A DNA stretch of 64,000 nucleotides from Phycisphaerae bacterium (lineage in GTDB: Bacteria; Planctomycetota; Phycisphaerae; Sedimentisphaerales; Anaerobacaceae). A program made the translations under genes and the position numbers. Positions 1 to 64,000 of the stretch are shown in pieces. The first letter of the stretch is position 1; every line of letters begins with the position of its first letter. The notes beneath the pieces were generated by a model. That model saw only the letters and a list, made by a program, of their open reading frames with translations. It searched no databases and was not told the DNA's origin. The stretch is taken from positions 62,001-126,000 of the forward strand of contig JAAYBV010000067.1 of assembly GCA_012744475.1 (NCBI GenBank). Direction: 5' to 3'.

Positions 1-439
1 TCTCGATGCGGTGCCACGACGGGTTGATCCCGTAGACGCGGGCGCTGTCGATGCTCTCGACGCCATAGTGAACGGCCTCGCTGCCCTCGGCCATCAACGT
101 ATGATCGTCGATCGACGGACAGCGCTCCTTCAGCCCCTCGAAAATCTCGGGGCGGAACCGAATCAAACGCCACGAAGCACTCTTAAATCGGCCTTCTCTG
201 GGCCGGTGCGGACTGATGAAAATCTTGTTCGTTCCGAGGGACTCGAAGTTACTCAACACGTTCGCCTTCAGGCCCGTCAGAGCCGCGATCACCGAGGTGA
301 CCGAAGCCACGCCGATCACGATGCCGGTCGTGGTCAGGATCGAACGCGCCTTGTTCGCCCAGATCTGACCGAGCGCCAGATAAATGCTCTGATAGAACAG
401 CTTCAGGAAGGCCATTGGAATGCCCAGGATCGCTTTCAT
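1..439 (-). CDS. MacB-type ABC transporter permease (N-terminal part, runs off the window)
   Basis: This is the 5' part, about 146 codons, of an inner-membrane permease read leftwards off the window edge. It starts [17 protein letters not shown] and has the family's typical first membrane segment around residues 22-45 (ARSILTTTGIVIGVASVTSV). The periplasmic MacB_PCD-type region follows (LGTNKIFISPHRP). Its ATG overlaps the stop of the ATPase gene by 4 bp (ATGA), so the two are translationally coupled. With the upstream ATPase and membrane fusion protein it makes a complete MacAB/LolCDE-style tripartite export set. The substrate cannot be told from sequence; MacB-type permeases are known to export peptides, macrolides or lipoproteins. 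The call is firm for family and open for substrate. Confidence 0.88.
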   Translation of the reverse strand, partial: MKAILGIPMAFLKLFYQSIYLALGQIWANKARSILTTTGIVIGVASVTSVIAALTGLKANVLSNFESLGTNKIFISPHRPREGRFKSASWRLIRFRPEIFEGLKERCPSIDDHTLMAEGSEAVHYGVESIDSARVYGINPSWHRIE

Positions 440-1218
440 TTCAGCACCTCCCCGAAGTGCTCGGCCATGGCGGCTCGCTGGGCCTGGTCCTCCTCGCTGG
501 ATAGGTCCGTAAAGATGCGACCGTCCATCATGCGGATCACGCGCTTGGCGTGACGCGCCACGCTCTCTTCGTGTGTCACCAGCACGATGGTCTGACCTTC
601 GGCATGGAGCTGATCGAACAGCCGGAGGATGTCTTCGCTGGTCTTGCTGTCGAGATTACCGGTGGGTTCATCGGCCAGCAGAATGCTCGGGTTGCAGACG
701 AGCGCTCGGGCGATGGCGACGCGCTGCTTTTCTCCGCCGGAAAGCTGATTCGGCCGGTGCTTGACGCGGTCGGCCAGTCCGACCCGTTCGAGCATCTGCC
801 TGGCCCTTTTGTGCCGGCTCCACCAGCCGTCCCGCGAGTAGATCAGAGGCATCTCGACGTTCTTCAACGCACTGGATCGGCCCATCAGCTCGAACGACTG
901 GAACACGAATCCGATACGCGTATTGCGGATGTGCGCCAGACCGCCGGCCCCCAGACGGGTCGTGTCGTAGCCGTCCAGCTCGTAGACGCCGCTCGTGCAG
1001 CGGTCCAGGCATCCCAACAGGTTCATCAGCGTGCTCTTACCCGAGCCGGAGGGACCCATCACAGCGACGTATTCGTTCTGACGCAGTTCGAGAGTCACCC
1101 CGTCGAGCGCGTGGATGCGCTCCACGCCCACCTTGTATACACGCGTGACGTTGTCGAGCCGGATGACGATCCTGCTATGCGGCGTTGGCGTCGCTGGGGC
1201 GTTGGACGTCGTTGACAT
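436..1218 (-). CDS. ABC transporter ATP-binding protein (LolD/MacB type)
   Basis: This cytoplasmic ATPase of about 260 residues would energise the downstream permease. Walker A is GPSGSGKST at about residues 55-63, followed by the signature LSGGEKQR, Walker [10 protein letters not shown] and a switch histidine in VLVTHEE. The length fits the LolD/MacB ATPase family. I chose ATG 1218 ([12 protein letters not shown]). The frame stays open further upstream, but that part is an Arg/Ser-rich shadow of the overlapping fusion-protein gene. The gene overlaps the end of that upstream gene by 44 bp and the permease start by 4 bp, so all three are probably one transcript. Confidence 0.93.
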
Positions 1219-2620
1219 CGTTGAAGTCACTGGCTTGGGCCTTTTCCGCTTTCTTCTTGGCATCGTCTTCGACCTTGGCTTCCCGTTCATCTTTGATCGC
1301 CTGGTCGTGCGCGAGCTTCTCGAGCTCCTTGAACGGTCCGACCACGATCTTCTCGCCGGGCGCGATTCCGGACTCGACGATCGTATGCGTGGCATTGCTG
1401 GCGCCGATCCGGACCGGGGTGATCACCGCCTTACCGTCGATATAGCGGTAAACCACCGTCGCGAACGTCTTGCTCCTGTCCTCTTCGCTGAGCCGGTCGC
1501 GGATCTCGATAGGCAGCGAGTCGACTTCCCGCCCGAGCACCGCCTGGCTCGGCAGCACCAGGACGTCCCTGTGCTCGGCGACCTCGATATCGACGTCGGC
1601 CGTCATGCCGGTGAAGATCTGCTCGCTCGGATCGACCAGCAGAACCTCCGTCTCGTAGTACTTCGCTCCCTGGGTTCCCACGTCCTGGCTCAGCGCGATG
1701 GCCCGGACCTTGCCGGGAAAGACTTTGTCCGGCCAGGCCTGAATATGTACCTGCGCCTTCTGGCCCACCCGCAGCTTGCCTACGTCCGACTCATCGACCT
1801 GCGCGACCACCAACATCTCCGAGAGATCACCGACTTCGAGGATCTTCGTGCCGGGATTGTTCATCATGCCCGTGACGACCATCTCGCCGACCTCGGCGTT
1901 GATTCGTGTGACCACGCCGTCGATGGGCGAGGTAATCGTCGTATAGCTGAGCGCCTCCTTGGCCTGTGCGATCCCTTCGTCGGCCACTTCAAGATTGTGT
2001 TCGAGCACTTTGAGATTCAGGCGAGCCGCCTCCAGAGTGTGCCGCGCGCCCTCCAACTGGGCCTCCAATTCCTCGACCCTGAACCGCGCATCGTCACAGC
2101 TCACCTGGCTGACGTCGTTGGTTCGCAGCAGCGCACACTGGCGCTCGTAGTCGCGCCGGGCCTTCTCCACGGTGGCTTCCTGCGCCATCAGGTTGGCGGC
2201 CTGACTGGAAATCCTCGCCCTCTCGACTTCGATCTGCGCCGCCTGGGCCGCCCGGCTGGCCTGGGCCGAGAGCAGACGGCTTTCCAGGTCTTTGGAGTCG
2301 AGGCGCACCAGCACGGACGGAGGAATCGGCGGATCGGCGTCGGGATCGCCTTTTGTGACGGTCGCGCCTTCCGGGTGGGGCAGCTCCACAACACGCGCCG
2401 AGGCCTTGGCGCTGATCTCCACTTTGGTCTTGGGCTCAATCTCTCCCGGAGCGCTGACGATCTCGATCAGCTCCCCGATCTGCGCCTCTTCCACGCGGAC
2501 AATCGTCGCCTTGTTCGCCGTACCGCCGCGGCCTCGGAACAGGACGAACCCACCCCCTCCCAAGGCACCCAAGACCAGGACAATCACCAGGAGGATGACA
2601 AGTACGCGAGCCGACCTCAC
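1175..2620 (-). CDS. HlyD/MacA-family periplasmic membrane fusion protein
   Basis: This is the periplasmic adaptor linking an inner-membrane ABC exporter to an outer-membrane channel. A single N-terminal membrane anchor lies at about residues 4-30 (VLVILLVIVLVLGALGGGG). A lipoyl-like half follows, then a long alpha-helical hairpin at about residues 110-210 rich in Ala, Glu, Arg and Gln (VEKARRDYERQCALL). The barrel and membrane-proximal part contain ITSPIDGVVTRINAEVGEMV, the usual second lipoyl half. The C-terminus is a Lys/Glu-rich tail. I chose GTG 2620, about 6 nt after a GGAAGGGA ribosome site, over the TTG two codons upstream, which sits too close to that site. It is the first gene of the exporter operon. 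Confidence 0.9.
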   Translation of the reverse strand: MRSARVLVILLVIVLVLGALGGGGFVLFRGRGGTANKATIVRVEEAQIGELIEIVSAPGEIEPKTKVEISAKASARVVELPHPEGATVTKGDPDADPPIPPSVLVRLDSKDLESRLLSAQASRAAQAAQIEVERARISSQAANLMAQEATVEKARRDYERQCALLRTNDVSQVSCDDARFRVEELEAQLEGARHTLEAARLNLKVLEHNLEVADEGIAQAKEALSYTTITSPIDGVVTRINAEVGEMVVTGMMNNPGTKILEVGDLSEMLVVAQVDESDVGKLRVGQKAQVHIQAWPDKVFPGKVRAIALSQDVGTQGAKYYETEVLLVDPSEQIFTGMTADVDIEVAEHRDVLVLPSQAVLGREVDSLPIEIRDRLSEEDRSKTFATVVYRYIDGKAVITPVRIGASNATHTIVESGIAPGEKIVVGPFKELEKLAHDQAIKDEREAKVEDDAKKKAEKAQASDFNDVNDVQRPSDANAA

Positions 2621-2678
2621 TATCAATCCCTTCCCAAGTCACCAACCACATGGACGATCCACTGCCACACCTGTAGGC

Positions 2679-2684
2679 ATTATA
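2679..2684 (-). promoter_or_regulatory. Candidate -10 box of the exporter operon
   Basis: A perfect TATAAT reads leftwards about 58 bp ahead of the fusion-protein start. No convincing -35 box is present at 16-18 bp (TGGTTC is the best available), so the call is weak. Confidence 0.33.
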
Positions 2685-2938
2685 CTCCTATAGACGCGTT
2701 GAACCACTCATCATTGCGCGGATTCCGCGAGAAAGCCGGGGGTCATGGCGCTCTTTGCGCCGCCTCGTCGGCGGCGCGGCCGGCCGGGCGACAGACAAGG
2801 CAAGAGACTCAGAATAGGCCCCCTGCCCCAGGAGGCGACGGGTCTGCCCCGGTTCACATCCGGTCGGTCGACAGGGCATCCCCACCATGGTCGGATCGGC
2901 GCCGACCAGTCCGCCTGGCGATTCTTCGTGCGAAAACG

Positions 2939-2968
2939 TTGGACGCGCCTGACGGCCTGTGGTAGAAT
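2939..2968 (+). promoter_or_regulatory. Sigma70-type promoter for the GLUG-repeat gene
   Basis: TTGGAC at 2939-2944 and TAGAAT at 2963-2968 are separated by 18 bp. This would give a long leader of about 250 nt before the ATG at 3228, in which I see no recognised riboswitch. Confidence 0.45.
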
Positions 2969-3227
2969 GACGACAGTACATGCGGATGTACGTCCCTTGC
3001 GACAGGAGCAGCAACACGAGGGTGTTCCTTCTCTTGGGATGCGGAATGTTGGAAAAGCGAACGATCTGTGGACGCGGTTCCCCAGGCTCGTGGTGCGTCT
3101 GTCCCGTTGACGACGCAGCGGAGTCGATGCCACGGGAGCTCTATGCTCACACCGGCAATGTGCCGTTTCTCAAGGCCGAGACGGTCATGGGCGGAATCGC
3201 GGGCTTGCAGGAATGGCGGAGGGAATC

Positions 3228-4478
3228 ATGCGAAAGTACTTCTTCATCGTCCTGCTGGTGGCCTGCGCGTCGCGCAGCGAGGCCGCATACAGCGGAGGCA
3301 ACGGCACGGGACTCGATCCCTATCTTGTCGCAACAGCGCGAGACCTTGCCGATCTAACGGTGGATCAGGACAATTGGAGTCGGTATTTCAGGCAGATCGC
3401 GGATATCGACATGAGCGATCTACCGACCCCTCTGACGTCCACGATCGGCAACGAGGAACTTCCGTTCTCCGGTGTCTTCGACGGCGACGGCCGGATAATC
3501 CGCAACCTGGTCTGCACGAATCCAGGCGGTGACACCGCCGGCCTGTTCGGCCAGGTTCGTGGCAGCGACACGCGGATCCAGAATGTAGTCATGGTGGACC
3601 CGAATGTCGAGGCGGAAGGAGCACAGTATGTGGGTATCGCGGCCCTCGTCGGCCGCCTGCGCAGCGGCCGCGTGACATGCTGTCGCATTGAAGACGCCTG
3701 CGTTCGCGGATACTCCAGCGTCGGCGCCCTCGTCGGCTGGAACCAGGGCGAGGTATCTCATTGCGAAGCCACGGGGACGGTGTCGGGCATCTACTCCGTG
3801 GGCGGTCTCGTCGGGACGACCTTCTGGGGCCTGGACATCCACCATTGCCGGGCCGAGGTCACCGTCACGGGGGTCAATCGCGTGGGCGGCCTGGTCGGCA
3901 ATTGCGCTCTGGCTTCTATCGCGTGGTGCTCATCCAGCGGCAACGTCGAAGGCTGTGACTACGTCGGCGGGTTCGCCGGCTCCAGCGAGGGCGGCATTCT
4001 CGGCAACTGCTATGCCATCGGCTCCGTCTCCGGCGCCGCCCGTGTCGGCGGATTGCTCGGCCAGAATTCGTGGTCCTGTGATTGCAGCGCCGGCGCCTAT
4101 CCGTCGGAGCTGAGCTGCTGCTACGCCGTCGGCCTTGTCACAGGAGAATCCCAGACGGGTGGACTCGTGGGCGCCGACGACAATTGCCTCGTCTTCGGCT
4201 GCTTCTGGAACGTCGAGACCTGTGGGCAAGAACACAGCGAGACGGGAACGCCATCGACAACGATCGAAATGCAGACACAAGAGACCTTCCTCAATGCCAA
4301 TTGGGACTTCACCCCTAAGACCGACTCCCTGGATTTCTGGGTGATCCAGGAAGGCCGCTGGTACCCCCTGCCCGCATGGCAGACTGTCGAAGGCGATTTC
4401 GACCGTGACGGCGTTGTGAACCTTGAGGATTTCGGCACGCTGGCGCCGTTGTGGCGCGCCAAAGCCGGGTCTTTTTGA
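3228..4478 (+). CDS. Secreted GLUG-repeat protein with broken dockerin-like tail
   Basis: This exported surface or extracellular protein of about 416 residues has the signal peptide MRKYFFIVLLVACASRSEA. At least five GLUG-type beta-helical repeats follow, each carrying a VGGLVG or VGALVG core (for example YSVGGLVG, NRVGGLVG, ARVGGLLG), between about residues 130 and 330. GLUG repeats occur in adhesins and IgA-protease-like proteins. The end carries the first half of a dockerin-like calcium repeat (DFDRDGVVNLEDFGTLAPLW), then stops at an in-frame TGA (4476-4478). The second half lies just beyond the stop in the same frame. I chose ATG 3228 because GGAGGG sits just upstream and the signal peptide begins there. 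The function is inferred as adhesion or polysaccharide attachment. Confidence 0.82.
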   Translation: MRKYFFIVLLVACASRSEAAYSGGNGTGLDPYLVATARDLADLTVDQDNWSRYFRQIADIDMSDLPTPLTSTIGNEELPFSGVFDGDGRIIRNLVCTNPGGDTAGLFGQVRGSDTRIQNVVMVDPNVEAEGAQYVGIAALVGRLRSGRVTCCRIEDACVRGYSSVGALVGWNQGEVSHCEATGTVSGIYSVGGLVGTTFWGLDIHHCRAEVTVTGVNRVGGLVGNCALASIAWCSSSGNVEGCDYVGGFAGSSEGGILGNCYAIGSVSGAARVGGLLGQNSWSCDCSAGAYPSELSCCYAVGLVTGESQTGGLVGADDNCLVFGCFWNVETCGQEHSETGTPSTTIEMQTQETFLNANWDFTPKTDSLDFWVIQEGRWYPLPAWQTVEGDFDRDGVVNLEDFGTLAPLWRAKAGSF

Positions 4479-4559
4479 GAAGGAGGGATCGATCTGAGCG
4501 GCGACGCAGGCATCGACGCCAGAGATCTCGGCGCGCTATTCCATCGCTGGCTTCGGTGA
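4479..4559 (+). pseudogene. In-frame remnant: second half of the dockerin-like repeat
   Basis: Directly after the TGA at 4476-4478, the same reading frame continues for 26 codons to a TGA at 4557-4559. It encodes a second calcium-loop repeat, DLSGDAGIDARDLGALFHRW. Paired repeats of this layout are normal at the C-terminus of planctomycete extracellular proteins. In many relatives the position of the stop would be Cys or Trp, one base away from TGA. Confidence 0.7.
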
Positions 4560-4641
4560 GCCAAGCCGGCTTTGCGTCCTATAATTGTCGCACTGTAAAC
4601 CTGAAATAGGCGACAAACGCCAGGAAACGCCCGGAGACCAT

Positions 4642-4672
4642 AAAAAAAGGGCGTCGCGTACGCCACGACGCC
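4642..4672 (-). terminator. Intrinsic terminator with no visible leftward gene
   Basis: The stem GGCGTCG/CGACGCC (4650-4656 with 4666-4672) has a 9-nt loop and, reading leftwards, is followed by seven U residues (A run at 4642-4648). No leftward protein gene precedes it, so it either ends a small RNA or serves as a strand-specific stop. Confidence 0.6.
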
Positions 4673-4808
4673 GGAGAAAAAGATGAAACGGTTTCCAGCC
4701 GTTATATCGGCACGACATGTCCGAAATCGCCACACTTTTTGGGAAAAACCAGCGAACAGGTCCCATGTGACCGCCCCCGGCAGACGCCTCTGAAACGTCC
4801 GATTTGCC

Positions 4809-4838
4809 TTGGCCCGCCGGAGGGCGATGCGATATAAT
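4809..4838 (+). promoter_or_regulatory. Sigma70-type promoter for the AsmA-like gene
   Basis: TTGGCC (4809-4814) and a perfect TATAAT (4833-4838) are 18 bp apart. The predicted transcript starts about 50 nt ahead of the ATG at 4898. Confidence 0.55.
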
Positions 4839-4897
4839 CGATCTCTCCGTTCGTACAAAGACAACGAAGTACCAACCGATTGCAGGGAGGCAGAACC

Positions 4898-6751
4898 ATG
4901 ATTCTTCCCGGGTTCATCCGAAAGCTGTTGGCCGTCTTCCGGGGCAGCGTAGCCCCGCCGCTGATTCTCTTGTCGGTCATGATTGGATTCTGGGTCGGTC
5001 TGATGCCCGGCTGGTCGGGCCTGCACACCGCCCTGCTGGTCGTGGTGCTCATCCTCAATATCCATCTGGGCCTGTTTCTGCTGTCTCTGGGCGTGGGCAA
5101 GGCGGTGTGCCTGGCGGCGGCTCCCCTGCTCTATCATGTGGGCATCTACGTCCAGGACCACCTGTCCGGTCTGCTGAACGCGCTGTCGTCGATCCCGGTG
5201 GTGGGCATGACGGATTTCAGTCGGTATGCTCTGGCCGGCGCCCTGGTGGTCGGTCCGGTAGTCGGAGCGGTCGCAGGTTTGATGCTGGCTTTCTCCGTTG
5301 TCAAATTCCGCCGGATGATGATTAAGGTCGACGAGAAGTCGGAGAAGTTCCGCGCCTATTACTCCAAGACCTGGGTCCGGATTCTCGACTGGATCCTGAT
5401 CGGCAAGCGAACCAAAGACGTCAAGAGCATGTTTGTCAAGACCAAGTACATCCGCAAGGCCGGCATCGTGCTCGCAATCATCGTGGTCGGCGCATTCTTT
5501 GCTGCGGCGCACTTTCTCCAGGACACCACCGTCAAGAACTACGCCACCCAGTCGCTGACACGCGCCAACGGGGCCGAGGTGAACCTGGGAAATCTCGGGA
5601 TCTCGCTGACAGGAGGCAGCGTTTCTGCCGAGGACCTGCAAGTCACCAACGCGCAAGAGCCCACGCAGAATCAGGTCGTGGTCGAGAAGGTTGCGGCCAA
5701 CGCCAGCATCTATGACCTGCTGCTGGGCAAGATCATCATGGAGAACGTGGAGGTCTCGGGCATGCGGTTCAATCAGGCCCGGCAGACGCCGGGCAAGGTG
5801 CTCGAGGTCCCTGCGGCCGAGGAGGAGCCTTTCGATCCAAATGCGTACACCATCGACGCCAACGACGTCGCCAAGATCGAGAAATACGTCAAGGACGTCA
5901 AGAAGCTCAAGGAACAACTGGAGAAGCTCCGCAAGTGGCTGCCGGAAGGCAAGGAAGGCCCGGCCGAGGAAACGCAGCCGCCGCAGTCGTACCTGGAGTA
6001 CCTGCGGGCCAAGGCCGCGACCAGCCCCACCGTCACAATGCTGGCCAAGCGCGTTCTGGCGGACAAAGTGGAACTGCCCAGTGAGTTGTTCGGCAACAGC
6101 CTGATCCTCATGACCAACTTGAGCGATGCGCCGCAGGCACTCGGCGAACCGATCACGCTGGAGCTGAAGTCCCACGAGACCCCGGCGGCCATGAAGGCGC
6201 AGGTGGACTACTCGTCAGGCACGCCCCATGTGACCGGGACCTTCGAAGGGTTCGACCTGAGTACGGTCCAGTCGGGGCTCGGCCAGGACGCCGGCATCGC
6301 CTTCGAATCCGGCGCCGCCTCCGGAACGTTCACCGGCCAATTGACCAAGGAACGGGTCGATCTGGCCTTCAAGGTGGACCTGAAGAATCTCAAGGCCAAG
6401 GGACAGGGCGAAGGCGTTCTCGGACTCGGCGCCCAGCAGACCTCCGAGGTCCTGGAGGTCATGAACGAGCTGAGCACCACGATCCGCGTGGTCGGCCCGA
6501 CCACGTCGCCGCGTTTGGTCTTTGACACGAAGGGACTGGGAGAAGAATTCAAACAGGCCCTCGTCAAAGCCGGCAAGGACCGCCTCCAGAAGGAGATCGA
6601 TGCCAAGCTCCAGGAGCAGCTTGGCGACAAGCTGGGCGACAAGGTGCCCGAGCAGTTGAAGGACACTCTGAAAGCGCCCGGCAAGAACATCGTGGAGGGC
6701 TTGGGTGGCCTCCTCGGCGGAAAGAAGAAAGACCAGGAACCGCAGGAATAG
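4898..6751 (+). CDS. Multi-pass membrane protein fused to an AsmA-like periplasmic domain (TIGR03546/TIGR03545-like)
   Basis: The protein has about 617 residues. The N-terminal 140 residues form four hydrophobic helices (for example LLSVMIGFWVGLMPGWSG and LHTALLVVVLILNIHLG), resembling the TIGR03546/DUF2062-type membrane family. A further membrane helix lies near residues 190-215 (AGIVLAIIVVGAFFAAAHFL). The rest is a large extracytoplasmic part resembling AsmA/TIGR03545 proteins (EVNLGNLGISLTGGSVSAED), ending in amphipathic Lys/Glu/Gln-rich helices (LQKEIDAKLQEQLGDKLGD). AsmA-like proteins are linked to lipid transport between the two membranes. These two families are usually neighbouring genes, so a fusion is plausible. 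The start follows GGGAGG at a good distance. The role in envelope lipid handling is inferred. Confidence 0.72.
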   Translation: MILPGFIRKLLAVFRGSVAPPLILLSVMIGFWVGLMPGWSGLHTALLVVVLILNIHLGLFLLSLGVGKAVCLAAAPLLYHVGIYVQDHLSGLLNALSSIPVVGMTDFSRYALAGALVVGPVVGAVAGLMLAFSVVKFRRMMIKVDEKSEKFRAYYSKTWVRILDWILIGKRTKDVKSMFVKTKYIRKAGIVLAIIVVGAFFAAAHFLQDTTVKNYATQSLTRANGAEVNLGNLGISLTGGSVSAEDLQVTNAQEPTQNQVVVEKVAANASIYDLLLGKIIMENVEVSGMRFNQARQTPGKVLEVPAAEEEPFDPNAYTIDANDVAKIEKYVKDVKKLKEQLEKLRKWLPEGKEGPAEETQPPQSYLEYLRAKAATSPTVTMLAKRVLADKVELPSELFGNSLILMTNLSDAPQALGEPITLELKSHETPAAMKAQVDYSSGTPHVTGTFEGFDLSTVQSGLGQDAGIAFESGAASGTFTGQLTKERVDLAFKVDLKNLKAKGQGEGVLGLGAQQTSEVLEVMNELSTTIRVVGPTTSPRLVFDTKGLGEEFKQALVKAGKDRLQKEIDAKLQEQLGDKLGDKVPEQLKDTLKAPGKNIVEGLGGLLGGKKKDQEPQE

Positions 6752-6794
6752 GCACCTGCCCTACGGCGCGGCGTCACGTCATCAAGAGACAGAA

Positions 6795-6831
6795 AAACAG
6801 CTCTTGCGCATCCAGAGAACAAGAGCTGTTT
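6795..6831 (-). terminator. Intrinsic terminator for the ferritin-like gene (possibly bidirectional)
   Basis: A perfect 12-bp stem (AAACAGCTCTTG with CAAGAGCTGTTT) surrounds a 13-nt loop. Reading leftwards the 3' flank is U-rich (TTTTTCTGTC). It sits between the convergent AsmA-like and ferritin-like genes. Confidence 0.75.
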
Positions 6832-6939
6832 CATGAAAGGGAAGTTTCTTTTTGTGCTCCATATCGGCCGTCGGGACGACCTGCTTGACAACAGACGCAC
6901 CGAAAACGTTGATGGAGGTGGATTTGGCTGGCGAAACCG

Positions 6940-7494
6940 TCAGTCGCAGCTTGCCACGCAGACCGAATCGCAAGAGACGGGCCGCTTGAGACGGTCTGCC
7001 GATCCCAACATCTCGTCAAGGGTGCGGTTCAACTGCCGGATATGGCGGTCTTCCTCACCTATCATGGCATCGATCATGTCGCGGCTGGCCCGATCGCAAG
7101 CGAGCTCCTTGAGGCCGTGATAGAAGATCCGCACGTCCTCGGTCCGCCGAATGGCGTCTCGATCGATTTGTGTGCCGCTTTCGTAGCCGGTGGGCCAGTT
7201 CCGTAAACTGAAACCGACACCGGACCAGGGCAGACCCGCCATCACCTGAGGATTGGACCGGACGTAGTTGTCGGGGTCAAACGTGCCAGATTCCCTGGTC
7301 CGTTCGGAGTATTCGTTTCGCAGGCGAATCCAGATCTGCTTGTTTCGCACTCGCCGGGAGGCGAGATCATAGCAGATCCGACGCAGCGACGGATCACCGA
7401 GCCGCTCGGCGGCCTTCAAGTAGAACCTCGCCGCCCGGTGTTCGACCTCTTCGGCAATCTGAAGGACTTCGAAGACGTTGAATTGCGTATCCAC
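6940..7494 (-). CDS. Ferritin-like/rubrerythrin-type protein with degenerate metal site
   Basis: This 184-residue cytoplasmic helical protein resembles the rubrerythrin/COG1633 ferritin-like group. Helix 1 carries IAEEVEHRAARFY (residues 13-25) and the last helix carries MIGEEDRH, both typical di-iron ligand motifs. The second helix, where an ExxH-type motif is normal, reads LASRRVRNKQIW and lacks the acidic and His ligands. The family handles iron, peroxide or oxidative stress, but with half the ligands missing this member may bind one metal or none. The start is GTG 7494, preceded by a GGAG. The extreme C-terminus has three cysteines (VSCDSVCVASCD). Confidence 0.65.
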   Translation of the reverse strand: MDTQFNVFEVLQIAEEVEHRAARFYLKAAERLGDPSLRRICYDLASRRVRNKQIWIRLRNEYSERTRESGTFDPDNYVRSNPQVMAGLPWSGVGFSLRNWPTGYESGTQIDRDAIRRTEDVRIFYHGLKELACDRASRDMIDAMIGEEDRHIRQLNRTLDEMLGSADRLKRPVSCDSVCVASCD

Positions 7495-7688
7495 GTTGCA
7501 TGCTCCGCAGGGATCGCGCCGCGCGCCCTGAATGAGGCATCAGGCATCGCGATTCGACCCGCCAACAGCTTGTTTCCAGCGTCCGCCCCGTCCGAAGGGC
7601 TGGAACCGCTCTGTGGACACTACAATCGGATTGCTAAGCGAGTGTTAAGGCGAGATTAGTTCTGTACGAGTCTCGAAGAGGCCCGTGC

Positions 7689-8564
7689 TCAGGGGGCAGG
7701 AGCGTCATTGGCCCGGTGGTATACCTTGAGTGTGGGCCTCCCTCCATGGCTATCCGTCCAGGTCAATGACTTGCCGTTAAGGGGGATGCACAGCGTGGCT
7801 TTGCCTTCAGCCACAGCGGAGATGCCTGTGTGCGATATGCCCGAAAGCACTCTCCACTGTCGGATGACAAGCTGCTCGCGGTTGGATTCCTCTTGAACGA
7901 CGGCGAACCGGACGCAGTCGCCCGGCCGGCGATTCTCAGAGAAGCGGATGTAGGTCCCCATTTGCGAGGCCTCGTCCACATGGCTGACATACAGCTCATC
8001 ACGACCGTCTTCACTTCGCCAGGATCCCGGCAACCGCGACAACACTGTGGAACCGCGTGTCCCTGGTTCTCCCCACAGGGGAGAAGCCGACAAACTCGCC
8101 AGTCGTCGCAGATCGCTCAATCCAAGTAGAACCAGAGCCGCGAGCGCAGGGATGGCAATCAAGGCAAACAACCGCTGGCTGACCGCCGTATGCCGGCTCG
8201 CTCCAATCCAGGTATCCGCGACAGGCTCACTCTCCGCCAGATGACAGAACGCGCTGCCTGTGACAGCCAGCGTGTGTTCGGCAATCCAATCGGCGCTGGC
8301 GCGAGCGCGAAAGCGCAGGACCGTCACCTCTGCACAGCCGCCACAGGACCACCGCGCAAGAAACCCCTGCTGAGGCTCGACGACCACGGCATCCCGGTTG
8401 ACCTGTCCACACTCCCTGCACTTCCAGTCAAACAGGGCGGTCAATCGGTGGCCGGAGTCACCAAGGCCGTCGAGCAGCCCCAGGAACGTGACGTCCTCCG
8501 GCGGCTTCTTGACGTCGAAGGCCCGTTCGGACGCATCATGGCAATCTGTCGTCGAGTCTATCAT
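7689..8564 (-). CDS. Zinc-ribbon single-pass membrane protein, function unknown
   Basis: I do not recognise this 291-residue protein as a named family. A CxxC...CxxC zinc ribbon lies at about residues 49-77 (WKCRECG and WSCGGC). A single membrane helix lies at about 132-150 (LFALIAIPALAALVLLGL). A C-terminal region of about 120 residues looks beta-rich (LPGSWRSEDGRDELYV, CVRFAVVQEESNREQLVIRQ) and may be a lipocalin-like or jelly-roll sensor. It is followed 19 bp later by nothing on its own strand except the ferritin-like gene further left, and it is preceded by a STAS gene on the same strand, so the two may form a small operon. A sensory role is only a guess. Confidence 0.55.
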   Translation of the reverse strand: MIDSTTDCHDASERAFDVKKPPEDVTFLGLLDGLGDSGHRLTALFDWKCRECGQVNRDAVVVEPQQGFLARWSCGGCAEVTVLRFRARASADWIAEHTLAVTGSAFCHLAESEPVADTWIGASRHTAVSQRLFALIAIPALAALVLLGLSDLRRLASLSASPLWGEPGTRGSTVLSRLPGSWRSEDGRDELYVSHVDEASQMGTYIRFSENRRPGDCVRFAVVQEESNREQLVIRQWRVLSGISHTGISAVAEGKATLCIPLNGKSLTWTDSHGGRPTLKVYHRANDAPAP

Positions 8565-8583
8565 GGTGTCGTCTTGTACTTTC

Positions 8584-9027
8584 TCAGGTTGATTCTACCG
8601 GATCGGCTGACAATGCCACCGGCCTGGGTCCCCCGCGTGGTTCCTGCCTGGCATCCCTAAGACGGCTCACGGAAGAGACCTCGTCTGTGGATCTCGTGCT
8701 GTGACGAAGCGCCCGCAAGGCTTCCATCTTGTCCTCGGCATAGTCGAAAACGCTTTCCAGTCCCACCACGCGAAGGATGCATTTCGTCGCGAGAGCCACG
8801 TTGCAGAGCAGGAGTCTGCTCCCGCGTTCGACCTGCATTTGGCGCAGGAGCAGAAGGCCGCCGATGCCGGGAGAGGATATGATCTCCACACGAGACAGAT
8901 CGACGATGAGATGGGACGGCTCTCTCTCGGAGAGATGCTTGCGGAGCAACGCCAGCTCCGGCTGGACCCGGGGCTCGGCCGGGAGCGAGGCACACAGTAC
9001 ATCAGGTTCGATAGGCCAGGCATTCAT
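8584..9027 (-). CDS. STAS-domain protein (anti-sigma factor antagonist type)
   Basis: The N-terminal 100 residues form a STAS fold with the signature DLSRVEIISSPGIGGLLLL. The Ser within ISSPG is the position phosphorylated in SpoIIAA/RsbV-type antagonists. These proteins bind anti-sigma kinases to release a sigma factor or govern a partner switch. No cognate anti-sigma kinase is visible nearby. I chose ATG 9027 (MNAWPIEPDVL) over a TTG four codons upstream. A C-terminal extension of about 40 residues rich in Arg, Ser and Pro is unlike typical short STAS proteins. Gene spacing to the zinc-ribbon protein is 19 bp. Confidence 0.78.
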   Translation of the reverse strand: MNAWPIEPDVLCASLPAEPRVQPELALLRKHLSEREPSHLIVDLSRVEIISSPGIGGLLLLRQMQVERGSRLLLCNVALATKCILRVVGLESVFDYAEDKMEALRALRHSTRSTDEVSSVSRLRDARQEPRGGPRPVALSADPVEST

Positions 9028-9395
9028 GGGCAATACCAAAGGTCTTCGTATTCACGGTCACTGCACGTCCTGTGCTGTCTATCGGACATGCGGGGCAGCA
9101 GGCTTAGCAACAAGGGGAAAAAAGCCATAGGCTTGGCACGTGCCCCTCAGCGCGCTCCAGCAGGACAGACCGGCGCACATGGGTCCGAGCCATCGGACAG
9201 GGCTGGAAAGCACCGATAATACATGGCGTCCCCTTCATGAGACGGGGCCGCCCGGGCGGGACAGGAGGCCGTACACGCACGCCTGCAAACCACGCCCAAA
9301 GAATCATCGGTTTGGGTTTAGTTACATCCCCTTCTTGCCGAAAATACCGCTATGAATGGGTCGGCATTATTGGTCCGCCAATTGGGGAAATACAG
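9028..9395. other. Intergenic stretch before the repeat protein
   Basis: These 368 bp separate divergent genes. I see no clear promoter, RNA gene or protein here. An open frame upstream of 9396 encodes only Arg/Gly/Pro-rich sequence and is not convincing. Confidence 0.4.
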
Positions 9396-12035
9396 ATGAC
9401 TCCGACAAGAAACGTCGATCGAGAGGTTCACCTCGCCGATATTCTCCTCAAGAGCCAGGCCGCTCTCGAAGAAGTACGTCGCTACTACAAGTTTGACCGT
9501 CATGCGCATGTGTTTCCTGAGAAGATGTACTTCCTTCTCTCGCATTGTGCGCACCTGTTGTTCTCTCTGTGGTTGACAGAGAAGGAATCCCCATCCGGCA
9601 TCTTCACGTTCAACGCCCATCTGGATGCCCTCGCATCTGAACTCGACTTCGAAGCGCTGCGGTACGTGGATTACAAGAGGCGGACCCTCCATGCCAATGC
9701 GTACGAGGAGCACCTCAAGAATGAGCCGAACTGGTTCAAGTTCTGGCTCAAGGCCCTGCAAGGGTGTGAGGGAGGCCCGCCACTGGACAGCGACGCGTTC
9801 GCACAGCAGGTGCTCACGTATGTGAACAATCCGGAGTTTCTGGAAGGGACCGTCTCCAGGAACGATCGAAAGGCGTTTGCGAACCTCATGAAGACCGATG
9901 CGGGAGCCCGCCTCCTCCACCGCTCCAGCCTGATCCTTGAGGACATGATATCGGCCATCGTACTCCAGTTTGCCAGCTTGGACGCCGGTCTTCATGCGAC
10001 CGAACACATCGCGGCGCTGGTCTGCGTGCTGCGGCAGGCTCGCCTGATCATCGTCAATGAAATCCCCGCCCAAGGCCCGTACGTGCTGTTCTCCAGCAAG
10101 GCTTGGGGGGAGCCGACGTTGCTCCGGGTGCATCCGGGCCAGACTCTCGGCCGTCTCAGGGTCGTCCCCAAACGGGACGGAGGAGGCATCGTCTGCAACT
10201 TCAAATGGACGGCGGGTTCCCAGATCAAGAAGAGGTCGTGGACCCGAGCGACGTCGGCACTGCCGCATCCCTATGAAGAAGAACTCCTCCACACATGGCC
10301 ACGGGATACCTCGACACCCCTCAACTCGTCGAAGCCTCCCTGCGAGGCGGAGCCCTGTTGGCTGGTGCAGCGTGCGGAAGCCAGTCGCCTCAAGGCGATC
10401 TTTCGGCACATCGAGGCCGTGCAGAAATCGCTGTCGGGCAATCCGCGTTGCGCCGGCCTGCTCGGCGACATTGAGGATATCTTCATGGACCGGCACATGG
10501 GCGAGGAGGTGTTGCGGCTCGAGTGGACCTATTTTGACAGGTTGGACCAGTTATTGACCAAGCTCCAATCCGCGTATCGCGAGGCGAGGATCCTGGGAGG
10601 CAAGAACCCCGGCCAGGAGATCATTGACGCCATGTGGCCGGTACAACGTTCCGGCGACGGGCAAGCCAGGTTGTCCGACGTGCCGACGGCGCGATCACCA
10701 AGAACCCCGCTACAACCCCGGTCCGTGAAATGGACCCAGACCGTGCCAGTTGAGAACCACGCATCTCAGGACCAGAATACTCCGCCCGAACAACGTACCG
10801 CCGACACAGCCGTTCACGCGCCGGCGCCGCAGCGCGCCAGTTCAGGCACGACACAGGCTCCTGTGGTCCCGTCCGTACCAGATACTCCCCACAACCGGCG
10901 GACAGCGGACGACACGCACCAGGCTGACATTGCGTGCGCGGTAGCGAAACCCGATGACCACAGCACTCCGAAGCCTGCGGGAGAGAGTCTGCCGCCCGGG
11001 CATCAGGAAGACCGCCGCCCTTGCGCGGACGGGCGTCCGGACAGCGAACAAGGCCAAGAGCCGCAGTCCGAGCAGGGCGCTGACGAGGCGTCTTCGGCAG
11101 TAGAGTCGTGGCGGGATGAGGATCACAGCGAGAACGTGCCGACCCAGTGCGAGGTCGAACTGAGCCAGGAGCCGCAATCCGAGCAGGGCGCTGACGAGGC
11201 GCCTTCGGCACTGGAGTCGTGGCGGGATGAGGATCACAGCGAGAACGTGCCGACCCAATGCGAGGTCGAACTGAGCCAGGAGCCGCAGTCCGAGCAAGAC
11301 ACAGAGGAGGCACCGTCAGCAGTGGAGTCGCACCAGGACGAGGATCAGAACGGGAATGTGCCGACCCAATGCGAAGTCGAACTGAGCCAGGAGCCGCAAT
11401 CCGAGCAAGACGCTGACGAGGCGCCTTCGGCAGTAGAGTCGTGGCGGGATGAGGATCACAACGAGAACGTGCCGACCCAATGCGAGGTCAGCGGCCCGCC
11501 ACTCAACCAAGACTTGTCGAAAAGTCCCCAGACCAAAGACCAGGCCGTTGGCGAAACAACAGAGCCCAAGGAAGAGGAACCGGCCGATTCCCATTCAGAG
11601 CCACAAGTGGTAAAAGAGCCCTGTCACACATACTTCCAAGGGCTCGCAACGAAGGGAACTGTTACGTCAGCGGCGACGCCGAGTTTGCAGACCTCAGGCA
11701 CGCGGCTGGTGCTGCCGCGGCCAAGACCGAACACGAAGGCGGATCAGATCGGCGCTCAGCGGCAATTGCTGACCAGACTGATCGAGCACCACGGGTCTCC
11801 CACGGTTTCAGGCGATGGACTACCCCTGTCCCGCCGGAAGATGGAAGAAGAACTGGGCTGGAAGCCGGCAGAGGTCCAACGTACGATGACAGATATCTTC
11901 GGAAACAGGCCGTTCACGGTGTATAAGCAGAAGTGCAGCGAGGGCACCATCGGCGATTTCCTCGATGCCTGGGCGCAAGACCACTCGAACGGTCAAGTGG
12001 CTGTTTCACCGAACCTCGTCGCGGAGTCAGTCTGA
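9396..12035 (+). CDS. Unrecognised large protein with four 37-residue repeats and C-terminal winged-helix-like region
   Basis: The protein has about 879 residues and I cannot place it in a family. The N-terminal 420 residues look globular and mainly helical (LSHCAHLLFSLWLTEKE, LILEDMISAIVLQFASLDAG). Residues about 430-555 are Pro/Thr/Gln-rich and probably disordered. Four acidic 37-residue repeats follow (core QEPQSEQGADEAPSAVES, then WRDEDHSENVPTQCEVELS), encoded by 111-bp tandem repeats. The last 90 residues contain a candidate DNA-binding winged helix (LLTRLIEHHGSPTVSG, LSRRKMEEELGWKPAEVQRT). I chose ATG 9396; the open frame further upstream is compositionally odd. A smaller basic gene follows on the same strand. 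A DNA-associated scaffold is one inference; confidence is in the gene, not the role. Confidence 0.75.
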   Translation: MTPTRNVDREVHLADILLKSQAALEEVRRYYKFDRHAHVFPEKMYFLLSHCAHLLFSLWLTEKESPSGIFTFNAHLDALASELDFEALRYVDYKRRTLHANAYEEHLKNEPNWFKFWLKALQGCEGGPPLDSDAFAQQVLTYVNNPEFLEGTVSRNDRKAFANLMKTDAGARLLHRSSLILEDMISAIVLQFASLDAGLHATEHIAALVCVLRQARLIIVNEIPAQGPYVLFSSKAWGEPTLLRVHPGQTLGRLRVVPKRDGGGIVCNFKWTAGSQIKKRSWTRATSALPHPYEEELLHTWPRDTSTPLNSSKPPCEAEPCWLVQRAEASRLKAIFRHIEAVQKSLSGNPRCAGLLGDIEDIFMDRHMGEEVLRLEWTYFDRLDQLLTKLQSAYREARILGGKNPGQEIIDAMWPVQRSGDGQARLSDVPTARSPRTPLQPRSVKWTQTVPVENHASQDQNTPPEQRTADTAVHAPAPQRASSGTTQAPVVPSVPDTPHNRRTADDTHQADIACAVAKPDDHSTPKPAGESLPPGHQEDRRPCADGRPDSEQGQEPQSEQGADEASSAVESWRDEDHSENVPTQCEVELSQEPQSEQGADEAPSALESWRDEDHSENVPTQCEVELSQEPQSEQDTEEAPSAVESHQDEDQNGNVPTQCEVELSQEPQSEQDADEAPSAVESWRDEDHNENVPTQCEVSGPPLNQDLSKSPQTKDQAVGETTEPKEEEPADSHSEPQVVKEPCHTYFQGLATKGTVTSAATPSLQTSGTRLVLPRPRPNTKADQIGAQRQLLTRLIEHHGSPTVSGDGLPLSRRKMEEELGWKPAEVQRTMTDIFGNRPFTVYKQKCSEGTIGDFLDAWAQDHSNGQVAVSPNLVAESV
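11058..11501 (+). repeat. Four in-frame 111-bp tandem repeats
   Basis: Units begin at 11058, 11169, 11280 and 11391, exactly 111 bp apart, each encoding 37 residues starting EPQSEQ. Units 1, 2 and 4 are nearly identical while unit 3 has more changes (SHQDEDQNGN). The last dozen bases of unit 4 diverge. The acidic repeats keep the reading frame. Confidence 0.93.
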
Positions 12036-12248
12036 CCCGGGCAGCCCGCATATCTGTGTTCCGGCGGCCCGGAGCAGGATGGATGGCGCCTGTGAATATC
12101 GGACGGGTGAGAATACGTAGTCTCCACAACGGCTCCTGCGCACGATTAGTTGGTAGAATCTATATGGGGGAAGGCTTCAACAGCCCGTTCAAGGAAGCTG
12201 ACGCATGGACAAACGCGGACACAGCCGTGTCCCGGAGAAGGAGGAGCT

Positions 12249-12806
12249 ATGGAATTGCTTGACATTCTGGCCAAGCCCATTCAGGTGGTCAAAGACATCC
12301 TCGATCTGGAACCAGATCTAGAATCGACGTCCTTGGCCAGTCAATTCGTAGCCGTCAAACAGCAGTTGGCCGAGATCCAGAGATGTCTGGACGAGAGCCG
12401 CCGAATATCCCGGGAAAAGGACATCATCATCAGCGAACTCCAGAAGACAATGGCGGCACACCCGCCGGCCGAGCCAGCCGAAGACCTGAGGCTGCCTGCG
12501 ACACCCCGAGGTCCAGACCCAAGCCATGAGGCGCAGGCATGGCCCACAGAGATCGGAACAGGTGCTCTGGATCCGCCGGCTCGTGCCACAGACACACTGG
12601 AGCTGCTGACAGAGAAAGGCACGACGAGCACGCACCGTCCTGCCCAAACGGTCCCAAAGAAATGCGGCACGGCAAGACAGGTCCGTGCCAGGCGGCAGAA
12701 ACGTTCGCAGAGCGGCGCCAAGATGGCCCAGCCGGAAAAGGCCAAGCGGACGGGCACGCGCGTCACGCCCAAGAGAACCGCACCGAAGTCCGGCCGCTCA
12801 TCCTGA
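12249..12806 (+). CDS. Small coiled-coil protein with basic histone-like tail
   Basis: The protein has 185 residues and starts MELLDILAKPIQVVKDIL after an excellent AAGGAGGAG ribosome site. Residues about 35-75 form a likely coiled coil (VAVKQQLAEIQRCLDESRRI, IIISELQKTMAA). A Pro-rich linker follows, and the last 55 residues are strongly basic (VRARRQKRSQSGAKMAQPEK, KRTGTRVTPKRTAPKSGRSS), like histone H1 or AlgP tails that bind nucleic acid. It follows the large repeat protein by 213 bp on the same strand, so the two may act together. No named family is recognised. Confidence 0.7.
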   Translation: MELLDILAKPIQVVKDILDLEPDLESTSLASQFVAVKQQLAEIQRCLDESRRISREKDIIISELQKTMAAHPPAEPAEDLRLPATPRGPDPSHEAQAWPTEIGTGALDPPARATDTLELLTEKGTTSTHRPAQTVPKKCGTARQVRARRQKRSQSGAKMAQPEKAKRTGTRVTPKRTAPKSGRSS

Positions 12807-12931
12807 CGAACGGTTCGTGACGGAATTGGACGCTGGCATGGCTTCGGAGGATTGCAGGGCCCCGATTCAGTGGCTTGGTACATCCACATGAGAGCACATC
12901 CTCACGAGTGGATCTGTGCCGCAAAGCGGGA

Positions 12932-13309
12932 CTACTCAGGATCGCTGCTGCAGAGGGAATTAAGGGTCGAGACCTCGGCAGGTCGCAGCGGCAGGGGCAC
13001 ATCGAATTCCATGGCAATCCGATGCGTTCCGCACTCGCCGTTTTCGACCCGGCAGACGCGGCCGGTCCGCGTCATATTGACCGTTGCCGTCGGATCGTCC
13101 CCCTCAAACCGGGGAATACCGAAGCGAACCGTCAGATGCTGGCCTTTGCGCGGGCAGCGGTCGTTCGGCCCACAACTGAACCCAATGCCGCCGCTGGAGA
13201 CGTCGTTCATCAGTCCCTGACACAGCGTCTCGGCAAAATCCTCGCTGAACCAGACCGGCCACTGATAGCCCAATCTCGTTTCCTGCCGGCGCTCGTTGCT
13301 CTGATCCAT
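12932..13309 (-). CDS. PilZ-domain protein (probable c-di-GMP receptor)
   Basis: This 125-residue single-domain protein shows both c-di-GMP-binding motifs of PilZ: an RxxxR element near the N-terminus (RRQETRLGYQWPV) and D-x-S-x-x-G (DVSSGGIGF). PilZ proteins bind cyclic di-GMP and adjust motility, exopolysaccharide or transcription. I chose ATG 13309, preceded by GGAG, over an upstream TTG. It stands alone, leftward, between unrelated genes; its output partner is unknown. Confidence 0.85.
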   Translation of the reverse strand: MDQSNERRQETRLGYQWPVWFSEDFAETLCQGLMNDVSSGGIGFSCGPNDRCPRKGQHLTVRFGIPRFEGDDPTATVNMTRTGRVCRVENGECGTHRIAMEFDVPLPLRPAEVSTLNSLCSSDPE

Positions 13310-13590
13310 CTGGCGTATCTCCAAGTAGGTCGTGGTTCATCCTGTACAGTCGTCCGATTCCCTTGCCGACTTTATCGCAGAAGGACCGCCCGAGCAAATG
13401 GCTACTGAGCCATCCGGGCATCGTCCTGGTCAAGGACGTGCAACTGGGACGCCGTTCAAAGTATGGCTAATCTGGAACCGATTGCCCACCCGTTCGCCTT
13501 CGAATCAGGATGCCCGCGTCGTATTGCGGCAAAATCCTCCCGGATCGGCCGAGCGACCGATAACATATCCTGATTCACGGCGTGCGTTCA

Positions 13591-15699
13591 TCACGTGGGA
13601 CGCGTTCGTGGGCGGAACCGGCGCGTCCCGCGTTCGGCCGACCGCACTGCCGCCACGGCATCCTCGTAGAATGCCTTTTGTGCGCGCACCGCCCGGCCCT
13701 TCCGGGCAACGCGACGATACCGCCCGTCACGGAGCAGCTCCCACGCCTTGACGTTGTCCTTGAAGAGGATTTTGAGAATGCCGACAAGACGCCGACGGAT
13801 TCTCCCATCCCGGACGGGAAACAGCAGTTCAAGCCGCCGGTCGAGATTCCGTCGCATCCAGTCGGCGCTGCTGAGATAGACTTCCTCGTGGCCCCCGTTG
13901 GCGAAGTAGAAGATCCGGGCGTGTTCGAGATAGCGGTCCACGATCGAGCGCACGCCTATCCGCTCGGAGATCCCTTTGATCCCAGGCCGCAAGCAACAGA
14001 TCCCGCGGATATTGAGCATGACATCTGCTCCCGCCTGGCTGGCCTCGTACAAAGCCCGGCAGACGTCCTGGTCCTCCAGCGAGTTGATCTTGGCCATGAT
14101 CAGGCCCGGGTGGTCGGGCGTCGAGACCTGGATCTCCCGCTTGATCAGATCCTTAAGTCTCGTACGCAGGTCGGTAGGCGCGATGACCAGTTGCTGCCAC
14201 TCGACCGCCTCGGACAGACCGGTGAGCAGGTTGAAGAACGCCGCAACATCCGACACCAGTTCACCGTCACAGGTCATCAAGCCGATGTCTGAGTATAGCC
14301 TGGCGGTCCGGTCGTTGTAGTTGCCCGTGCTCAGGTGAACGTAGCGACGCAGGCGCCCCGCCTCTCGACGGATCACGAGCAGCGCCTTGGCATGGGTCTT
14401 GAAGCCCGCGATACCATAGATCACATGGCATCCGGCGTCTTCCAACTGCCTCGCCCAGTTGACGTTCCTTGTCTCATCGAAACGGGCCTTCAGTTCCACC
14501 AGGACGGTCACCTCCTTGCCGTTCTCGGCGGCTCGGGCCAGGGCACGGACAACGGGCGAATCTCCGCTCGTCCGGTAGAGGGTCTGCTTGATCGCCAACA
14601 CCGCGGGATCGTCGGCCGCATTCTGCACCATCTCAACGACCGGATCGAACCGCTCATACGGATGAAACAGCATGACGTCGCGCTCCCGGATCGCCGGCCA
14701 TAGCTCCTCCGCCCCGATCAGGTCCGCCGGCTCTTGGGGAAACCAGTCGCCGGCGCGAAGCCCTTGTACCGGCGGGATGTCAATCAACTGCATCAATGCC
14801 CGCGCATCGAGCAGACCGTCGATCTCGTAGATGTCGTGGTGAAGCAGTCGCAGCGTCGAGCTGAGCCACTGCCTGATGCGAGGATCGGGTCGGACGCTGA
14901 TCTCCAGTCGGACCACGCCACGGTGCTTCCGGGCATGCACGGCGTCCCGCACCATACTGAGCAGGTCCGCCGCCTCGTCTTCCTGAATGGCCACATCGGC
15001 GTCGCGCGTGATACGGAAGACCGCCTCCCTGCCGATCCGGCATCCGCCGAACATGGCCCGCGCATTGTCGAGGATGATCTCCTCCAAGGGGGCAACATAG
15101 ACGCCCTGCTCGGCCGGGATGTTCACGAAACGGGGAAGCGAGCCCGGCACAGGGATGACCACGAGTTTTTGCGGCGACGGATTCGTCCGAGATGCGGACA
15201 CCAGCACCGCCACGAACAGTTGCAAGCCGGGCAGCAACGGGCACGGATCGAGATCCTGGACGGCCAGCGGCGTCAGCACCGGCAACACCTCCGAAGCGAA
15301 GAAGCCGGCCAGGAACTGACGCTGCGTGGGCGTCCAATCCTGACGCCGGACGAGGTGAAAACCGTAAGGTTTCAACTCTGCGAGCGCATCGGCAATCGCG
15401 ACCGCCTGTTGCGTCACCATCTCGTGGACTTTGCCGCTGATGAAGAGCAGTTGTTGGGACGGCGTCAGACCGCTGGGGTCCCTCTTCCGCACGCCCGCCG
15501 CCTTCTGCTGCTTGAGGCCGGCCACGCGGATCATGAAGAACTCATCGAGATTGGAGCTGACGATGGACAGGAACTTCAGCCGCTCGCCCAATGGCACAAT
15601 CTCCGAGCGTCCCTCCTGGAGGACCCGGTCGTTGAATTCCAGCCAGCTCAGCTCTCGATTGATGAACAGGTCCGGAGATTTCAGGTCTTTCTTTCCCAT
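13591..15699 (-). CDS. ppk1: Polyphosphate kinase 1
   Basis: Ppk1 makes inorganic polyphosphate from ATP and also works in reverse. The 702-residue length is normal. Family landmarks are visible: the N-terminal NRELSWLEFNDRVL, FHPYERFDPVVEMVQNA, IKQTLYRTSGDSPVV, and the phosphorylated histidine in GFKTHAKALLV at about residue 436, matching the E. coli His435 position. RYVHLSTGNYNDRTARLY follows. The C-terminus carries a basic tail of about 25 residues. It is the last gene of a six-gene leftward cluster and begins 31 bp after the Ppx/GppA gene, an arrangement consistent with co-transcription of synthesis and hydrolysis. Confidence 0.97.
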   Translation of the reverse strand: MGKKDLKSPDLFINRELSWLEFNDRVLQEGRSEIVPLGERLKFLSIVSSNLDEFFMIRVAGLKQQKAAGVRKRDPSGLTPSQQLLFISGKVHEMVTQQAVAIADALAELKPYGFHLVRRQDWTPTQRQFLAGFFASEVLPVLTPLAVQDLDPCPLLPGLQLFVAVLVSASRTNPSPQKLVVIPVPGSLPRFVNIPAEQGVYVAPLEEIILDNARAMFGGCRIGREAVFRITRDADVAIQEDEAADLLSMVRDAVHARKHRGVVRLEISVRPDPRIRQWLSSTLRLLHHDIYEIDGLLDARALMQLIDIPPVQGLRAGDWFPQEPADLIGAEELWPAIRERDVMLFHPYERFDPVVEMVQNAADDPAVLAIKQTLYRTSGDSPVVRALARAAENGKEVTVLVELKARFDETRNVNWARQLEDAGCHVIYGIAGFKTHAKALLVIRREAGRLRRYVHLSTGNYNDRTARLYSDIGLMTCDGELVSDVAAFFNLLTGLSEAVEWQQLVIAPTDLRTRLKDLIKREIQVSTPDHPGLIMAKINSLEDQDVCRALYEASQAGADVMLNIRGICCLRPGIKGISERIGVRSIVDRYLEHARIFYFANGGHEEVYLSSADWMRRNLDRRLELLFPVRDGRIRRRLVGILKILFKDNVKAWELLRDGRYRRVARKGRAVRAQKAFYEDAVAAVRSAERGTRRFRPRTRPT

Positions 15700-15730
15700 G
15701 GCGCCCTTCTACAGGATTCGTGCGGGACGG

Positions 15731-17302
15731 TTACGGCCGGCCCGTCTCTTCCAGCCGGACCTCCAGTCCGTAGATATCCAGCATCATGTCCCCTACCTCG
15801 GCCAGAGCACGCCGTTCGAGCGTGAAATCGCCACCGGCCCTGACGGAGATGATCAGACTGCTGCCGTCGATTCGTGACTGGAGCTTCTGGATCTGCTGCG
15901 TCCGGCTGCTGTCCAGCGACTCGGCGACGCGCAGCAGCGACGCCAGCTTGTTCACGATCATCCGCCGCTCGCGCGGCAGGGAAATGTAGTCCAGGTGCGA
16001 CGGCTTCGGCCGGCTGCGACGATGGTAGCGCGCCACGTTGGCCACCACCGCCAGTTCGTCCTGGGTCAATCCGACAATCTCCGAGTTGGCGATCAGGTAG
16101 AAGCTATGCTTGTGGTGCGCCCGACTGGCCACAAAGGTCCCGACCTCGTGCAGGATGGCCGCCACTTCCAGCAGGAACCGGTGACGTTCCCCCAATCGAT
16201 GCTCGCCTGCCAACTGGTCGAACAGTTGCACCGCCAGGCGGCGCGTTTGCTCCGCGTGACCGGCGTCCACCTGATATTTCTGCGCGATGCTTCGGGCCGA
16301 CTGAATGATCTCTCGATAGGCCGAGTCGTCCGCTTTCCCCGCCGCGCTGCGCGCCAGGTCCAGGAGCAGACCGTCGCGCACGGACACATCCGACACGATC
16401 ATCCGGTCGGCCCGTGTGGTCTCCAGCAGAACCTGATGGACCAGCAGAGCCGGCATGATGGTCTCGGCATCGGTATACGGGATCTTGTAGGATCGCGCCA
16501 GCTCATCGGCCGTTTGAAGTCGGCAGCGATCGATCAGCTTGCCCAGAGCCTTCGAAGAAACCGCTACGAGGTCTTCTGTCTTCAGGGGTTTGCCCACCTG
16601 CGCGGCCGCCCATCGGGCATCTCCGCCGACTGCGATGAAGGTCTGCACGCTCCTGAGCGGCAGAAGACTGCGGAAGGCCGCGATCGCGCTGGTAATCTGA
16701 TGCTGAATCAGACGAGCGGCCTGGTCGGCGCGTTCCGTCGTGGTGGCCAGCACTTCCTGCATTCGAACCGAGCCGGTGGGAAGGCTCTGCGATGCCGTGA
16801 TTTCTCCATGGCTCAGCACATTCAAAACGGTGCTTCCGCCACCCACCTCCACGACCAGGGCCTTGCCCCTTCGCAACAGCTTCTCCCCCAGGGCCTGGCG
16901 TACCGCCAAGACGGTCAGCCGTCCTTCCTCCGTCACGCTGATCACCGACACTTCGAGCCCGGCGGCCATCAGGGCGCGGTCGACGAAGGTGTCGCCGTTG
17001 GCCGCTTCGCGCACAGCGCTGGTGGCCACCGCACGAACTCGATGAACGCCGTAGGTATTCAGGACGTGCCGGTAGTCACGCAGAATGCCAACGGCGCTGC
17101 GCATCGTCTCGGCCCGGATCCGTCCGGTGCGGAAAACGTCCTGCCCGAGACGCACCGCCCGGCGAAGACGTTCGACGATCTCGAGCCTGCCGTCCGGCAA
17201 CGCCTGCCCGATCATCATGCGGATGGAATTCGACCCGATGTCGATGACCGCCATCGTCTCGGCTGACTTGACCGTCTTGTGCTTCTTGTCTTTCGTCGGC
17301 AT
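15731..17302 (-). CDS. ppx: Ppx/GppA phosphatase with C-terminal HD-type domain
   Basis: This 523-residue enzyme is expected to hydrolyse polyphosphate and/or pppGpp. The N-terminal ASKHA-fold ATPase-like domain shows DIGSNSIRMMIG (residues 21-32) and the second phosphate loop EVGGGSTVLNV. The C-terminal part, from about residue 315, is the HD-like domain typical of long Ppx proteins, although the metal motif reads ILHEVG rather than HD (AAILHEVGTF). The same C-terminal module, with a canonical HD, appears in two other genes of this cluster. It sits between ppk1 (31 bp) and the phosphoesterase-HD gene (69 bp), on the same strand. Confidence 0.93.
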   Translation of the reverse strand: MPTKDKKHKTVKSAETMAVIDIGSNSIRMMIGQALPDGRLEIVERLRRAVRLGQDVFRTGRIRAETMRSAVGILRDYRHVLNTYGVHRVRAVATSAVREAANGDTFVDRALMAAGLEVSVISVTEEGRLTVLAVRQALGEKLLRRGKALVVEVGGGSTVLNVLSHGEITASQSLPTGSVRMQEVLATTTERADQAARLIQHQITSAIAAFRSLLPLRSVQTFIAVGGDARWAAAQVGKPLKTEDLVAVSSKALGKLIDRCRLQTADELARSYKIPYTDAETIMPALLVHQVLLETTRADRMIVSDVSVRDGLLLDLARSAAGKADDSAYREIIQSARSIAQKYQVDAGHAEQTRRLAVQLFDQLAGEHRLGERHRFLLEVAAILHEVGTFVASRAHHKHSFYLIANSEIVGLTQDELAVVANVARYHRRSRPKPSHLDYISLPRERRMIVNKLASLLRVAESLDSSRTQQIQKLQSRIDGSSLIISVRAGGDFTLERRALAEVGDMMLDIYGLEVRLEETGRP

Positions 17303-17371
17303 ATTCGTGCTGCTTTGTCAGAACACAGGGCCTTCCGCGCTGACAGTCCCGGCAACGACGCCCCTGCTGCG

Positions 17372-18748
17372 CTAACCCCGGCCGGAGGCGGTCTTCAACA
17401 CCAGAGACCTTCCAAAGGCCTCACGGAACAGATCGGCTTTTTCCGCCGCACTTTGCAGTTCTGCCTGCGCGGTTTCTCGCACGTCGCAGACAAGGACAAT
17501 CCGGCGGTCCGATACCCGGCACTGAACGCCTCGCACGATGCTGTTATGGCTGCGGTCGAGACCATCGGCCACTCTCAGGATACCCGCCAGCGCACACACC
17601 CGGCGCTGCTCGGACTCACCGAGGTTCCGATAATGCTCGTGCCGCTCGCTGGGCAATGCCTTGCGATGATAGCGCGCTATCAGGGCGACCATCTGCCGCT
17701 CGGCCCGCCCGAACGGCATACCGGAATCGGACAGGATCAACCGCATGGAGGCCTTGTGGTGCCCTTGCGGACCTTCCGCCCAGCCGATGTCGTGCAGCAA
17801 CGCCGCGTAGTGAAGCAGGCTTCGGTCCCGCACACCCATCCGGTGAACTTCTTTCAATGCATCGAAGATCATCAACGCCAGTCTCGTGACCTGATGCGTG
17901 TGCGCGCGCTCGTACCGGCAGCGCTGCGCCAGGGCCAGGACCGTCTGCAATTCTGTGTCCGCGCGCCTCGGCCTGCGCGCATCGGACGATCCAGAGTCGC
18001 CGCGAAGCTGGTCCAGGCTCTTGCCCTTGCGGAAAACGTCGACAAATTCCCTCGGAAGACCTGCGGCATGGACGGCCCGCGCCACGCGGTTGATGTCGTA
18101 GGCGATACGCCGGTGATCGACGTTCAGGTCTTCCTTTGAGAACTCCAGGATCGCATACGAGGCCCGCCAGTCCCCCCCTTCCGGACGTCCGACACTACCC
18201 GGGTTGACGAACCACACCTCCCCTATGCGCCGAGCGAATGGATCGTGAGAATGCCCACAGACGACAACGTCGGCGTGGGCGGCCCGCGCCAGTGCCGCCA
18301 GGCGCTGCCGGGGCGTAGTTGAACCGATCAGCTCGTCGATCGACGCCGGACTGCCATGCACCATCAACACGTCGAATCCCTTGACGTTACGGCGCATCTG
18401 CTCCGGCAGAGATCGCAGTAGATGCCGGCTCTTGCCCTCCAGATGGGCGTCGTTCCATTGAAATGCGATGTACTTGGCGGGAGGCTTTGTGCGCTTCCAC
18501 GCGTCTGCCTTGCACGCGAAATCGAGGACTTTCCGATCGTAGTTGCCGACGATGCTGACCGCCTCGACTTCGCGCAGCCTCCGGAGAACCTCGTTGGGAA
18601 ACGGCGCATATCCGAGCATGTCTCCGAGATTCCAGATCTCGGCGATCCCTTCTTGCGCCGCATCCTCGAGCACGGCCTCCAGCGCCGGCAGATTGCCGTG
18701 GATGTCACTGAGCAGCGCTATCTTCGTCGATCGTGTCTTCCGTGCCAT
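17372..18748 (-). CDS. YfcE-like metallophosphoesterase fused to a Ppx-type HD domain
   Basis: The protein has 458 residues in two parts. Residues 1-250 are a calcineurin-like phosphoesterase: LLSDIHGNLPALEAVLEDA (metal Asp/His), IVGNYDRK, VCGHSHDPF and NPGSVGRP are all present. Residues about 280-458 are a helical HD domain (YAALLHDIGWAEGPQGHHKA, LIARYHRKALPS, ILRVADGLDRSHN) closely like the C-terminal module of Ppx/GppA. I chose ATG 18748 (MARKTRSTKI); the frame continues upstream only through the coding region of the CHAD gene, which it overlaps by 44 bp. Phosphodiesterase on a nucleotide or polyP-linked signal is an inference from context. Confidence 0.85.
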   Translation of the reverse strand: MARKTRSTKIALLSDIHGNLPALEAVLEDAAQEGIAEIWNLGDMLGYAPFPNEVLRRLREVEAVSIVGNYDRKVLDFACKADAWKRTKPPAKYIAFQWNDAHLEGKSRHLLRSLPEQMRRNVKGFDVLMVHGSPASIDELIGSTTPRQRLAALARAAHADVVVCGHSHDPFARRIGEVWFVNPGSVGRPEGGDWRASYAILEFSKEDLNVDHRRIAYDINRVARAVHAAGLPREFVDVFRKGKSLDQLRGDSGSSDARRPRRADTELQTVLALAQRCRYERAHTHQVTRLALMIFDALKEVHRMGVRDRSLLHYAALLHDIGWAEGPQGHHKASMRLILSDSGMPFGRAERQMVALIARYHRKALPSERHEHYRNLGESEQRRVCALAGILRVADGLDRSHNSIVRGVQCRVSDRRIVLVCDVRETAQAELQSAAEKADLFREAFGRSLVLKTASGRG

Positions 18749-19808
18749 GAATCGGCTCATCCTGCGATTCGACTTGCGGCGATGCTGAAGCCGCGTCGTC
18801 CGGTTGCAGCATCGCCTCCAGGCCGTCCCAGAGCCCTTCGGCGCAAAGGTGTTGCCAGTGCTCGAGCAACTCGGCAAAGACCTGCTGCCGGTGCCTGGCG
18901 CGTTCGTCCCGCAGGAATTCAAGTCCATCCCTCAGGCGGTTGAACGGCCGGGCGTGTCCGAAGTATTCGATGGTGCGACCTCGCTCCTGTTTGATGAACG
19001 TTCCCAGATTCCTTACCCAGACATCGCAGTCGTGGACATCTCCCAGCAGCGATTGCACCTTCCTGACGGCGCCAATCGCCCCATCGAGCTGTTTGCCGAA
19101 GGCTGGAACACAGATCTCCATCGTGTATCTGAGCCTCTTGGCGGCGATGCGGACCTGATGATGTCCGTCGATATCCTCCGGATCGCTCAGCGCAGGCTCG
19201 GTGGCCAACAGCTCGCCCTTGCGCCGCAGGATATGAGCAGCCGCCCGTTCCAACACAACCGGGCTTCGCAGGGGCACATCGTGCGTCCTCAATAGGAACC
19301 GGGACTTCTCGACTTCACCGTGCATGTCGACCAGCGTATCGCTGTCGTTCAGCGCTTCCAGCGCTTCGACGACCTTGGGCTGTACGGCGTCGCGGTCCTG
19401 CCGCAGCCGCAGCAGAAGACGCTCGATGCCTGGACGGCGCCGGCGGTCCTTCGTATCCAGGTCGGCGAAGACCTCCTCCACAAAGGCGATCTGCACATCG
19501 AGATCGCGGGCTGCGCCAAGCCCTCGGGTCAATCTTCGCAGCCGTCTTCGCCATCCGGCGGTCTTCTTCGAATCAAAACACTCGGCGAACATGCCCAGCG
19601 CCGCCCGCAGGCGACGCGACGCCACTCGCGTCTGGTGGACCGACTCGGTGTCTTTGTTCTCTCTGACGCCATGAATCTGTCCCACCAGCGCATCGAGCTG
19701 TGCGCTGACGTACTGACAGGCCAAAAGCCGGTAACTCGGATCGGCGGCCCCTGCGCCGGGCTTCGCGTGATGTCGGTTCTGTTCCATCGGTTCCATCGCC
19801 GGCGCCAT
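18705..19808 (-). CDS. CHAD-domain protein (probable polyphosphate binder)
   Basis: CHAD domains are helical, positively charged and known to bind inorganic polyphosphate; they are often genetically tied to Ppk. This 367-residue protein shows two CHAD repeats with the conserved His/Arg faces VHQTRVASRRLRAALGMF (about residues 55-72) and HHQVRIAAKRLRYTMEI (about 215-231). Long basic helices (RRRLRRLTRGLGAARDLD) and the conserved LGDVHDCDVWV follow. No fused CYTH triphosphatase domain is present. It ends inside the phosphoesterase-HD gene (44-bp overlap) and starts 6 bp after the kinase-like gene, so it is tightly embedded in the operon. The start could also be a few codons later. Confidence 0.92.
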   Translation of the reverse strand: MAPAMEPMEQNRHHAKPGAGAADPSYRLLACQYVSAQLDALVGQIHGVRENKDTESVHQTRVASRRLRAALGMFAECFDSKKTAGWRRRLRRLTRGLGAARDLDVQIAFVEEVFADLDTKDRRRRPGIERLLLRLRQDRDAVQPKVVEALEALNDSDTLVDMHGEVEKSRFLLRTHDVPLRSPVVLERAAAHILRRKGELLATEPALSDPEDIDGHHQVRIAAKRLRYTMEICVPAFGKQLDGAIGAVRKVQSLLGDVHDCDVWVRNLGTFIKQERGRTIEYFGHARPFNRLRDGLEFLRDERARHRQQVFAELLEHWQHLCAEGLWDGLEAMLQPDDAASASPQVESQDEPIHGTEDTIDEDSAAQ

Positions 19809-19814
19809 TGGACG

Positions 19815-20564
19815 TCAGGCCATCAACTCCTGCGACCACTTCTCGGCCCAAGCTGATCTGCTGCCCTCAAGCAAAGCGACAAATGCGGCCAGGGCCCGAC
19901 GTGCGTCGCCGATCGGGTAGTAGAATGCGTCCCAATGCTCGCTGTCTTCGCCGTCATGGCAGGGAATGACATGGTCGAACCGCCACGCCTGTCGCATCTC
20001 GCCACAGGCGCTGGCCGCACGGACCTCGATGTTCTCCAGGTCTTTCTCTGAGAGAATCCCCTTCTGTCTTGCCGTGCGGCGCAGGAGCTTGCGCCGCATG
20101 ACGTCGGTAACGAATTCGGGCAGGCACACGCTTGGGGTTCGCGCCTTCAATTCGACGATCTCCTCAGCCGCCAGCGGCGACAGGAAGATGCTCAAGACCG
20201 GAATCTGCTGCACTTGGGCGAAATCGAGCAACCCCGAGCCGATGAACGGATTGCCTTCAAAGAACACGTCGCAAGTCGCGTCTGACGCACATCGCAGTCC
20301 CAGTTCGCGCGTATCGAACGCCTGCAGGTCGCTGCGGACGTCGAAGACACGGAACTGTGGTTGGTCGCGGAGGCTCTCGATGAACTGGCGGCTTCGAAAA
20401 TGAAAATCGACCCCATCCACCTCCCCCGGGCGCGGCGCCCGGCTGTCATAGAGCACGAACTTGGCCTGCCGGCCGGCGATATCGGGGTGAAACTTCTTCA
20501 ACGCCGTATAGAGCGGCCCCTTACCCACACAGGATGGCCCGGAGAGGATGACCAGACGTCCCAC
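19815..20564 (-). CDS. Guanylate-kinase-like P-loop protein with altered nucleotide motifs
   Basis: The 249-residue protein begins with a guanylate-kinase-like P-loop, LVILSGPSCVGKGPLYTAL, where the Ser/Thr that follows GK or GKG in true Gmk is replaced by Pro. It keeps the GMP-domain stretch SRAPRPGEVDGVDFHF. Residues expected to hold GMP later in the domain are not obvious (VFDVRSDLQAFDTRELG). It is longer than housekeeping Gmk (about 200 residues), with a 50-residue C-terminal extension. Being inside a polyP operon, it may phosphorylate or sense another nucleotide. The start is GTG 20564 after a GGGGGA. Fold is confident; substrate is open. Confidence 0.78.
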   Translation of the reverse strand: MGRLVILSGPSCVGKGPLYTALKKFHPDIAGRQAKFVLYDSRAPRPGEVDGVDFHFRSRQFIESLRDQPQFRVFDVRSDLQAFDTRELGLRCASDATCDVFFEGNPFIGSGLLDFAQVQQIPVLSIFLSPLAAEEIVELKARTPSVCLPEFVTDVMRRKLLRRTARQKGILSEKDLENIEVRAASACGEMRQAWRFDHVIPCHDGEDSEHWDAFYYPIGDARRALAAFVALLEGSRSAWAEKWSQELMA

Positions 20565-20601
20565 GGTATCCCCCGTTCGACGAATCTGTTCCGTTCAATT
20601 C

Positions 20602-21246
20602 TCAACGTATGGAAGCATACGCCGCCCCGGCCGCCGAATCAAGGCCAAAGCGGCGGCGCCCGCGGGCCGTTTCGACCTCGATCGCCACACACTTGCGAAA
20701 GGTCTTCTCGAAGAGATCCGCCTTGGGAAGGCTCCTGCGGATGCGCGGCGCGCCGTGGCCGAACACCGTCAGCCTCACGGAACCAGACCGTGCTCTACAA
20801 CGCAGGTCCTTCACCCGACCGGCCTGTGCCTTGTCCAGTCCGTCCGCGAGACGCAACAGCGCTGCCAGCTTGGCCACATAGCGCCGGTCATCCGGCTCCA
20901 GATCTTTGAAGTACGAGTGCCGCTTGCTGGGCAGCGGTCCCCGATGGTAACGGGCGACCAGGCCGATCATGACCCGCTCATGCCGTCGGAACGGCAATTC
21001 CGAAGAGCCGATAATGATGTCGCGCGCCGCCTTGTGGTGGCCTCTCGGATTCTGCTTCTTGCCGATGTCGTGAAGAAGGGCGGCGGCATGAATCCATCTC
21101 CGCTCGGTGTTGCCCATGCCGTGGAGCGGCCGGAGTTGATCGAACAACCGAAGCGCCAGCCTGCTCACACAAAGGGCGTGCTCCTTCTCAAAACGGCACG
21201 CGACGCCCAGTGCGATTGTCCTATTGAACCTATCCCTGCAATTCAC
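20602..21246 (-). CDS. Stand-alone HD-domain protein of the Ppx C-terminal type
   Basis: This 214-residue protein consists only of the HD module seen at the ends of the Ppx/GppA and phosphoesterase genes downstream. Landmarks are HAAALLHDIGKKQNPRGHHK, VGLVARYHRGPLPSKR and LLRLADGLDKAQAG. HD domains hydrolyse phosphate esters in a metal-dependent way. It appears to be the first gene of the leftward cluster, starting at GTG 21246 after AAAGG, 37 bp ahead of the kinase-like gene. No enzyme activity is proven for this subgroup; regulation of polyP or alarmone level is inferred from company. Confidence 0.85.
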   Translation of the reverse strand: MNCRDRFNRTIALGVACRFEKEHALCVSRLALRLFDQLRPLHGMGNTERRWIHAAALLHDIGKKQNPRGHHKAARDIIIGSSELPFRRHERVMIGLVARYHRGPLPSKRHSYFKDLEPDDRRYVAKLAALLRLADGLDKAQAGRVKDLRCRARSGSVRLTVFGHGAPRIRRSLPKADLFEKTFRKCVAIEVETARGRRRFGLDSAAGAAYASIR

Positions 21247-21631
21247 AACGACCTTTCTACCTTGCGGAGCGATCCAACTGGTTCCTTTGTTGTATCGGTC
21301 GGGACACCCTCACAAGTCCAAAGGATGACGCAGATTCCCGGCCTCTCCCGGCGCCGATTGATGACGACCGAGCCGCGAGACAGAGTCCTCGACGCCACGT
21401 CTTTCCAAAGCAACCCATTGCTGTAGAAGACTTTAGCACCCTTGCGTTGGCGTCGGATTAGGATATCGTTAGCTTCTCGCTGGGATCATGCACTGGTCAT
21501 ATGGCGAAGATTCAACGCCTTGGGCGCGCAAAGACGTGCGGCAGTGTGGACACTCCATCCACACTGCCGCATCGTTTGCCAAGTGCTAACGCGGTGTCGA
21601 ACCCCGCCGTCTGCCTCGTCTGAGCAGACTC
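21247..21631. other. Intergenic stretch upstream of the polyP cluster with a strong hairpin
   Basis: About 385 bp separate the PRC-barrel gene's end from the HD gene's start (both leftward). It must hold the polyP cluster's promoter, but I find no confident -35/-10 pair. A 13-bp hairpin lies at 21538-21570. Confidence 0.45.
21538..21570 (-). terminator. Perfect 13-bp hairpin, probable terminator of the PRC-barrel gene
   Basis: GCGGCAGTGTGGA (21538-21550) pairs perfectly with TCCACACTGCCGC (21558-21570) around a 7-nt loop. It lies 61 bp past the PRC-barrel gene stop. The 3' flank is only weakly U-rich, so it could instead be a protein-binding palindrome or a processing site. Confidence 0.5.
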
Positions 21632-23176
21632 CTACCATTCCGATGCGGGACGGGTCAGGTTGTCGACGTCCCATTGTGGGGCGCCGTTGGCGTCACGCAG
21701 ACGGCACGTCACGTCCCCGCTCTGGATTGTCGAGGCCATCAGAACCTCACCGCTCCAGGCGGCGATCCGGGCTGGCGCTCCCATCACAGTCACTTCATCG
21801 CCGAAGTGAAGCGAGACGCCCTGGCTTTCCATGAAGGGGCGAGGTCCCGCATGGATCACCCACGTCGGGCCCTCACGAGTCTTGACGCTGAGCGAAAGCC
21901 CCTCCACCGCGTTGCGGCCAGGACGAAAGACTCCTATGCTCTGGATCGTCCCGCGGACTGTCGTGACCAAGCCAGGGTCAAAACGCCGGTTGTACTCACT
22001 GCCCGGCCTCCACACCGAGACATCGAGATCTCTATCCGAGCGGCTGGGCTTCATCTCTTCGATCATGGGACCTTCACCTGGAATGTAGCCGAGCGTTTCC
22101 CAATACGGGGTCGCCGCAAATCGCGTCTCGATTCCGCGGGCGTACAACGGGTCACCCAGATAAGGGAAACCCTCGGCGCGGGTGAAAGCCACAGCCTTCA
22201 GCATCGGTGCATCCGCATCGACGCGTACCGCCTGCAATGGCGGCACCACCTCGATCGCGCCCCATGGCACGAGAGCCAGGTCTCGATCCAGAGCCCAAGG
22301 AGTCGTTTTCAGGATCACGACGCCGTAAGTCACCTTGTCACTCGTGGTATCGACGACGATGTCGTCCAGACGGCCCAGTGTTTGCCCCTGCAAGTCTTTG
22401 GCCGACATCCCAATCAACTGCGTCACTCTGCGCGAGTCGACGGGCAACCGCTTGTCGGCCGCCATCATCCTTGTCTGTCGAGACGGCGATTCCTGATAAC
22501 TCGGGCCGGACATGTGATGCCCCTCGCGGTACAGCGTACTGATCTTCTCTACCCAGTCTTCATCCGCCCGGTCAGGCCAGCGGTCCTTCGGGAAACCCGC
22601 CGCGCCGGCAAAGGCTGTTGAATCAAACGTCCCGGCCTGGTGTTCCTCGGGGAAAGCCGACGTCCCGGCATACTCGGCCCAGTACGGCGTACGGATCTGA
22701 TAGTCCGCCGCAGAGTCCGGCACGCTATCGAGGTATGCCTTCCTCACATTGAGGACGTAGGCATCCTTCTCCGGATGCCTGCAGAACTCGGACCACGGCA
22801 CGGCGAAGAGTCTGTTGCGAAGACCGAGGAATCCGCCAGATGAAAGGGCCGCGTAACTGATCGAATCACCGCGACTGTCCAGAACGACATCCTCAATACG
22901 GCCAAGCTTCTCGCCCCGGCTGCCCAGAACGGGTTTGCCGATCACCTGGCCAAGCCGCTGGTAGGCCGGTTGCGTCGCCACGATGCTGTCCGACTCCATC
23001 CAGATGCCTGTCGACTCGGACGCCGCCTTGGAACTCATCTTCGGCTCATCGCCGCCCTTCATGCTGCAAGGTGTTTCGCTCTGCGGGGTCTCGGCAGTCA
23101 CCAATGCGGCCGTCCAGAGCAGTATTACCACTGCCACGCAGCCGACTCTCATCCCTGATACGAGCCTACGATACAT
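21632..23176 (-). CDS. Exported protein with two PRC-barrel domains
   Basis: The protein has 514 residues and an N-terminal signal sequence (VGCVAVVILLWTAALVTAET). The first PRC-barrel is at about residues 75-150 (VIGKPVLGSRGEKLGRIEDV, VLDSRGDSISYAAL). The second is at about 255-330 (LIGMSAKDLQGQTLGRLDDI, VVDTTSDKVTYGVVIL). Each is followed by a similar stretch containing TPYWAE or TPYWET, so the protein is an internal duplication. A C-terminal small beta domain resembles an OB-fold (VRGTIQSIGVFRPGR, FGDEVTVMGAPARIA). PRC-barrels are known from photosynthetic reaction centres and RNA-processing proteins; exported versions have no fixed role. The start follows AAGGAG. Confidence 0.8.
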   Translation of the reverse strand: MYRRLVSGMRVGCVAVVILLWTAALVTAETPQSETPCSMKGGDEPKMSSKAASESTGIWMESDSIVATQPAYQRLGQVIGKPVLGSRGEKLGRIEDVVLDSRGDSISYAALSSGGFLGLRNRLFAVPWSEFCRHPEKDAYVLNVRKAYLDSVPDSAADYQIRTPYWAEYAGTSAFPEEHQAGTFDSTAFAGAAGFPKDRWPDRADEDWVEKISTLYREGHHMSGPSYQESPSRQTRMMAADKRLPVDSRRVTQLIGMSAKDLQGQTLGRLDDIVVDTTSDKVTYGVVILKTTPWALDRDLALVPWGAIEVVPPLQAVRVDADAPMLKAVAFTRAEGFPYLGDPLYARGIETRFAATPYWETLGYIPGEGPMIEEMKPSRSDRDLDVSVWRPGSEYNRRFDPGLVTTVRGTIQSIGVFRPGRNAVEGLSLSVKTREGPTWVIHAGPRPFMESQGVSLHFGDEVTVMGAPARIAAWSGEVLMASTIQSGDVTCRLRDANGAPQWDVDNLTRPASEW

Positions 23177-23384
23177 GATCGAATCTCCTTATCTGTTTTC
23201 CGGTTTTCCCCTCCACACATTGTCCTAAATCCCTACCGGTGAAGAACGGCTTCACCTTCCTGCTGTCAGGAACCAGATACGAGGATGATGCGGTGCAGTT
23301 GCTCAGGCGTACGCCTCATTCCTCCCGAGCATTTTGCTTACCGGCAGATGTGAGGTGATTTGGCAAGGCGGCGATGATGAACCG

Positions 23385-24512
23385 TCAGAGACCGACGGCC
23401 GTCGCGACCGACCCGTCGGTTGCACTGGTTTCGCTCGACAGACAGGCTACATATTTCAGCCAGTCCTGTTCGAGCACGCCGATCGAACCGAAGTGCCGGA
23501 CGAAATCGCGTCGTAGAGTGACAGAGGACCGGCGCCCCATCGGAGAGGCGGAGAGATCAGCCAAATAGGCGGACAACGCGTCCGGATAGTGCGTCAGCAG
23601 AAACCCAAGAAGCCCCCAGCACTGGGCATAGACATCGGCCGGCGCCGACCCGAGCGCATCGGGACCCGCCAGGACCGACAATTCACGCAGAGGAAGCAGA
23701 ACCTCCCCGGCGTGGAGCTTTGCCAGTGTCCGCCGCCGGGCCATGTTGCCGATCGGGTCCCATTGCGGCAGGGCGCTGCCTTCGAAGAAGGTGGCCAGAC
23801 CCTCGGAAACCCACAGGGGGTACATCACTCCACGTTTCTGAAGCCCGCGGTTGTAGGCCAGTTGGTGCGTCATTTCATGCGTGAGCACAAGCACGAGTTC
23901 AGACGACGCCGGAAAGGCGTACGATCCATCGGGGAATCGCGATTCCCTCTCCACCAGAAGTGGTGAAGCGTCGCTCCTATCGGCATCTCGAACCTCGATC
24001 AATCCCTCAGAGCACAGCACAACCTGATTGGTTCGGGTCGAGTAGTACGCCTCCCGGAAGACCGCACCGACATGTTCCGCGCTCAGCCAGTACCGACGGT
24101 ATTGCCCTCGATCGTCGGAACACACCCAGATCAGGGGCTGACTTGGCACGTCGAGCGACAGACCGTGCAGGGCCATCGCGTGTAGAAGTCTGGCGTGGAT
24201 CATCTCCAGGAGGTCGCCAAGGGCAGATGAAGTGGGTGAAGCATCGCCGGAGGACACCAGGAAATGGCTGGTCCGATACAGCACCGATGACGAGAGAACC
24301 TGACCGCCGGTGGAAACGCCGGCACGCTGCGGCGTTTCACCGAAGCAGCGGGCGCCGGACTGGTGCAGCACGATCATGGCGACTACCGTCAGGCAGATGT
24401 GAACGAATCCTGTATACTTCACCTTGGCAAATTCCTCGGTCCCAGTGCGCCCCTTGCGAGGCATACCTCTCCAGCCAGGCCGAGTACTGCTCGTGCGTTT
24501 CGAATCTGCCAT
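23385..24512 (-). CDS. Membrane-anchored HExxH metalloprotease-like protein (DUF1570-like)
   Basis: About 375 residues. An N-terminal hydrophobic segment (GFVHICLTVVAMIVLHQSG) marks export or anchoring. The zinc motif is LVLTHEMTHQLAYN, with a likely third ligand in the following SEGLATFFEG, a gluzincin-type layout. This resembles planctomycete DUF1570/peptidase MA-like proteins. The start is uncertain: ATG 24512 (MADSKRTSS), ATG 24545 or ATG 24464 are all possible, and only the last has a purine-rich GGAGAGG close by. The neighbouring PRC-barrel gene is 208 bp away on the same strand. The substrate is unknown. Confidence 0.7.
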   Translation of the reverse strand: MADSKRTSSTRPGWRGMPRKGRTGTEEFAKVKYTGFVHICLTVVAMIVLHQSGARCFGETPQRAGVSTGGQVLSSSVLYRTSHFLVSSGDASPTSSALGDLLEMIHARLLHAMALHGLSLDVPSQPLIWVCSDDRGQYRRYWLSAEHVGAVFREAYYSTRTNQVVLCSEGLIEVRDADRSDASPLLVERESRFPDGSYAFPASSELVLVLTHEMTHQLAYNRGLQKRGVMYPLWVSEGLATFFEGSALPQWDPIGNMARRRTLAKLHAGEVLLPLRELSVLAGPDALGSAPADVYAQCWGLLGFLLTHYPDALSAYLADLSASPMGRRSSVTLRRDFVRHFGSIGVLEQDWLKYVACLSSETSATDGSVATAVGL

Positions 24513-24940
24513 GAAGTAGCTATCGACCGCTTCGTGGCCCGACATGAAGTGCGACGGGTTTTATCTGAGAACAGGCCTTGCGAGCCCCCATTCTGGTATG
24601 GCCCTCACTCCATTGAAGTGATACGGCGATCAACCGGCAGAATTGTAGCATCGGTGCCAGTCACATGCAAGTTTTTTCGTTCACAGATCTGCGGGGATCG
24701 ATTGACCCACAAAACGTGCGGGATTGCCTTCCGCAGTACATGCCTTGATTTACGGCCCGTCGGCGGCGACAATAGAGGGTCGATCGGGAATGAATCGCCT
24801 GTAGCGCGGACTGTGATTTGGCCCGGTGCGTCTTCAACGCGACTCAATCGTAAATCGTAGATGGTGAATTGCAGCGGGACGATCCGCGTGCAATGGAGAT
24901 CGCGGCCGATCCATGGCCGGCCGACGAGAGCAATCACAAC
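24513..24940. other. Intergenic stretch between divergent genes
   Basis: About 430 bp hold the start regions of the leftward protease-like gene and the rightward flavoprotein gene. No convincing RNA gene, repeat or promoter pair was found. Confidence 0.4.
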
Positions 24941-26188
24941 ATGAAGACCGACATCTGTGTAATCGGAGCGGGACCGGCGGGACTGATGGCGGCCATCGGC
25001 GCTGTATCAGAGCGCATCTCCGTGACGGTGCTGGAGGCCAATCGCGCTGCCGGACGCAAGCTCCTGGTCACCGGCGGTGGGCGATGCAACCTCACGCATG
25101 ATGCGACCATCGACGAATTCGTCCGCGCGTTCGGCGACGCGGGCCGATTCCTGCGTCACAGCCTTCATGAGATGTCGCCCGAAGCGATCCGAACGTTCTT
25201 CCACGATCGCGGCCTGCCCACCACGGTCGAGTCCGATGGCTGTGTCTTCCCCGCGAAAGGCCGCGCGCCCGACGTGCTCCGAATCCTCCAGAACGAGGTC
25301 GAGCGATCCGGCGTGCGCCTGTTGTGCGAGAGTCCCGTCACCGACGTTGCTTTGCAGGATGACGGCTTCGCGGTTACCACGCCTGCGCAGGTGGTCGCCG
25401 CCAAACGTCTGATCGTCGCCACAGGCGGCCTGTCCTGGCTTGGCACCGGATCCACCGGCGACGGCTACCGGTTCGCTTCGGCCCTGGGTCACGCGGTGAT
25501 CGCCCCGAAGGCGGCTCTGGTGCCGCTTGTCACCAGCGAGAAATGGCCCGGCGACCTGGCGGGCGTCTCCCTTTCCGACGTGCGTATCCGCCTGGCCGGC
25601 GCATCACGAAGGACCGTGTCGAGCGGGGCAATCGTGTTCACCCAGGATGGTCTCGGCGGGCCCGCCGCACAGGACATGAGTCGTTTGCTGGCCGACGAAC
25701 TGGCGGATGGAGGCCACATCATCGCCCTTCAGATCGATCTGATGCCCTCGGTTCAGGAGGCCGAGTTGGACCAGCAGCTTCAACAGCAGATGGCTGCCAG
25801 CGCGAAGAAAGCCGTGTCGAACGCCCTGGCCGATCTCGTCCCGAGACGACTGGCTTCGACGCTCCGCAAGTTGGCTGGATGCGATGGAGACACCCCGGCA
25901 GGCCAGATCAGAAAGGAGACGCGAAGGGCCCTGCTGAAACTCTTGAAAGCCTTGCCACTGCACGTGACAGGAACCCGGCCCCTCGCCGAAGCCACCGTAA
26001 CCCGGGGCGGCGTGGACCGGCGCCAGATCGATCCGAAGACAATGGGCTCGAAGCTCTGCGCGGGCCTGTTCTTCGCGGGCGAGCTGATCGACGTCGACGG
26101 TCCCTGTGGCGGCTACAACCTCCAGATGTGCTTCTCCACCGGAACTCTGGCCGGACGCGCAGCGGCGCGTCAATTGGCGGGCCTGTAA
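24941..26188 (+). CDS. FAD-dependent oxidoreductase, HI0933/YhiN family
   Basis: This 415-residue flavoprotein starts with a dinucleotide-binding motif, CVIGAGPAGLMAAI, then GRKLLVTGGGRCNLTH, the family's signature. C-terminal FAD contacts are LCAGLFFAGELIDVDGPCGG and YNLQMCFSTG. The length matches YhiN/HI0933 proteins, whose reaction is not established. I chose ATG 24941 (MKTDICVIGAG), since the upstream extension is not conserved-looking. Its 3' end overlaps the convergent M48 protease gene by 19 bp. Confidence 0.93.
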   Translation: MKTDICVIGAGPAGLMAAIGAVSERISVTVLEANRAAGRKLLVTGGGRCNLTHDATIDEFVRAFGDAGRFLRHSLHEMSPEAIRTFFHDRGLPTTVESDGCVFPAKGRAPDVLRILQNEVERSGVRLLCESPVTDVALQDDGFAVTTPAQVVAAKRLIVATGGLSWLGTGSTGDGYRFASALGHAVIAPKAALVPLVTSEKWPGDLAGVSLSDVRIRLAGASRRTVSSGAIVFTQDGLGGPAAQDMSRLLADELADGGHIIALQIDLMPSVQEAELDQQLQQQMAASAKKAVSNALADLVPRRLASTLRKLAGCDGDTPAGQIRKETRRALLKLLKALPLHVTGTRPLAEATVTRGGVDRRQIDPKTMGSKLCAGLFFAGELIDVDGPCGGYNLQMCFSTGTLAGRAAARQLAGL

Positions 26189-26985
26189 TACTCCATGGCC
26201 TCGGGGATCAGCTCTTTGAGGTTTTGGATGCGCGTCGAATCGGCCGGATGCGTACTGAGGAACTCCGGCTGTGCGTTGCCGCTCTTCTGCGCCGCCATCC
26301 GCTCCCAGAACGCCACCGCCGTCTGCGGATCGTAGCCGGCCATCGACATGAAGATCAGGCCGAGCCGGTCAGCTTCATTCTCGTGCAGGCGGCTGAAGGG
26401 CAGCAGCAGCGCAACCTGTGTGCCCAAGCCATACGACGAGACGAAGAGGTTCTGCGTCGCCTCCGGCTGCTTCTGGAGCGCCACAGACAGAGCCATGCCG
26501 CCCATCTGGACGACCAACCCTTGTGTCATCCGCTCGGCCCCGTGCTTGGCGAATATGTGGGCAATCTCATGGCCAACAACCACCGCCAGCCCCGCCTCGG
26601 TCCCGGTCACGGGAAGGATGCCCGTATTGACGACGACCTTGCCGCCCGGCATGGCGAAGGCATTGACCGCGTCATCCTGCACGAGGTTGAACTCCCACTC
26701 ATAGCCCTCGAACGGATCCCTCTCCAGATTCTGCTTGCTGTACTCGTTGACGGCGGCAACGATGCGGCTGCCGACCCGCTTGACCATCTCGCTGTCCTGG
26801 CTACCGGCGACAACCTTGTTCTCGGAGAGATACTGGGTGTACTGCTGGACGCTCAACGAGTTGATGATCGAATCGGGGACGAAATTGAACTGCCGCCGCC
26901 CGGTGATCCCCACTTCGGCACAGCCGGCCGCCAGAATCGTCGCACCGATCAGCCAACCCAACAGCCATCTCTTCGCCGCATTCAT
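26170..26985 (-). CDS. M48-family lipoprotein metalloprotease (LoiP/BepA-like)
   Basis: The 271-residue protein has a lipobox (ILAAGC, Cys22) and so is predicted to be a lipoprotein in the periplasm. The zinc site is VVGHEIAHIFAKHGAERM with the third ligand in HENEADRLGLIFM, both standard for M48. The C-terminal STHPADSTRIQNLKELIPEA is also typical. Relatives in E. coli take part in outer-membrane protein quality control. GGGAGAAC precedes the ATG. It overlaps the end of the flavoprotein gene on the opposite strand. Confidence 0.95.
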   Translation of the reverse strand: MNAAKRWLLGWLIGATILAAGCAEVGITGRRQFNFVPDSIINSLSVQQYTQYLSENKVVAGSQDSEMVKRVGSRIVAAVNEYSKQNLERDPFEGYEWEFNLVQDDAVNAFAMPGGKVVVNTGILPVTGTEAGLAVVVGHEIAHIFAKHGAERMTQGLVVQMGGMALSVALQKQPEATQNLFVSSYGLGTQVALLLPFSRLHENEADRLGLIFMSMAGYDPQTAVAFWERMAAQKSGNAQPEFLSTHPADSTRIQNLKELIPEAMEYYRPAN

Positions 26986-27125
26986 GGGCGTTCTCCCTTT
27001 CGTCCTGAAGGAATCATCACGCGGCTACAGCCGCTCTGGTTCACACATCCTGCCTTCCATTAAGCCGTCATTCCCAGGCGCACGCAACGCCTTTTTTGTG
27101 GTTCCTGTCCGCAATTCAATCGGTC

Positions 27126-29648
27126 TCACCGATCGGGGAATCCCAGATCGTGGCCGGGATGGATCGCCAAGCCGATCTGTTCGACGTTGCCGTTGCGGCC
27201 GTTGTACCAGAGCATCCAGCGGTCATCCTCCTGATCGAGGATCGCGAACGGCTTGTAGCAGGCGTCGCCATCCCAGGCATCGGGCACAGGACGGATGATC
27301 GGATTGGCGAGGTGGCGCTGCCAGTTGCGGATGCCGTCGCGTGAGCGGGCCAAGCCGATCTGGGCAAGGTGCTCGTTGCGAAAACCGATGTAGAACATGA
27401 GGTGCCACTCGCCGGCCGGGATCACCTGACAGGCCGTGACCTTGTGCTGCTCCCACGGGCTGGCCGGATCGGCTGAGAAGACCGGGTTGTCTCCGTGCTT
27501 CGTCCAATGCACGCCGTCCGGGCTGGTGGCATAGCCGATGGCATTGGGCTCATATTGGTCCCCGGCCGAGTACCACATCCGGTACTGGTGTTTGTCCTCA
27601 TCCCAGAGCACGTGCGGGCACATCGCTGCGCCCTTCTCCCAAGGCTCCTTGGGCGACAACACCGGCTCGACCGAGCGGCGCGTCCAGTGGACGCCATCGG
27701 GACTGGTCGCATAGCCAATCCAACTCCGGTCGCGAGCCTGGCCCGTGTACCACATGTGATAGCCGTCCGTGCGCTTCACCACGGAGGGCCGGTTGATATC
27801 GGCCTCCCAATCGGTCTCGTGGTTCGGGGCCAGAACAATCTGCGGCTGGCTCCAATGGATTCCATCGACGCTCTCGACCAGCGCCACCGACTGCTGCGGC
27901 CGCCAGGAGAACCACATGCGATAGGTATCGCCCTCCTTCAGCAGCGTCACATCGAAACACGTCCCAAGCGCGCCGCCAAGAACGGGATTGCCCTCGTGCT
28001 TGATCCAACCGGCCGAGACCCCTTCTTCCGCACCGGGCAACACACCCGTGATGCGTTCGAGCGAATTGGAGCGAGCGATCTCCACACCGTCGGCGAGCAC
28101 GCAAAGGCCTTGGCCTCGTCCATATCTCTCGCCTGTTCTGTCCCAGAGAATGGTCAGCACGCGCCCGTGATAGATGACGTTGTCCAGACAGAACCAGTCC
28201 CACGCATTCGAGGGAACCTGCGGACGGACTTCCACGCGATGGTCCGGTCTCGGACGCAGACCGACCAGACCTGTGATGATCAGGTCGCAGTAGGTCGAGT
28301 GATTGTAGTCCTTGCCCCGCTCCTTGCCGCCCTTGCCCGCATCCCACGCGCCATCTTTCCACGTCTTCAGGCGCGTCCGCGCGATCCAGTCGCCGGTATG
28401 GGGATTGAGGTTCTCGTCGATCCAGGGCACAACCTTGCCATCGTCGCGCGTGAGGTAATGGCTGCGGGTGTAGATCTTCAGCAGATCGAAGTAGTCCGCC
28501 TCGTTCACAACCTGCTGATCGTAGTTCTCCAGCAGATTCGCCATGGCCGTGAGCGTTACGGAGGTGGAATACGGCCAACTGGGACCGTTCCACTGGCACT
28601 CGTGCCCCTCGTAGGACAGACGGAATCCGGGATGTCTCTGCTCTGTGGTCGTCGGGCCGTAGGAAGCATAGAAGCCCTGTGGGTCCATGAGCTGTCTCCA
28701 GGCTCCTTCGTGCCCTTGCTCGGGCAGATTGAAGTACCAGGGCGTATATCCATGCAATTCACGCACATCCACAAGACGATCTTTGTCGCGCGGTAACGTC
28801 TTGAAGAACTGCGTCTGCGAGTCCCAAAGCCGGGTCTGGACCAGCGTCTTGATGCGTTCCGCTTTCTCGCGGAACTGGGTGGCGGTCTCGTGCCGACCCG
28901 CGAGAGACGCGATCTCGGCAATCGCGACGGCGTCGCCATACATGTACGAATTGATGGTCGCTCGCTTGCCGCTGCCGCCGACCGAGACTTCCATGCCGTC
29001 CTGGCCATCGTTCTGCCAGAAGAGCCCAGCCGGTTCGAGCCGGTCCTTCTCCCACTGCCCATAGTTGGCGATCAGGTCCGGCAGCAGATCGAGCAGGAGG
29101 CTCTCGCTGCCGGTGACCATGTATCGAGCCCAGAGGGCGTCGGCAGCCCAGAAGCTGTAGCTGCGTACCGCGCCGCCCTTGCGGAACCAGAACCGGGCAT
29201 AGTCGTCCAGGTACGCCGGATCGTGCAGCCAGCGGCCCTCGTAGAAATGGTGGCCGGCGGCGCAGTTGATCGTGTTGTGCTTGCCCGCCCAGCCCACCGG
29301 CGGCAGAAATTCCGTGATGACGAATCCGTCCGGCGTCTGTTTGACGTGCTTGCGATAGGTCCACCAGCGAAAGTAGTACGTCCGCTCGATATCCTCGTCG
29401 GGGCACTCGAACAGCGGAATCTGCTGGCGGAGAAACGCCCACGCCCGCTCGTTGGGGACGTGCTGCGCGTATAACTCCTCATCGTCGCGATTGAACTGCT
29501 CGATGTAATGCCGGAACGAGTCGGCTTGCAGCACCCCGCCGGATGCCCGCTGCTCACCCAAGCCCAACACAGCAAATACAACACCGAGGATGACAGGCAG
29601 AAGCCCCCACCAGCCACGCTCTTCAGGACGCGATACCACATGTCTCAT
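27126..29648 (-). CDS. Two-domain glycoside hydrolase: alpha/alpha-barrel (GH63/MGH1-like) plus beta-propeller (GH43/GH130-like)
   Basis: The protein has 840 residues and an N-terminal hydrophobic signal (LLPVILGVVFAVLGLG). Residues about 60-520 look like an (alpha/alpha)6 toroid of the mannosyl-oligosaccharide-glucosidase/MGH1 type (YYFRWWTYRKHV, NGPSWPYSTSVTLTAMANLL, DYNHSTYCDLIITGLVGLRP). From about 545 the sequence switches to five-bladed propeller-like repeats with IGYATSPDGVHWT twice and MWYSAGDQYEPNAIGYA, as in GH43/GH130-related proteins. I chose ATG 29648, which has GGAG upstream. It lies 44 bp after mutS on the same strand, but carbohydrate metabolism and mismatch repair are unlikely partners. 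The substrate is unknown; mannose- or glucose-containing glycans are the family norm. Confidence 0.78.
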   Translation of the reverse strand: MRHVVSRPEERGWWGLLPVILGVVFAVLGLGEQRASGGVLQADSFRHYIEQFNRDDEELYAQHVPNERAWAFLRQQIPLFECPDEDIERTYYFRWWTYRKHVKQTPDGFVITEFLPPVGWAGKHNTINCAAGHHFYEGRWLHDPAYLDDYARFWFRKGGAVRSYSFWAADALWARYMVTGSESLLLDLLPDLIANYGQWEKDRLEPAGLFWQNDGQDGMEVSVGGSGKRATINSYMYGDAVAIAEIASLAGRHETATQFREKAERIKTLVQTRLWDSQTQFFKTLPRDKDRLVDVRELHGYTPWYFNLPEQGHEGAWRQLMDPQGFYASYGPTTTEQRHPGFRLSYEGHECQWNGPSWPYSTSVTLTAMANLLENYDQQVVNEADYFDLLKIYTRSHYLTRDDGKVVPWIDENLNPHTGDWIARTRLKTWKDGAWDAGKGGKERGKDYNHSTYCDLIITGLVGLRPRPDHRVEVRPQVPSNAWDWFCLDNVIYHGRVLTILWDRTGERYGRGQGLCVLADGVEIARSNSLERITGVLPGAEEGVSAGWIKHEGNPVLGGALGTCFDVTLLKEGDTYRMWFSWRPQQSVALVESVDGIHWSQPQIVLAPNHETDWEADINRPSVVKRTDGYHMWYTGQARDRSWIGYATSPDGVHWTRRSVEPVLSPKEPWEKGAAMCPHVLWDEDKHQYRMWYSAGDQYEPNAIGYATSPDGVHWTKHGDNPVFSADPASPWEQHKVTACQVIPAGEWHLMFYIGFRNEHLAQIGLARSRDGIRNWQRHLANPIIRPVPDAWDGDACYKPFAILDQEDDRWMLWYNGRNGNVEQIGLAIHPGHDLGFPDR

Positions 29649-29692
29649 TCTACCACTCCACGCGGAGACGGTGTGCCATGCACACCCACGGT

Positions 29693-32323
<2,631 letters not shown>

Positions 32324-32329
32324 GCCGCG

Positions 32330-32357
32330 ATTATACCGAAACCGGCCCCTCCAACAA
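32330..32357 (-). promoter_or_regulatory. mutS promoter giving a leaderless transcript
   Basis: Reading leftwards, TTGTTG (32352-32357) is 16 bp from a perfect TATAAT (32330-32335). Six bases separate the -10 box from the ATG at 32323, so transcription should begin at or within one base of the start codon. Confidence 0.65.
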
Positions 32358-32387
32358 CTCTGATACAGTCGGGAGGCCCAGGCATGC

Positions 32388-32717
32388 CTAGTTCTTGATG
32401 ATTTCAACCAGCCTGTCGATGACTTCGGTCAGCTTCTCCCTCTTGATGGTACCGATCCGATACAAGATGATGTGAGCATCCGCCGTGAACACACGATTGG
32501 GCCTTATGTTACCTGACTGCTTGAGGTTTCCAGATGCGAAGTCCTTGTCATCAACGGGTATGGCGTAGTTGTCGCCGATAGTCCGGCTCGTCAGTTGACA
32601 GAGAATGACGTCGTCTCCTTGAAGCGGGGCAATGACAAGGGCCGGGCGGCGTTTCGACTGGCTCAGGTCGGAAAAGGGAAAGGGTATGACAACGACATCG
32701 CCTTTCACAAATCTTGC
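32388..32717 (-). CDS. MazF/PemK-family toxin (endoribonuclease)
   Basis: The 109-residue protein begins FVKGDVVVIPFPFSDLSQSK followed by RRPALVIA, the classic MazF/PemK N-terminus. ILCQLTSR carries the conserved catalytic-region motif, and IRPNRVFTAD follows. MazF toxins cut mRNA and are held in check by a partner antitoxin. I chose GTG 32717, after GAGGAGGACG; the ATG ten codons upstream would lie deeper in the antitoxin gene. It overlaps the antitoxin 3' end by 13 bp, a common coupled layout. Its own end lies 65 bp before the mutS start. Confidence 0.9.
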   Translation of the reverse strand, partial: ARFVKGDVVVIPFPFSDLSQSKRRPALVIAPLQGDDVILCQLTSRTIGDNYAIPVDDKDFASGNLKQSGNIRPNRVFTADAHIILYRIGTIKREKLTEVIDRLVEIIKN

Positions 32718-32899
32718 CACGCCTCGTCCTCCTCGGGCCTGAGCCAATCCTTGGATAGCGCGGATTCACTCGCAATGCTGGCAGCCAACTTCTCCCTCGC
32801 CATTTTGGCCTTAAGGAAGTAGACAAAATCGAGCACCTCCGCCAGCAGCGGCTCGGGGACCGCCTCGATCTCGCTGATAAGCAATTCCTTTGTACTCAT
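32705..32899 (-). CDS. Antitoxin of the MazF pair (DUF2281-like)
   Basis: The 64-residue protein MSTKELLISEIEAVPEPLL, followed by AEVLDFVYFLKAKMAREKL, matches the small DUF2281-type antitoxins found ahead of MazF-like toxins, with a helical N-terminus and a disordered acidic C-terminus (WLRPEEDEAWQDL) suited to wrapping the toxin. I chose ATG 32899, with GAGG at a suitable distance. A GTGTAT element occurs twice upstream (near 32905 and 32960) and could be an autoregulatory operator, though this is weak. Confidence 0.85.
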   Translation of the reverse strand: MSTKELLISEIEAVPEPLLAEVLDFVYFLKAKMAREKLAASIASESALSKDWLRPEEDEAWQDL

Positions 32900-33083
32900 G
32901 GTATACACCTCGCCATGTGGCCCCGTCACTTCTTCCAATCGCAAGCGATTTACACAAAGGATACCATACACCCCGAGGGTGGGTCAACAGAATCGCAGAT
33001 GAGTCACACTTGGCACACTCTGCCCTGTTGTTCGGTGCTCAACCGGAGCAGATGAGGGCACTCACACAGCCGCAGCCCAACGA

Positions 33084-34268
33084 TCAGGTCTGAATTGGGC
33101 CACGGAGGATTTCGGCAAGGATGGCGGGTACATCAAGACGGGTCTCTGCAAACGCGAGCCGTTTGAGGAAAGCGTGCTGGCGAGTAGTGAAGGCAACGGG
33201 GGTGCGGGGGTCGAAGTCGGCAACGCCGAGAGTCCAGTGGAGGGCATGGATCAGGTCATCGATGCCGATGGCCTGTTTGGCGCTGATGCGGACAGGCTCG
33301 CCCAGGCCGGCAGGCAGCGTGGCAAGGTCGAGGTGCGCCGGCAGATCGCATTTGTTCAGGACGGTCAGAATGCGTTTGTCGGCCAGCGCTTCGAGGAGTC
33401 TCTCGTCAACCTGGGCTTCCGGCCGGCTGAGGTCCAGAACCAACACGACCAGATCGGCCCGCCGAACGATCTCGACGCTCCGGGCTTGGGCGGCCTGCTC
33501 GATTCCATCGTCGCCTGCCGCAACAGCATCGGCGCCAAAACCCGCGGTGTCGATGACAGTCGCTGCCAACGGTGGTATGAGGATTTCAGCACAGACCCAG
33601 TCTCGCGTTGTGCCTTCGATGTCGGTGACGATGGCCTTCTCGCACCCGGCCAGCGCATTCAGCAGCGTGCTCTTGCCCGTGTTGGGCGGACCGACCAGTG
33701 CAACCTTGCAGCCCTCGACGATCCGGCGAGCGGTCCGACTGTCGCGGAGTATCTGCCTGGCCTGGTCGGCAATCTCGGCCAGCGACATCGAATCGCTTTC
33801 CCGGGACCACCGCCGGACCGTCTGGGATAGCCCCCCTGCCATCTGGGCGCCGATGATCCGGGCGCCCTCCAGGGTCTTGACTCTCGTCATCACCAGCTTC
33901 GCCTCGACGGCAATCGAATCGTCCGGTTGCTCCTCCGAGACCATCTTGGCCAGCAGTGACTCGGCGTCCAGCAACTCGACACCCCGCCCCTGCAGCAGTT
34001 TCATGATCCGTTCGACAATGAGCGGGTTTCCGTGACAGTGGATGGTGAACGCGTGCGGTCCCTCGCAGCCGACGGTGACCTGATCGATGACGTCGGCGCC
34101 GTCGATGATGTGACCAAGCAGGATGCGACCGGTCTCGCAGGCAGGCGGTCCCTGACCGGAGCAACAGAAGACGTCCGACAAAATCGCCTCGGCCGACTCG
34201 CCGACGAGCTGGACCGTGGCAATCGCCGCCGCACTCGACCCGGTCATGACTGCTGCGAAGGCCGCCAT
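33084..34268 (-). CDS. Divergent MnmE/TrmE-like GTPase lacking the C-terminal cysteine motif
   Basis: MnmE modifies tRNA wobble uridine (with MnmG). This 394-residue protein keeps the N-terminal tetrahydrofolate-type domain (AIATVQLVGESAEAILS, HCHGNPLIVERIMKLL) and all G motifs: GPPNTGKST (G1), GTTRD (G2), DTAG (G3) and NKCD (G4). It ends at ILAEILRGPIQT, about 50 residues short, without the C-terminal CxGK motif that is needed in canonical MnmE. No continuation is found in any downstream frame. It starts 4 bp after coaX, so the two are one operon. It may be a planctomycete variant or a different tRNA- or folate-linked GTPase. Confidence 0.8.
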   Translation of the reverse strand: MAAFAAVMTGSSAAAIATVQLVGESAEAILSDVFCCSGQGPPACETGRILLGHIIDGADVIDQVTVGCEGPHAFTIHCHGNPLIVERIMKLLQGRGVELLDAESLLAKMVSEEQPDDSIAVEAKLVMTRVKTLEGARIIGAQMAGGLSQTVRRWSRESDSMSLAEIADQARQILRDSRTARRIVEGCKVALVGPPNTGKSTLLNALAGCEKAIVTDIEGTTRDWVCAEILIPPLAATVIDTAGFGADAVAAGDDGIEQAAQARSVEIVRRADLVVLVLDLSRPEAQVDERLLEALADKRILTVLNKCDLPAHLDLATLPAGLGEPVRISAKQAIGIDDLIHALHWTLGVADFDPRTPVAFTTRQHAFLKRLAFAETRLDVPAILAEILRGPIQT

Positions 34269-34272
34269 GATA

Positions 34273-35067
34273 TCAGGCCATCTCGTTCTGCTTTTCGATG
34301 TGCTTCATGTAGGCCAGGACAATGCCCTTGACGACGAGGTGGGGCACGTAGTTGTCGACGAAGGGACAGTCGTCTTTGATCATCGCGGCGGCCGAGCCGG
34401 TGATGACCGTCTGCGGCCAGCGTCCGAGCTGCTCGGCGTAGCGCCGCACGATCTCTTCCATCGCCCCGATGATCGAGTAGTACAGGCCGCAATTGATCGC
34501 GTCGGCGGTGTTCTTGCCGTACGGCGCCTCCGGGCGGTGCACCGTGATCTTGGGCAACTGAGCCGTGCTGTCGTTCAGGGCTTGAGCACTGATCTCGAAA
34601 CCGGGACAAATCACTCCCCCCTGAAAGATACCGTTTGCATCGACCAGGTCGATCGTCACGGCGGTGCCGAAATCGGCCACGACTACCGCATCTTCCACCA
34701 CGTCATAGGCCGCAGCGGCCGATACGATGCGGTCGGTTCCCACCTTCTTCGGTTCGTCCACCCAGGCCGACATCGGCAGCGGGATGTCCTGCCCGATGAC
34801 GTGGACCTTCTCACCAAGCTCCTCTTCGGCGACCTTGCGGACGAATTCGGTCCACACCGGCTTGACGCTGCTGACAACGATGACCCCATCCCGCTTGCCC
34901 TCGATCGAGGTCTCCAGGACAGGGATCTTCTGCCAGGCCGAGAGCAGGCAGTCCCTCAGCGCCGTCTCCCCAGCCCCCGGCAGCGACTGAATGGACTGTT
35001 CCTTGCCGTCGAGGAACAGCCCGACCGCTACGTTGGTATTGCCGACATCCACCGCCACGATATTCAT
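34273..35067 (-). CDS. coaX: Type III pantothenate kinase
   Basis: CoaX phosphorylates pantothenate, the first step of coenzyme A synthesis. The 264-residue protein has the ASKHA-fold N-terminal motif VAVDVGNTNVAVGLFLDGK, then GTDRIVSAAAAYD and DFGTAVTIDLVDANG, all diagnostic of type III enzymes. The length is normal. It is followed 4 bp later by the MnmE-like GTPase. A promoter lies about 65-90 bp upstream, and the insertion sequence is inserted just beyond it, leaving it intact. Confidence 0.96.
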   Translation of the reverse strand: MNIVAVDVGNTNVAVGLFLDGKEQSIQSLPGAGETALRDCLLSAWQKIPVLETSIEGKRDGVIVVSSVKPVWTEFVRKVAEEELGEKVHVIGQDIPLPMSAWVDEPKKVGTDRIVSAAAAYDVVEDAVVVADFGTAVTIDLVDANGIFQGGVICPGFEISAQALNDSTAQLPKITVHRPEAPYGKNTADAINCGLYYSIIGAMEEIVRRYAEQLGRWPQTVITGSAAAMIKDDCPFVDNYVPHLVVKGIVLAYMKHIEKQNEMA

Positions 35068-35130
35068 AGATCACTCTCGGGATCTTCAGACTTGCGATTC
35101 GGCGTCTCTTCCTGGCGCCGCAAGGAGCGC

Positions 35131-35158
35131 TTGTAACCGATCTTGACACACCTGTCAA
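35131..35158 (-). promoter_or_regulatory. coaX promoter with palindromic -35 region
   Basis: Reading leftwards, a perfect TTGACA (35153-35158) is 16 bp from TTACAA (35131-35136). The -35 box is half of the palindrome TTGACA-CACC-TGTCAA (35143-35158), which could also be a repressor site. Confidence 0.5.
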
Positions 35159-35176
35159 TCTCGACCTTTGGCGGCG

Positions 35177-35184
35177 AAAAATCG
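35177..35184. repeat. Left copy of the 8-bp target-site duplication
   Basis: AAAAATCG directly outside the left inverted repeat is identical to the copy at 36714-36721 outside the right one. Confidence 0.93.
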
Positions 35185-35206
35185 GGGTGTGACTAATTCT
35201 TCTGGC
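35185..35206 (+). repeat. Left terminal inverted repeat of the insertion sequence
   Basis: It begins GGGTGTGACTAATTC and ends TTCTGGC. It differs from the right end at one position (A for C at base 8). Confidence 0.93.
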
Positions 35207-35281
35207 GCGAAGATAGGTAATCCTGTAAATTATCGCCAGTGCAAGGATGGATGAACTGGCGGTGATTTTTAGGAGATGGTC

Positions 35282-36705
35282 ATGAGTTCCACCCAGAAGT
35301 CGAGGTTGGATGTCACGCAGTTGGAGGTTCTCGTTCAGGAAGATATTGAGAAATGCCTTCAGGAGGTGACCGCGGCGGTCAACCAGGCGCAGGACGGAGC
35401 GATCATCGACCAGAGCGAGGAACCCGTCCGAGAAGCGCTGGCCCGGCTGCGACAGGCAATCTACGAGAAAGCGATTCAGATGAAAGTCGATGCCGCGGAA
35501 GCGGCTTTTTCCCCCTCGGTGTCCCGCAGACGTCGGTCTGCGCAACAAGGGCCGTCAGCCATGACACCGTCAATGGCCCGATTCAAATCCGCCGGACGCG
35601 ATGGTGGTCGTCGTCGCAAGGCACCGACAGCCGGATCGACCGGATGCTGGGAATTGTGGAGGCCACCGTCAGCGTTGGTGTGCGGCAGATGTGTTGTCGG
35701 GTGGGGATTCATCAGCAGGGTTTCGTCAAAGCCGCCGAGCATTTGCAGGCTCTGGCGCAACTGCGGATCAGCCCGGAGCGCGTTCGGCACATCGCCCAGG
35801 CGGAAGGTCGCAGGGTCCAGACGATCCAGGCGGCCGGACGGGTCGCCAGTGATCTGTCGGTCGAAACAGGCCGGCTCCGGGCCGGCGGTCCTTCGCGGGT
35901 GTATGTAGGGGCCGACGGGGTCAAGGTCCCGATGGTTACCCAGCAGGAGAAAACCAAGCGGCGGCAGCGCCGGCGCCGGCGGCGTGCGGGTGGTGTGATC
36001 CGCCGGATGCATCGGGGCGCGGACAATCCGTATAAGGAATTCAAGATCGCGACGTTGTACGAGGAATCGAACACGCACCGGCTGGTCGTGGGGACCGCCG
36101 GCGATCATCAGGTCTTGGGCCGGCTGTTACGACGGCAAGCCGCGACGATTGGGTTGGACCGGTTCGACCAGAAGCTGGCGGTGGCCGATGGGGCCGATTG
36201 GATCGAGCACCAGTTGCAGGTGCGACTGCCAATGCTCGAGGAACAAGTGCTGGACTTCTACCACTTCAGCGAACATGTATGGCAAGCCGTCAACGATTGC
36301 TTTGGCCAAGGAACCGAGAAGGCCCAATCGTTTGGGCAAACACTGCTGCACGCGGCCTACCACGAGGGGATCGCCGAGGTCTTGGTCCTGCTGGGACAGG
36401 AACGCCGGCAGCATCGGGCCGGCAGCCGGCGGCGTCAAGCGTTGGAGGGCTTGCTGCGCTATCTGAGCAAGCGTGCGTCGCACTGTGAATATCCCCGGTA
36501 CCTGGCCGCAGGATACCAGATTGGCAGCGGTCCGACCGAGGCCATGTGCAAGGTGCTGACGTACCGGCTCAAGGGTCCGGGGATGCGGTGGGACAAAGAA
36601 GGAGCCGAGCCGATGATGTCCCTGCTGGCCCTCGAACAGTCCAATGCCTGGGAATCCTATTGGCAAAGCCAATATCAAGCCCTTCAACTCTGCCAGAAGA
36701 ATTAG
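35282..36705 (+). pseudogene. ISKra4-like transposase, frame disrupted
   Basis: The start is ATG 35282 (MSSTQKSRLDVTQLEVL) after AGGAG. The N-terminal helical part runs in one frame to about 35505 (IYEKAIQMKVDAAEAAF). Then the family's expected DVGLRNKGRQ motif appears in a second frame (about 35528-35559), and NGPIQIRRTRWWSSSQGTD onward continues in a third frame to the stop at 36705. Each step is explained by one extra base: one in the T5C5 run near 35503-35512 and one near 35559. Removing both rebuilds a continuous protein of about 473 residues. A single -1 programmed frameshift at the T5C5 run would also join the two long frames but would skip the LRNKGRQ motif. Catalytic-type acidic residues (YVGADGVKV, VADGADW) remain. 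Confidence 0.8.
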
Positions 36706-36713
36706 GCACACCC
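36692..36713 (-). repeat. Right terminal inverted repeat of the insertion sequence
   Basis: It is the inverted counterpart of 35185-35206 and overlaps the last codons of the transposase. Confidence 0.93.
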
Positions 36714-36721
36714 AAAAATCG
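36714..36721. repeat. Right copy of the 8-bp target-site duplication
   Basis: AAAAATCG, identical to 35177-35184. Confidence 0.93.
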
Positions 36722-36792
36722 CGGATTGCGGTAGACAGCCGACGGGGAGCGGCCACTATATCTGCAAGTGCACTTGGATTCGAGGATGCCAC

Positions 36793-37329
36793 GTGGCAGA
36801 ACAGAACGACGCAGAACTCGTGCGGGCCGCAGCCAGAGGCGACAAGAACGCGTACGGGACGCTCTACGACCGCCATGCCCCGCTGATTCGGGCAATCTGC
36901 TACGACCATACGAAGCACTTGGCCGATGCGCAGGACCTGGCACAAGACGTCTTCCTGCGGGCTTATGAGCGGCTCGGCGACCTTCGTCAGGCTGAGCGGT
37001 TCGGCCCCTGGATTGTGACGATGGCGCGGTTGCGATGCCGCGAATGGCGGCGGCAGAAGTCGCGCGAGCGACGGAGGCACGCCGGGCTCCACGTGTCCGA
37101 GGTGGCGAAGGGATTGCCGGATGCGGCTGACTCGGAGGTGCTTCGAAAGACAGTCGCGCAACTCCCGGAAAAGGAACGCCTGGCTCTGCACGTGTTCTAT
37201 CTTCGAGGCAACTCGACGCCGGATTCTTGCCGGCTCGTCGGTTTATCCCGCTCGGGATTCTACCGGGCGCTGGATCGGGCCCGAAAACGGCTCCGAAAGC
37301 TCATGGCTATAGAGCTGGAGGATATATGA
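36793..37329 (+). CDS. ECF-type RNA polymerase sigma factor
   Basis: The 178-residue protein has region 2 (LYDRHAPLIRAICYDHTKHL, ADAQDLAQDVFLRAYERL) and region 4 with a helix-turn-helix (LPEKERLALHVFYLRGNS, LVGLSRSGFYRALDRARKRL). It directs transcription in response to a signal held by its partner. The GTG start at 36793 has GAGG upstream. Its stop overlaps the start of the next gene (ATGA), so sigma factor and membrane partner are coupled. Its promoter region begins at the right edge of the insertion sequence, only 71 bp upstream, so the insertion may have changed its expression. Confidence 0.93.
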   Translation: MAEQNDAELVRAAARGDKNAYGTLYDRHAPLIRAICYDHTKHLADAQDLAQDVFLRAYERLGDLRQAERFGPWIVTMARLRCREWRRQKSRERRRHAGLHVSEVAKGLPDAADSEVLRKTVAQLPEKERLALHVFYLRGNSTPDSCRLVGLSRSGFYRALDRARKRLRKLMAIELEDI

Positions 37330-38213
37330 TGAACGAGCAGCCCAATGACAATCTGAACCAGACGTATGAGGTATTTCACCGAAACCACAACGTGCTCCGG
37401 CAGAGGCTGTTGGATGCCCTGCCTGAGCCCGCCACAGAACCGAAACGCGTGCACTCGGAGATTCCGATGTGCCGCTGCTTGAGAGGACCTTTGATGAACG
37501 GCAGAATGATGAAGCTGGCCGCAGCGGCCGCCATTGTCCTGGCAGTCCTGATCGGCATTTACTTCCTCGGTGGCTCGCCCACCGGAACGACTATCGCCTG
37601 GGCCCAAGTCGCCCAACGCATGGATACCATCAATGACTTCACGTGCCGCATGACCTCGTGGCGTGTCCCCGCGGAGACGGCCGGTGAGGCCCAGACCAGA
37701 GAAGAGATGACAATGAACTTCTGGTATTCCGATGACTACGGCTTCAAGATGGAGCAGTATGCCGGCGGAGAACTGGTCATGGTGGAGTACTTCCTTCGCC
37801 GCACGAGCGAAGGGGTGCGCATCTGGCCGCAGAAGAAGGCCTACGTGCGAATGCCCTTGGGCGAAGAACAGTTGGCGATGGGACCTGCCCAGAAGATGGA
37901 CCCGCGCGACTGGGTCCGGCGGTTCACGACGTCCAATTTCGCGTCGCTCGGAAAACGCAAGACAGACGGCATCGAGACTGAGGGTATAGAGACCAAAGAC
38001 CTGGGCGTCATCCGGTCCGCATCCTCGTCCTACGAGGACTATGCGGCTCGTCTTTGGATCGATGTCCAAACGCAACTACCGGTCAGCATAGAAGAAACGT
38101 ACACGATGAACGGCATGCGCAGCGGTGGCGGCGCCGACCGGTTCGAATGGAATCCAGGCCTGACCGCCACCGACTTCGAGCCGGCGATCCCCGACGACTA
38201 CGAGTCGCGGTAG
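37326..38213 (+). CDS. Membrane-anchored anti-sigma-like protein with LolA-like outer domain
   Basis: The 295-residue protein is translationally coupled to the sigma factor and preceded by GGAGG. A short cytoplasmic part (residues 1-60), one membrane helix (about 62-80, KLAAAAAIVLAVLIGIYFLG) and a large periplasmic part follow. The periplasmic part resembles the LolA-like domain often found in planctomycete sigma-factor partners (WAQVAQRMDTINDFTCRMTS, LWIDVQTQLPVSIEETYTM). No classical zinc-binding anti-sigma motif is present. Role as anti-sigma or signal receptor is inferred from the coupling. Confidence 0.75.
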   Translation: MMNEQPNDNLNQTYEVFHRNHNVLRQRLLDALPEPATEPKRVHSEIPMCRCLRGPLMNGRMMKLAAAAAIVLAVLIGIYFLGGSPTGTTIAWAQVAQRMDTINDFTCRMTSWRVPAETAGEAQTREEMTMNFWYSDDYGFKMEQYAGGELVMVEYFLRRTSEGVRIWPQKKAYVRMPLGEEQLAMGPAQKMDPRDWVRRFTTSNFASLGKRKTDGIETEGIETKDLGVIRSASSSYEDYAARLWIDVQTQLPVSIEETYTMNGMRSGGGADRFEWNPGLTATDFEPAIPDDYESR

Positions 38214-38347
38214 CCAAAGCAGCCTGCCTGCATTGCCCGGAGTGTCGGAGCGCCCCAGGACCAGGCCGGAATCCGGTGAGAGAATCATCCAAGGGGTCGA
38301 GCGGACAGATTGGTGCCGACTCGGCCCCTTTCCACTCTATGGGAGAG

Positions 38348-39424
<1,077 letters not shown>

Positions 39425-39449
39425 TCACGCTACGGAACAAGCTAACCGA

Positions 39450-39683
39450 TCAGAGCACGTGTACCTTGCGGCCATGAAATGACACGGTTCCGTCCATCTT
39501 GGCAAACAGCGTATAGTCCCTGCCCATGCCCACGTTGGAACCGGCAAAGAACCTGGTGCCGCACTGTCGGACGAGAATCGCCCCGGCCTTGGCCGTCTGG
39601 CCGGCGTAGAGCTTCACGCCGCGATACTGCGGATTGCTGTCCCGTCCGTTCCTCGAAGAACCTTGTCCCTTCTTATGTGCCAT
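39450..39683 (-). CDS. rpmA: 50S ribosomal protein L27
   Basis: The 77-residue protein starts [20 protein letters not shown] with the conserved GVKLYAGQ and [20 protein letters not shown], as expected for L27 at the peptidyl-transferase centre. It has no N-terminal leader needing cleavage. rplU, usually upstream, is not present here; instead a redox lipoprotein gene sits upstream. It has its own strong promoter and terminator, so it is probably monocistronic. Confidence 0.97.
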
Positions 39684-39740
39684 GACCTATGACCTCGGAA
39701 TCTTCTGCCTCAAATCAGTGAAAAACTACCGAAACCAAGA

Positions 39741-39769
39741 AGTATAGCGGTCCGCTCACATGGTGTCCA
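39741..39769 (-). promoter_or_regulatory. Strong sigma70-type promoter of rpmA
   Basis: Reading leftwards, TGGACA (39764-39769) is 17 bp from TATACT (39741-39746). The leader to ATG 39683 is about 50 nt. Confidence 0.7.
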
Positions 39770-39795
39770 GCCCAATTTTTGAGAAATTTGCCGCC

Positions 39796-40476
39796 CTATT
39801 GGGCCTGCACGATCGCCTTGGCGTCCTCCGCCGGCACCAACCCTGTAGCCGCCACTTTGAAGCGACCCTGCGGATCGATGAAGAAGGTGCTCGGCACGAA
39901 CTGGACCTCACCGAACGGAGCCGGCAGGCTGCTGCCGCCGCCCGACAGCACGGTGAAACCGAGGTTCTCCTTCTGAGCATACTCCTTCAGGAGAGCGGGT
40001 GGCTCGTTCGAGATGCTCAGGACGGCCAGATCTTTGTCGGCGTAGGCGGCCCGCAACTCCTTCAAATGAGGGATTTCCAGACGGCACGTCGCCACCCACG
40101 TGGTCCAGATGACCACGAGCACATTCCTGCCTCGGTAGTCGCTGAGCGTATGGACGTTGCCGTTGATATCGGTGAGGGTGAAATCCTGCGCGATCTTGCC
40201 CCACCACTGCTCGGCGGCCGGACTCCAGGTCTTGGCGGCCTTGACCACATTCTGGATGCTCACAGACGGCTCACGGAAGAGGTTGGCGGCCGCATCAAGC
40301 GGGTCCAAACCGGCCTGCTCCCTGCCCGAGGCAGCAGAGGGCGCATCGGCGGTAGTGTCAGATGGTGCCGGCGCCGGGGTCTTCTTCTTGCATCCGGCCA
40401 AGCCCGCCAGAACGACCAACGCCATGGTGGCACACGCCGCCAGAGACAACCATCGAACTCTGCTCCTGATAGCCAT
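39796..40476 (-). CDS. TlpA-like thioredoxin-fold lipoprotein missing the first active-site cysteine
   Basis: The 226-residue protein has a lipobox (LAGLAGC), so it is a periplasmic lipoprotein. The thioredoxin-like domain starts near residue 95 (DFTLTDINGNVHTLSDYRG, VLVVIWTTWVATCRLEIPHL) and continues through VPSTFFIDPQGRF with the conserved cis-Pro. The active site reads WVATC where TlpA/ResA have WCxxC, so the attacking cysteine is Val while the second cysteine remains. The protein therefore cannot perform normal disulfide exchange unless the Cys acts alone. The GGGAGG site fits the start. It is preceded and followed by genes not related to redox. Confidence 0.85.
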   Translation of the reverse strand: MAIRSRVRWLSLAACATMALVVLAGLAGCKKKTPAPAPSDTTADAPSAASGREQAGLDPLDAAANLFREPSVSIQNVVKAAKTWSPAAEQWWGKIAQDFTLTDINGNVHTLSDYRGRNVLVVIWTTWVATCRLEIPHLKELRAAYADKDLAVLSISNEPPALLKEYAQKENLGFTVLSGGGSSLPAPFGEVQFVPSTFFIDPQGRFKVAATGLVPAEDAKAIVQAQ

Positions 40477-40629
40477 AGGAATATCCTCCCTGGGTAATTT
40501 CCATATGGTGAGATACTATAGCTAACGGCTCCAACCAGGTAAAGGTCCTACCCATATTTTTTTGCCCCGATGGCCCCGTATGCCACTCTGTACAGGGATC
40601 GCGTCTTGATCGGCCTGTCCCATTTACTG

Positions 40630-40658
40630 TTTACGGGTCGATGATCCCCCTCTATAGT
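40630..40658 (+). promoter_or_regulatory. Promoter for the sialate O-acetylesterase pair
   Basis: TTTACG (40630-40635) and TATAGT (40653-40658) are 17 bp apart, about 95 bp ahead of the first gene. Confidence 0.5.
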
Positions 40659-40753
40659 AGGAGAGGAAGTCTCGTCCGACGCGGAGCCAGACAGGATGCC
40701 GCGTCCGGACCGACATGCGAAAGCAAGGCAAACGTGCAGATGAAGGAGCCGAG

Positions 40754-42322
40754 ATGAACCGTACCATTGCCGCCCCCCACCTCAGCATTCTCCTGATTGT
40801 GTTCCTCCTTGGCTTGGCTTCCTCGTGCCCCGTCAGGGCCGATGTGCGTCTGCCGGCGATCCTCGGCAACAACATGGTCTTGCAGGGGGGCGATACGGTG
40901 CCCTTCTGGGGCTGGGCCGACCCCAACGAAGAGATCGAGATCCGCATGAGCTGGAGCCGGGCCGTTCCGCGCATCCAGGCCGAGCAGGACGGTACGTGGA
41001 CGTTCAGGGTGGCGGCCCCGGACTTCGGCGGACCGTACGAAATCACCTTCCAGGGCAAGAACACGGTGACGGCCAAGAACATCCTGGTCGGGGAGGTCTG
41101 GGTCTGCTCGGGCCAGTCGAACATGCAGATGACCGTTCAGAGTTCGGCCAACGCCGAACAGGAGGTCGCGGCGGCCCGGTATCCGAAGATTCGCCTGTTC
41201 AGCGTCAAGCGTGAGGTGGCTGACACGCCTCAGACCGATTGCGAAGGCAGTTGGGTCGAATGCAGTCCCGAAACGATTCCCGGATTCTCGGCGACGGCGT
41301 ACTTCTTCGGCCGCCGTCTGCACAAAGACCTGGATCTGCCCATCGGTCTGATCCACACCTCGTGGGGAGGCACACCGGCCGAGGCCTGGACCAACGACGC
41401 AATGTTGAAGGCCAACCCCGAATTCGCACCCATCCTCAAACGATACGAAGACGCCGTGGCCAACTATCCGCAGGCGATGGTGCAGTACAAGGAGAACCTC
41501 CAGAAGTGGGAGCAGGCCGTGGACAAGGCCAAGGCCGAAGGCCGCAGCGCGCCGCCAAGACCGTATGCCCCGCTGGGCCCCGGGCACCCTCATTCACCGT
41601 CGGGTCTCTACAACGCCATGATCGCCCCGCTGATTCCCTACGCCATCCGGGGCGCCATCTGGTACCAGGGCGAATCCAATGCCGGCCGTGCCTATCAATA
41701 CCGCTCGCTGTTCCCCACGATGATCCGGAGCTGGTGGCAGGGCTGGGGACAGAACGATTTCCCCTTCCTTTTCGTGCAGTTGGCCAACTTCCTGCAAGTC
41801 AAAGGCGAGCCGGGCGAGAGCGAGTGGGCCGAGCTACGTGAGGCCCAATTGATGACGCTTGGCCTGCCCAACACGGGAATGGCGGTCGCCATCGATATCG
41901 GCGAGGCCAACGACATTCACCCCAAGAACAAACAGGACGTGGGCGAGCGTCTGGCCCTCTGGGCCCTGGCCGGAACCTACCTGAAGGACGTGGTCTACTC
42001 CGGGCCGCTGTACTCGTCCATGACCGTCAAGGATTCTGAGATCGTGCTGCACTTCCAGCACGTCGACGGGAGCCTCGTAGCCAAAGGCGGCGAGCCGCTG
42101 AAGGGCTTTGCCATCGCCGGAGAAGACCGCAAGTTCGTCTGGGCCGACGCCCGAATCGAAGGCCAGACCGTGGTGGTCCGCAGCGACAAGGTCGCCAAGC
42201 CCGTGGCCGTGCGCTACGCATGGGCAGACAACCCGATCTGCAACCTGTACAACCAGGCGGGACTGCCTGCCTCGCCCTTCCGGACGGACGGCTGGCCGGG
42301 CCTGACGGCCGACAAGAAGTAG
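40754..42322 (+). CDS. Sialate O-acetylesterase (SGNH type)
   Basis: The 522-residue exported enzyme removes O-acetyl groups from sialic acids or other sugars. A signal peptide (LSILLIVFLLGLASSCPVRA) precedes a short beta domain (LPAILGNNMVLQGGDTVPFW). The SGNH core shows VCSGQSNMQMTV with the catalytic Ser in GQSNM, AIWYQGESNAGRAYQYR, and the Asp/His end motif DIHPKNKQDVGERL. I chose ATG 40754 after GGAGCCGAG. It is 70 bp ahead of a paralogue on the same strand. The real substrate could be acetylated plant or algal polysaccharide. Confidence 0.92.
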   Translation: MNRTIAAPHLSILLIVFLLGLASSCPVRADVRLPAILGNNMVLQGGDTVPFWGWADPNEEIEIRMSWSRAVPRIQAEQDGTWTFRVAAPDFGGPYEITFQGKNTVTAKNILVGEVWVCSGQSNMQMTVQSSANAEQEVAAARYPKIRLFSVKREVADTPQTDCEGSWVECSPETIPGFSATAYFFGRRLHKDLDLPIGLIHTSWGGTPAEAWTNDAMLKANPEFAPILKRYEDAVANYPQAMVQYKENLQKWEQAVDKAKAEGRSAPPRPYAPLGPGHPHSPSGLYNAMIAPLIPYAIRGAIWYQGESNAGRAYQYRSLFPTMIRSWWQGWGQNDFPFLFVQLANFLQVKGEPGESEWAELREAQLMTLGLPNTGMAVAIDIGEANDIHPKNKQDVGERLALWALAGTYLKDVVYSGPLYSSMTVKDSEIVLHFQHVDGSLVAKGGEPLKGFAIAGEDRKFVWADARIEGQTVVVRSDKVAKPVAVRYAWADNPICNLYNQAGLPASPFRTDGWPGLTADKK

Positions 42323-42392
42323 TCCACAGACCACGAGCCCATCCCCTGCCGGGGTCAACGCAATCTTGATTCACGATTCGAGGAGTTGAACA

Positions 42393-44399
42393 ATGGACCG
42401 TCAAGGAATCTCCCGCCCCAAGAAGAGTCTCGCAATCCTTGCGATGATCCCGTTGCTGATCGGTGCTCACATGGCCAGTGCCGATATCCGGCTGCCGGCC
42501 ATCGTAGGTGACAACATGGTGCTCCAGCGCGGCCAGAAAACGACTATCTGGGGTTGGGCCGATCCCGGCGAAGAGATTCGCCTGAACGTCAGTTGGCACA
42601 CGATGCAGCGGAGGACCGACGCCGATGAGGACGGCAGGTGGTCCTTTTCGATCACGGCTCCGCCGGCGGGTGGTCCGTACGAGCTGACGCTTTCGGGCAA
42701 GAACACCGTTCCCGTCCGGAACGTCCTGTCGGGCGATGTGTGGGTCTGCTCGGGCCAGTCGAACATGGAATGGCCGCTTCACTCGGCCGCCAACGGGGCC
42801 CAGGAGGTGGCGGACGCCGACTTCCCCAACCTCCGGCTGTTCACCGTTCAGAAGAAGATCGCCGACACGCCGCAGGACGACTGCGTGGGACAGTGGAGCC
42901 CATGCAATCCGCAGTCGGTTCCAGGCTTTTCCGCCATCGGGTACTTTTTCGGCAGGCGTCTGCACCAGGAACTGAACGTCCCGATCGGGCTGATCAACAC
43001 CAGTTGGGGCGGCACCGTCGCCGAGGCATGGACCAGCGCCAAGGCGCTTGAGAAGATGCCCGAGTTCAAAGCCCGGATGGAGCAGATCGCCCAGGCCAAG
43101 GCCGACCCCGACGCCTCCTTGAAGAAGTACGAGGAGGCCTTGGCCCAGTGGCAGAAAGGAATCGAATCGGCCCAGGCTCGGGGCGCCGGCTGCATCGAGC
43201 CGGGTTTCGAGGATTCCGACTGGCAGGAGATGGAACTGCCCGTGCTGTGGGAGCAGGCGGGTCTGTCGAACTTCGACGGTCTGGTCTGGTTCCGCAAGAC
43301 GATCACGGTCCCGGATTCCTGGGCGGGCAAGGAACTGAGCCTCGACCTGGGCCCAATCGACGACATGGACACGACTTGGATCAATGGCGTCAAGGTCGGC
43401 GCACACAGCGAGTCCGGCCAGTGGCAGATCGCTCGTCAGTACAAGGTGCCGGCCGGTGTCGTCAAGGCCGGCCGGAACGTGATTGTGGTCCAGGTGCTCG
43501 ACACCGCCGGCGGTGGCGGAATCTACGGCCAACCCGATCAGATGAGGCTCTGCCAACCTGAAGGCGACGCCTCCATTCCACTGGCGGGCGCATGGCGGTA
43601 CAAGGTCGGCTTCGATCTCGCGTCGATGCCGCCAAGGCCGCAGCCACCGGTGTGGGTCAACAACCCGAACGCCCCTACGGTACTCTACAACGGAATGATC
43701 GCACCGCTGATCCCCCTCGGGATCCGCGGAGCCATCTGGTACCAGGGTGAGTCGAATGCGGGACGCGCGTATCAGTATCGCGAGCTTTTCCCCCTGATGA
43801 TCACGAACTGGCGTCAGGACTGGGGACAGGGCCGTTTCCCGTTCCTGTTCGTGCAACTGGCCAACTACATGGCCACGCAACCCGAGCCGGGCGACTGCGA
43901 GTGGGCCGAGCTGCGCGAGGCCCAGACAATGACGCTGTCGCTGTCGAACACGGGGATGGCGGTCATCATCGATATCGGCGAGGCCAACGACATCCACCCG
44001 AAGAACAAGCAGGATGTCGGCAAACGTCTGGCGCTCTGGGCGCTGGCCAAGACCCACGGCAAGGCCATCGCCTATTCCGGCCCATTGTACAAATCGATGA
44101 GGGTTCGCGGCGACAAGATCATCCTGCGTTTCGACCACGTCAACGGAGGTCTCGTGGCCGGAGGCGGAGAGCCGCTCAAGGGATTCGCCATCGCCGGCGA
44201 GGATCGTGAGTTCGTCTGGGCCAACGCGGAGATCGACGGCGACACGGTCGTCGTCAGCAGCGACAAGGTCTCCAAACCGGTAGCGGTTCGCTACGCCTGG
44301 GCCAACAACCCCGTCTGCAACCTGTACAACGGCGCCGGTCTGCCGGCCTCGCCGTTCCGGACGGACGATTGGCCGGGGATCACCGCCGACAGGAAGTGA
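42393..44399 (+). CDS. Sialate O-acetylesterase with inserted GH2-like jelly-roll domain
   Basis: This 668-residue paralogue of the preceding gene shares almost every catalytic motif (VCSGQSNMEWPL, AIWYQGESNAGRAYQYR, DIHPKNKQDVGKRL) and the same ending. It is about 145 residues longer because of a galactose-binding-like jelly-roll insertion at about residues 255-400 (GFEDSDWQEMELPVLWEQAG, TTWINGVKVGAHSESG), as seen in GH2 sugar-binding domains and many bacteroidal/planctomycete SIAEs. A signal peptide is present, GAGGAG precedes the ATG, and it is likely co-transcribed with the first copy. The duplication implies division of work on related acetylated glycans. Confidence 0.93.
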   Translation: MDRQGISRPKKSLAILAMIPLLIGAHMASADIRLPAIVGDNMVLQRGQKTTIWGWADPGEEIRLNVSWHTMQRRTDADEDGRWSFSITAPPAGGPYELTLSGKNTVPVRNVLSGDVWVCSGQSNMEWPLHSAANGAQEVADADFPNLRLFTVQKKIADTPQDDCVGQWSPCNPQSVPGFSAIGYFFGRRLHQELNVPIGLINTSWGGTVAEAWTSAKALEKMPEFKARMEQIAQAKADPDASLKKYEEALAQWQKGIESAQARGAGCIEPGFEDSDWQEMELPVLWEQAGLSNFDGLVWFRKTITVPDSWAGKELSLDLGPIDDMDTTWINGVKVGAHSESGQWQIARQYKVPAGVVKAGRNVIVVQVLDTAGGGGIYGQPDQMRLCQPEGDASIPLAGAWRYKVGFDLASMPPRPQPPVWVNNPNAPTVLYNGMIAPLIPLGIRGAIWYQGESNAGRAYQYRELFPLMITNWRQDWGQGRFPFLFVQLANYMATQPEPGDCEWAELREAQTMTLSLSNTGMAVIIDIGEANDIHPKNKQDVGKRLALWALAKTHGKAIAYSGPLYKSMRVRGDKIILRFDHVNGGLVAGGGEPLKGFAIAGEDREFVWANAEIDGDTVVVSSDKVSKPVAVRYAWANNPVCNLYNGAGLPASPFRTDDWPGITADRK

Positions 44400-44706
44400 C
44401 CTGCTCGACACGAAAGAAAGGGGAGAATGCCTGCCCGTCCGGGCTCCGCGGTCCATGAGCGGGGTGCAGGAGGCACGCCCTATCTCCAGTCGCTCTACAG
44501 CCATCGGCCGCTTCCGGGCGTCGACTCTCTCACGTCCGACGCCACACCGGCGCGTCGACGTGTCATTCGCCGGGCCCGATAACCTCTCTGTCCTGGGCCA
44601 CAGAATGATCCTGTCGTCTCGTCGGCCGCTCCTGTTTGCGGGGAAAGGTGGCGACGGTGGCTCGAAAGTGACGATATTGCGTCCAGGGAATCCATCTCGA
44701 ACGTCG
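44400..44706 (+). other. Intergenic stretch before rnpA
   Basis: About 307 bp. The rnpA reading frame is open through most of it but is not family-like. No rpmH (L34), the usual neighbour of rnpA, is found here. Confidence 0.4.
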
Positions 44707-45228
44707 ATGGAGTTGTTGAGTCCGGCAGAAGTCATTCTTGAGATCACTGAGCCTTTGAAACGTCTGACGCTTCCAAAGAACAAGAGGCTGACAAGTAACC
44801 GCCAGTTCAAGGCCGTGCTGGACCGCCGCCGGCGGGCGGGAGATGCGCTGCTGACCGTCTGGGCAGCCGAGAATCGGCGCGACCACGCCCGCTTCGGAGT
44901 CTCGGTGGGCAAGACGTGCGGCAATGCGGTCGTGAGGAACCGCTTGAAGCGATTGCTTCGTGAGGCGTTCCGGCTGAGCCAGGAAGAGATTCCGCCCGGA
45001 CACGATTACGTGGTGATGGTGGCCCCAGGCGCCGCCAGGAAGTTGAAGCACCCGAAACACGGGCCCGAGACCATCCGGTCGATGACCTTGCAGCGGGTCC
45101 GGACCTCGCTCATCTGCCTCGTGCGGACCTGCTTGGAAACCGGATCCGCCAAGGGGCATCGGCCCGAGCCGGCGCCGGCCGAGCCGCAGAACAACGGGCA
45201 GAGCCGCCCTGCTGGCGAGCGGACGTGA
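44707..45228 (+). CDS. rnpA: Ribonuclease P protein component
   Basis: RnpA assists the RNase P RNA in trimming tRNA 5' ends. The core is clear: LPKNKRLTSNRQFKAVL, then the RNR-type motif GKTCGNAVVRNRLKRLLREA, then HDYVVMVAPGAA. At 173 residues from ATG 44707 it is longer than the usual 110-130, with an N-terminal extension of about 22 and a C-terminal tail of about 45 residues (Pro/Arg/Ala-rich). The true start could be later. Its stop (TGA at 45226-45228) lies just upstream of the MerR-type gene, so these are one operon. No rpmH, yidD or yidC is adjacent, which is unusual. Confidence 0.88.
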   Translation: MELLSPAEVILEITEPLKRLTLPKNKRLTSNRQFKAVLDRRRRAGDALLTVWAAENRRDHARFGVSVGKTCGNAVVRNRLKRLLREAFRLSQEEIPPGHDYVVMVAPGAARKLKHPKHGPETIRSMTLQRVRTSLICLVRTCLETGSAKGHRPEPAPAEPQNNGQSRPAGERT

Positions 45229-45248
45229 GCGGGCAGAGGGAGAACACG

Positions 45249-45512
45249 GTGACAGAGAAGACCAAACTGATGTCGATCGGGCAGGCGGCAGAAAAAGCTG
45301 GCATTTCGCGCCAGTCTCTGCAATATTATCTCATGGTCGGCCTGCTGGAACCTACCCAGACCACGCCGACCGGCAGGCGGTTGTTCGACCAGAAGGCGGT
45401 CGAGCGCATCCGCCTGATCAAGACGCTCAACGACAGCGGTTATCCGCTCCGCGCGATTCGGGAGCTGTTCATGGAAGGCCGAACGGATTTGAAAGGACGC
45501 AGTAGTGAGTGA
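45249..45512 (+). CDS. Small MerR-type HTH regulator
   Basis: The 87-residue protein is essentially one MerR DNA-binding domain: SIGQAAEKAGISRQSLQYYL, VGLLEPTQTTPTGRRLFDQ and IRLIKTLNDSGYPLRAIREL. It lacks a coiled-coil dimer helix and effector domain, so it may dimerise differently or act as a DNA-bending accessory. I chose GTG 45249, with AGGGAG upstream. It lies 20 bp after rnpA and overlaps the MCE gene start by 8 bp. Confidence 0.85.
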   Translation: MTEKTKLMSIGQAAEKAGISRQSLQYYLMVGLLEPTQTTPTGRRLFDQKAVERIRLIKTLNDSGYPLRAIRELFMEGRTDLKGRSSE

Positions 45513-46506
45513 CTACGAATCCGCCCAGAGGCGGCGTGACGTCATCGTCGGCATCTTCGTCATCGTGGGTCTGGCCGCCCTGGGATGGATGATCTTCAAG
45601 TTCGGCGATCTGCCCACCGCCGTCAGCCGGATGAAATCCTTCCAGATCTATGTGCGATTCCCCACCGCCCCGGGTGTGCAGAAAGACACCCCGGTGCGAT
45701 TCTGCGGCTACCAGATCGGCCGAGTCACGACGGTCATGGCCCCGAGGGTCATGGAGGACGCGCACACCGGAAAGAAATACCACCAGACTGTTGCCGTCCT
45801 CAGCATTGACAAGAGCTACACCGACATCCCCTCGAACGTCGAAGCCAAGCTCATGACGCGGGGGCTCGGCAGCAGCTACATCGAGCTGAAGGTGGATCCG
45901 GAGAAGCTGCCCGCGCCGCCGCTGGATCCGAGTCGGCCGGAGACAGCCTTCCTGGCCGAAGGGCTCACGCTTCAGGGTTCCACCGGGTTGACCAGCGAGT
46001 TCTTCCCGGAGGAAAGCCAGAAGAAGCTGAACAGTCTTGTCGATGACATGGGCAGGTTCATCGGCAACGCCAATGACATCATCGGCGACCCCAACAACAA
46101 ACAGAACGTGAAAGCTACGCTCGCCCATCTGTCCACGGCGACCGAGAACATCTCGGCTGCCATGAAGCGGGCCACGGAAGTGATGGACACCGCCGAGGAG
46201 ACGCTGGCCGAATACAAGAACCTCGCGACAACCGGAACCGAGACGATCAAAAGCGCCGACGCCAAGGCCGAGCGACTGGTCTCCTCTTTGGTAAACACCA
46301 GCGCCGATGTCAGCAAGGCCCTCTCGCAGTTGCGGCTGGCCATGGAGAAGGTCAACGCCGGACAAGGCACCGCCGGCCGCCTCGTTAACGATGGAAGGCT
46401 CTACGAAAAGCTCCTGGAGAGCACCGAGCAGCTGAACGTGCTGCTGAAGGACTTCAAGGAACTGGTCGACAAAGTCAGCGAAAAGGGCATCCGCTCGATC
46501 TACTGA
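45505..46506 (+). CDS. MlaD/MCE-family lipid transport protein
   Basis: The 333-residue protein has one N-terminal membrane helix (VIVGIFVIVGLAALGWMIF) and one MCE domain (about residues 40-130: FPTAPGVQKDTPVRFCGYQI, MTRGLGSSYIELKVDP). A long C-terminal helical part follows (LSTATENISAAMKRATEVMD, GQGTAGRLVNDGRLYEKLLE). MCE proteins form hexameric channels that move phospholipids between membranes, normally with MlaE/MlaF, which are not in this window. The start is GTG 45505 with AAGGA upstream, overlapping the MerR-type gene by 8 bp. Confidence 0.92.
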   Translation: MSDYESAQRRRDVIVGIFVIVGLAALGWMIFKFGDLPTAVSRMKSFQIYVRFPTAPGVQKDTPVRFCGYQIGRVTTVMAPRVMEDAHTGKKYHQTVAVLSIDKSYTDIPSNVEAKLMTRGLGSSYIELKVDPEKLPAPPLDPSRPETAFLAEGLTLQGSTGLTSEFFPEESQKKLNSLVDDMGRFIGNANDIIGDPNNKQNVKATLAHLSTATENISAAMKRATEVMDTAEETLAEYKNLATTGTETIKSADAKAERLVSSLVNTSADVSKALSQLRLAMEKVNAGQGTAGRLVNDGRLYEKLLESTEQLNVLLKDFKELVDKVSEKGIRSIY

Positions 46507-46544
46507 CCTGTGTCCGTCCGGCGGCGGAGGACCGACCTGCGCCG

Positions 46545-47009
46545 CTAATAGCCAAGTGGCACTTCGTGTGTGGTCGCGCCTTGGTCGGCGGACGCTCCAG
46601 TGCCGCTGCCGACCGCCTGAGCAGACGAGGTCTTCTCGAAGTGGTCCAGAGCCTCCATGACCACCGAAATCAGGTCCTCGTTCTTCTCCCAGGGCTTCGT
46701 AACATATCGGAAGATCTCTCCCTGGTTGATGGCGGTCAGGAGCGTCGTGATCTGTGTATAGCCCGACAGGACTACCCTGATGATCTGCGGATACTTGACT
46801 TTCACCTCCCGAAGCAGTTGCAGCCCGGTCATCTCGGGCATCCGCATGTCCGTCACGATCACGTGCACTTCCCGCTGCTCGAGCTGCTTCAGAGCCGCCG
46901 GGCCACCGTCGGCATAAACCGCTTTGAAGGGCTTCTTGTGAACGATCCGTTCGATCGTCTTCAGGATACGCTCTTCGTCGTCAACAAACAGCACTGTTCT
47001 CTCGTTCAT
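46545..47009 (-). CDS. Response regulator receiver protein
   Basis: The 154-residue protein has a single receiver domain: acidic pocket VDDEE, phospho-acceptor Asp in VIVTDMRMPEMTG (about residue 54), the switch Thr/Ser in VVLSGYT and Lys in YVTKPWEK. A 35-residue Ser/Thr/Ala-rich tail follows and there is no output domain. The style (GEIFRYVTKPW) is that of RpfG-class receivers. It is translated from inside the end of the sensor kinase gene (29-bp overlap) and is probably its phosphorylation partner. Confidence 0.93.
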   Translation of the reverse strand: MNERTVLFVDDEERILKTIERIVHKKPFKAVYADGGPAALKQLEQREVHVIVTDMRMPEMTGLQLLREVKVKYPQIIRVVLSGYTQITTLLTAINQGEIFRYVTKPWEKNEDLISVVMEALDHFEKTSSAQAVGSGTGASADQGATTHEVPLGY

Positions 47010-49140
47010 GGATGCGTCCTTTTGCGGAACCCGTGTGAGGTTTCCCGTGGATCGGGATCTTGATGGTGAAGGTCGTCCCCTTGCCCGCTTCGCTCTCGAC
47101 CGACAGATGACCGCCGTGCTGACGTACGATGATGTCGTACGATATGTGCAGTCCCAAGCCTGTGCCCTGGCCGACGGGCTTGGTCGTGAAGAACGGATCG
47201 AATACCCGGTTCAGGTTCTCCGTCGGAATCCCGGGCCCGTCGTCCGCTATGGTGCAGACCACATCGTCCCCTTCCCGATAGGTCCGAATCATGATGTTCC
47301 CTGTCGTGTTCCTCTGCTGCAAGCCAATCGCCTGCGCCGCATTGACCAGGATGTTCAGAATCACCTGGTTGATCTCGCCTGAGTTGCACCGAACCTCGGG
47401 AATGTCCCCCAGATCGGTGGTCACGCAGGATTTCTCCGTCAGTTCATTGTTCGCGATGGCCAGGGTGGATCGAATCCCCTCGTTCAGATTGAACGACGCG
47501 ACGTCGTGCACCTGGTCGATGCGAGAGAAGGTCCGCAGGTTTCGAACAATGCGCAGCACCCGGTTCATTCCTTCCTGCGAATCATCGAGCAGACTCTCAA
47601 CGTCGGTGCAGATATGATCGATGTCCAGCTCGCTTCGGATGTCCTGGATCGCACGGGCGTGTTCCTCGAACAGCGCATTTCCGGTCTGCGCCATTTCCTG
47701 GATGTGCCGGTCGTAGACCCCCAGGAACTCGATCAGACTGGTGACATACTCCTGAAGGGCATGCGAGTTGCCGACCACGTAGCACATGGGATTGTTGATC
47801 TCGTGGGCGATGCCAGCCGCCAACTGCCCGATGGACGCCATCTTCTCGCTCTGGACCAGGTACCTCTGCGTCTCTCGAAGCCGGCGATTGGTCTCCTCCA
47901 TCTCCGCGTTGGCCGCCCGCAACCGTTCTTCATTCTGGATTCTCTCGGTGAAATCCTCGAAGACGCACAGGATACCGTCCGCCTGCTGGTAATCGTCCTT
48001 GACAGGGGTCTTCAGCACTCGGGTGACTCTCTCCTGGCCGTCGACAGGACGCCGCGAGAGGACCTCGATGGTCTCGCCGTGCTCGATCACGCTGCGGTCG
48101 CTGGTCACATACCGATCCGCCACTTCCCGCGGGTACAGGTCGTACTCGTTCCGGCCGATGATCTGCTCGACGGTGCGATGAAGGCTCTCGGCATACTTCT
48201 CATTGCAGTAGAGAATCCTGGAGTCCCTGTCCTTGAGCACGACCTTCTGCGGCAGGTTCGTGATGAGAGTCTTGAAGATCTGCTCGCTCCTTCGGGACTT
48301 CTCCACTTCCTGGCGCAGACGCCTGCCCGATTCCAGCAGGGAATTCTCGTATCGGATCAGCTTCCGCGAGAACCGATGCGAAACGCCGGTCGCAATCACA
48401 GCCATCACCAGGGTGATCACCAGCGTGAACCACAGCAGCAGACCCATGATGTGATGCATATTCGCCCTGGCCGTTTCCACCTGCGCCGCGACGAGTCCTT
48501 CGATGTGGTCGGCATAGGCGCCGGACCCCATCGCCCAGTTCCATGGCGGAAAGAACCGGACATAGGTGACCTTGGGGTATCCCACCTGCGAGGCCTTTCC
48601 ATCCACCACTCTGGGCCAGTAATACTGGATCATGCCGGAGCCTTGCTCTACGCAGATATCGCTGATCTCTTCGCCTACGTTCACGGACTGGATTCCTGCG
48701 ACGGCCGGATGCCCCAAGGGATAGATCTCGCCGCGATAGTAGATTTCCTGGATGCGCTCCAGGTCCACCACGCGGTGCGCCGACTGCCCCACGAAGCTTT
48801 TGTCCGGGTGCACCACCATGACTTCGTTGGCCCGATCCGTGCGGTCGATCCGCATCACGAAGACATAGCTATCCTGATTCTGACTGATGGACGCGATGGC
48901 TTTCGTGCAGGCGTCCTGCCCAAGGCCTTCGTCGTAGTAGTGGTTGGCGACATCCCAGGCGGCGTCGATGCGCACCTTCAGCTCGTCAACGATCTGCGCC
49001 ATCTGGATCTGTCGGACTTCAGCTTCCCACGACACGAGCTCCCGCCGCAGCACACTGGACAGGCTGAGATACAGAAACAGCCCGCTCACAGCGAGCGGAG
49101 ACAGGGTGATGATGACCAGGATGTACGGTCTTTTGAACAT
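46981..49140 (-). CDS. Sensor histidine kinase with Cache and PAS domains
   Basis: The 719-residue membrane kinase has two membrane helices (about residues 7-27 and 235-256). Between them is a single-Cache-type sensor domain with the motif WNWAMGSGAYADHIE. A PAS domain follows (VVLKDRDSRILYCNEKYAES), then a coiled linker. The phospho-acceptor His is in QLAAGIAHEINNPM, and the ATPase domain is NAAQAIGL, DDGPGIPTENLNRVFDPFFT and GTGLGLHISYDI. Cache sensors bind small organic acids or similar. It overlaps the response regulator gene by 29 bp. The signal is unknown. Confidence 0.93.
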   Translation of the reverse strand: MFKRPYILVIITLSPLAVSGLFLYLSLSSVLRRELVSWEAEVRQIQMAQIVDELKVRIDAAWDVANHYYDEGLGQDACTKAIASISQNQDSYVFVMRIDRTDRANEVMVVHPDKSFVGQSAHRVVDLERIQEIYYRGEIYPLGHPAVAGIQSVNVGEEISDICVEQGSGMIQYYWPRVVDGKASQVGYPKVTYVRFFPPWNWAMGSGAYADHIEGLVAAQVETARANMHHIMGLLLWFTLVITLVMAVIATGVSHRFSRKLIRYENSLLESGRRLRQEVEKSRRSEQIFKTLITNLPQKVVLKDRDSRILYCNEKYAESLHRTVEQIIGRNEYDLYPREVADRYVTSDRSVIEHGETIEVLSRRPVDGQERVTRVLKTPVKDDYQQADGILCVFEDFTERIQNEERLRAANAEMEETNRRLRETQRYLVQSEKMASIGQLAAGIAHEINNPMCYVVGNSHALQEYVTSLIEFLGVYDRHIQEMAQTGNALFEEHARAIQDIRSELDIDHICTDVESLLDDSQEGMNRVLRIVRNLRTFSRIDQVHDVASFNLNEGIRSTLAIANNELTEKSCVTTDLGDIPEVRCNSGEINQVILNILVNAAQAIGLQQRNTTGNIMIRTYREGDDVVCTIADDGPGIPTENLNRVFDPFFTTKPVGQGTGLGLHISYDIIVRQHGGHLSVESEAGKGTTFTIKIPIHGKPHTGSAKGRIHERENSAVC

Positions 49141-49744
49141 CGTGCGTCATTCCATCGTCTTACGATTCGGCAAGACCGGATCGGCCGACAGCGGTCCCAC
49201 GGCGGCGCTGATTCCGGCCGAGGGCACACCGGGCGTCATGTTTCCTGAGGCGGCGCTCCATGATGTCAAGACACCATGGAGTCGGATCCGTGTCCTGGAT
49301 GTGCGAGCCTGACATCGCTCTCAAGGAGGCATCTTCGTCATGCTCTCAGGTTCAGTCGAAGGCGTATCGACGATGTACTCAAACCCCCAAAAGTACCGAA
49401 CTGTCATCGACAATGCGGGCACCTTGCGTTGCCCTTCTTCGGCCGTGTCCTCTACCGAGATTTGCGAATAATCCTTATTTTGCCGTTTTCTCAGATAGAA
49501 AGGACCCCAGACAGGAACACCGCGTCCGTTTATCGGACACAAAACCCCCGGTCGCACGAACGCGCAGCGGGATTCGCGGCGGCCGCAAGGCGATCCGGCC
49601 GCACAAGACAGGACGAAATGCTGGAGCTCTGCTCGTGCCCCCTGCCGGCGCCTCGCATCCACTTTGCGTTCCCTGTCTGTGGCCCATATAATGTCCGACG
49701 GTCAATGACTCGATCGACGGGATAGCCTCGGCGCGACGTCGGAT
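49141..49744. other. Intergenic stretch between divergent genes
   Basis: About 600 bp without a supported gene. It holds a weak 7-bp hairpin near 49256 and a promoter at 49664-49692. A leftward open frame here has no family features. Confidence 0.45.
49664..49692 (+). promoter_or_regulatory. Sigma70-type promoter for the radical SAM gene
   Basis: TTGCGT (49664-49669) and a perfect TATAAT (49687-49692) are 17 bp apart; the leader is about 45 nt. Confidence 0.6.
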
Positions 49745-51226
49745 ATGATACAGGACACAACCATCTTGGACTGCTACACGGACGAACCGGCCGGACTGGG
49801 CGTCCCTCCGTTTGTCGGCGTCTGGCCTCGTTATGTCGCCGGCCTTTCCGAGCGGGAGCCGACGTACCTGACCATCGACGATCTGAGGTGGATTCGCTAC
49901 CTGGAGCACAGGCCCGACGCGGTGATCGACCCGCCGGTCGGCAGAACTCACATCGAGGCGTTGAACCACACGCGCAAGGCCGAAGAGATCCGTCACATCC
50001 TCGAAACCACCGAACGGCTCGTCATCATCGCAGGCGTTCAGACGCCGGGCAAGTATCTCAGCGCCCGCCCGGGCACACTGCGAGAGGTCAATAAGCTGCT
50101 GACGTCGTTCGCAGTCCGTAAGGTCCTCACGGGCCCCGTCCTGACCGCGGGCACGCAGGTTCGAGGCGGCGTGCGTCCGCAACTGCCCCAAGCGGAAGAC
50201 TACGAAGAGCTGCGCCCGTTCGTCTTCGACTCCTACGAGGAGCTTCAGCCATTCGCGCTGCGCGGGGCGACGCTGATCGGGCAGATGCCCAACATGCCCA
50301 ATCGGATCGCGGAGATCGAGACCGGCCGGGGCTGCCCGCGAGAGAAGGGCTGCTCGTTCTGCACCGAGCCGCTCAAGCATGCTGTGCAGTGGCGAACGGC
50401 GCGGCACATCACAGAGGAGGTCCGGACGCTGATGGATCTGGGCGTACGGGCCTTCCGGCTGGGCAAGCAATCGTGTATCTACAGCTACGAGGGGGGCGAT
50501 CCGCAGAAGATCGAGGCGATGCTTTCGGCCCTGGCGATGCTGAAGCCGGCCGTGCTGCACATCGACAACGCCAACCCGGCCATGGTCGATGAGCGGCGCA
50601 CCGAGCTGTTTGTCCGATACCTCACGCCGGGCAGCACCGCCGCGATGGGCATCGAATCATTCGACCCCCAGGTGACGCGTGCCAACAACCTCAACTGCCC
50701 ATACGAGATGGCCTTCGAGGCCATTCGGACCATCAATCGAATCGGAGGCGTGCGGGGTGAGAACGGGTGCCACGCCCTGCTGCCCGGCATCAACATCCTG
50801 CTCGGCCTGGCGGAGGAGACGGCCCAGACTCTGGACCGCAACCTCGCGGCGTTACAGCAAATCGTCGATGAAGGACTGCTCGTCAGGCGGATCAACATCC
50901 GGCAGGTCGTGCCTTTCCCTGGAACAGCCCTTTACGAACAAGCCGGGCAACGGTATCTGCGAAGGAACCGTCGATACTATCGTGCCTTCATCGACGAAGT
51001 CCGCGAGGAAATCGACAGGCCCATGCTCGAGAGGCTGTTCCCGATCGGGACGGTGCTCAAGGACTTGTGCAGCGAGGTCCACAACGGCGGCACGACTTTC
51101 CTGCGACAGATCGGCAGCTATCCGATCCTCGTAGCCGTTGCCGAACGCCTGCCTCTCGGCGAACGGTTCGATGCTCGCGTCACAGGCTATATGCGTCGCA
51201 GTCTCACCGCCGAAAGGGTCCGCTGA
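49745..51226 (+). CDS. Radical SAM protein, COG1031-like (mostly archaeal type)
   Basis: The 493-residue protein has an iron-sulfur motif with unusual spacing: CPREKGCSFC, that is C-x5-C-x2-C, inside ETGRGCPREKGCSFCTEPLK. That layout and the surrounding residues match the COG1031 group, common in methanogenic archaea and otherwise little studied. A long N-terminal region (residues 1-195) precedes the radical SAM domain (TGPVLTAGTQVRGGVRPQLP). Later motifs are MGIESFDPQVTRANNL and RQVVPFPGTALYEQAG, typical of the radical SAM barrel end. The reaction is unknown. It may have come by transfer from archaea; this needs a tree. Confidence 0.8.
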   Translation: MIQDTTILDCYTDEPAGLGVPPFVGVWPRYVAGLSEREPTYLTIDDLRWIRYLEHRPDAVIDPPVGRTHIEALNHTRKAEEIRHILETTERLVIIAGVQTPGKYLSARPGTLREVNKLLTSFAVRKVLTGPVLTAGTQVRGGVRPQLPQAEDYEELRPFVFDSYEELQPFALRGATLIGQMPNMPNRIAEIETGRGCPREKGCSFCTEPLKHAVQWRTARHITEEVRTLMDLGVRAFRLGKQSCIYSYEGGDPQKIEAMLSALAMLKPAVLHIDNANPAMVDERRTELFVRYLTPGSTAAMGIESFDPQVTRANNLNCPYEMAFEAIRTINRIGGVRGENGCHALLPGINILLGLAEETAQTLDRNLAALQQIVDEGLLVRRINIRQVVPFPGTALYEQAGQRYLRRNRRYYRAFIDEVREEIDRPMLERLFPIGTVLKDLCSEVHNGGTTFLRQIGSYPILVAVAERLPLGERFDARVTGYMRRSLTAERVR

Positions 51227-51232
51227 CGCCGA

Positions 51233-51733
51233 CTACGGCCAGACGCCTGCCCGGTGAAGCTGAAGTGTCAATTCACGAATGCGGTCCTCCGCCTTCTTCG
51301 CCCGTTCGGCCGCATCGTCCCGTTCCTTCTGAGTCTCTTGCAGCGAGAGGAACTCCTTGAGCTTGGCGGCCTCCAGGCCGGTGGTCTGGAGCCTGCTGTC
51401 CAGCTCCCGCAGCTTCTCGTTGGCAACCGCCACCTGCCCGATCAGCGTATCGCGTTCCTGCTTCAGGGCAGCCAACTCACATCGCACCTGCTCCAGAAGC
51501 CGGCCGGTTTCCACCGCCTCCGCACGGAGCGAGGTGTTGTCCTGTCGAGCCGATTCCAGGGTCGCCGCAAGTTCGGAGATGAGTTTGGTCTTGCCGGCGT
51601 TGGCCACGGCCAACTCGTCCCTGGCCATAACGTGATGGAGTTGAGGTGCCGCCATCGTCGTACTGAACACGACGATGACGCTCAACGCAATGACCCACCC
51701 TTCCAGCACCGACAGGTTCTCTTCCGTCATCAT
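51233..51733 (-). CDS. Membrane-anchored coiled-coil protein, function unknown
   Basis: The 166-residue protein has one N-terminal helix (WVIALSVIVVFSTTMAAPQL), then a long coiled coil over most of the rest (LAATLESARQDNTSLRAEAV, LKQERDTLIGQVAVANEKLR). No enzymatic motif is visible. It converges on the radical SAM gene with 6 bp between stops. It may form part of an envelope or division-linked scaffold, but the sequence gives no specific clue. Confidence 0.7.
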   Translation of the reverse strand: MMTEENLSVLEGWVIALSVIVVFSTTMAAPQLHHVMARDELAVANAGKTKLISELAATLESARQDNTSLRAEAVETGRLLEQVRCELAALKQERDTLIGQVAVANEKLRELDSRLQTTGLEAAKLKEFLSLQETQKERDDAAERAKKAEDRIRELTLQLHRAGVWP

Positions 51734-52134
51734 GCCTCGAATCCTAAGCCATCCGGTGTTGCCAGCTTCTCGGTTTCTCTCCTATCGGTCATTTCGCCGG
51801 GCGACTGCGGGATTCGGGCAGCCAAAACGCCGGCGTTCTCCTTTCCACCAAGTCACAAGAAGGATGGTGTTGCGTCCGGATGCCATTCAAACCGCCGTTT
51901 CCGGGCTGATAAGGGCACTGTCCGGCAGGAGTGAAACATCGAGCGGTTGTCTGTCGCCACGCCGCGGCGAAAGATATCGGACAACACCATCGCTGTGGAC
52001 GCCCGATAATAGCACTGAGTGCCTCAGACACGACACGGCCCGGAGACTCGTGCCAGACAGATGCTTCACCTGCAGGCTCGGCGTCGGAGCATTGACGCGG
52101 CCACGCAGCAGCAGTATAGTAGTCTCCTCCAGAT
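51734..52134. other. Intergenic stretch with the tRNA promoter
   Basis: About 400 bp with no supported gene. The only clear signal is the tRNA promoter at 52092-52120. Confidence 0.45.
52092..52120 (+). promoter_or_regulatory. tRNA-Arg promoter
   Basis: TTGACG (52092-52097) and TATAGT (52115-52120) are 17 bp apart, and the mature tRNA begins 14 bp further on. Confidence 0.75.
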
Positions 52135-52208
52135 GCGCCCGTAGCTCAGTAGGATAGAGCACCGGTTTCCTAAACCGGGGGTCACAGGTTCGAATCCTGT
52201 CGGGCGTA
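52135..52208 (+). tRNA. tRNA-Arg (anticodon CCU)
   Basis: A full cloverleaf is visible: acceptor GCGCCCG with CGGGCGT (one G-U pair at 1:72), D arm GCTC...GAGC, anticodon stem CCGGT with ACCGG and loop TTCCTAA (anticodon CCT, reading AGG), T arm ACAGG with CCTGT and loop TTCGAAT, discriminator A. The 3' CCA is not encoded. It is 74 nt. No integrase lies nearby. Confidence 0.96.
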
Positions 52209-52403
52209 GTCGCCGGAATATGCGCGAGCCTGCGTCAGGTGGCAATCTGCCGTTTCGTGGTGAAGAACAGCACTCTCGCAACAGGTGGCCAGCGACCCGG
52301 TGGAGGGTATGGGCGAGCGGCGTGCAGAGGTTGCGCCACATTCTGTGCCGCGCGTATGGACTGCTCGTGCCGGAGAGCTTTGGAGAAAAAAATCCTCTCG
52401 AAA

Positions 52404-53585
52404 TCACATGCTCAGAGGATGCCTGCGGTTCTCCAGCGGCAGTCGGACAGGCGCCTTGAGCCGGTGCGATTCGTACACCGCCAGAATCATCTCCAGTGCC
52501 GCCCGTCCATCGTACATACTGCCTTTGGGCTGGGTGTCGGTCTCGATGGCTCGAATCAGGTCCAGTGCAATCAGACGATTGCCGTACGCCTGATTCGGAT
52601 CGCTGAGGGGTTCCGGCTTGTCGACGCCGTCGCTGGATATCCGCTTCCACGGCGCCTTGCTGCGCCCAGGTTGCCAGGATGGGTCCTCCACGTACCAGAT
52701 CTCAGGCACAGCACCCGTGGTCATCGTGAGAATCCCCCTGCTGCCATAGACCTGAAGGCCATATCGGGCCGAGGCGCCCTGTCGGGCACGATGCGTGGAG
52801 AAGTAGCCTGTTGTCATCCCATCGAAGCCGTACATCGCGTGAATCTCGTCTCCGGCGAGGGGACCTATTCCTTCCGCACCGTCGCGAACATCGTCTCTCG
52901 TGACAGCATGCCCATCGGACCTCACCTGCGCGAAGCACCATTGTGCGTTGCCCGCGACAAACCGCATCAGATCCATGACGTGAGTCCCGAGCACCATGAG
53001 GTCTTCACCGCCGCCACGACGGTCCTCTTTGCCCCGGCCCCGCAACTCAAGAATGTCCCCCAGCGATCCGTCTGCGATCATCTTCTGCGCGTGGGCCAGC
53101 GCCGGGCCATAGCGGGTCTGATGGGCAATCGCCAGCTTCAGGTTCCGTTTCTCCAGAGCGGCAATCATCTCGTCCGCCTGTTCGAGAGTCTGACACATCG
53201 GCTTTTCGAGAAAGACATGGCAACCCGTCTCGGCGCAGGCCAGCACCATGTCACGATGACAGTCCAGCCAACGAGGGGCCACGCTCACGATTTGCGGCCG
53301 CTCCATCTCCAGCATCCGTCGGTAGTCGGAATAGCTTGCCGGGGCACGGAGCCGACGAGCCGCCGCGGCGCAGCCCTCGGGGTCCGGGTCAGCCACTGCC
53401 ACCACTTCAACCTGGTCCAGGCCATTCCACACAACGTCCAGTCCGTGGCCGTAGTTTCCTTGCCCTGTCCTGCCGATGATTGCCACTCGATACTTCGCCG
53501 CTCCCGGCCCGGCAACACTTCTTCGGCTCCCCGGCAAGGTGGCCAACGCAAATGCCGAAGCCGTAATGAAATCCCGCCGTCTCAC
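52404..53585 (-). CDS. Tat-exported Gfo/Idh/MocA-family oxidoreductase
   Basis: The 393-residue protein has a twin-arginine type signal (RRRDFITASAFALATLPG), followed by a Rossmann domain (YRVAIIGRTGQGNYGHGLDV, CGCHVFLEKPM-like motif TGCHVFLEKPMC) and the family's C-terminal beta domain. The EKP motif is present. Gfo/Idh/MocA proteins oxidise or rearrange sugars using a bound NAD(P). I chose GTG 53585, with GGAG upstream, because the signal peptide begins there; the frame upstream is not signal-like. It is 84 bp after the second Gfo gene on the same strand. Confidence 0.9.
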   Translation of the reverse strand: MRRRDFITASAFALATLPGSRRSVAGPGAAKYRVAIIGRTGQGNYGHGLDVVWNGLDQVEVVAVADPDPEGCAAAARRLRAPASYSDYRRMLEMERPQIVSVAPRWLDCHRDMVLACAETGCHVFLEKPMCQTLEQADEMIAALEKRNLKLAIAHQTRYGPALAHAQKMIADGSLGDILELRGRGKEDRRGGGEDLMVLGTHVMDLMRFVAGNAQWCFAQVRSDGHAVTRDDVRDGAEGIGPLAGDEIHAMYGFDGMTTGYFSTHRARQGASARYGLQVYGSRGILTMTTGAVPEIWYVEDPSWQPGRSKAPWKRISSDGVDKPEPLSDPNQAYGNRLIALDLIRAIETDTQPKGSMYDGRAALEMILAVYESHRLKAPVRLPLENRRHPLSM

Positions 53586-53669
53586 ATGGTGTCTCCTACA
53601 CAGCCAGCCGTGCGCATTGCCCCCTGTAGGACCCTTCGCCTCCCCAATCACAGCAGAAGCCTGTCAGGA

Positions 53670-54983
53670 TCAGATGCCCTTCGGCACCGCCCAATGGCCG
53701 GCGCGATACGTACGACGCACCAAGCCGTCGGCCTCGCCGTCCCCGATGATCTGCTCCGTCTGTGGATCGAAGTGAATCACCCGCCCGACGCGCGTGGCAA
53801 TGGTGCCCAGATGGGCAAGGGTCCCGGACAGGTGGCCGATCTCGATGTCGGCGTTGGGACGCCGGCCCGTCTTGAGGCAGTCGAGGAAATCGCGGTGGTG
53901 CAGCGTGCCGTCGAGCCGGCCCTTCATCTGGTCGCGAAGCTCGTTGCGAGGCCCGTACAACTGCCAGCCTTCGTGTTTGCCCAGAACCAACAGGCCCTCG
54001 GTGCCGTAGAAGGCGTTGCCGTTCTCATAGCCTTCCTGAACGTAGGGCGACCAAAGGCGCTGCTCATACACCAACTGCTTCCTGCGCGTGCCGGCCGTGC
54101 CGTATTCGAACACGACGTACTGCGTGTCTGGAAACTGTTGGTCATCAGCAAAGAAGTATTTGCCGCCGATTGCGGCTACGGTGTTCGGGTGGGTCTCGAC
54201 GCCCAGGCCCCAACGCGCCAGGTCCATGTCGTGTACACCGTCGTTACCGATGTCGCCCGTCCCGAAAGCCAGGAACCAGCGCCATGACGCGTGCAACAGG
54301 TTGCTCTGATACGGCACCATCGGGGCCGGACCTACCCACAGGTCAAAGTCCAGGTGCGGCGGCGGCTCTTCTGGTTGGCGCTTGCCGATATCGCGGCGCA
54401 ACTGGCTGTTCCACGCTTTTGCGACCAGAACCTCGCCGATCGCACCCTCGCGCAACAGCTCCATCGCCCGCGCGACGTACGCCGCGCTGCGACTCTGCGT
54501 TCCCACCTGGACCGTACGTCCGTAGCGGCGAGCCGCCTCCACCATCAAGCGACCCTCGCGGATGTTGTGAGAACAGGGCTTCTCCACGTAGACGTGCTTG
54601 CCCGCCTGGCAGGCCATAATGGTGGCCGGCGCGTGCCAGTGGTCGGGGGTGGCCACGACCACGGCATCCACTTGCTTGTCGTCGAGCACATGGCGCAAGT
54701 CCGCGACAGTCTTGGGCGCCCGTCCCGTGGCCTGCTCCACCATGCCGGCTGCCTGATTCATCCGATTGGCATCCGGATCACAGACATAGGCCACCTCGAC
54801 GTCCTCTTGCGCGGCGAACGATTTGAGCAACCCGGAGCCGTGCCCGCCCGGGCCGATCATCCCCAGCACGATTCTGTCGTTGGCGCCGGCGGCAGGCCGG
54901 GAGCCAGGGAGGCCGGCCAGCGCCATGGCAGTCGCCAATGTCCCGGATCGCTTCAACAGGCTTCTGCGACTGAGTCTTTCCAT
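53670..54983 (-). CDS. Tat-exported Gfo/Idh/MocA-family oxidoreductase, paralogue
   Basis: About 437 residues with a Tat signal (LSRRSLLKRSGTLATAMALA), a Rossmann motif (LGMIGPGGHGSGLLKSFAAQ), HVYVEKPCSHNIREGRLMVE and the characteristic RTVQVGTQSRSAAYVARAM. The RDFLDCLKTGRRPNADIEIG end is typical of planctomycete secreted Gfo proteins. A start nine bases earlier (MAAMERL) is equally possible. It lies between another Gfo gene and the LamG protein on the same strand, suggesting a sugar-processing unit outside the cytoplasm. Confidence 0.9.
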   Translation of the reverse strand: MERLSRRSLLKRSGTLATAMALAGLPGSRPAAGANDRIVLGMIGPGGHGSGLLKSFAAQEDVEVAYVCDPDANRMNQAAGMVEQATGRAPKTVADLRHVLDDKQVDAVVVATPDHWHAPATIMACQAGKHVYVEKPCSHNIREGRLMVEAARRYGRTVQVGTQSRSAAYVARAMELLREGAIGEVLVAKAWNSQLRRDIGKRQPEEPPPHLDFDLWVGPAPMVPYQSNLLHASWRWFLAFGTGDIGNDGVHDMDLARWGLGVETHPNTVAAIGGKYFFADDQQFPDTQYVVFEYGTAGTRRKQLVYEQRLWSPYVQEGYENGNAFYGTEGLLVLGKHEGWQLYGPRNELRDQMKGRLDGTLHHRDFLDCLKTGRRPNADIEIGHLSGTLAHLGTIATRVGRVIHFDPQTEQIIGDGEADGLVRRTYRAGHWAVPKGI

Positions 54984-55178
54984 AGCAGCCATTGTTACAG
55001 CATCGGCTCCAGAACGCAAGCCTCCGGTATGCGTTTTTCCATCGACGGCGACGCCGCCGCGCACGGTCCGGCAAGAGTTGTTGACAGTTCCGCGTGGAGA
55101 TGCCGCTCAGGGGAATCTCCGGCGTCCGCCGACAATCCCTCGGCGTGGCCGTAGCGTCTCCTGTCATTTGGCGAAACG

Positions 55179-57554
55179 TCAGCGTCGGCCCGGCGTCAGG
55201 CCGCCGATGGGATGGCCGCGTTCGATGTCGTCGATGTAGATCAGGCCGGAACCGCCCGGGACGGGATTCGCCCGGTCACCCACGCCAAGATAGATCGCCT
55301 GGACGGCGGACAACCCGATGTCTCCGAAGGCCGAGTATGGAATCGCCCACTCCTGCCAGGCGGCGGAGGTAAGGGCGGCGGGGTCCGGATGCGTCGCCAC
55401 CGCGATGTGCCCGCCTGTGTCCTCGACGGCAATGTAGAGCGAGCCGGGATCGTTGTCCGGATGCCCGCGCACGAACAGCCGCAACGCATCGGCGCCGTGA
55501 TCCTGCCACTTCTGCGCGATCGCCATGCTCCGCACCGCCTCCGAGTAGAACGGCGATTCGCTGTTGTTGTACGCAAAGGGCATGGACTGGCCTCCGCTAT
55601 GGACGATCACCTTCTCGGCATAAGGCGGCTCCATATAACCCACGAGGGAACCGGTCCCGTTCTCCCAGCCGTCCCGCCATATTTCGTAGATGCGCCGGCC
55701 GGACTCGTCCGTGTAGCTTTCGAAATCGTCGACGACCGCATATTCGCGAGTGGTGAAGGTCCAGATGTCCCCCTGCCAGAGGCTGGGACTCCTGGCCTCA
55801 TTGCGTTCGTCGATCCTCCAGTAGTGGACCGTTCCGAAGTTCAACGCCCCAAGAGGATACTCGTTCACCACAACCGAGTTCAAGAACGCCGCACCGGTGG
55901 CGACCATCGGAGCGCTCGGGTTGAAGTGAACATCGTGAAAGGCCGCCTCGCGGCCTGCGCTCCAGTGCAGCATCAGATCCACATCGACGCCCGATGCTCC
56001 ATCGGCCGGTCGGGGGGCGCGCGCACGCACGGGAATCTGGAGGAGGCGGACCTCGCTGAGGCCGTATTGTCCCGTCATGCCCCACGTGCTGTGGGCAGTC
56101 AGTCTGACGTACTTCGCCACTATCCCTCCCATAGCAACCGTGGTATTGGCGACGTAATCGGGTGCGCCTGTCGCCTGCGCCAGTTCGACGTCCTTCCACG
56201 CGGTCCACGCGACACCGTCTGTAGAGTACTCGACGGTCACATCCTTGAGCCCGCAACCAAGACCCGATTCGGATGGATCGTTGTAGTTCCAGATGAGCAG
56301 CTCGTGCAATTTGCAGGGCGTGTCGAAGCGATATTGCAGCCATACCGGATCGTTTCCATTCGCAGCGGCCAGCCACATGTCACCGGAACCGATGGAATGC
56401 TCGCCATCCTCGCTGAGCCCGGACCCATTAACGGTGTTGACCGGTCCTGCCCCGTCGTTCGAAATGGCGTTGGTGGTCCCCACGACCTTCCCTATGGGGA
56501 TCGCATACGCCTCGACCGTGAAGCGCCACAGGTTGCCCCTATAGATGAAACTGTCAAAGGCATTGACCTCGTCGACTCGCCAGTAGTACGTCTGCCCCAG
56601 GTCCAGACTGCTGTTGAAGCTGTACGTGGTCGTGCTCCGTCCTTTGCTGAGAAGCACGTTTCTGGGATTGGTCCGGCTCGCACTGTTTACATCGTCGGCG
56701 ACGGTGCCGAAGTACAGATCGTGCGTCTTGGCGAACAGGCCCGCCTTCCAGCTCAGAGTCACATCCGGCGGCACGTCCGTCGCGCCGTCGGCCGGCTGCG
56801 GGACCAGACTGCATCCGACGTTGGCACGCATGATCTGCCAGATTTCCACCTGACTGATGGCGCGATCGTAGATTCGTACCTCGTCGATGAGGCCGTCCCA
56901 GGCGCAGTCGGAACAGCCGTGGCCCGAGCCGATCAGGACGGGCAACCCGTTGTCGCTGAACTGGCTGTAGGGGACATCGATGACGGTCTCGGCCCGCAAC
57001 ATGCCGTCGACGTAGATCTCAAGAGCCTCACCCGGCCGATAGATGCCGGTGACATGGACCCACCGATCCGTCGGCAACGGCTGTGTGTCATCTACGCGGA
57101 CAATGTCCGAAGGCCCCGCGGCGACCTGAAACGTCGCCGCGTGTGCCCCGCCGTCGGGACCGGCTTCTATGCTCAGATTCCACGAGCCGCTGTCGATGTC
57201 CCCCTGTTTGCTGACGATGCGCCCGTTGTTCTGATTCGACCCATGGAGAAAGACCCAGGCGGTCGCGGTCATCGGCCCGGTGATCTGTAAGTCCGCAGAG
57301 TCGCCCGCGTCCACGTAGGAGTCCGCCTGACCAGGGAAGCGCAGGGCGGCGCCGGCCATGGCGTACCGATCGGGCACCGGATTCACGTTCCCGACAATCG
57401 TCCCGTTGTTGCCGTTCCGGCTGGCGTCGGTCGCGTCGCCGTCCAGCGGCCAGTAGCCCGCCAATCCCGCCTGAATGTCGGCGCGAGCCACCGGCAGCAA
57501 CATGATGACTATAAGGGCAGCCGCAAACACCGTCGAAACCACTCTCTTGGACAT
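55179..57554 (-). CDS. Exported LamG/discoidin multidomain surface protein
   Basis: The 791-residue protein has a signal peptide (VVSTVFAAALIVIMLLPVARA). A LamG/concanavalin-like domain follows at about residues 25-225 (LAGYWPLDGDATDASRNGNN, WDGLIDEVRIYDRAISQVEI). Next are an Ig/FN3-like module with DLYFGTVADDVNSAS and TYYWRVDEVNAFDS, and an F5/8-type C (discoidin) domain at about 335-480 (WLQYRFDTPCKLHELLIWNY). A second Ig-like module follows. The C-terminal domain begins YAVVDDFESYTDESGRRIYE and contains the GGQSMPFAYNNSE motif common in planctomycete proteins. GGAGGT precedes ATG 57554. It is probably a carbohydrate-binding surface or secreted protein; no catalytic domain is recognised. 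Confidence 0.9.
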   Translation of the reverse strand: MSKRVVSTVFAAALIVIMLLPVARADIQAGLAGYWPLDGDATDASRNGNNGTIVGNVNPVPDRYAMAGAALRFPGQADSYVDAGDSADLQITGPMTATAWVFLHGSNQNNGRIVSKQGDIDSGSWNLSIEAGPDGGAHAATFQVAAGPSDIVRVDDTQPLPTDRWVHVTGIYRPGEALEIYVDGMLRAETVIDVPYSQFSDNGLPVLIGSGHGCSDCAWDGLIDEVRIYDRAISQVEIWQIMRANVGCSLVPQPADGATDVPPDVTLSWKAGLFAKTHDLYFGTVADDVNSASRTNPRNVLLSKGRSTTTYSFNSSLDLGQTYYWRVDEVNAFDSFIYRGNLWRFTVEAYAIPIGKVVGTTNAISNDGAGPVNTVNGSGLSEDGEHSIGSGDMWLAAANGNDPVWLQYRFDTPCKLHELLIWNYNDPSESGLGCGLKDVTVEYSTDGVAWTAWKDVELAQATGAPDYVANTTVAMGGIVAKYVRLTAHSTWGMTGQYGLSEVRLLQIPVRARAPRPADGASGVDVDLMLHWSAGREAAFHDVHFNPSAPMVATGAAFLNSVVVNEYPLGALNFGTVHYWRIDERNEARSPSLWQGDIWTFTTREYAVVDDFESYTDESGRRIYEIWRDGWENGTGSLVGYMEPPYAEKVIVHSGGQSMPFAYNNSESPFYSEAVRSMAIAQKWQDHGADALRLFVRGHPDNDPGSLYIAVEDTGGHIAVATHPDPAALTSAAWQEWAIPYSAFGDIGLSAVQAIYLGVGDRANPVPGGSGLIYIDDIERGHPIGGLTPGRR

Positions 57555-57776
57555 GTCCGCACCTCCATACGAATGTACCCGCCGAACGGGCACCTTCGAT
57601 CCGTTCGTCCGGGCCAGGCCGGGATTCCCCTTGGACCTCACAACCGGCGCTCCCGCACACCACCTGCAATGATACCACAATGGCCGTTCGATCTCAATGC
57701 TTCTCGTGGTCAACTCGATTGATAGGCTACCAGAGTAGATGCACGGTCCCCTTCTGAGCCGAATCGCGCTCGCTGA

Positions 57777-59102
57777 CCTGCCGTTCCAGGCGAAGTGGTT
57801 CAGCATTATGGCTACTCGCCGTGTCGCTGCGAACGCTACCGCGCCAACGACGACGCCTTCAGCGTCTCGAACCGCTACACCGGCCAGACGCTCGACGAGG
57901 ACACGGGCCTCTACTACTACGGCGGATCGCTACTACGACCCCGAGCTGGCCCGCTTCCTCCAGCCCGACTCGACCGTCCCCGACCCCGAGTTCTCCCAGG
58001 CCTACAACCGCTACGCCTACGTCTACAACAACCCCCTCAAATTCACCGACCCCACCGGGCAGTTTGCCTGGGCGGTAGCATTCGCCTACATGGCCACAGC
58101 CACGGCGGAAGCGCTGCCCGGGATCGCGATCACGACAATGGTGAGCGCCGCGATCGCGTGCGAGGCGGGCGCGAATCCGACCGACGCCTTCTTGGGCAGC
58201 CTCACCAATAGCTTCTGTGGCTTCACGTTCGGTGCTATTCCCGGGGCGGCCATCGCGGCCATGATCACGGGCGACGACCCGCTTCAAGCTGCCATGTGCG
58301 CCGGTGTCGCAGCCGCCGTGCAGTTCTGCCTGGGTTTCAGCCCGCAACCGTCAGCGCCGACTTCCTGTCCGCCGAGTACTTCAAAGAACTGGCTGTATCG
58401 ACAGGTTCCGGCGCCCTCTGCGGCGGTGTCACCGCAGAACTCCTCGGCGGCGACTTCGCCGACGGTGCCATCTCCGGCGCCGCCAGTGCGGCATCATCTT
58501 GTGCTCTCGAATCTTGTCTGCTGTCCGACACCTACGAGGGTGGCGGCGCCGAGGCTCAGACTGCTGACGAGGCTCTGACAGTTGACGCTACGACGAATGG
58601 AACGTACACTTGGTCGCAGTGTGGGCCTGCGCAAGTGAGTATAGATGAAGCACCAACTACAGTCGGAGGCAGGGATGCCGCTATGTGGGCTGCAGCGCAG
58701 GATGGAAACAAGGCGTACAGCACGGGGGGAACGATAGACAATTTCGAGCCTGGTATGCGCAAATGCAACGAGTTCGTTGTGGACGCCTATGAGAAAGGAG
58801 CCAAGGTAGGGCAATTGCCAAGACAGAAGCGTTTCAAGTTCTGGAAAGAACGGTATCCGCTGCAGGCGAATGATCTCGCTGACCCGAAGATGAATGTCCC
58901 CCATTTCCCAGTGGTGAAGGGTGGGAAGCTTCAAGTTGGCGACATCGTTTCATATCCTGTGAAAGGGGGACTGGGTCATACATCTATCTACATGGGCGGC
59001 GGCATGGTAACACAGGCTAGCGGAACACACGGAGTGCGCACGACATCAGTCACATATAACCCGCATTGGAATAATATGGTCGTGAGGAGATACGCGCCCT
59101 GA
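57777..59102 (+). pseudogene. Orphan Rhs C-terminal tip with NlpC/P60-like domain, frame disrupted
   Basis: The Rhs core end is unmistakable: SVSNRYTGQTLDEDTGLYYY in one frame (to about 57925), then RYYDPELARFLQPDSTVPDP and YNRYAYVYNNPLKFTDPTGQ one base shifted, and from about 58340 back to the first frame (FLSAEYFKELAVSTGSGALC) down to the stop at 59102. No beginning of an Rhs gene is present; the open stretch starts abruptly at 57777. The tip ends in a domain with MRKCNEFVVDAYEKGA and GDIVSYPVKGGLGHTSIYMG, resembling NlpC/P60 or CHAP cysteine peptidases (Cys and His in the right order). This would be a cell-wall or amidase-type toxin. Two indels make it unlikely to be made intact. Confidence 0.72.
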
Positions 59103-59138
59103 CCGCTCGCTCCTCGAACACAGGAAGCGTTGTCCGCA

Positions 59139-60209
59139 ATGACTACAAGAAGAAGAGGGAAACTCGTGGCATATTACCTCATCGGGGCTGTCTTGCTCGG
59201 ACTCGGGATTGTCGGGTTTTGCTCACTTGCGGAATCAAGGCTCTTGAAAGAAGCACCGTATGACGTCGACATATCTGAGGCGCCCGGACTTCGAGGAAGA
59301 ATCTACTCTCTTGAGGAGGACCGATATCTCCTTGTCGTCTTCATTCCGAGAACAGCTGCGCGAAGAGGCTTCATAGTAGATGTGGAGAGGAAGGAAATTG
59401 GAATCCCCAACTTCCGAACCTACACTCGACTCGGACGATTCGCCCTCGTCGACAAGATGACACTGCTTGGATACCCGAAGCCCTACGCTGAGCTGGTCGC
59501 CGATTTCGAAAATGCTGACGGCGTTTACTCTATAAAGGTGACAGCACATGCTTTCGATCCGAATTTCACTGACCCGGACACAAAAGCCTGCCTCGAAGCG
59601 GAACTAATCTACAACAGAAGAGTGGTTCTAAAACCAAGAAGCGAGAAGGGGAGACAGGGGCGCATTAACAGGGCGAATTCACATGGTAAGTGCAAGACGG
59701 GTATAGAAGAGACATCGGGTCAGATAGAGGTCACATCTCCAATTACCGATCATAGGTTTAACGCCGGCTTGGGTGTGCCCATTACACTGTGCGGCGGGGC
59801 AACAAACCGGCAGGAGGTGTTTCGTCGACGACGATCGGAGGGGGTGTCTGGAGCCTGTGGCCGACGCTTGCATCGGACTGAGCCCGGACTCGAATCGCAG
59901 CGAACAGAGTCCCGCCCGAGCCAGCGCGGGTTCGATCCGGCGCAGATGAAGCTTGGTTCGTGCCAAACCGAGCTTCGTTCAGGTCACTTCAAGCTTGATC
60001 CGGGGCAAACGAAGCTTGATCCTGACGATATCGAGCTTCATCTCGGTATTATCGAGCTTGATCCTGGGCGTATCGAGCTCGATACGGCCAGGATTCTGCT
60101 GGGCCGCCGGGGGTGTCCCTGGCCCGTGGGCCGGCCTTCAAAAGGCGGACAGAAACAGACGAGCGGCGGGGAAACGGCAGTGGATAAGCCATTGTCGGCG
60201 TCTGGCTGA
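59139..60209 (+). CDS. Membrane protein behind the Rhs tip, possible immunity protein, with 7-residue repeat tail
   Basis: The protein has about 356 residues from ATG 59139. One membrane helix lies at about 10-30 (VAYYLIGAVLLGLGIVGFCS). Then a region of about 140 residues with no known family follows (LRGRIYSLEEDRYLLVVFIP, RKEIGIPNFRTYTRLGRFAL). Its position directly behind a toxin-like Rhs tip (37 bp) is where immunity genes sit. The last 180 residues are compositionally different (Arg/Ser/Gly-rich) and include seven 7-residue repeats encoded by 21-bp units, so the true gene may once have ended near 59660 and run on through loss of its stop. I cannot assign a function with confidence. Confidence 0.5.
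   Translation: MTTRRRGKLVAYYLIGAVLLGLGIVGFCSLAESRLLKEAPYDVDISEAPGLRGRIYSLEEDRYLLVVFIPRTAARRGFIVDVERKEIGIPNFRTYTRLGRFALVDKMTLLGYPKPYAELVADFENADGVYSIKVTAHAFDPNFTDPDTKACLEAELIYNRRVVLKPRSEKGRQGRINRANSHGKCKTGIEETSGQIEVTSPITDHRFNAGLGVPITLCGGATNRQEVFRRRRSEGVSGACGRRLHRTEPGLESQRTESRPSQRGFDPAQMKLGSCQTELRSGHFKLDPGQTKLDPDDIELHLGIIELDPGRIELDTARILLGRRGCPWPVGRPSKGGQKQTSGGETAVDKPLSASG
59946..60092 (+). repeat. Seven 21-bp tandem repeats
   Basis: Seven units exactly 21 bp apart, each centred on AAGCTT or GAGCTT (at 59949, 59970, 59991, 60012, 60033, 60054, 60075). In the gene frame they encode K/E-L-D-P-type heptads (FKLDPGQ, TKLDPDD, IELDPGR). A second frame also stays open through them with SSLILGV-type heptads, so the repeat may be DNA-driven rather than protein-driven. 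Confidence 0.9.
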
Positions 60210-60365
60210 GATGGCGAGGGAGCGGGCGCTGAGACGGTCGAAAAGAAAGTCGATTCTTTCGGATTTTCGCGTCCACATTCGGTGCATGGGACACGCTCTC
60301 ATAATAGAAGGCGGCCGGCGAGGCCCGCCGAAGCGGCGTGACGTGCAATATCGAGGGCCACAGCC

Positions 60366-60569
60366 ATGACGGGGAGGGAACCGAGGGGGGACGAATCCCA
60401 CGCATCGCAAGCATCGCAGTCGGCCTATTGGGCCAAGTTGTACGAGCAGTGCCATCGGCAACTGCGGGCGTACTTTGCCCGAAACGTCCGATGTGCCCAC
60501 GACGCGGACGACCTGGTGCAGGAGGTCTTCGCCAGCCTCCTCCTGCGCGGCGGCCGGCTGCAAGAGCCT
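60366..60569 (+). pseudogene. Truncated ECF sigma factor (N-terminal part only)
   Basis: From ATG 60366 the first 68 codons encode sigma region 2: YWAKLYEQCHRQLRAYFARN, then RCAHDADDLVQEVFASLLLR, ending GGRLQEP. At about 60565-60570 the similarity ends and the frame enters the antisense of the neighbouring gene, whose stop codon lies exactly here (60568-60570). Region 4 is absent, so it cannot work as a sigma factor. GAGGG precedes the start. This is a rearrangement boundary or a contig mis-join. Confidence 0.75.
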
Positions 60570-62877
60570 ATGTGCCTTCGGTGCCGGCGGGCGCCAGTTG
60601 GACGAGCAATTCAATCGCCGCATCGGCCATCCGCTCGCCGCCGCCCGGCGCCACCCGCGAGTTGACCGTCTCGTAGCTGCCTTCGGCGAACGCCTTGCGA
60701 GTCGGGATGTAGCCCGGGGCATCCTGGCACAACTCGATGACCAGCGTGGTGGCGAACGGGCTGGCCTGCTTGATCGCCAGACCCAAATCGACGAAGACCT
60801 CGCCCGGCAGACCGACCACGGCGATCTCGTCGCTGAGCCGGAAGACCTGGACCTCCAGCGGCAGCGTGGGACCGCCCCGCCACTGGAGAGCGAGAATCTT
60901 GTACGCGCGGACCTGGTCGAGGAACGGAAGCTCCTGGGTGCCGACTTTGTGGATGTCGCGTCGGGCCTGCTCGATCTCGTCGGCGGTGAACGTCTGCAAC
61001 GGCGCCTCGACGACCGCCCTCGCAACGGCCAGCGACGGGGCCCTGGCAGCCTTCAGGCCCGCCAGCGCATCGACGACGGTCCGCGCCAGCGTGCGGCCAA
61101 TCTCGTCGGTCTTCAGACGCTCCTGGCGAGTGACGTCGATGTGATTGATGTCGCCACAGGTGCCCGTGCCGAAAAGCAGCGTGAACTCGCCGCCAAGCGT
61201 CTGACGCAATTCCTGCTCCAGATAGTACGGATAATCGGCGGCGTACTGCGTGCCCCCTACGGTGTCCAGGTGCAGGGCGAAGTTGACCAAGCCGGCCAAG
61301 GCTTCGTTGCGGTCGGCCGTGCGGAACAGGACGACGCCGACCGATGGATCGATCGGGCCGGCGGCGCGAACGATGTCCGGATTCAGCACGCCGGGATTGA
61401 AACGCACCGTCCCATCCTTCATGTGAAAGCGGCGGTTGAAGGAAAGCCCCTGCTGCTGAGCAATGCCGGCCTCCACACGCACCGGACGGACCGCTGAGTC
61501 GGCCTGGCGGATCGCCTGCACGATACGTTCCGCCAACATCGCTGAATAGTCCGCGCTCTCGCAGGGGTCCTGCCCGCTCTTGGCCAAGGCCTGTTCGTGG
61601 AAATGATTGCGAAGAGTGCCCCAGTAGAGCGGTCCGGTATGGCTGTGTGTCGCTGCCAGGAGGATGTTCGCGGCAGGAATGCCGGTCACGGATTCGGCCC
61701 GCTGACGTGCCGCCCTGGACACATCGGGAGACAGCCCGATGATGTCGCAGAAGACCATGGCGGCCTTCGTCGCACCCTGGCGCATAACGATCGCCTTGGC
61801 ATGAAGCGGATTGGACACGCCTTCGCTGAGGCGCTCGTGGAAGTAGCCGCTCATGCGGTAGCCCAAGGGCGGTGTAATATCCACAACGCCCACCCCTACC
61901 TCCAGGGAGTCGCGGCGTGCAGCATGGTCGGCCCGTTGCGACTTCTGCCCGGTGAGTTCTTCGAGGAAGCGACGCGCCTTTTTGGCCTCTTCGAGCGTGT
62001 GCGGCAGATCACCCGGGTCGAGACATTCGACGACCAGAGGCCCGCCTTCGAATCCGCCGGCGTTCAGCAGGGCAAAGACGACACGGAAATCGACCTGCCC
62101 CGTGCCCGGCGTCACCAAGACGTCCTTCGGGTGACGATAGTCTTTCACGCACATGCCGCTGACAAGGCCGTTCACCGACGGCGCGTCCACTACCGGGCTC
62201 AGCTCGCCGTTGGAGTAATAGTAGATATTGCCCGGATCGTACCAGATGCGGAAGTTCTTGTGGCCGATCGACTCGATGGTCCCGCGACACTGCGGGCCCG
62301 TGGCATTGAGCCCACCGTGCGGCTTGATGCTGATACCGATGCCCCGCTCGGCCGCATAGTCGCAACATTCGGCGATAGCCTTGTAGTAGGCGTCGTAGAG
62401 CTTTCGATCGCCGGTGCCGCCCATGAGCAGGTTCGTCGAACCGCAGGCGGCGCAGTTGTCGATCAGCTTCCGGAGTCCCTCGATGCCCGCCTCCAGCGAC
62501 CGGGCCACCGGGATATCCCCTCCGTAAACCGAGACCACCTTCAGACCGCGACGCCGGACCTCGTCCCCGACGTGCAACGCCTCTTCGATCGGCGTGGCCA
62601 CCGAGATCACCAGGTGCGTCTCGGACTTCGTCGTCATCAGCCCGACGTACTCGTACCCCGCCTCGGCAATCGCGTCCAATGCCACGCGGTAGTCGTACTG
62701 GTCCCACGGGCGTGTGTAGCAGCCGATCTGCCAGCGGGGCTTGTTCGTCTGTGCGTGCAGGACCTCGACGTTGGCCAGCGTCCAGCCTGCGGCGCCGATC
62801 TGGACCGCCTGAGTCAGGAACCCACGACGCGAAAGTGTGTCCATCGACGGATTCTCATTCTGTCTGCGTGTCTTCAT
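60568..62877 (-). CDS. Fusion of a sugar phosphate isomerase/epimerase-like TIM barrel and a neutral ceramidase-like domain
   Basis: The protein has about 769 residues and a Tat-type signal (LSRRGFLTQAVQIGAAGW). Residues about 40-305 are an AP-endonuclease-family-2/xylose-isomerase-like barrel (DAIAEAGYEYVGLMTTKSET, GISIKPHGGLNATGPQCRGT, LVVECLDPGDLPHTLEEAKK). From about residue 330 a second domain begins, GVGVVDITPPLGYRMSGYFH, continuing with NILLAATHSHTGPLYWG and LFGTGTCGDINHIDVTRQER, as in neutral/alkaline ceramidase-like proteins of planctomycetes. The two are usually separate genes. The start could be ATG 62877 (GGAGAG upstream) or ATG 62844. It lies 23 bp after a Gfo/Idh/MocA gene on the same strand. 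Confidence 0.85.
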   Translation of the reverse strand: MKTRRQNENPSMDTLSRRGFLTQAVQIGAAGWTLANVEVLHAQTNKPRWQIGCYTRPWDQYDYRVALDAIAEAGYEYVGLMTTKSETHLVISVATPIEEALHVGDEVRRRGLKVVSVYGGDIPVARSLEAGIEGLRKLIDNCAACGSTNLLMGGTGDRKLYDAYYKAIAECCDYAAERGIGISIKPHGGLNATGPQCRGTIESIGHKNFRIWYDPGNIYYYSNGELSPVVDAPSVNGLVSGMCVKDYRHPKDVLVTPGTGQVDFRVVFALLNAGGFEGGPLVVECLDPGDLPHTLEEAKKARRFLEELTGQKSQRADHAARRDSLEVGVGVVDITPPLGYRMSGYFHERLSEGVSNPLHAKAIVMRQGATKAAMVFCDIIGLSPDVSRAARQRAESVTGIPAANILLAATHSHTGPLYWGTLRNHFHEQALAKSGQDPCESADYSAMLAERIVQAIRQADSAVRPVRVEAGIAQQQGLSFNRRFHMKDGTVRFNPGVLNPDIVRAAGPIDPSVGVVLFRTADRNEALAGLVNFALHLDTVGGTQYAADYPYYLEQELRQTLGGEFTLLFGTGTCGDINHIDVTRQERLKTDEIGRTLARTVVDALAGLKAARAPSLAVARAVVEAPLQTFTADEIEQARRDIHKVGTQELPFLDQVRAYKILALQWRGGPTLPLEVQVFRLSDEIAVVGLPGEVFVDLGLAIKQASPFATTLVIELCQDAPGYIPTRKAFAEGSYETVNSRVAPGGGERMADAAIELLVQLAPAGTEGT

Positions 62878-62900
62878 AGTCTCATACTCTCCAGAGAAGA

Positions 62901-64000
62901 TCACCCTTCGCGGATTTCACGCTTCTGCGCGTCGTAAATCATGCGTTTGCCGGTGTCGAAGGCGCGAACAGCCATCAGGCAGGCGACCGCATGTTGATAT
63001 CCGGCATCGATCGATGCGTTCGGCGTCTGCCGCGACCGCAGGCACTGGAGCCAGTTGAGGAAGTGCTCCGGCTGTGGCACGTCCTCGACGGGATTGCGGC
63101 CCCGGATCTCGCCCATGCGTTTGCCGCCGCCTTCGGCGCTCAGGACGGGCGCAGTCCAGGTCACCATGTCCAGCACGCCCTGGTCCCCGAAGATCTTGAA
63201 GCTGTTGCCGCTGCCGTTGCCGAAGTTGGTCGAGTAGCTGACCATGAAGCCCTCGGGATAGATCCAGAGCGCCTGAACGTGGTCGGGACAGGTGAACTTG
63301 TGCTCGTCCTTCCAGACGAAGGTTCCGCCCAGGCTGACGCAGCTCGTGGGGAAGGTGGCGCCGGTGATGTAGTGGACCAGGTCGATGAAATGGCTACCGA
63401 GCCCACAGACAGGACCGTCGGAGAAATCGCGATAGCCATACCAGCCGGAGTAGAGCACCGGATCGAAAGGCCGCGAAGGCCGGTCCAGCAGGAACTCCTT
63501 CCAGTCCACGTCCTGCTCCTTCACGTCCTTGACGTAAGAATACCAGTAGGGTCGTTCGGCGTTGCGGCATTGCTCGATCCGCCCCACGGCGCCGAGAACG
63601 CCCGAGCGGTACACTTTCCGGCAGCCGGCAAAGCTCGGCAGGCTGCGCAACTGAGTGCCGACCTGGGCGATGATCTTGGCCTTCTTGACGGCGTCGTACG
63701 CATCGCACAGCCGGTCCATGCGCATCGCCAGCGGCTTTTCGCAGTAGACATCCTTGCCGGCTTCGGCAACCGCCTTGAGGTGGGTAGTATGCTGATGGTC
63801 GCAGGAGGCGATCATCACGGCGTCGACGTCGTCGAGTGCGACCAGATCGCGGTACGAAACGAATTGCCGGGCCGGCCGGCCGTACCACTCGGCAGCCTGG
63901 GCCGACGCGACCTCGCGGCGGACGCGCCAGGGATCGCAAACCGCGGTGATCTCGATATTCTGCTCCTTGGCGTAGGCGTGAACCCCCTTCATGTGCGCGT
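62901..64000 (-). CDS. Gfo/Idh/MocA-family oxidoreductase (5' end off the window)
   Basis: About 366 codons are visible and the N-terminal signal and GxGxxG motif lie beyond the edge. What remains is family-typical: the GRAHMKGVHAYAKEQN-like beginning (RAHMKGVHAYAK), AVCDPWRVRREVA, ASCDHQHTTHLKAVAEAGKD, VYCEKPLAMRMDRLCDAYD and IAQVGTQLRSLPSFAG, with GLGSHFIDLVHYITGATFPT in the substrate domain. It is followed 23 bp later by the isomerase-ceramidase fusion, so the two form an operon for exported sugar metabolism. Confidence 0.93.
   Translation of the reverse strand, partial: AHMKGVHAYAKEQNIEITAVCDPWRVRREVASAQAAEWYGRPARQFVSYRDLVALDDVDAVMIASCDHQHTTHLKAVAEAGKDVYCEKPLAMRMDRLCDAYDAVKKAKIIAQVGTQLRSLPSFAGCRKVYRSGVLGAVGRIEQCRNAERPYWYSYVKDVKEQDVDWKEFLLDRPSRPFDPVLYSGWYGYRDFSDGPVCGLGSHFIDLVHYITGATFPTSCVSLGGTFVWKDEHKFTCPDHVQALWIYPEGFMVSYSTNFGNGSGNSFKIFGDQGVLDMVTWTAPVLSAEGGGKRMGEIRGRNPVEDVPQPEHFLNWLQCLRSRQTPNASIDAGYQHAVACLMAVRAFDTGKRMIYDAQKREIREG

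Follow-up and report, generated by a model that had tools for sequence, protein, structure and literature searches.

A conserved six-gene polyphosphate cluster with extra Ppx-type HD modules and a Gmk-like kinase in a Phycisphaerae bacterium

Polyphosphate (polyP) is made by polyphosphate kinases of the Ppk1 family, and Ppx is the enzyme to which its degradation in bacteria is usually attributed. In the closest described arrangement, the ppk-ppx polyphosphate operon of the E. coli type, Ppk1 adjoins Ppx; CHAD proteins, which bind polyP and localise to polyP granules, are frequent in polyP operons, where they are also known as stand-alone proteins (PMC6537752). The remaining parts of the locus described here are closest to domain III of Ppx/GppA, to the asymmetric Ap4A hydrolase SapH and the YfcE-type metallophosphoesterases, and to guanylate kinase.

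The window (the whole stretch of DNA that was analysed, 64,000 nucleotides) carries at 13591-21246 six minus-strand ORFs, encoding a stand-alone HD protein (HDa), a Gmk-like kinase, CHAD, a metallophosphoesterase-HD protein (MPE-HD), Ppx-HD and Ppk1. Compared with the ppk-ppx operon, the window adds the extra HD gene, the MPE-HD gene and the Gmk-like kinase gene, and its Ppx has a damaged ASKHA site; no description of this gene set was found in the open-access literature. The locus is a testable case, i.e. a Ppx that is seemingly impaired or missing beside Ppk1, with other hydrolases with intact metal sites adjoining a polyP-binding protein.

Gene content and genomic context

The six leftward genes, with the domains and the tight spacing reported in the initial annotation, were recovered as ORFs with Pfam/NCBIfam matches (Table 1). 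The intergenic distances are 31, 69, -56, 6 and 37 bp in order of rising coordinate, i.e. gaps of 6-69 bp and one overlap of 56 bp, between the CHAD and MPE-HD genes. All three HD-bearing proteins matched both Ppx-GppA_III (PF21447) and HD in Pfam (E-values 4e-15, 3e-17 and 7e-31); the other Pfam matches were Guanylate_kin (3e-8), CHAD (166 bits against a gathering score of 25.6), Metallophos_2 (1e-28) and Ppx-GppA (8e-37), and Ppk1 has the full set of its four domains. The start of MPE-HD is most likely at 18760 and not at 18928, as M57 of the longer frame aligns with the starts of its relatives.

Table 1. Features of the polyphosphate cluster and its downstream neighbour, in window coordinates
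Feature	Position	Strand	Basis
HDa, stand-alone HD protein, 214 aa, Ppx domain III type	20602..21246	-	Pfam PF21447 3.9e-15, motif table, tree
Gmk-like P-loop kinase, 249 aa, GPSCxGK[SGT]PL family	19815..20564	-	Guanylate_kin match (Pfam), alignment, model
P-loop of the Gmk-like protein (residues 9-18), GPSCVGKGPL	20511..20540	-	family alignment
CHAD protein, 367 aa, polyP-binding domain family	18705..19808	-	PF05235 1.5e-48
MPE-HD, fusion of a metallophosphoesterase domain and a Ppx-type HD module, 462 aa	17372..18760	-	Pfam, alignment with relatives
Ppx/GppA-HD protein, 523 aa, predicted catalytically impaired	15731..17302	-	Pfam, residue alignment
V159 codon of Ppx, site of lost ASKHA glutamate (E143 in D. 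radiodurans PPX)	16826..16828	-	alignment
E386 codon of Ppx, where the HD motif reads HE	16145..16147	-	motif table
Ppk1 polyphosphate kinase, 702 aa	13591..15699	-	TIGR03705 814 bits (cut-off 466), Pfam
PilZ-domain gene, 266 bp downstream of Ppk1	12932..13324	-	homologue in relatives

A search of the source genome found the CHAD gene of the window to be its only one and a single Ppx gene; a canonical gmk and a PPK2 gene are located on other contigs. Scans for promoters and terminators gave no signal above chance, and the sole match of an Rfam and tRNA scan of the window was a tRNA-Arg outside the cluster. PilZ homologues are also found downstream of Ppk1 in three close relatives (L104, L105, L107); it is uncertain whether the PilZ-domain gene belongs to the polyP unit. 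Further downstream, at 9237-12035, an ORF of 932 aa contains in-frame repeats that follow the pattern EPQSEQ..DEAPSA.ESWRDEDH.ENVPTQCEVELSQ. Four relatives have a PPK2 gene at the border of the cluster (L061:6098-6907; L104:6263-7072; L106; L107), once on the same strand and three times divergently.

Conservation of the gene neighbourhood

A total of 198 genomes of the class were surveyed, and the regions around the best matches were read. The complete order HDa, Gmk-like, CHAD, MPE-HD, Ppx-HD, Ppk1 is found also in two other Planctomycetota (L104 and L106; the contig of the latter stops within Ppk1), and the same array minus HDa only in two more loci (L105, L107). A further genome of the family to which the window belongs (G190; locus L061, same record as L109) has all six positions occupied, with most of the MPE domain missing: in its fourth gene (L061:9596-10228) a short phosphoesterase-like start, MREKDIRVAVVSDVHGDSPALEAVL / VSDVHGDSPALEAVL, is followed immediately by the HD module, suggesting an internal deletion in the MPE domain that left a remnant. 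The other seven sampled genomes of this family are all without Gmk-like, Ppx and Ppk1 matches.

Smaller versions of the array comprise CHAD-[MPE-HD]-Ppx-Ppk1 (G183, G123), CHAD-[MPE-HD]-Ppk1 (G175, G141, G088), CHAD-HD-Ppx-Ppk1 (G017, G028, G042, G049, G087), and CHAD-HD with the other cluster genes not nearby (G066, G060). The CHAD gene adjoins the second HD gene in 18 loci, the window included. This pair is intact even where Ppx and Ppk1 are located elsewhere (L073, L076), and it is kept beside a more distant type of Ppk1 (518-542 bits in L071, L072 and L074, vs 858-1015 bits in most cluster-type relatives). Of the survey genomes, 14 have an extra HD gene linked to CHAD, and every one of them encodes Ppk1, for which the baseline is 100 of 198 (p 4e-5, kinship not corrected). 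The conserved order and the CHAD link thus bear out the initial proposal of a dedicated polyP unit; the neighbourhood survey, in which random adjacency would have become apparent, found the genes to keep their set and order. The cluster is real and conserved, not accidental.

Inherited synteny without functional meaning, i.e. genes linked only through the relatedness of the compared genomes, is accordingly very improbable and is already largely refuted. It would account for locus L107, which also has the unrelated upstream genes of the window (PRC-barrel, DUF1570-like), but not for the distant families of the class, where only the polyP genes stay clustered, nor for the recurrence of CHAD, HD and Gmk-like genes in NPL-UPA2 and of CHAD and Gmk-like genes in deltaproteobacteria, Bacteroidales, Verrucomicrobia and Anaerolineales. 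Gene fusions speak against it as well: CHAD, Ppx and HD form a single chain in six genomes (L089, L092, L196, L197, L198, L200), and in NPL-UPA2 (L113, L130) a CHAD-HD_4 fusion is followed by a solo HD gene and a Gmk-like gene.

HD modules, the metallophosphoesterase and the altered Ppx

The HD modules of HDa and of MPE-HD match Ppx/GppA domain III (PF21447) above cut-off and both have the H, HD, HH, H and D metal residues; they differ from domain III in that they are not fused to a Ppx catalytic domain, in their complete HD metal set where the Ppx of the operon has HE, and in forming a separate branch of the tree. In this tree (59 modules) the extra modules, solo and MPE-fused, lie on one side of a branch with support 99/94 and the Ppx modules on the opposite side; HDa and the second HD gene represent separate lineages, and the MPE fusion state changes several times among the extra modules. 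The metal residues (H, HD, HH, RxH, final D) are complete in 25/25 extra modules, and read H, HDIG, HH, RYH and ADGLD in HDa. Profiles and tree were also the check on non-homology of the three HD modules, and they agree with the homology that had been claimed. In the cluster the HD module known as a fused part of Ppx has free-standing relatives, and these are of interest for the origin of Ppx. For one solo HD gene of the same type (L195:6124-6750), the 13 kb read showed neither CHAD nor any other polyP gene, which counts against the polyP reading preferred below.

The calcineurin-like metallophosphoesterase motifs (DxH, GD, GNxD, H, GHxH) are invariant in 10/10 MPE-HD proteins, as are the HD motif residues (10/10). 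The predicted model of MPE-HD has a pLDDT of 89.0 and a pTM of 0.55, and because of the latter the placement of the two domains relative to each other is unreliable. By structure comparison of the model, the MPE part resembles SapH (3qfm; TMt 0.82-0.84, 31% identity) and the HD part a C-terminal Ppx fragment (3rf0; TMt 0.77). The MPE domain thus has its fold and motifs in common with SapH and the YfcE-type enzymes (TIGR00040 above cut-off), and differs in being fused to a Ppx-type HD module and in being encoded beside CHAD and Ppk1.

Because the closest solved relative is an Ap4A hydrolase, a nucleotide substrate is possible for the MPE domain. The cluster might then be a nucleotide-messenger unit, with Ap4A-like dinucleotides, cyclic nucleotides or (p)ppGpp as substrates of the MPE and HD proteins and with CHAD and Ppk1 as the coupling to the polyP pool. 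SapH itself acts both as asymmetric Ap4A hydrolase and as phosphodiesterase, nucleotides are frequent substrates of HD domains, Ppx domain III is reportedly a homologue of cyclic nucleotide phosphodiesterases (Alvarado 2006), and a Gmk-like gene lies inside the cluster. However, the six genes include no messenger synthetase, the HD modules are closest to a Ppx domain and are linked to CHAD, and the Gmk-like protein is without the guanine-recognition residues; we regard this alternative as doubtful. Control of a phosphate messenger had been the role suggested initially for the HD and phosphoesterase parts; hydrolysis of polyP or a related phosphoanhydride would explain these parts at least as well.

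The Ppx of the window belongs to its family (PF02541, 127.7 bits; PF21447, 107.9 bits), but not all catalytic acids of the ASKHA site (D7, E114, D136 and E143 of D. radiodurans PPX as reference) are retained. In the alignment to this protein, V159 is equivalent to E143 and E152 to D136, and the catalytic base is kept (E126, equivalent to E114). None of the 18 Ppx of this clade (that of the window and those of 17 relatives) has the DxGGGSxE glutamate: V, L, M, I or T stands in its place, E mostly replaces the aspartate, and HE is found at the HD motif. The 15 further Ppx from the class all have the glutamate, and their motif is HD. In D. radiodurans PPX (DrPPX), exchange E143A lowers kcat/Km from 2.28 to 0.04 (~57-fold), and D136A to 0.1 (PMC11234463). 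Judged from these residues, the Ppx of the operon probably either has low activity or serves as a regulator that binds polyP. The lost glutamate had gone unnoticed in the initial annotation, as had the lost guanine-recognition residues of the Gmk-like family (below).

Extra HD modules adjoin 14 of the 18 glutamate-less Ppx and 0 of the 15 others; because the 18 are kin and largely one clade, glutamate loss and extra HD genes are close to one event and not independent. The HE motif was considered as a sign of compensation by the extra HD genes, and this was toned down, for the same reason and because the solved Ppx of D. radiodurans and Yersinia also have HE, so that HE alone does not mean inactivity. 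Two of the genomes with CHAD-[MPE-HD]-Ppk1 (G141, G088) gave no Ppx/GppA match in a genome search and the third (G175) a sub-threshold match only. This absence is suggestive of a replacement of Ppx by MPE-HD and was not taken as proof, since 26 of the 100 Ppk1 genomes of the class are without a Ppx match over cut-off (including G082, in which a contig end cuts the Ppx), most of them without MPE-HD; Ppx absence by itself does not indicate replacement.

The assignment of the cluster to polyP is strong; what the extra parts catalyse is a matter of hypothesis. Our preferred reading, for which we see about an even chance, is an operon to make, hold and break polyP: Ppk1 makes and CHAD holds polyP, as established for these families, and HDa and MPE-HD, with complete metal sites and encoded beside CHAD, would supply the hydrolysis of polyP or a closely related phosphoanhydride, with the Ppx, which has lost a catalytic acid, probably being impaired. 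Alternatively, HDa and MPE-HD might be regulatory or structural granule parts, which would bind metal and polyP together with CHAD and tune Ppk1 or Ppx non-catalytically, with the Ppx working despite its altered site. The granule localisation of CHAD proteins (PMC6537752) and the retained catalytic base of the window's Ppx are in line with this; however, invariance of all metal ligands in the extra modules is unusual for non-catalytic parts, the lost residue is costly in DrPPX (PMC11234463, see above), and in four loci (L077, L078, L079, L094) the catalytic base is lost as well, which together make the alternative improbable.

The Gmk-like kinase family

The P-loop of the Gmk-like protein reads GPSCVGKGPL, vs GPSGVGKST in the genome's own gmk. 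The alteration noted in the initial annotation is therefore real; it is a signature, GPSCxGK[SGT]PL, shared by nearly all relatives in a multi-phylum family, and neither represents decay nor looks inactivating. A dead P-loop was rejected, as the Walker A lysine is retained and GKS or GKT is present in about half of the members. The model of the protein (pLDDT 92.8) has guanylate kinase 8egl as its best PDB match (Z 19.7, rmsd 2.2 over 179 residues), and the score with TIGR03263 is 44.6 bits, below the equivalog cut-off of 160.45. Among the near-invariant positions in 83 aligned members are G9, P10, S11, G14, K15, P17, R42, R45, E48, G51, D79, H203 to D207, and W211.

The positions S51, E86, Y95 and D117 of the genome's own gmk, which we take to be the guanosine-monophosphate-binding residues, are S, E, Y and D in 22/22 canonical Gmk. 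The Gmk-like protein has L38, V73, Q81 and N105 at these sites, and the 83 members have mostly L, V, Q and N. The family thus has the fold, the P-loop lysine, R42, R45, the Y54-equivalent and the LID arginines in common with guanylate kinase, and differs from it in the replaced guanine-recognition residues, the P-loop signature and an extra invariant HDGED..W motif. It is widespread and likely misannotated as guanylate kinase.

For 80 loci of the family organism names were added, and neighbours were annotated by profiles; neighbour clustering, which this annotation replaced, had yielded antisense frames and general genes for the most part. In 15/86 loci besides the window, a CHAD gene is located no more than 5 kb from the Gmk-like gene, seven of these loci being in Phycisphaerae and eight elsewhere (records of NPL-UPA2, Deltaproteobacteria or Desulfobacterales, Bacteroidales, Verrucomicrobia, and Anaerolineales). 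For the latter eight (8/70), p is about 1e-6 to 1e-8, a rough estimate which assumes 2-4 CHAD genes per 4-Mb genome and is uncorrected for kinship. Since most members are without a nearby polyP gene, the role of the family is not confined to polyP operons.

In the proposed operon the Gmk-like protein would be a P-loop kinase that has lost its guanine recognition, with a probable role in phosphate transfer to or from a phosphate acceptor other than GMP that is connected with the polyP pool; this is the weakest step of the scheme. A tentative and rather unlikely joint proposal is that the solo and MPE-fused Ppx-type HD modules constitute a new polyphosphatase class, associated with CHAD, that replaced a disabled Ppx, and that the GPSCxGK[SGT]PL family are kinases for a polyP-related acceptor other than GMP; if true, one unit would hold two undescribed enzyme types, one of them, the Gmk-like family, found in many phyla.

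Other P-loop proteins were observed at these loci. Thymidylate-kinase-like genes lie near CHAD and Gmk-like genes in NPL-UPA2 (L113:190-1586 and L130:4178-5562, a tandem pair in each) and in Anaerolineales (L182:4507-5268), and may be additional P-loop kinases linked to polyP. Three deltaproteobacterial genomes encode a ParA-like ATPase (L177:7216-8004, L180:7118-7876, L140:7036-7812) between their CHAD and Gmk-like genes, with CYTH or SixA-like genes nearby; this ATPase could serve the positioning of polyP granules.
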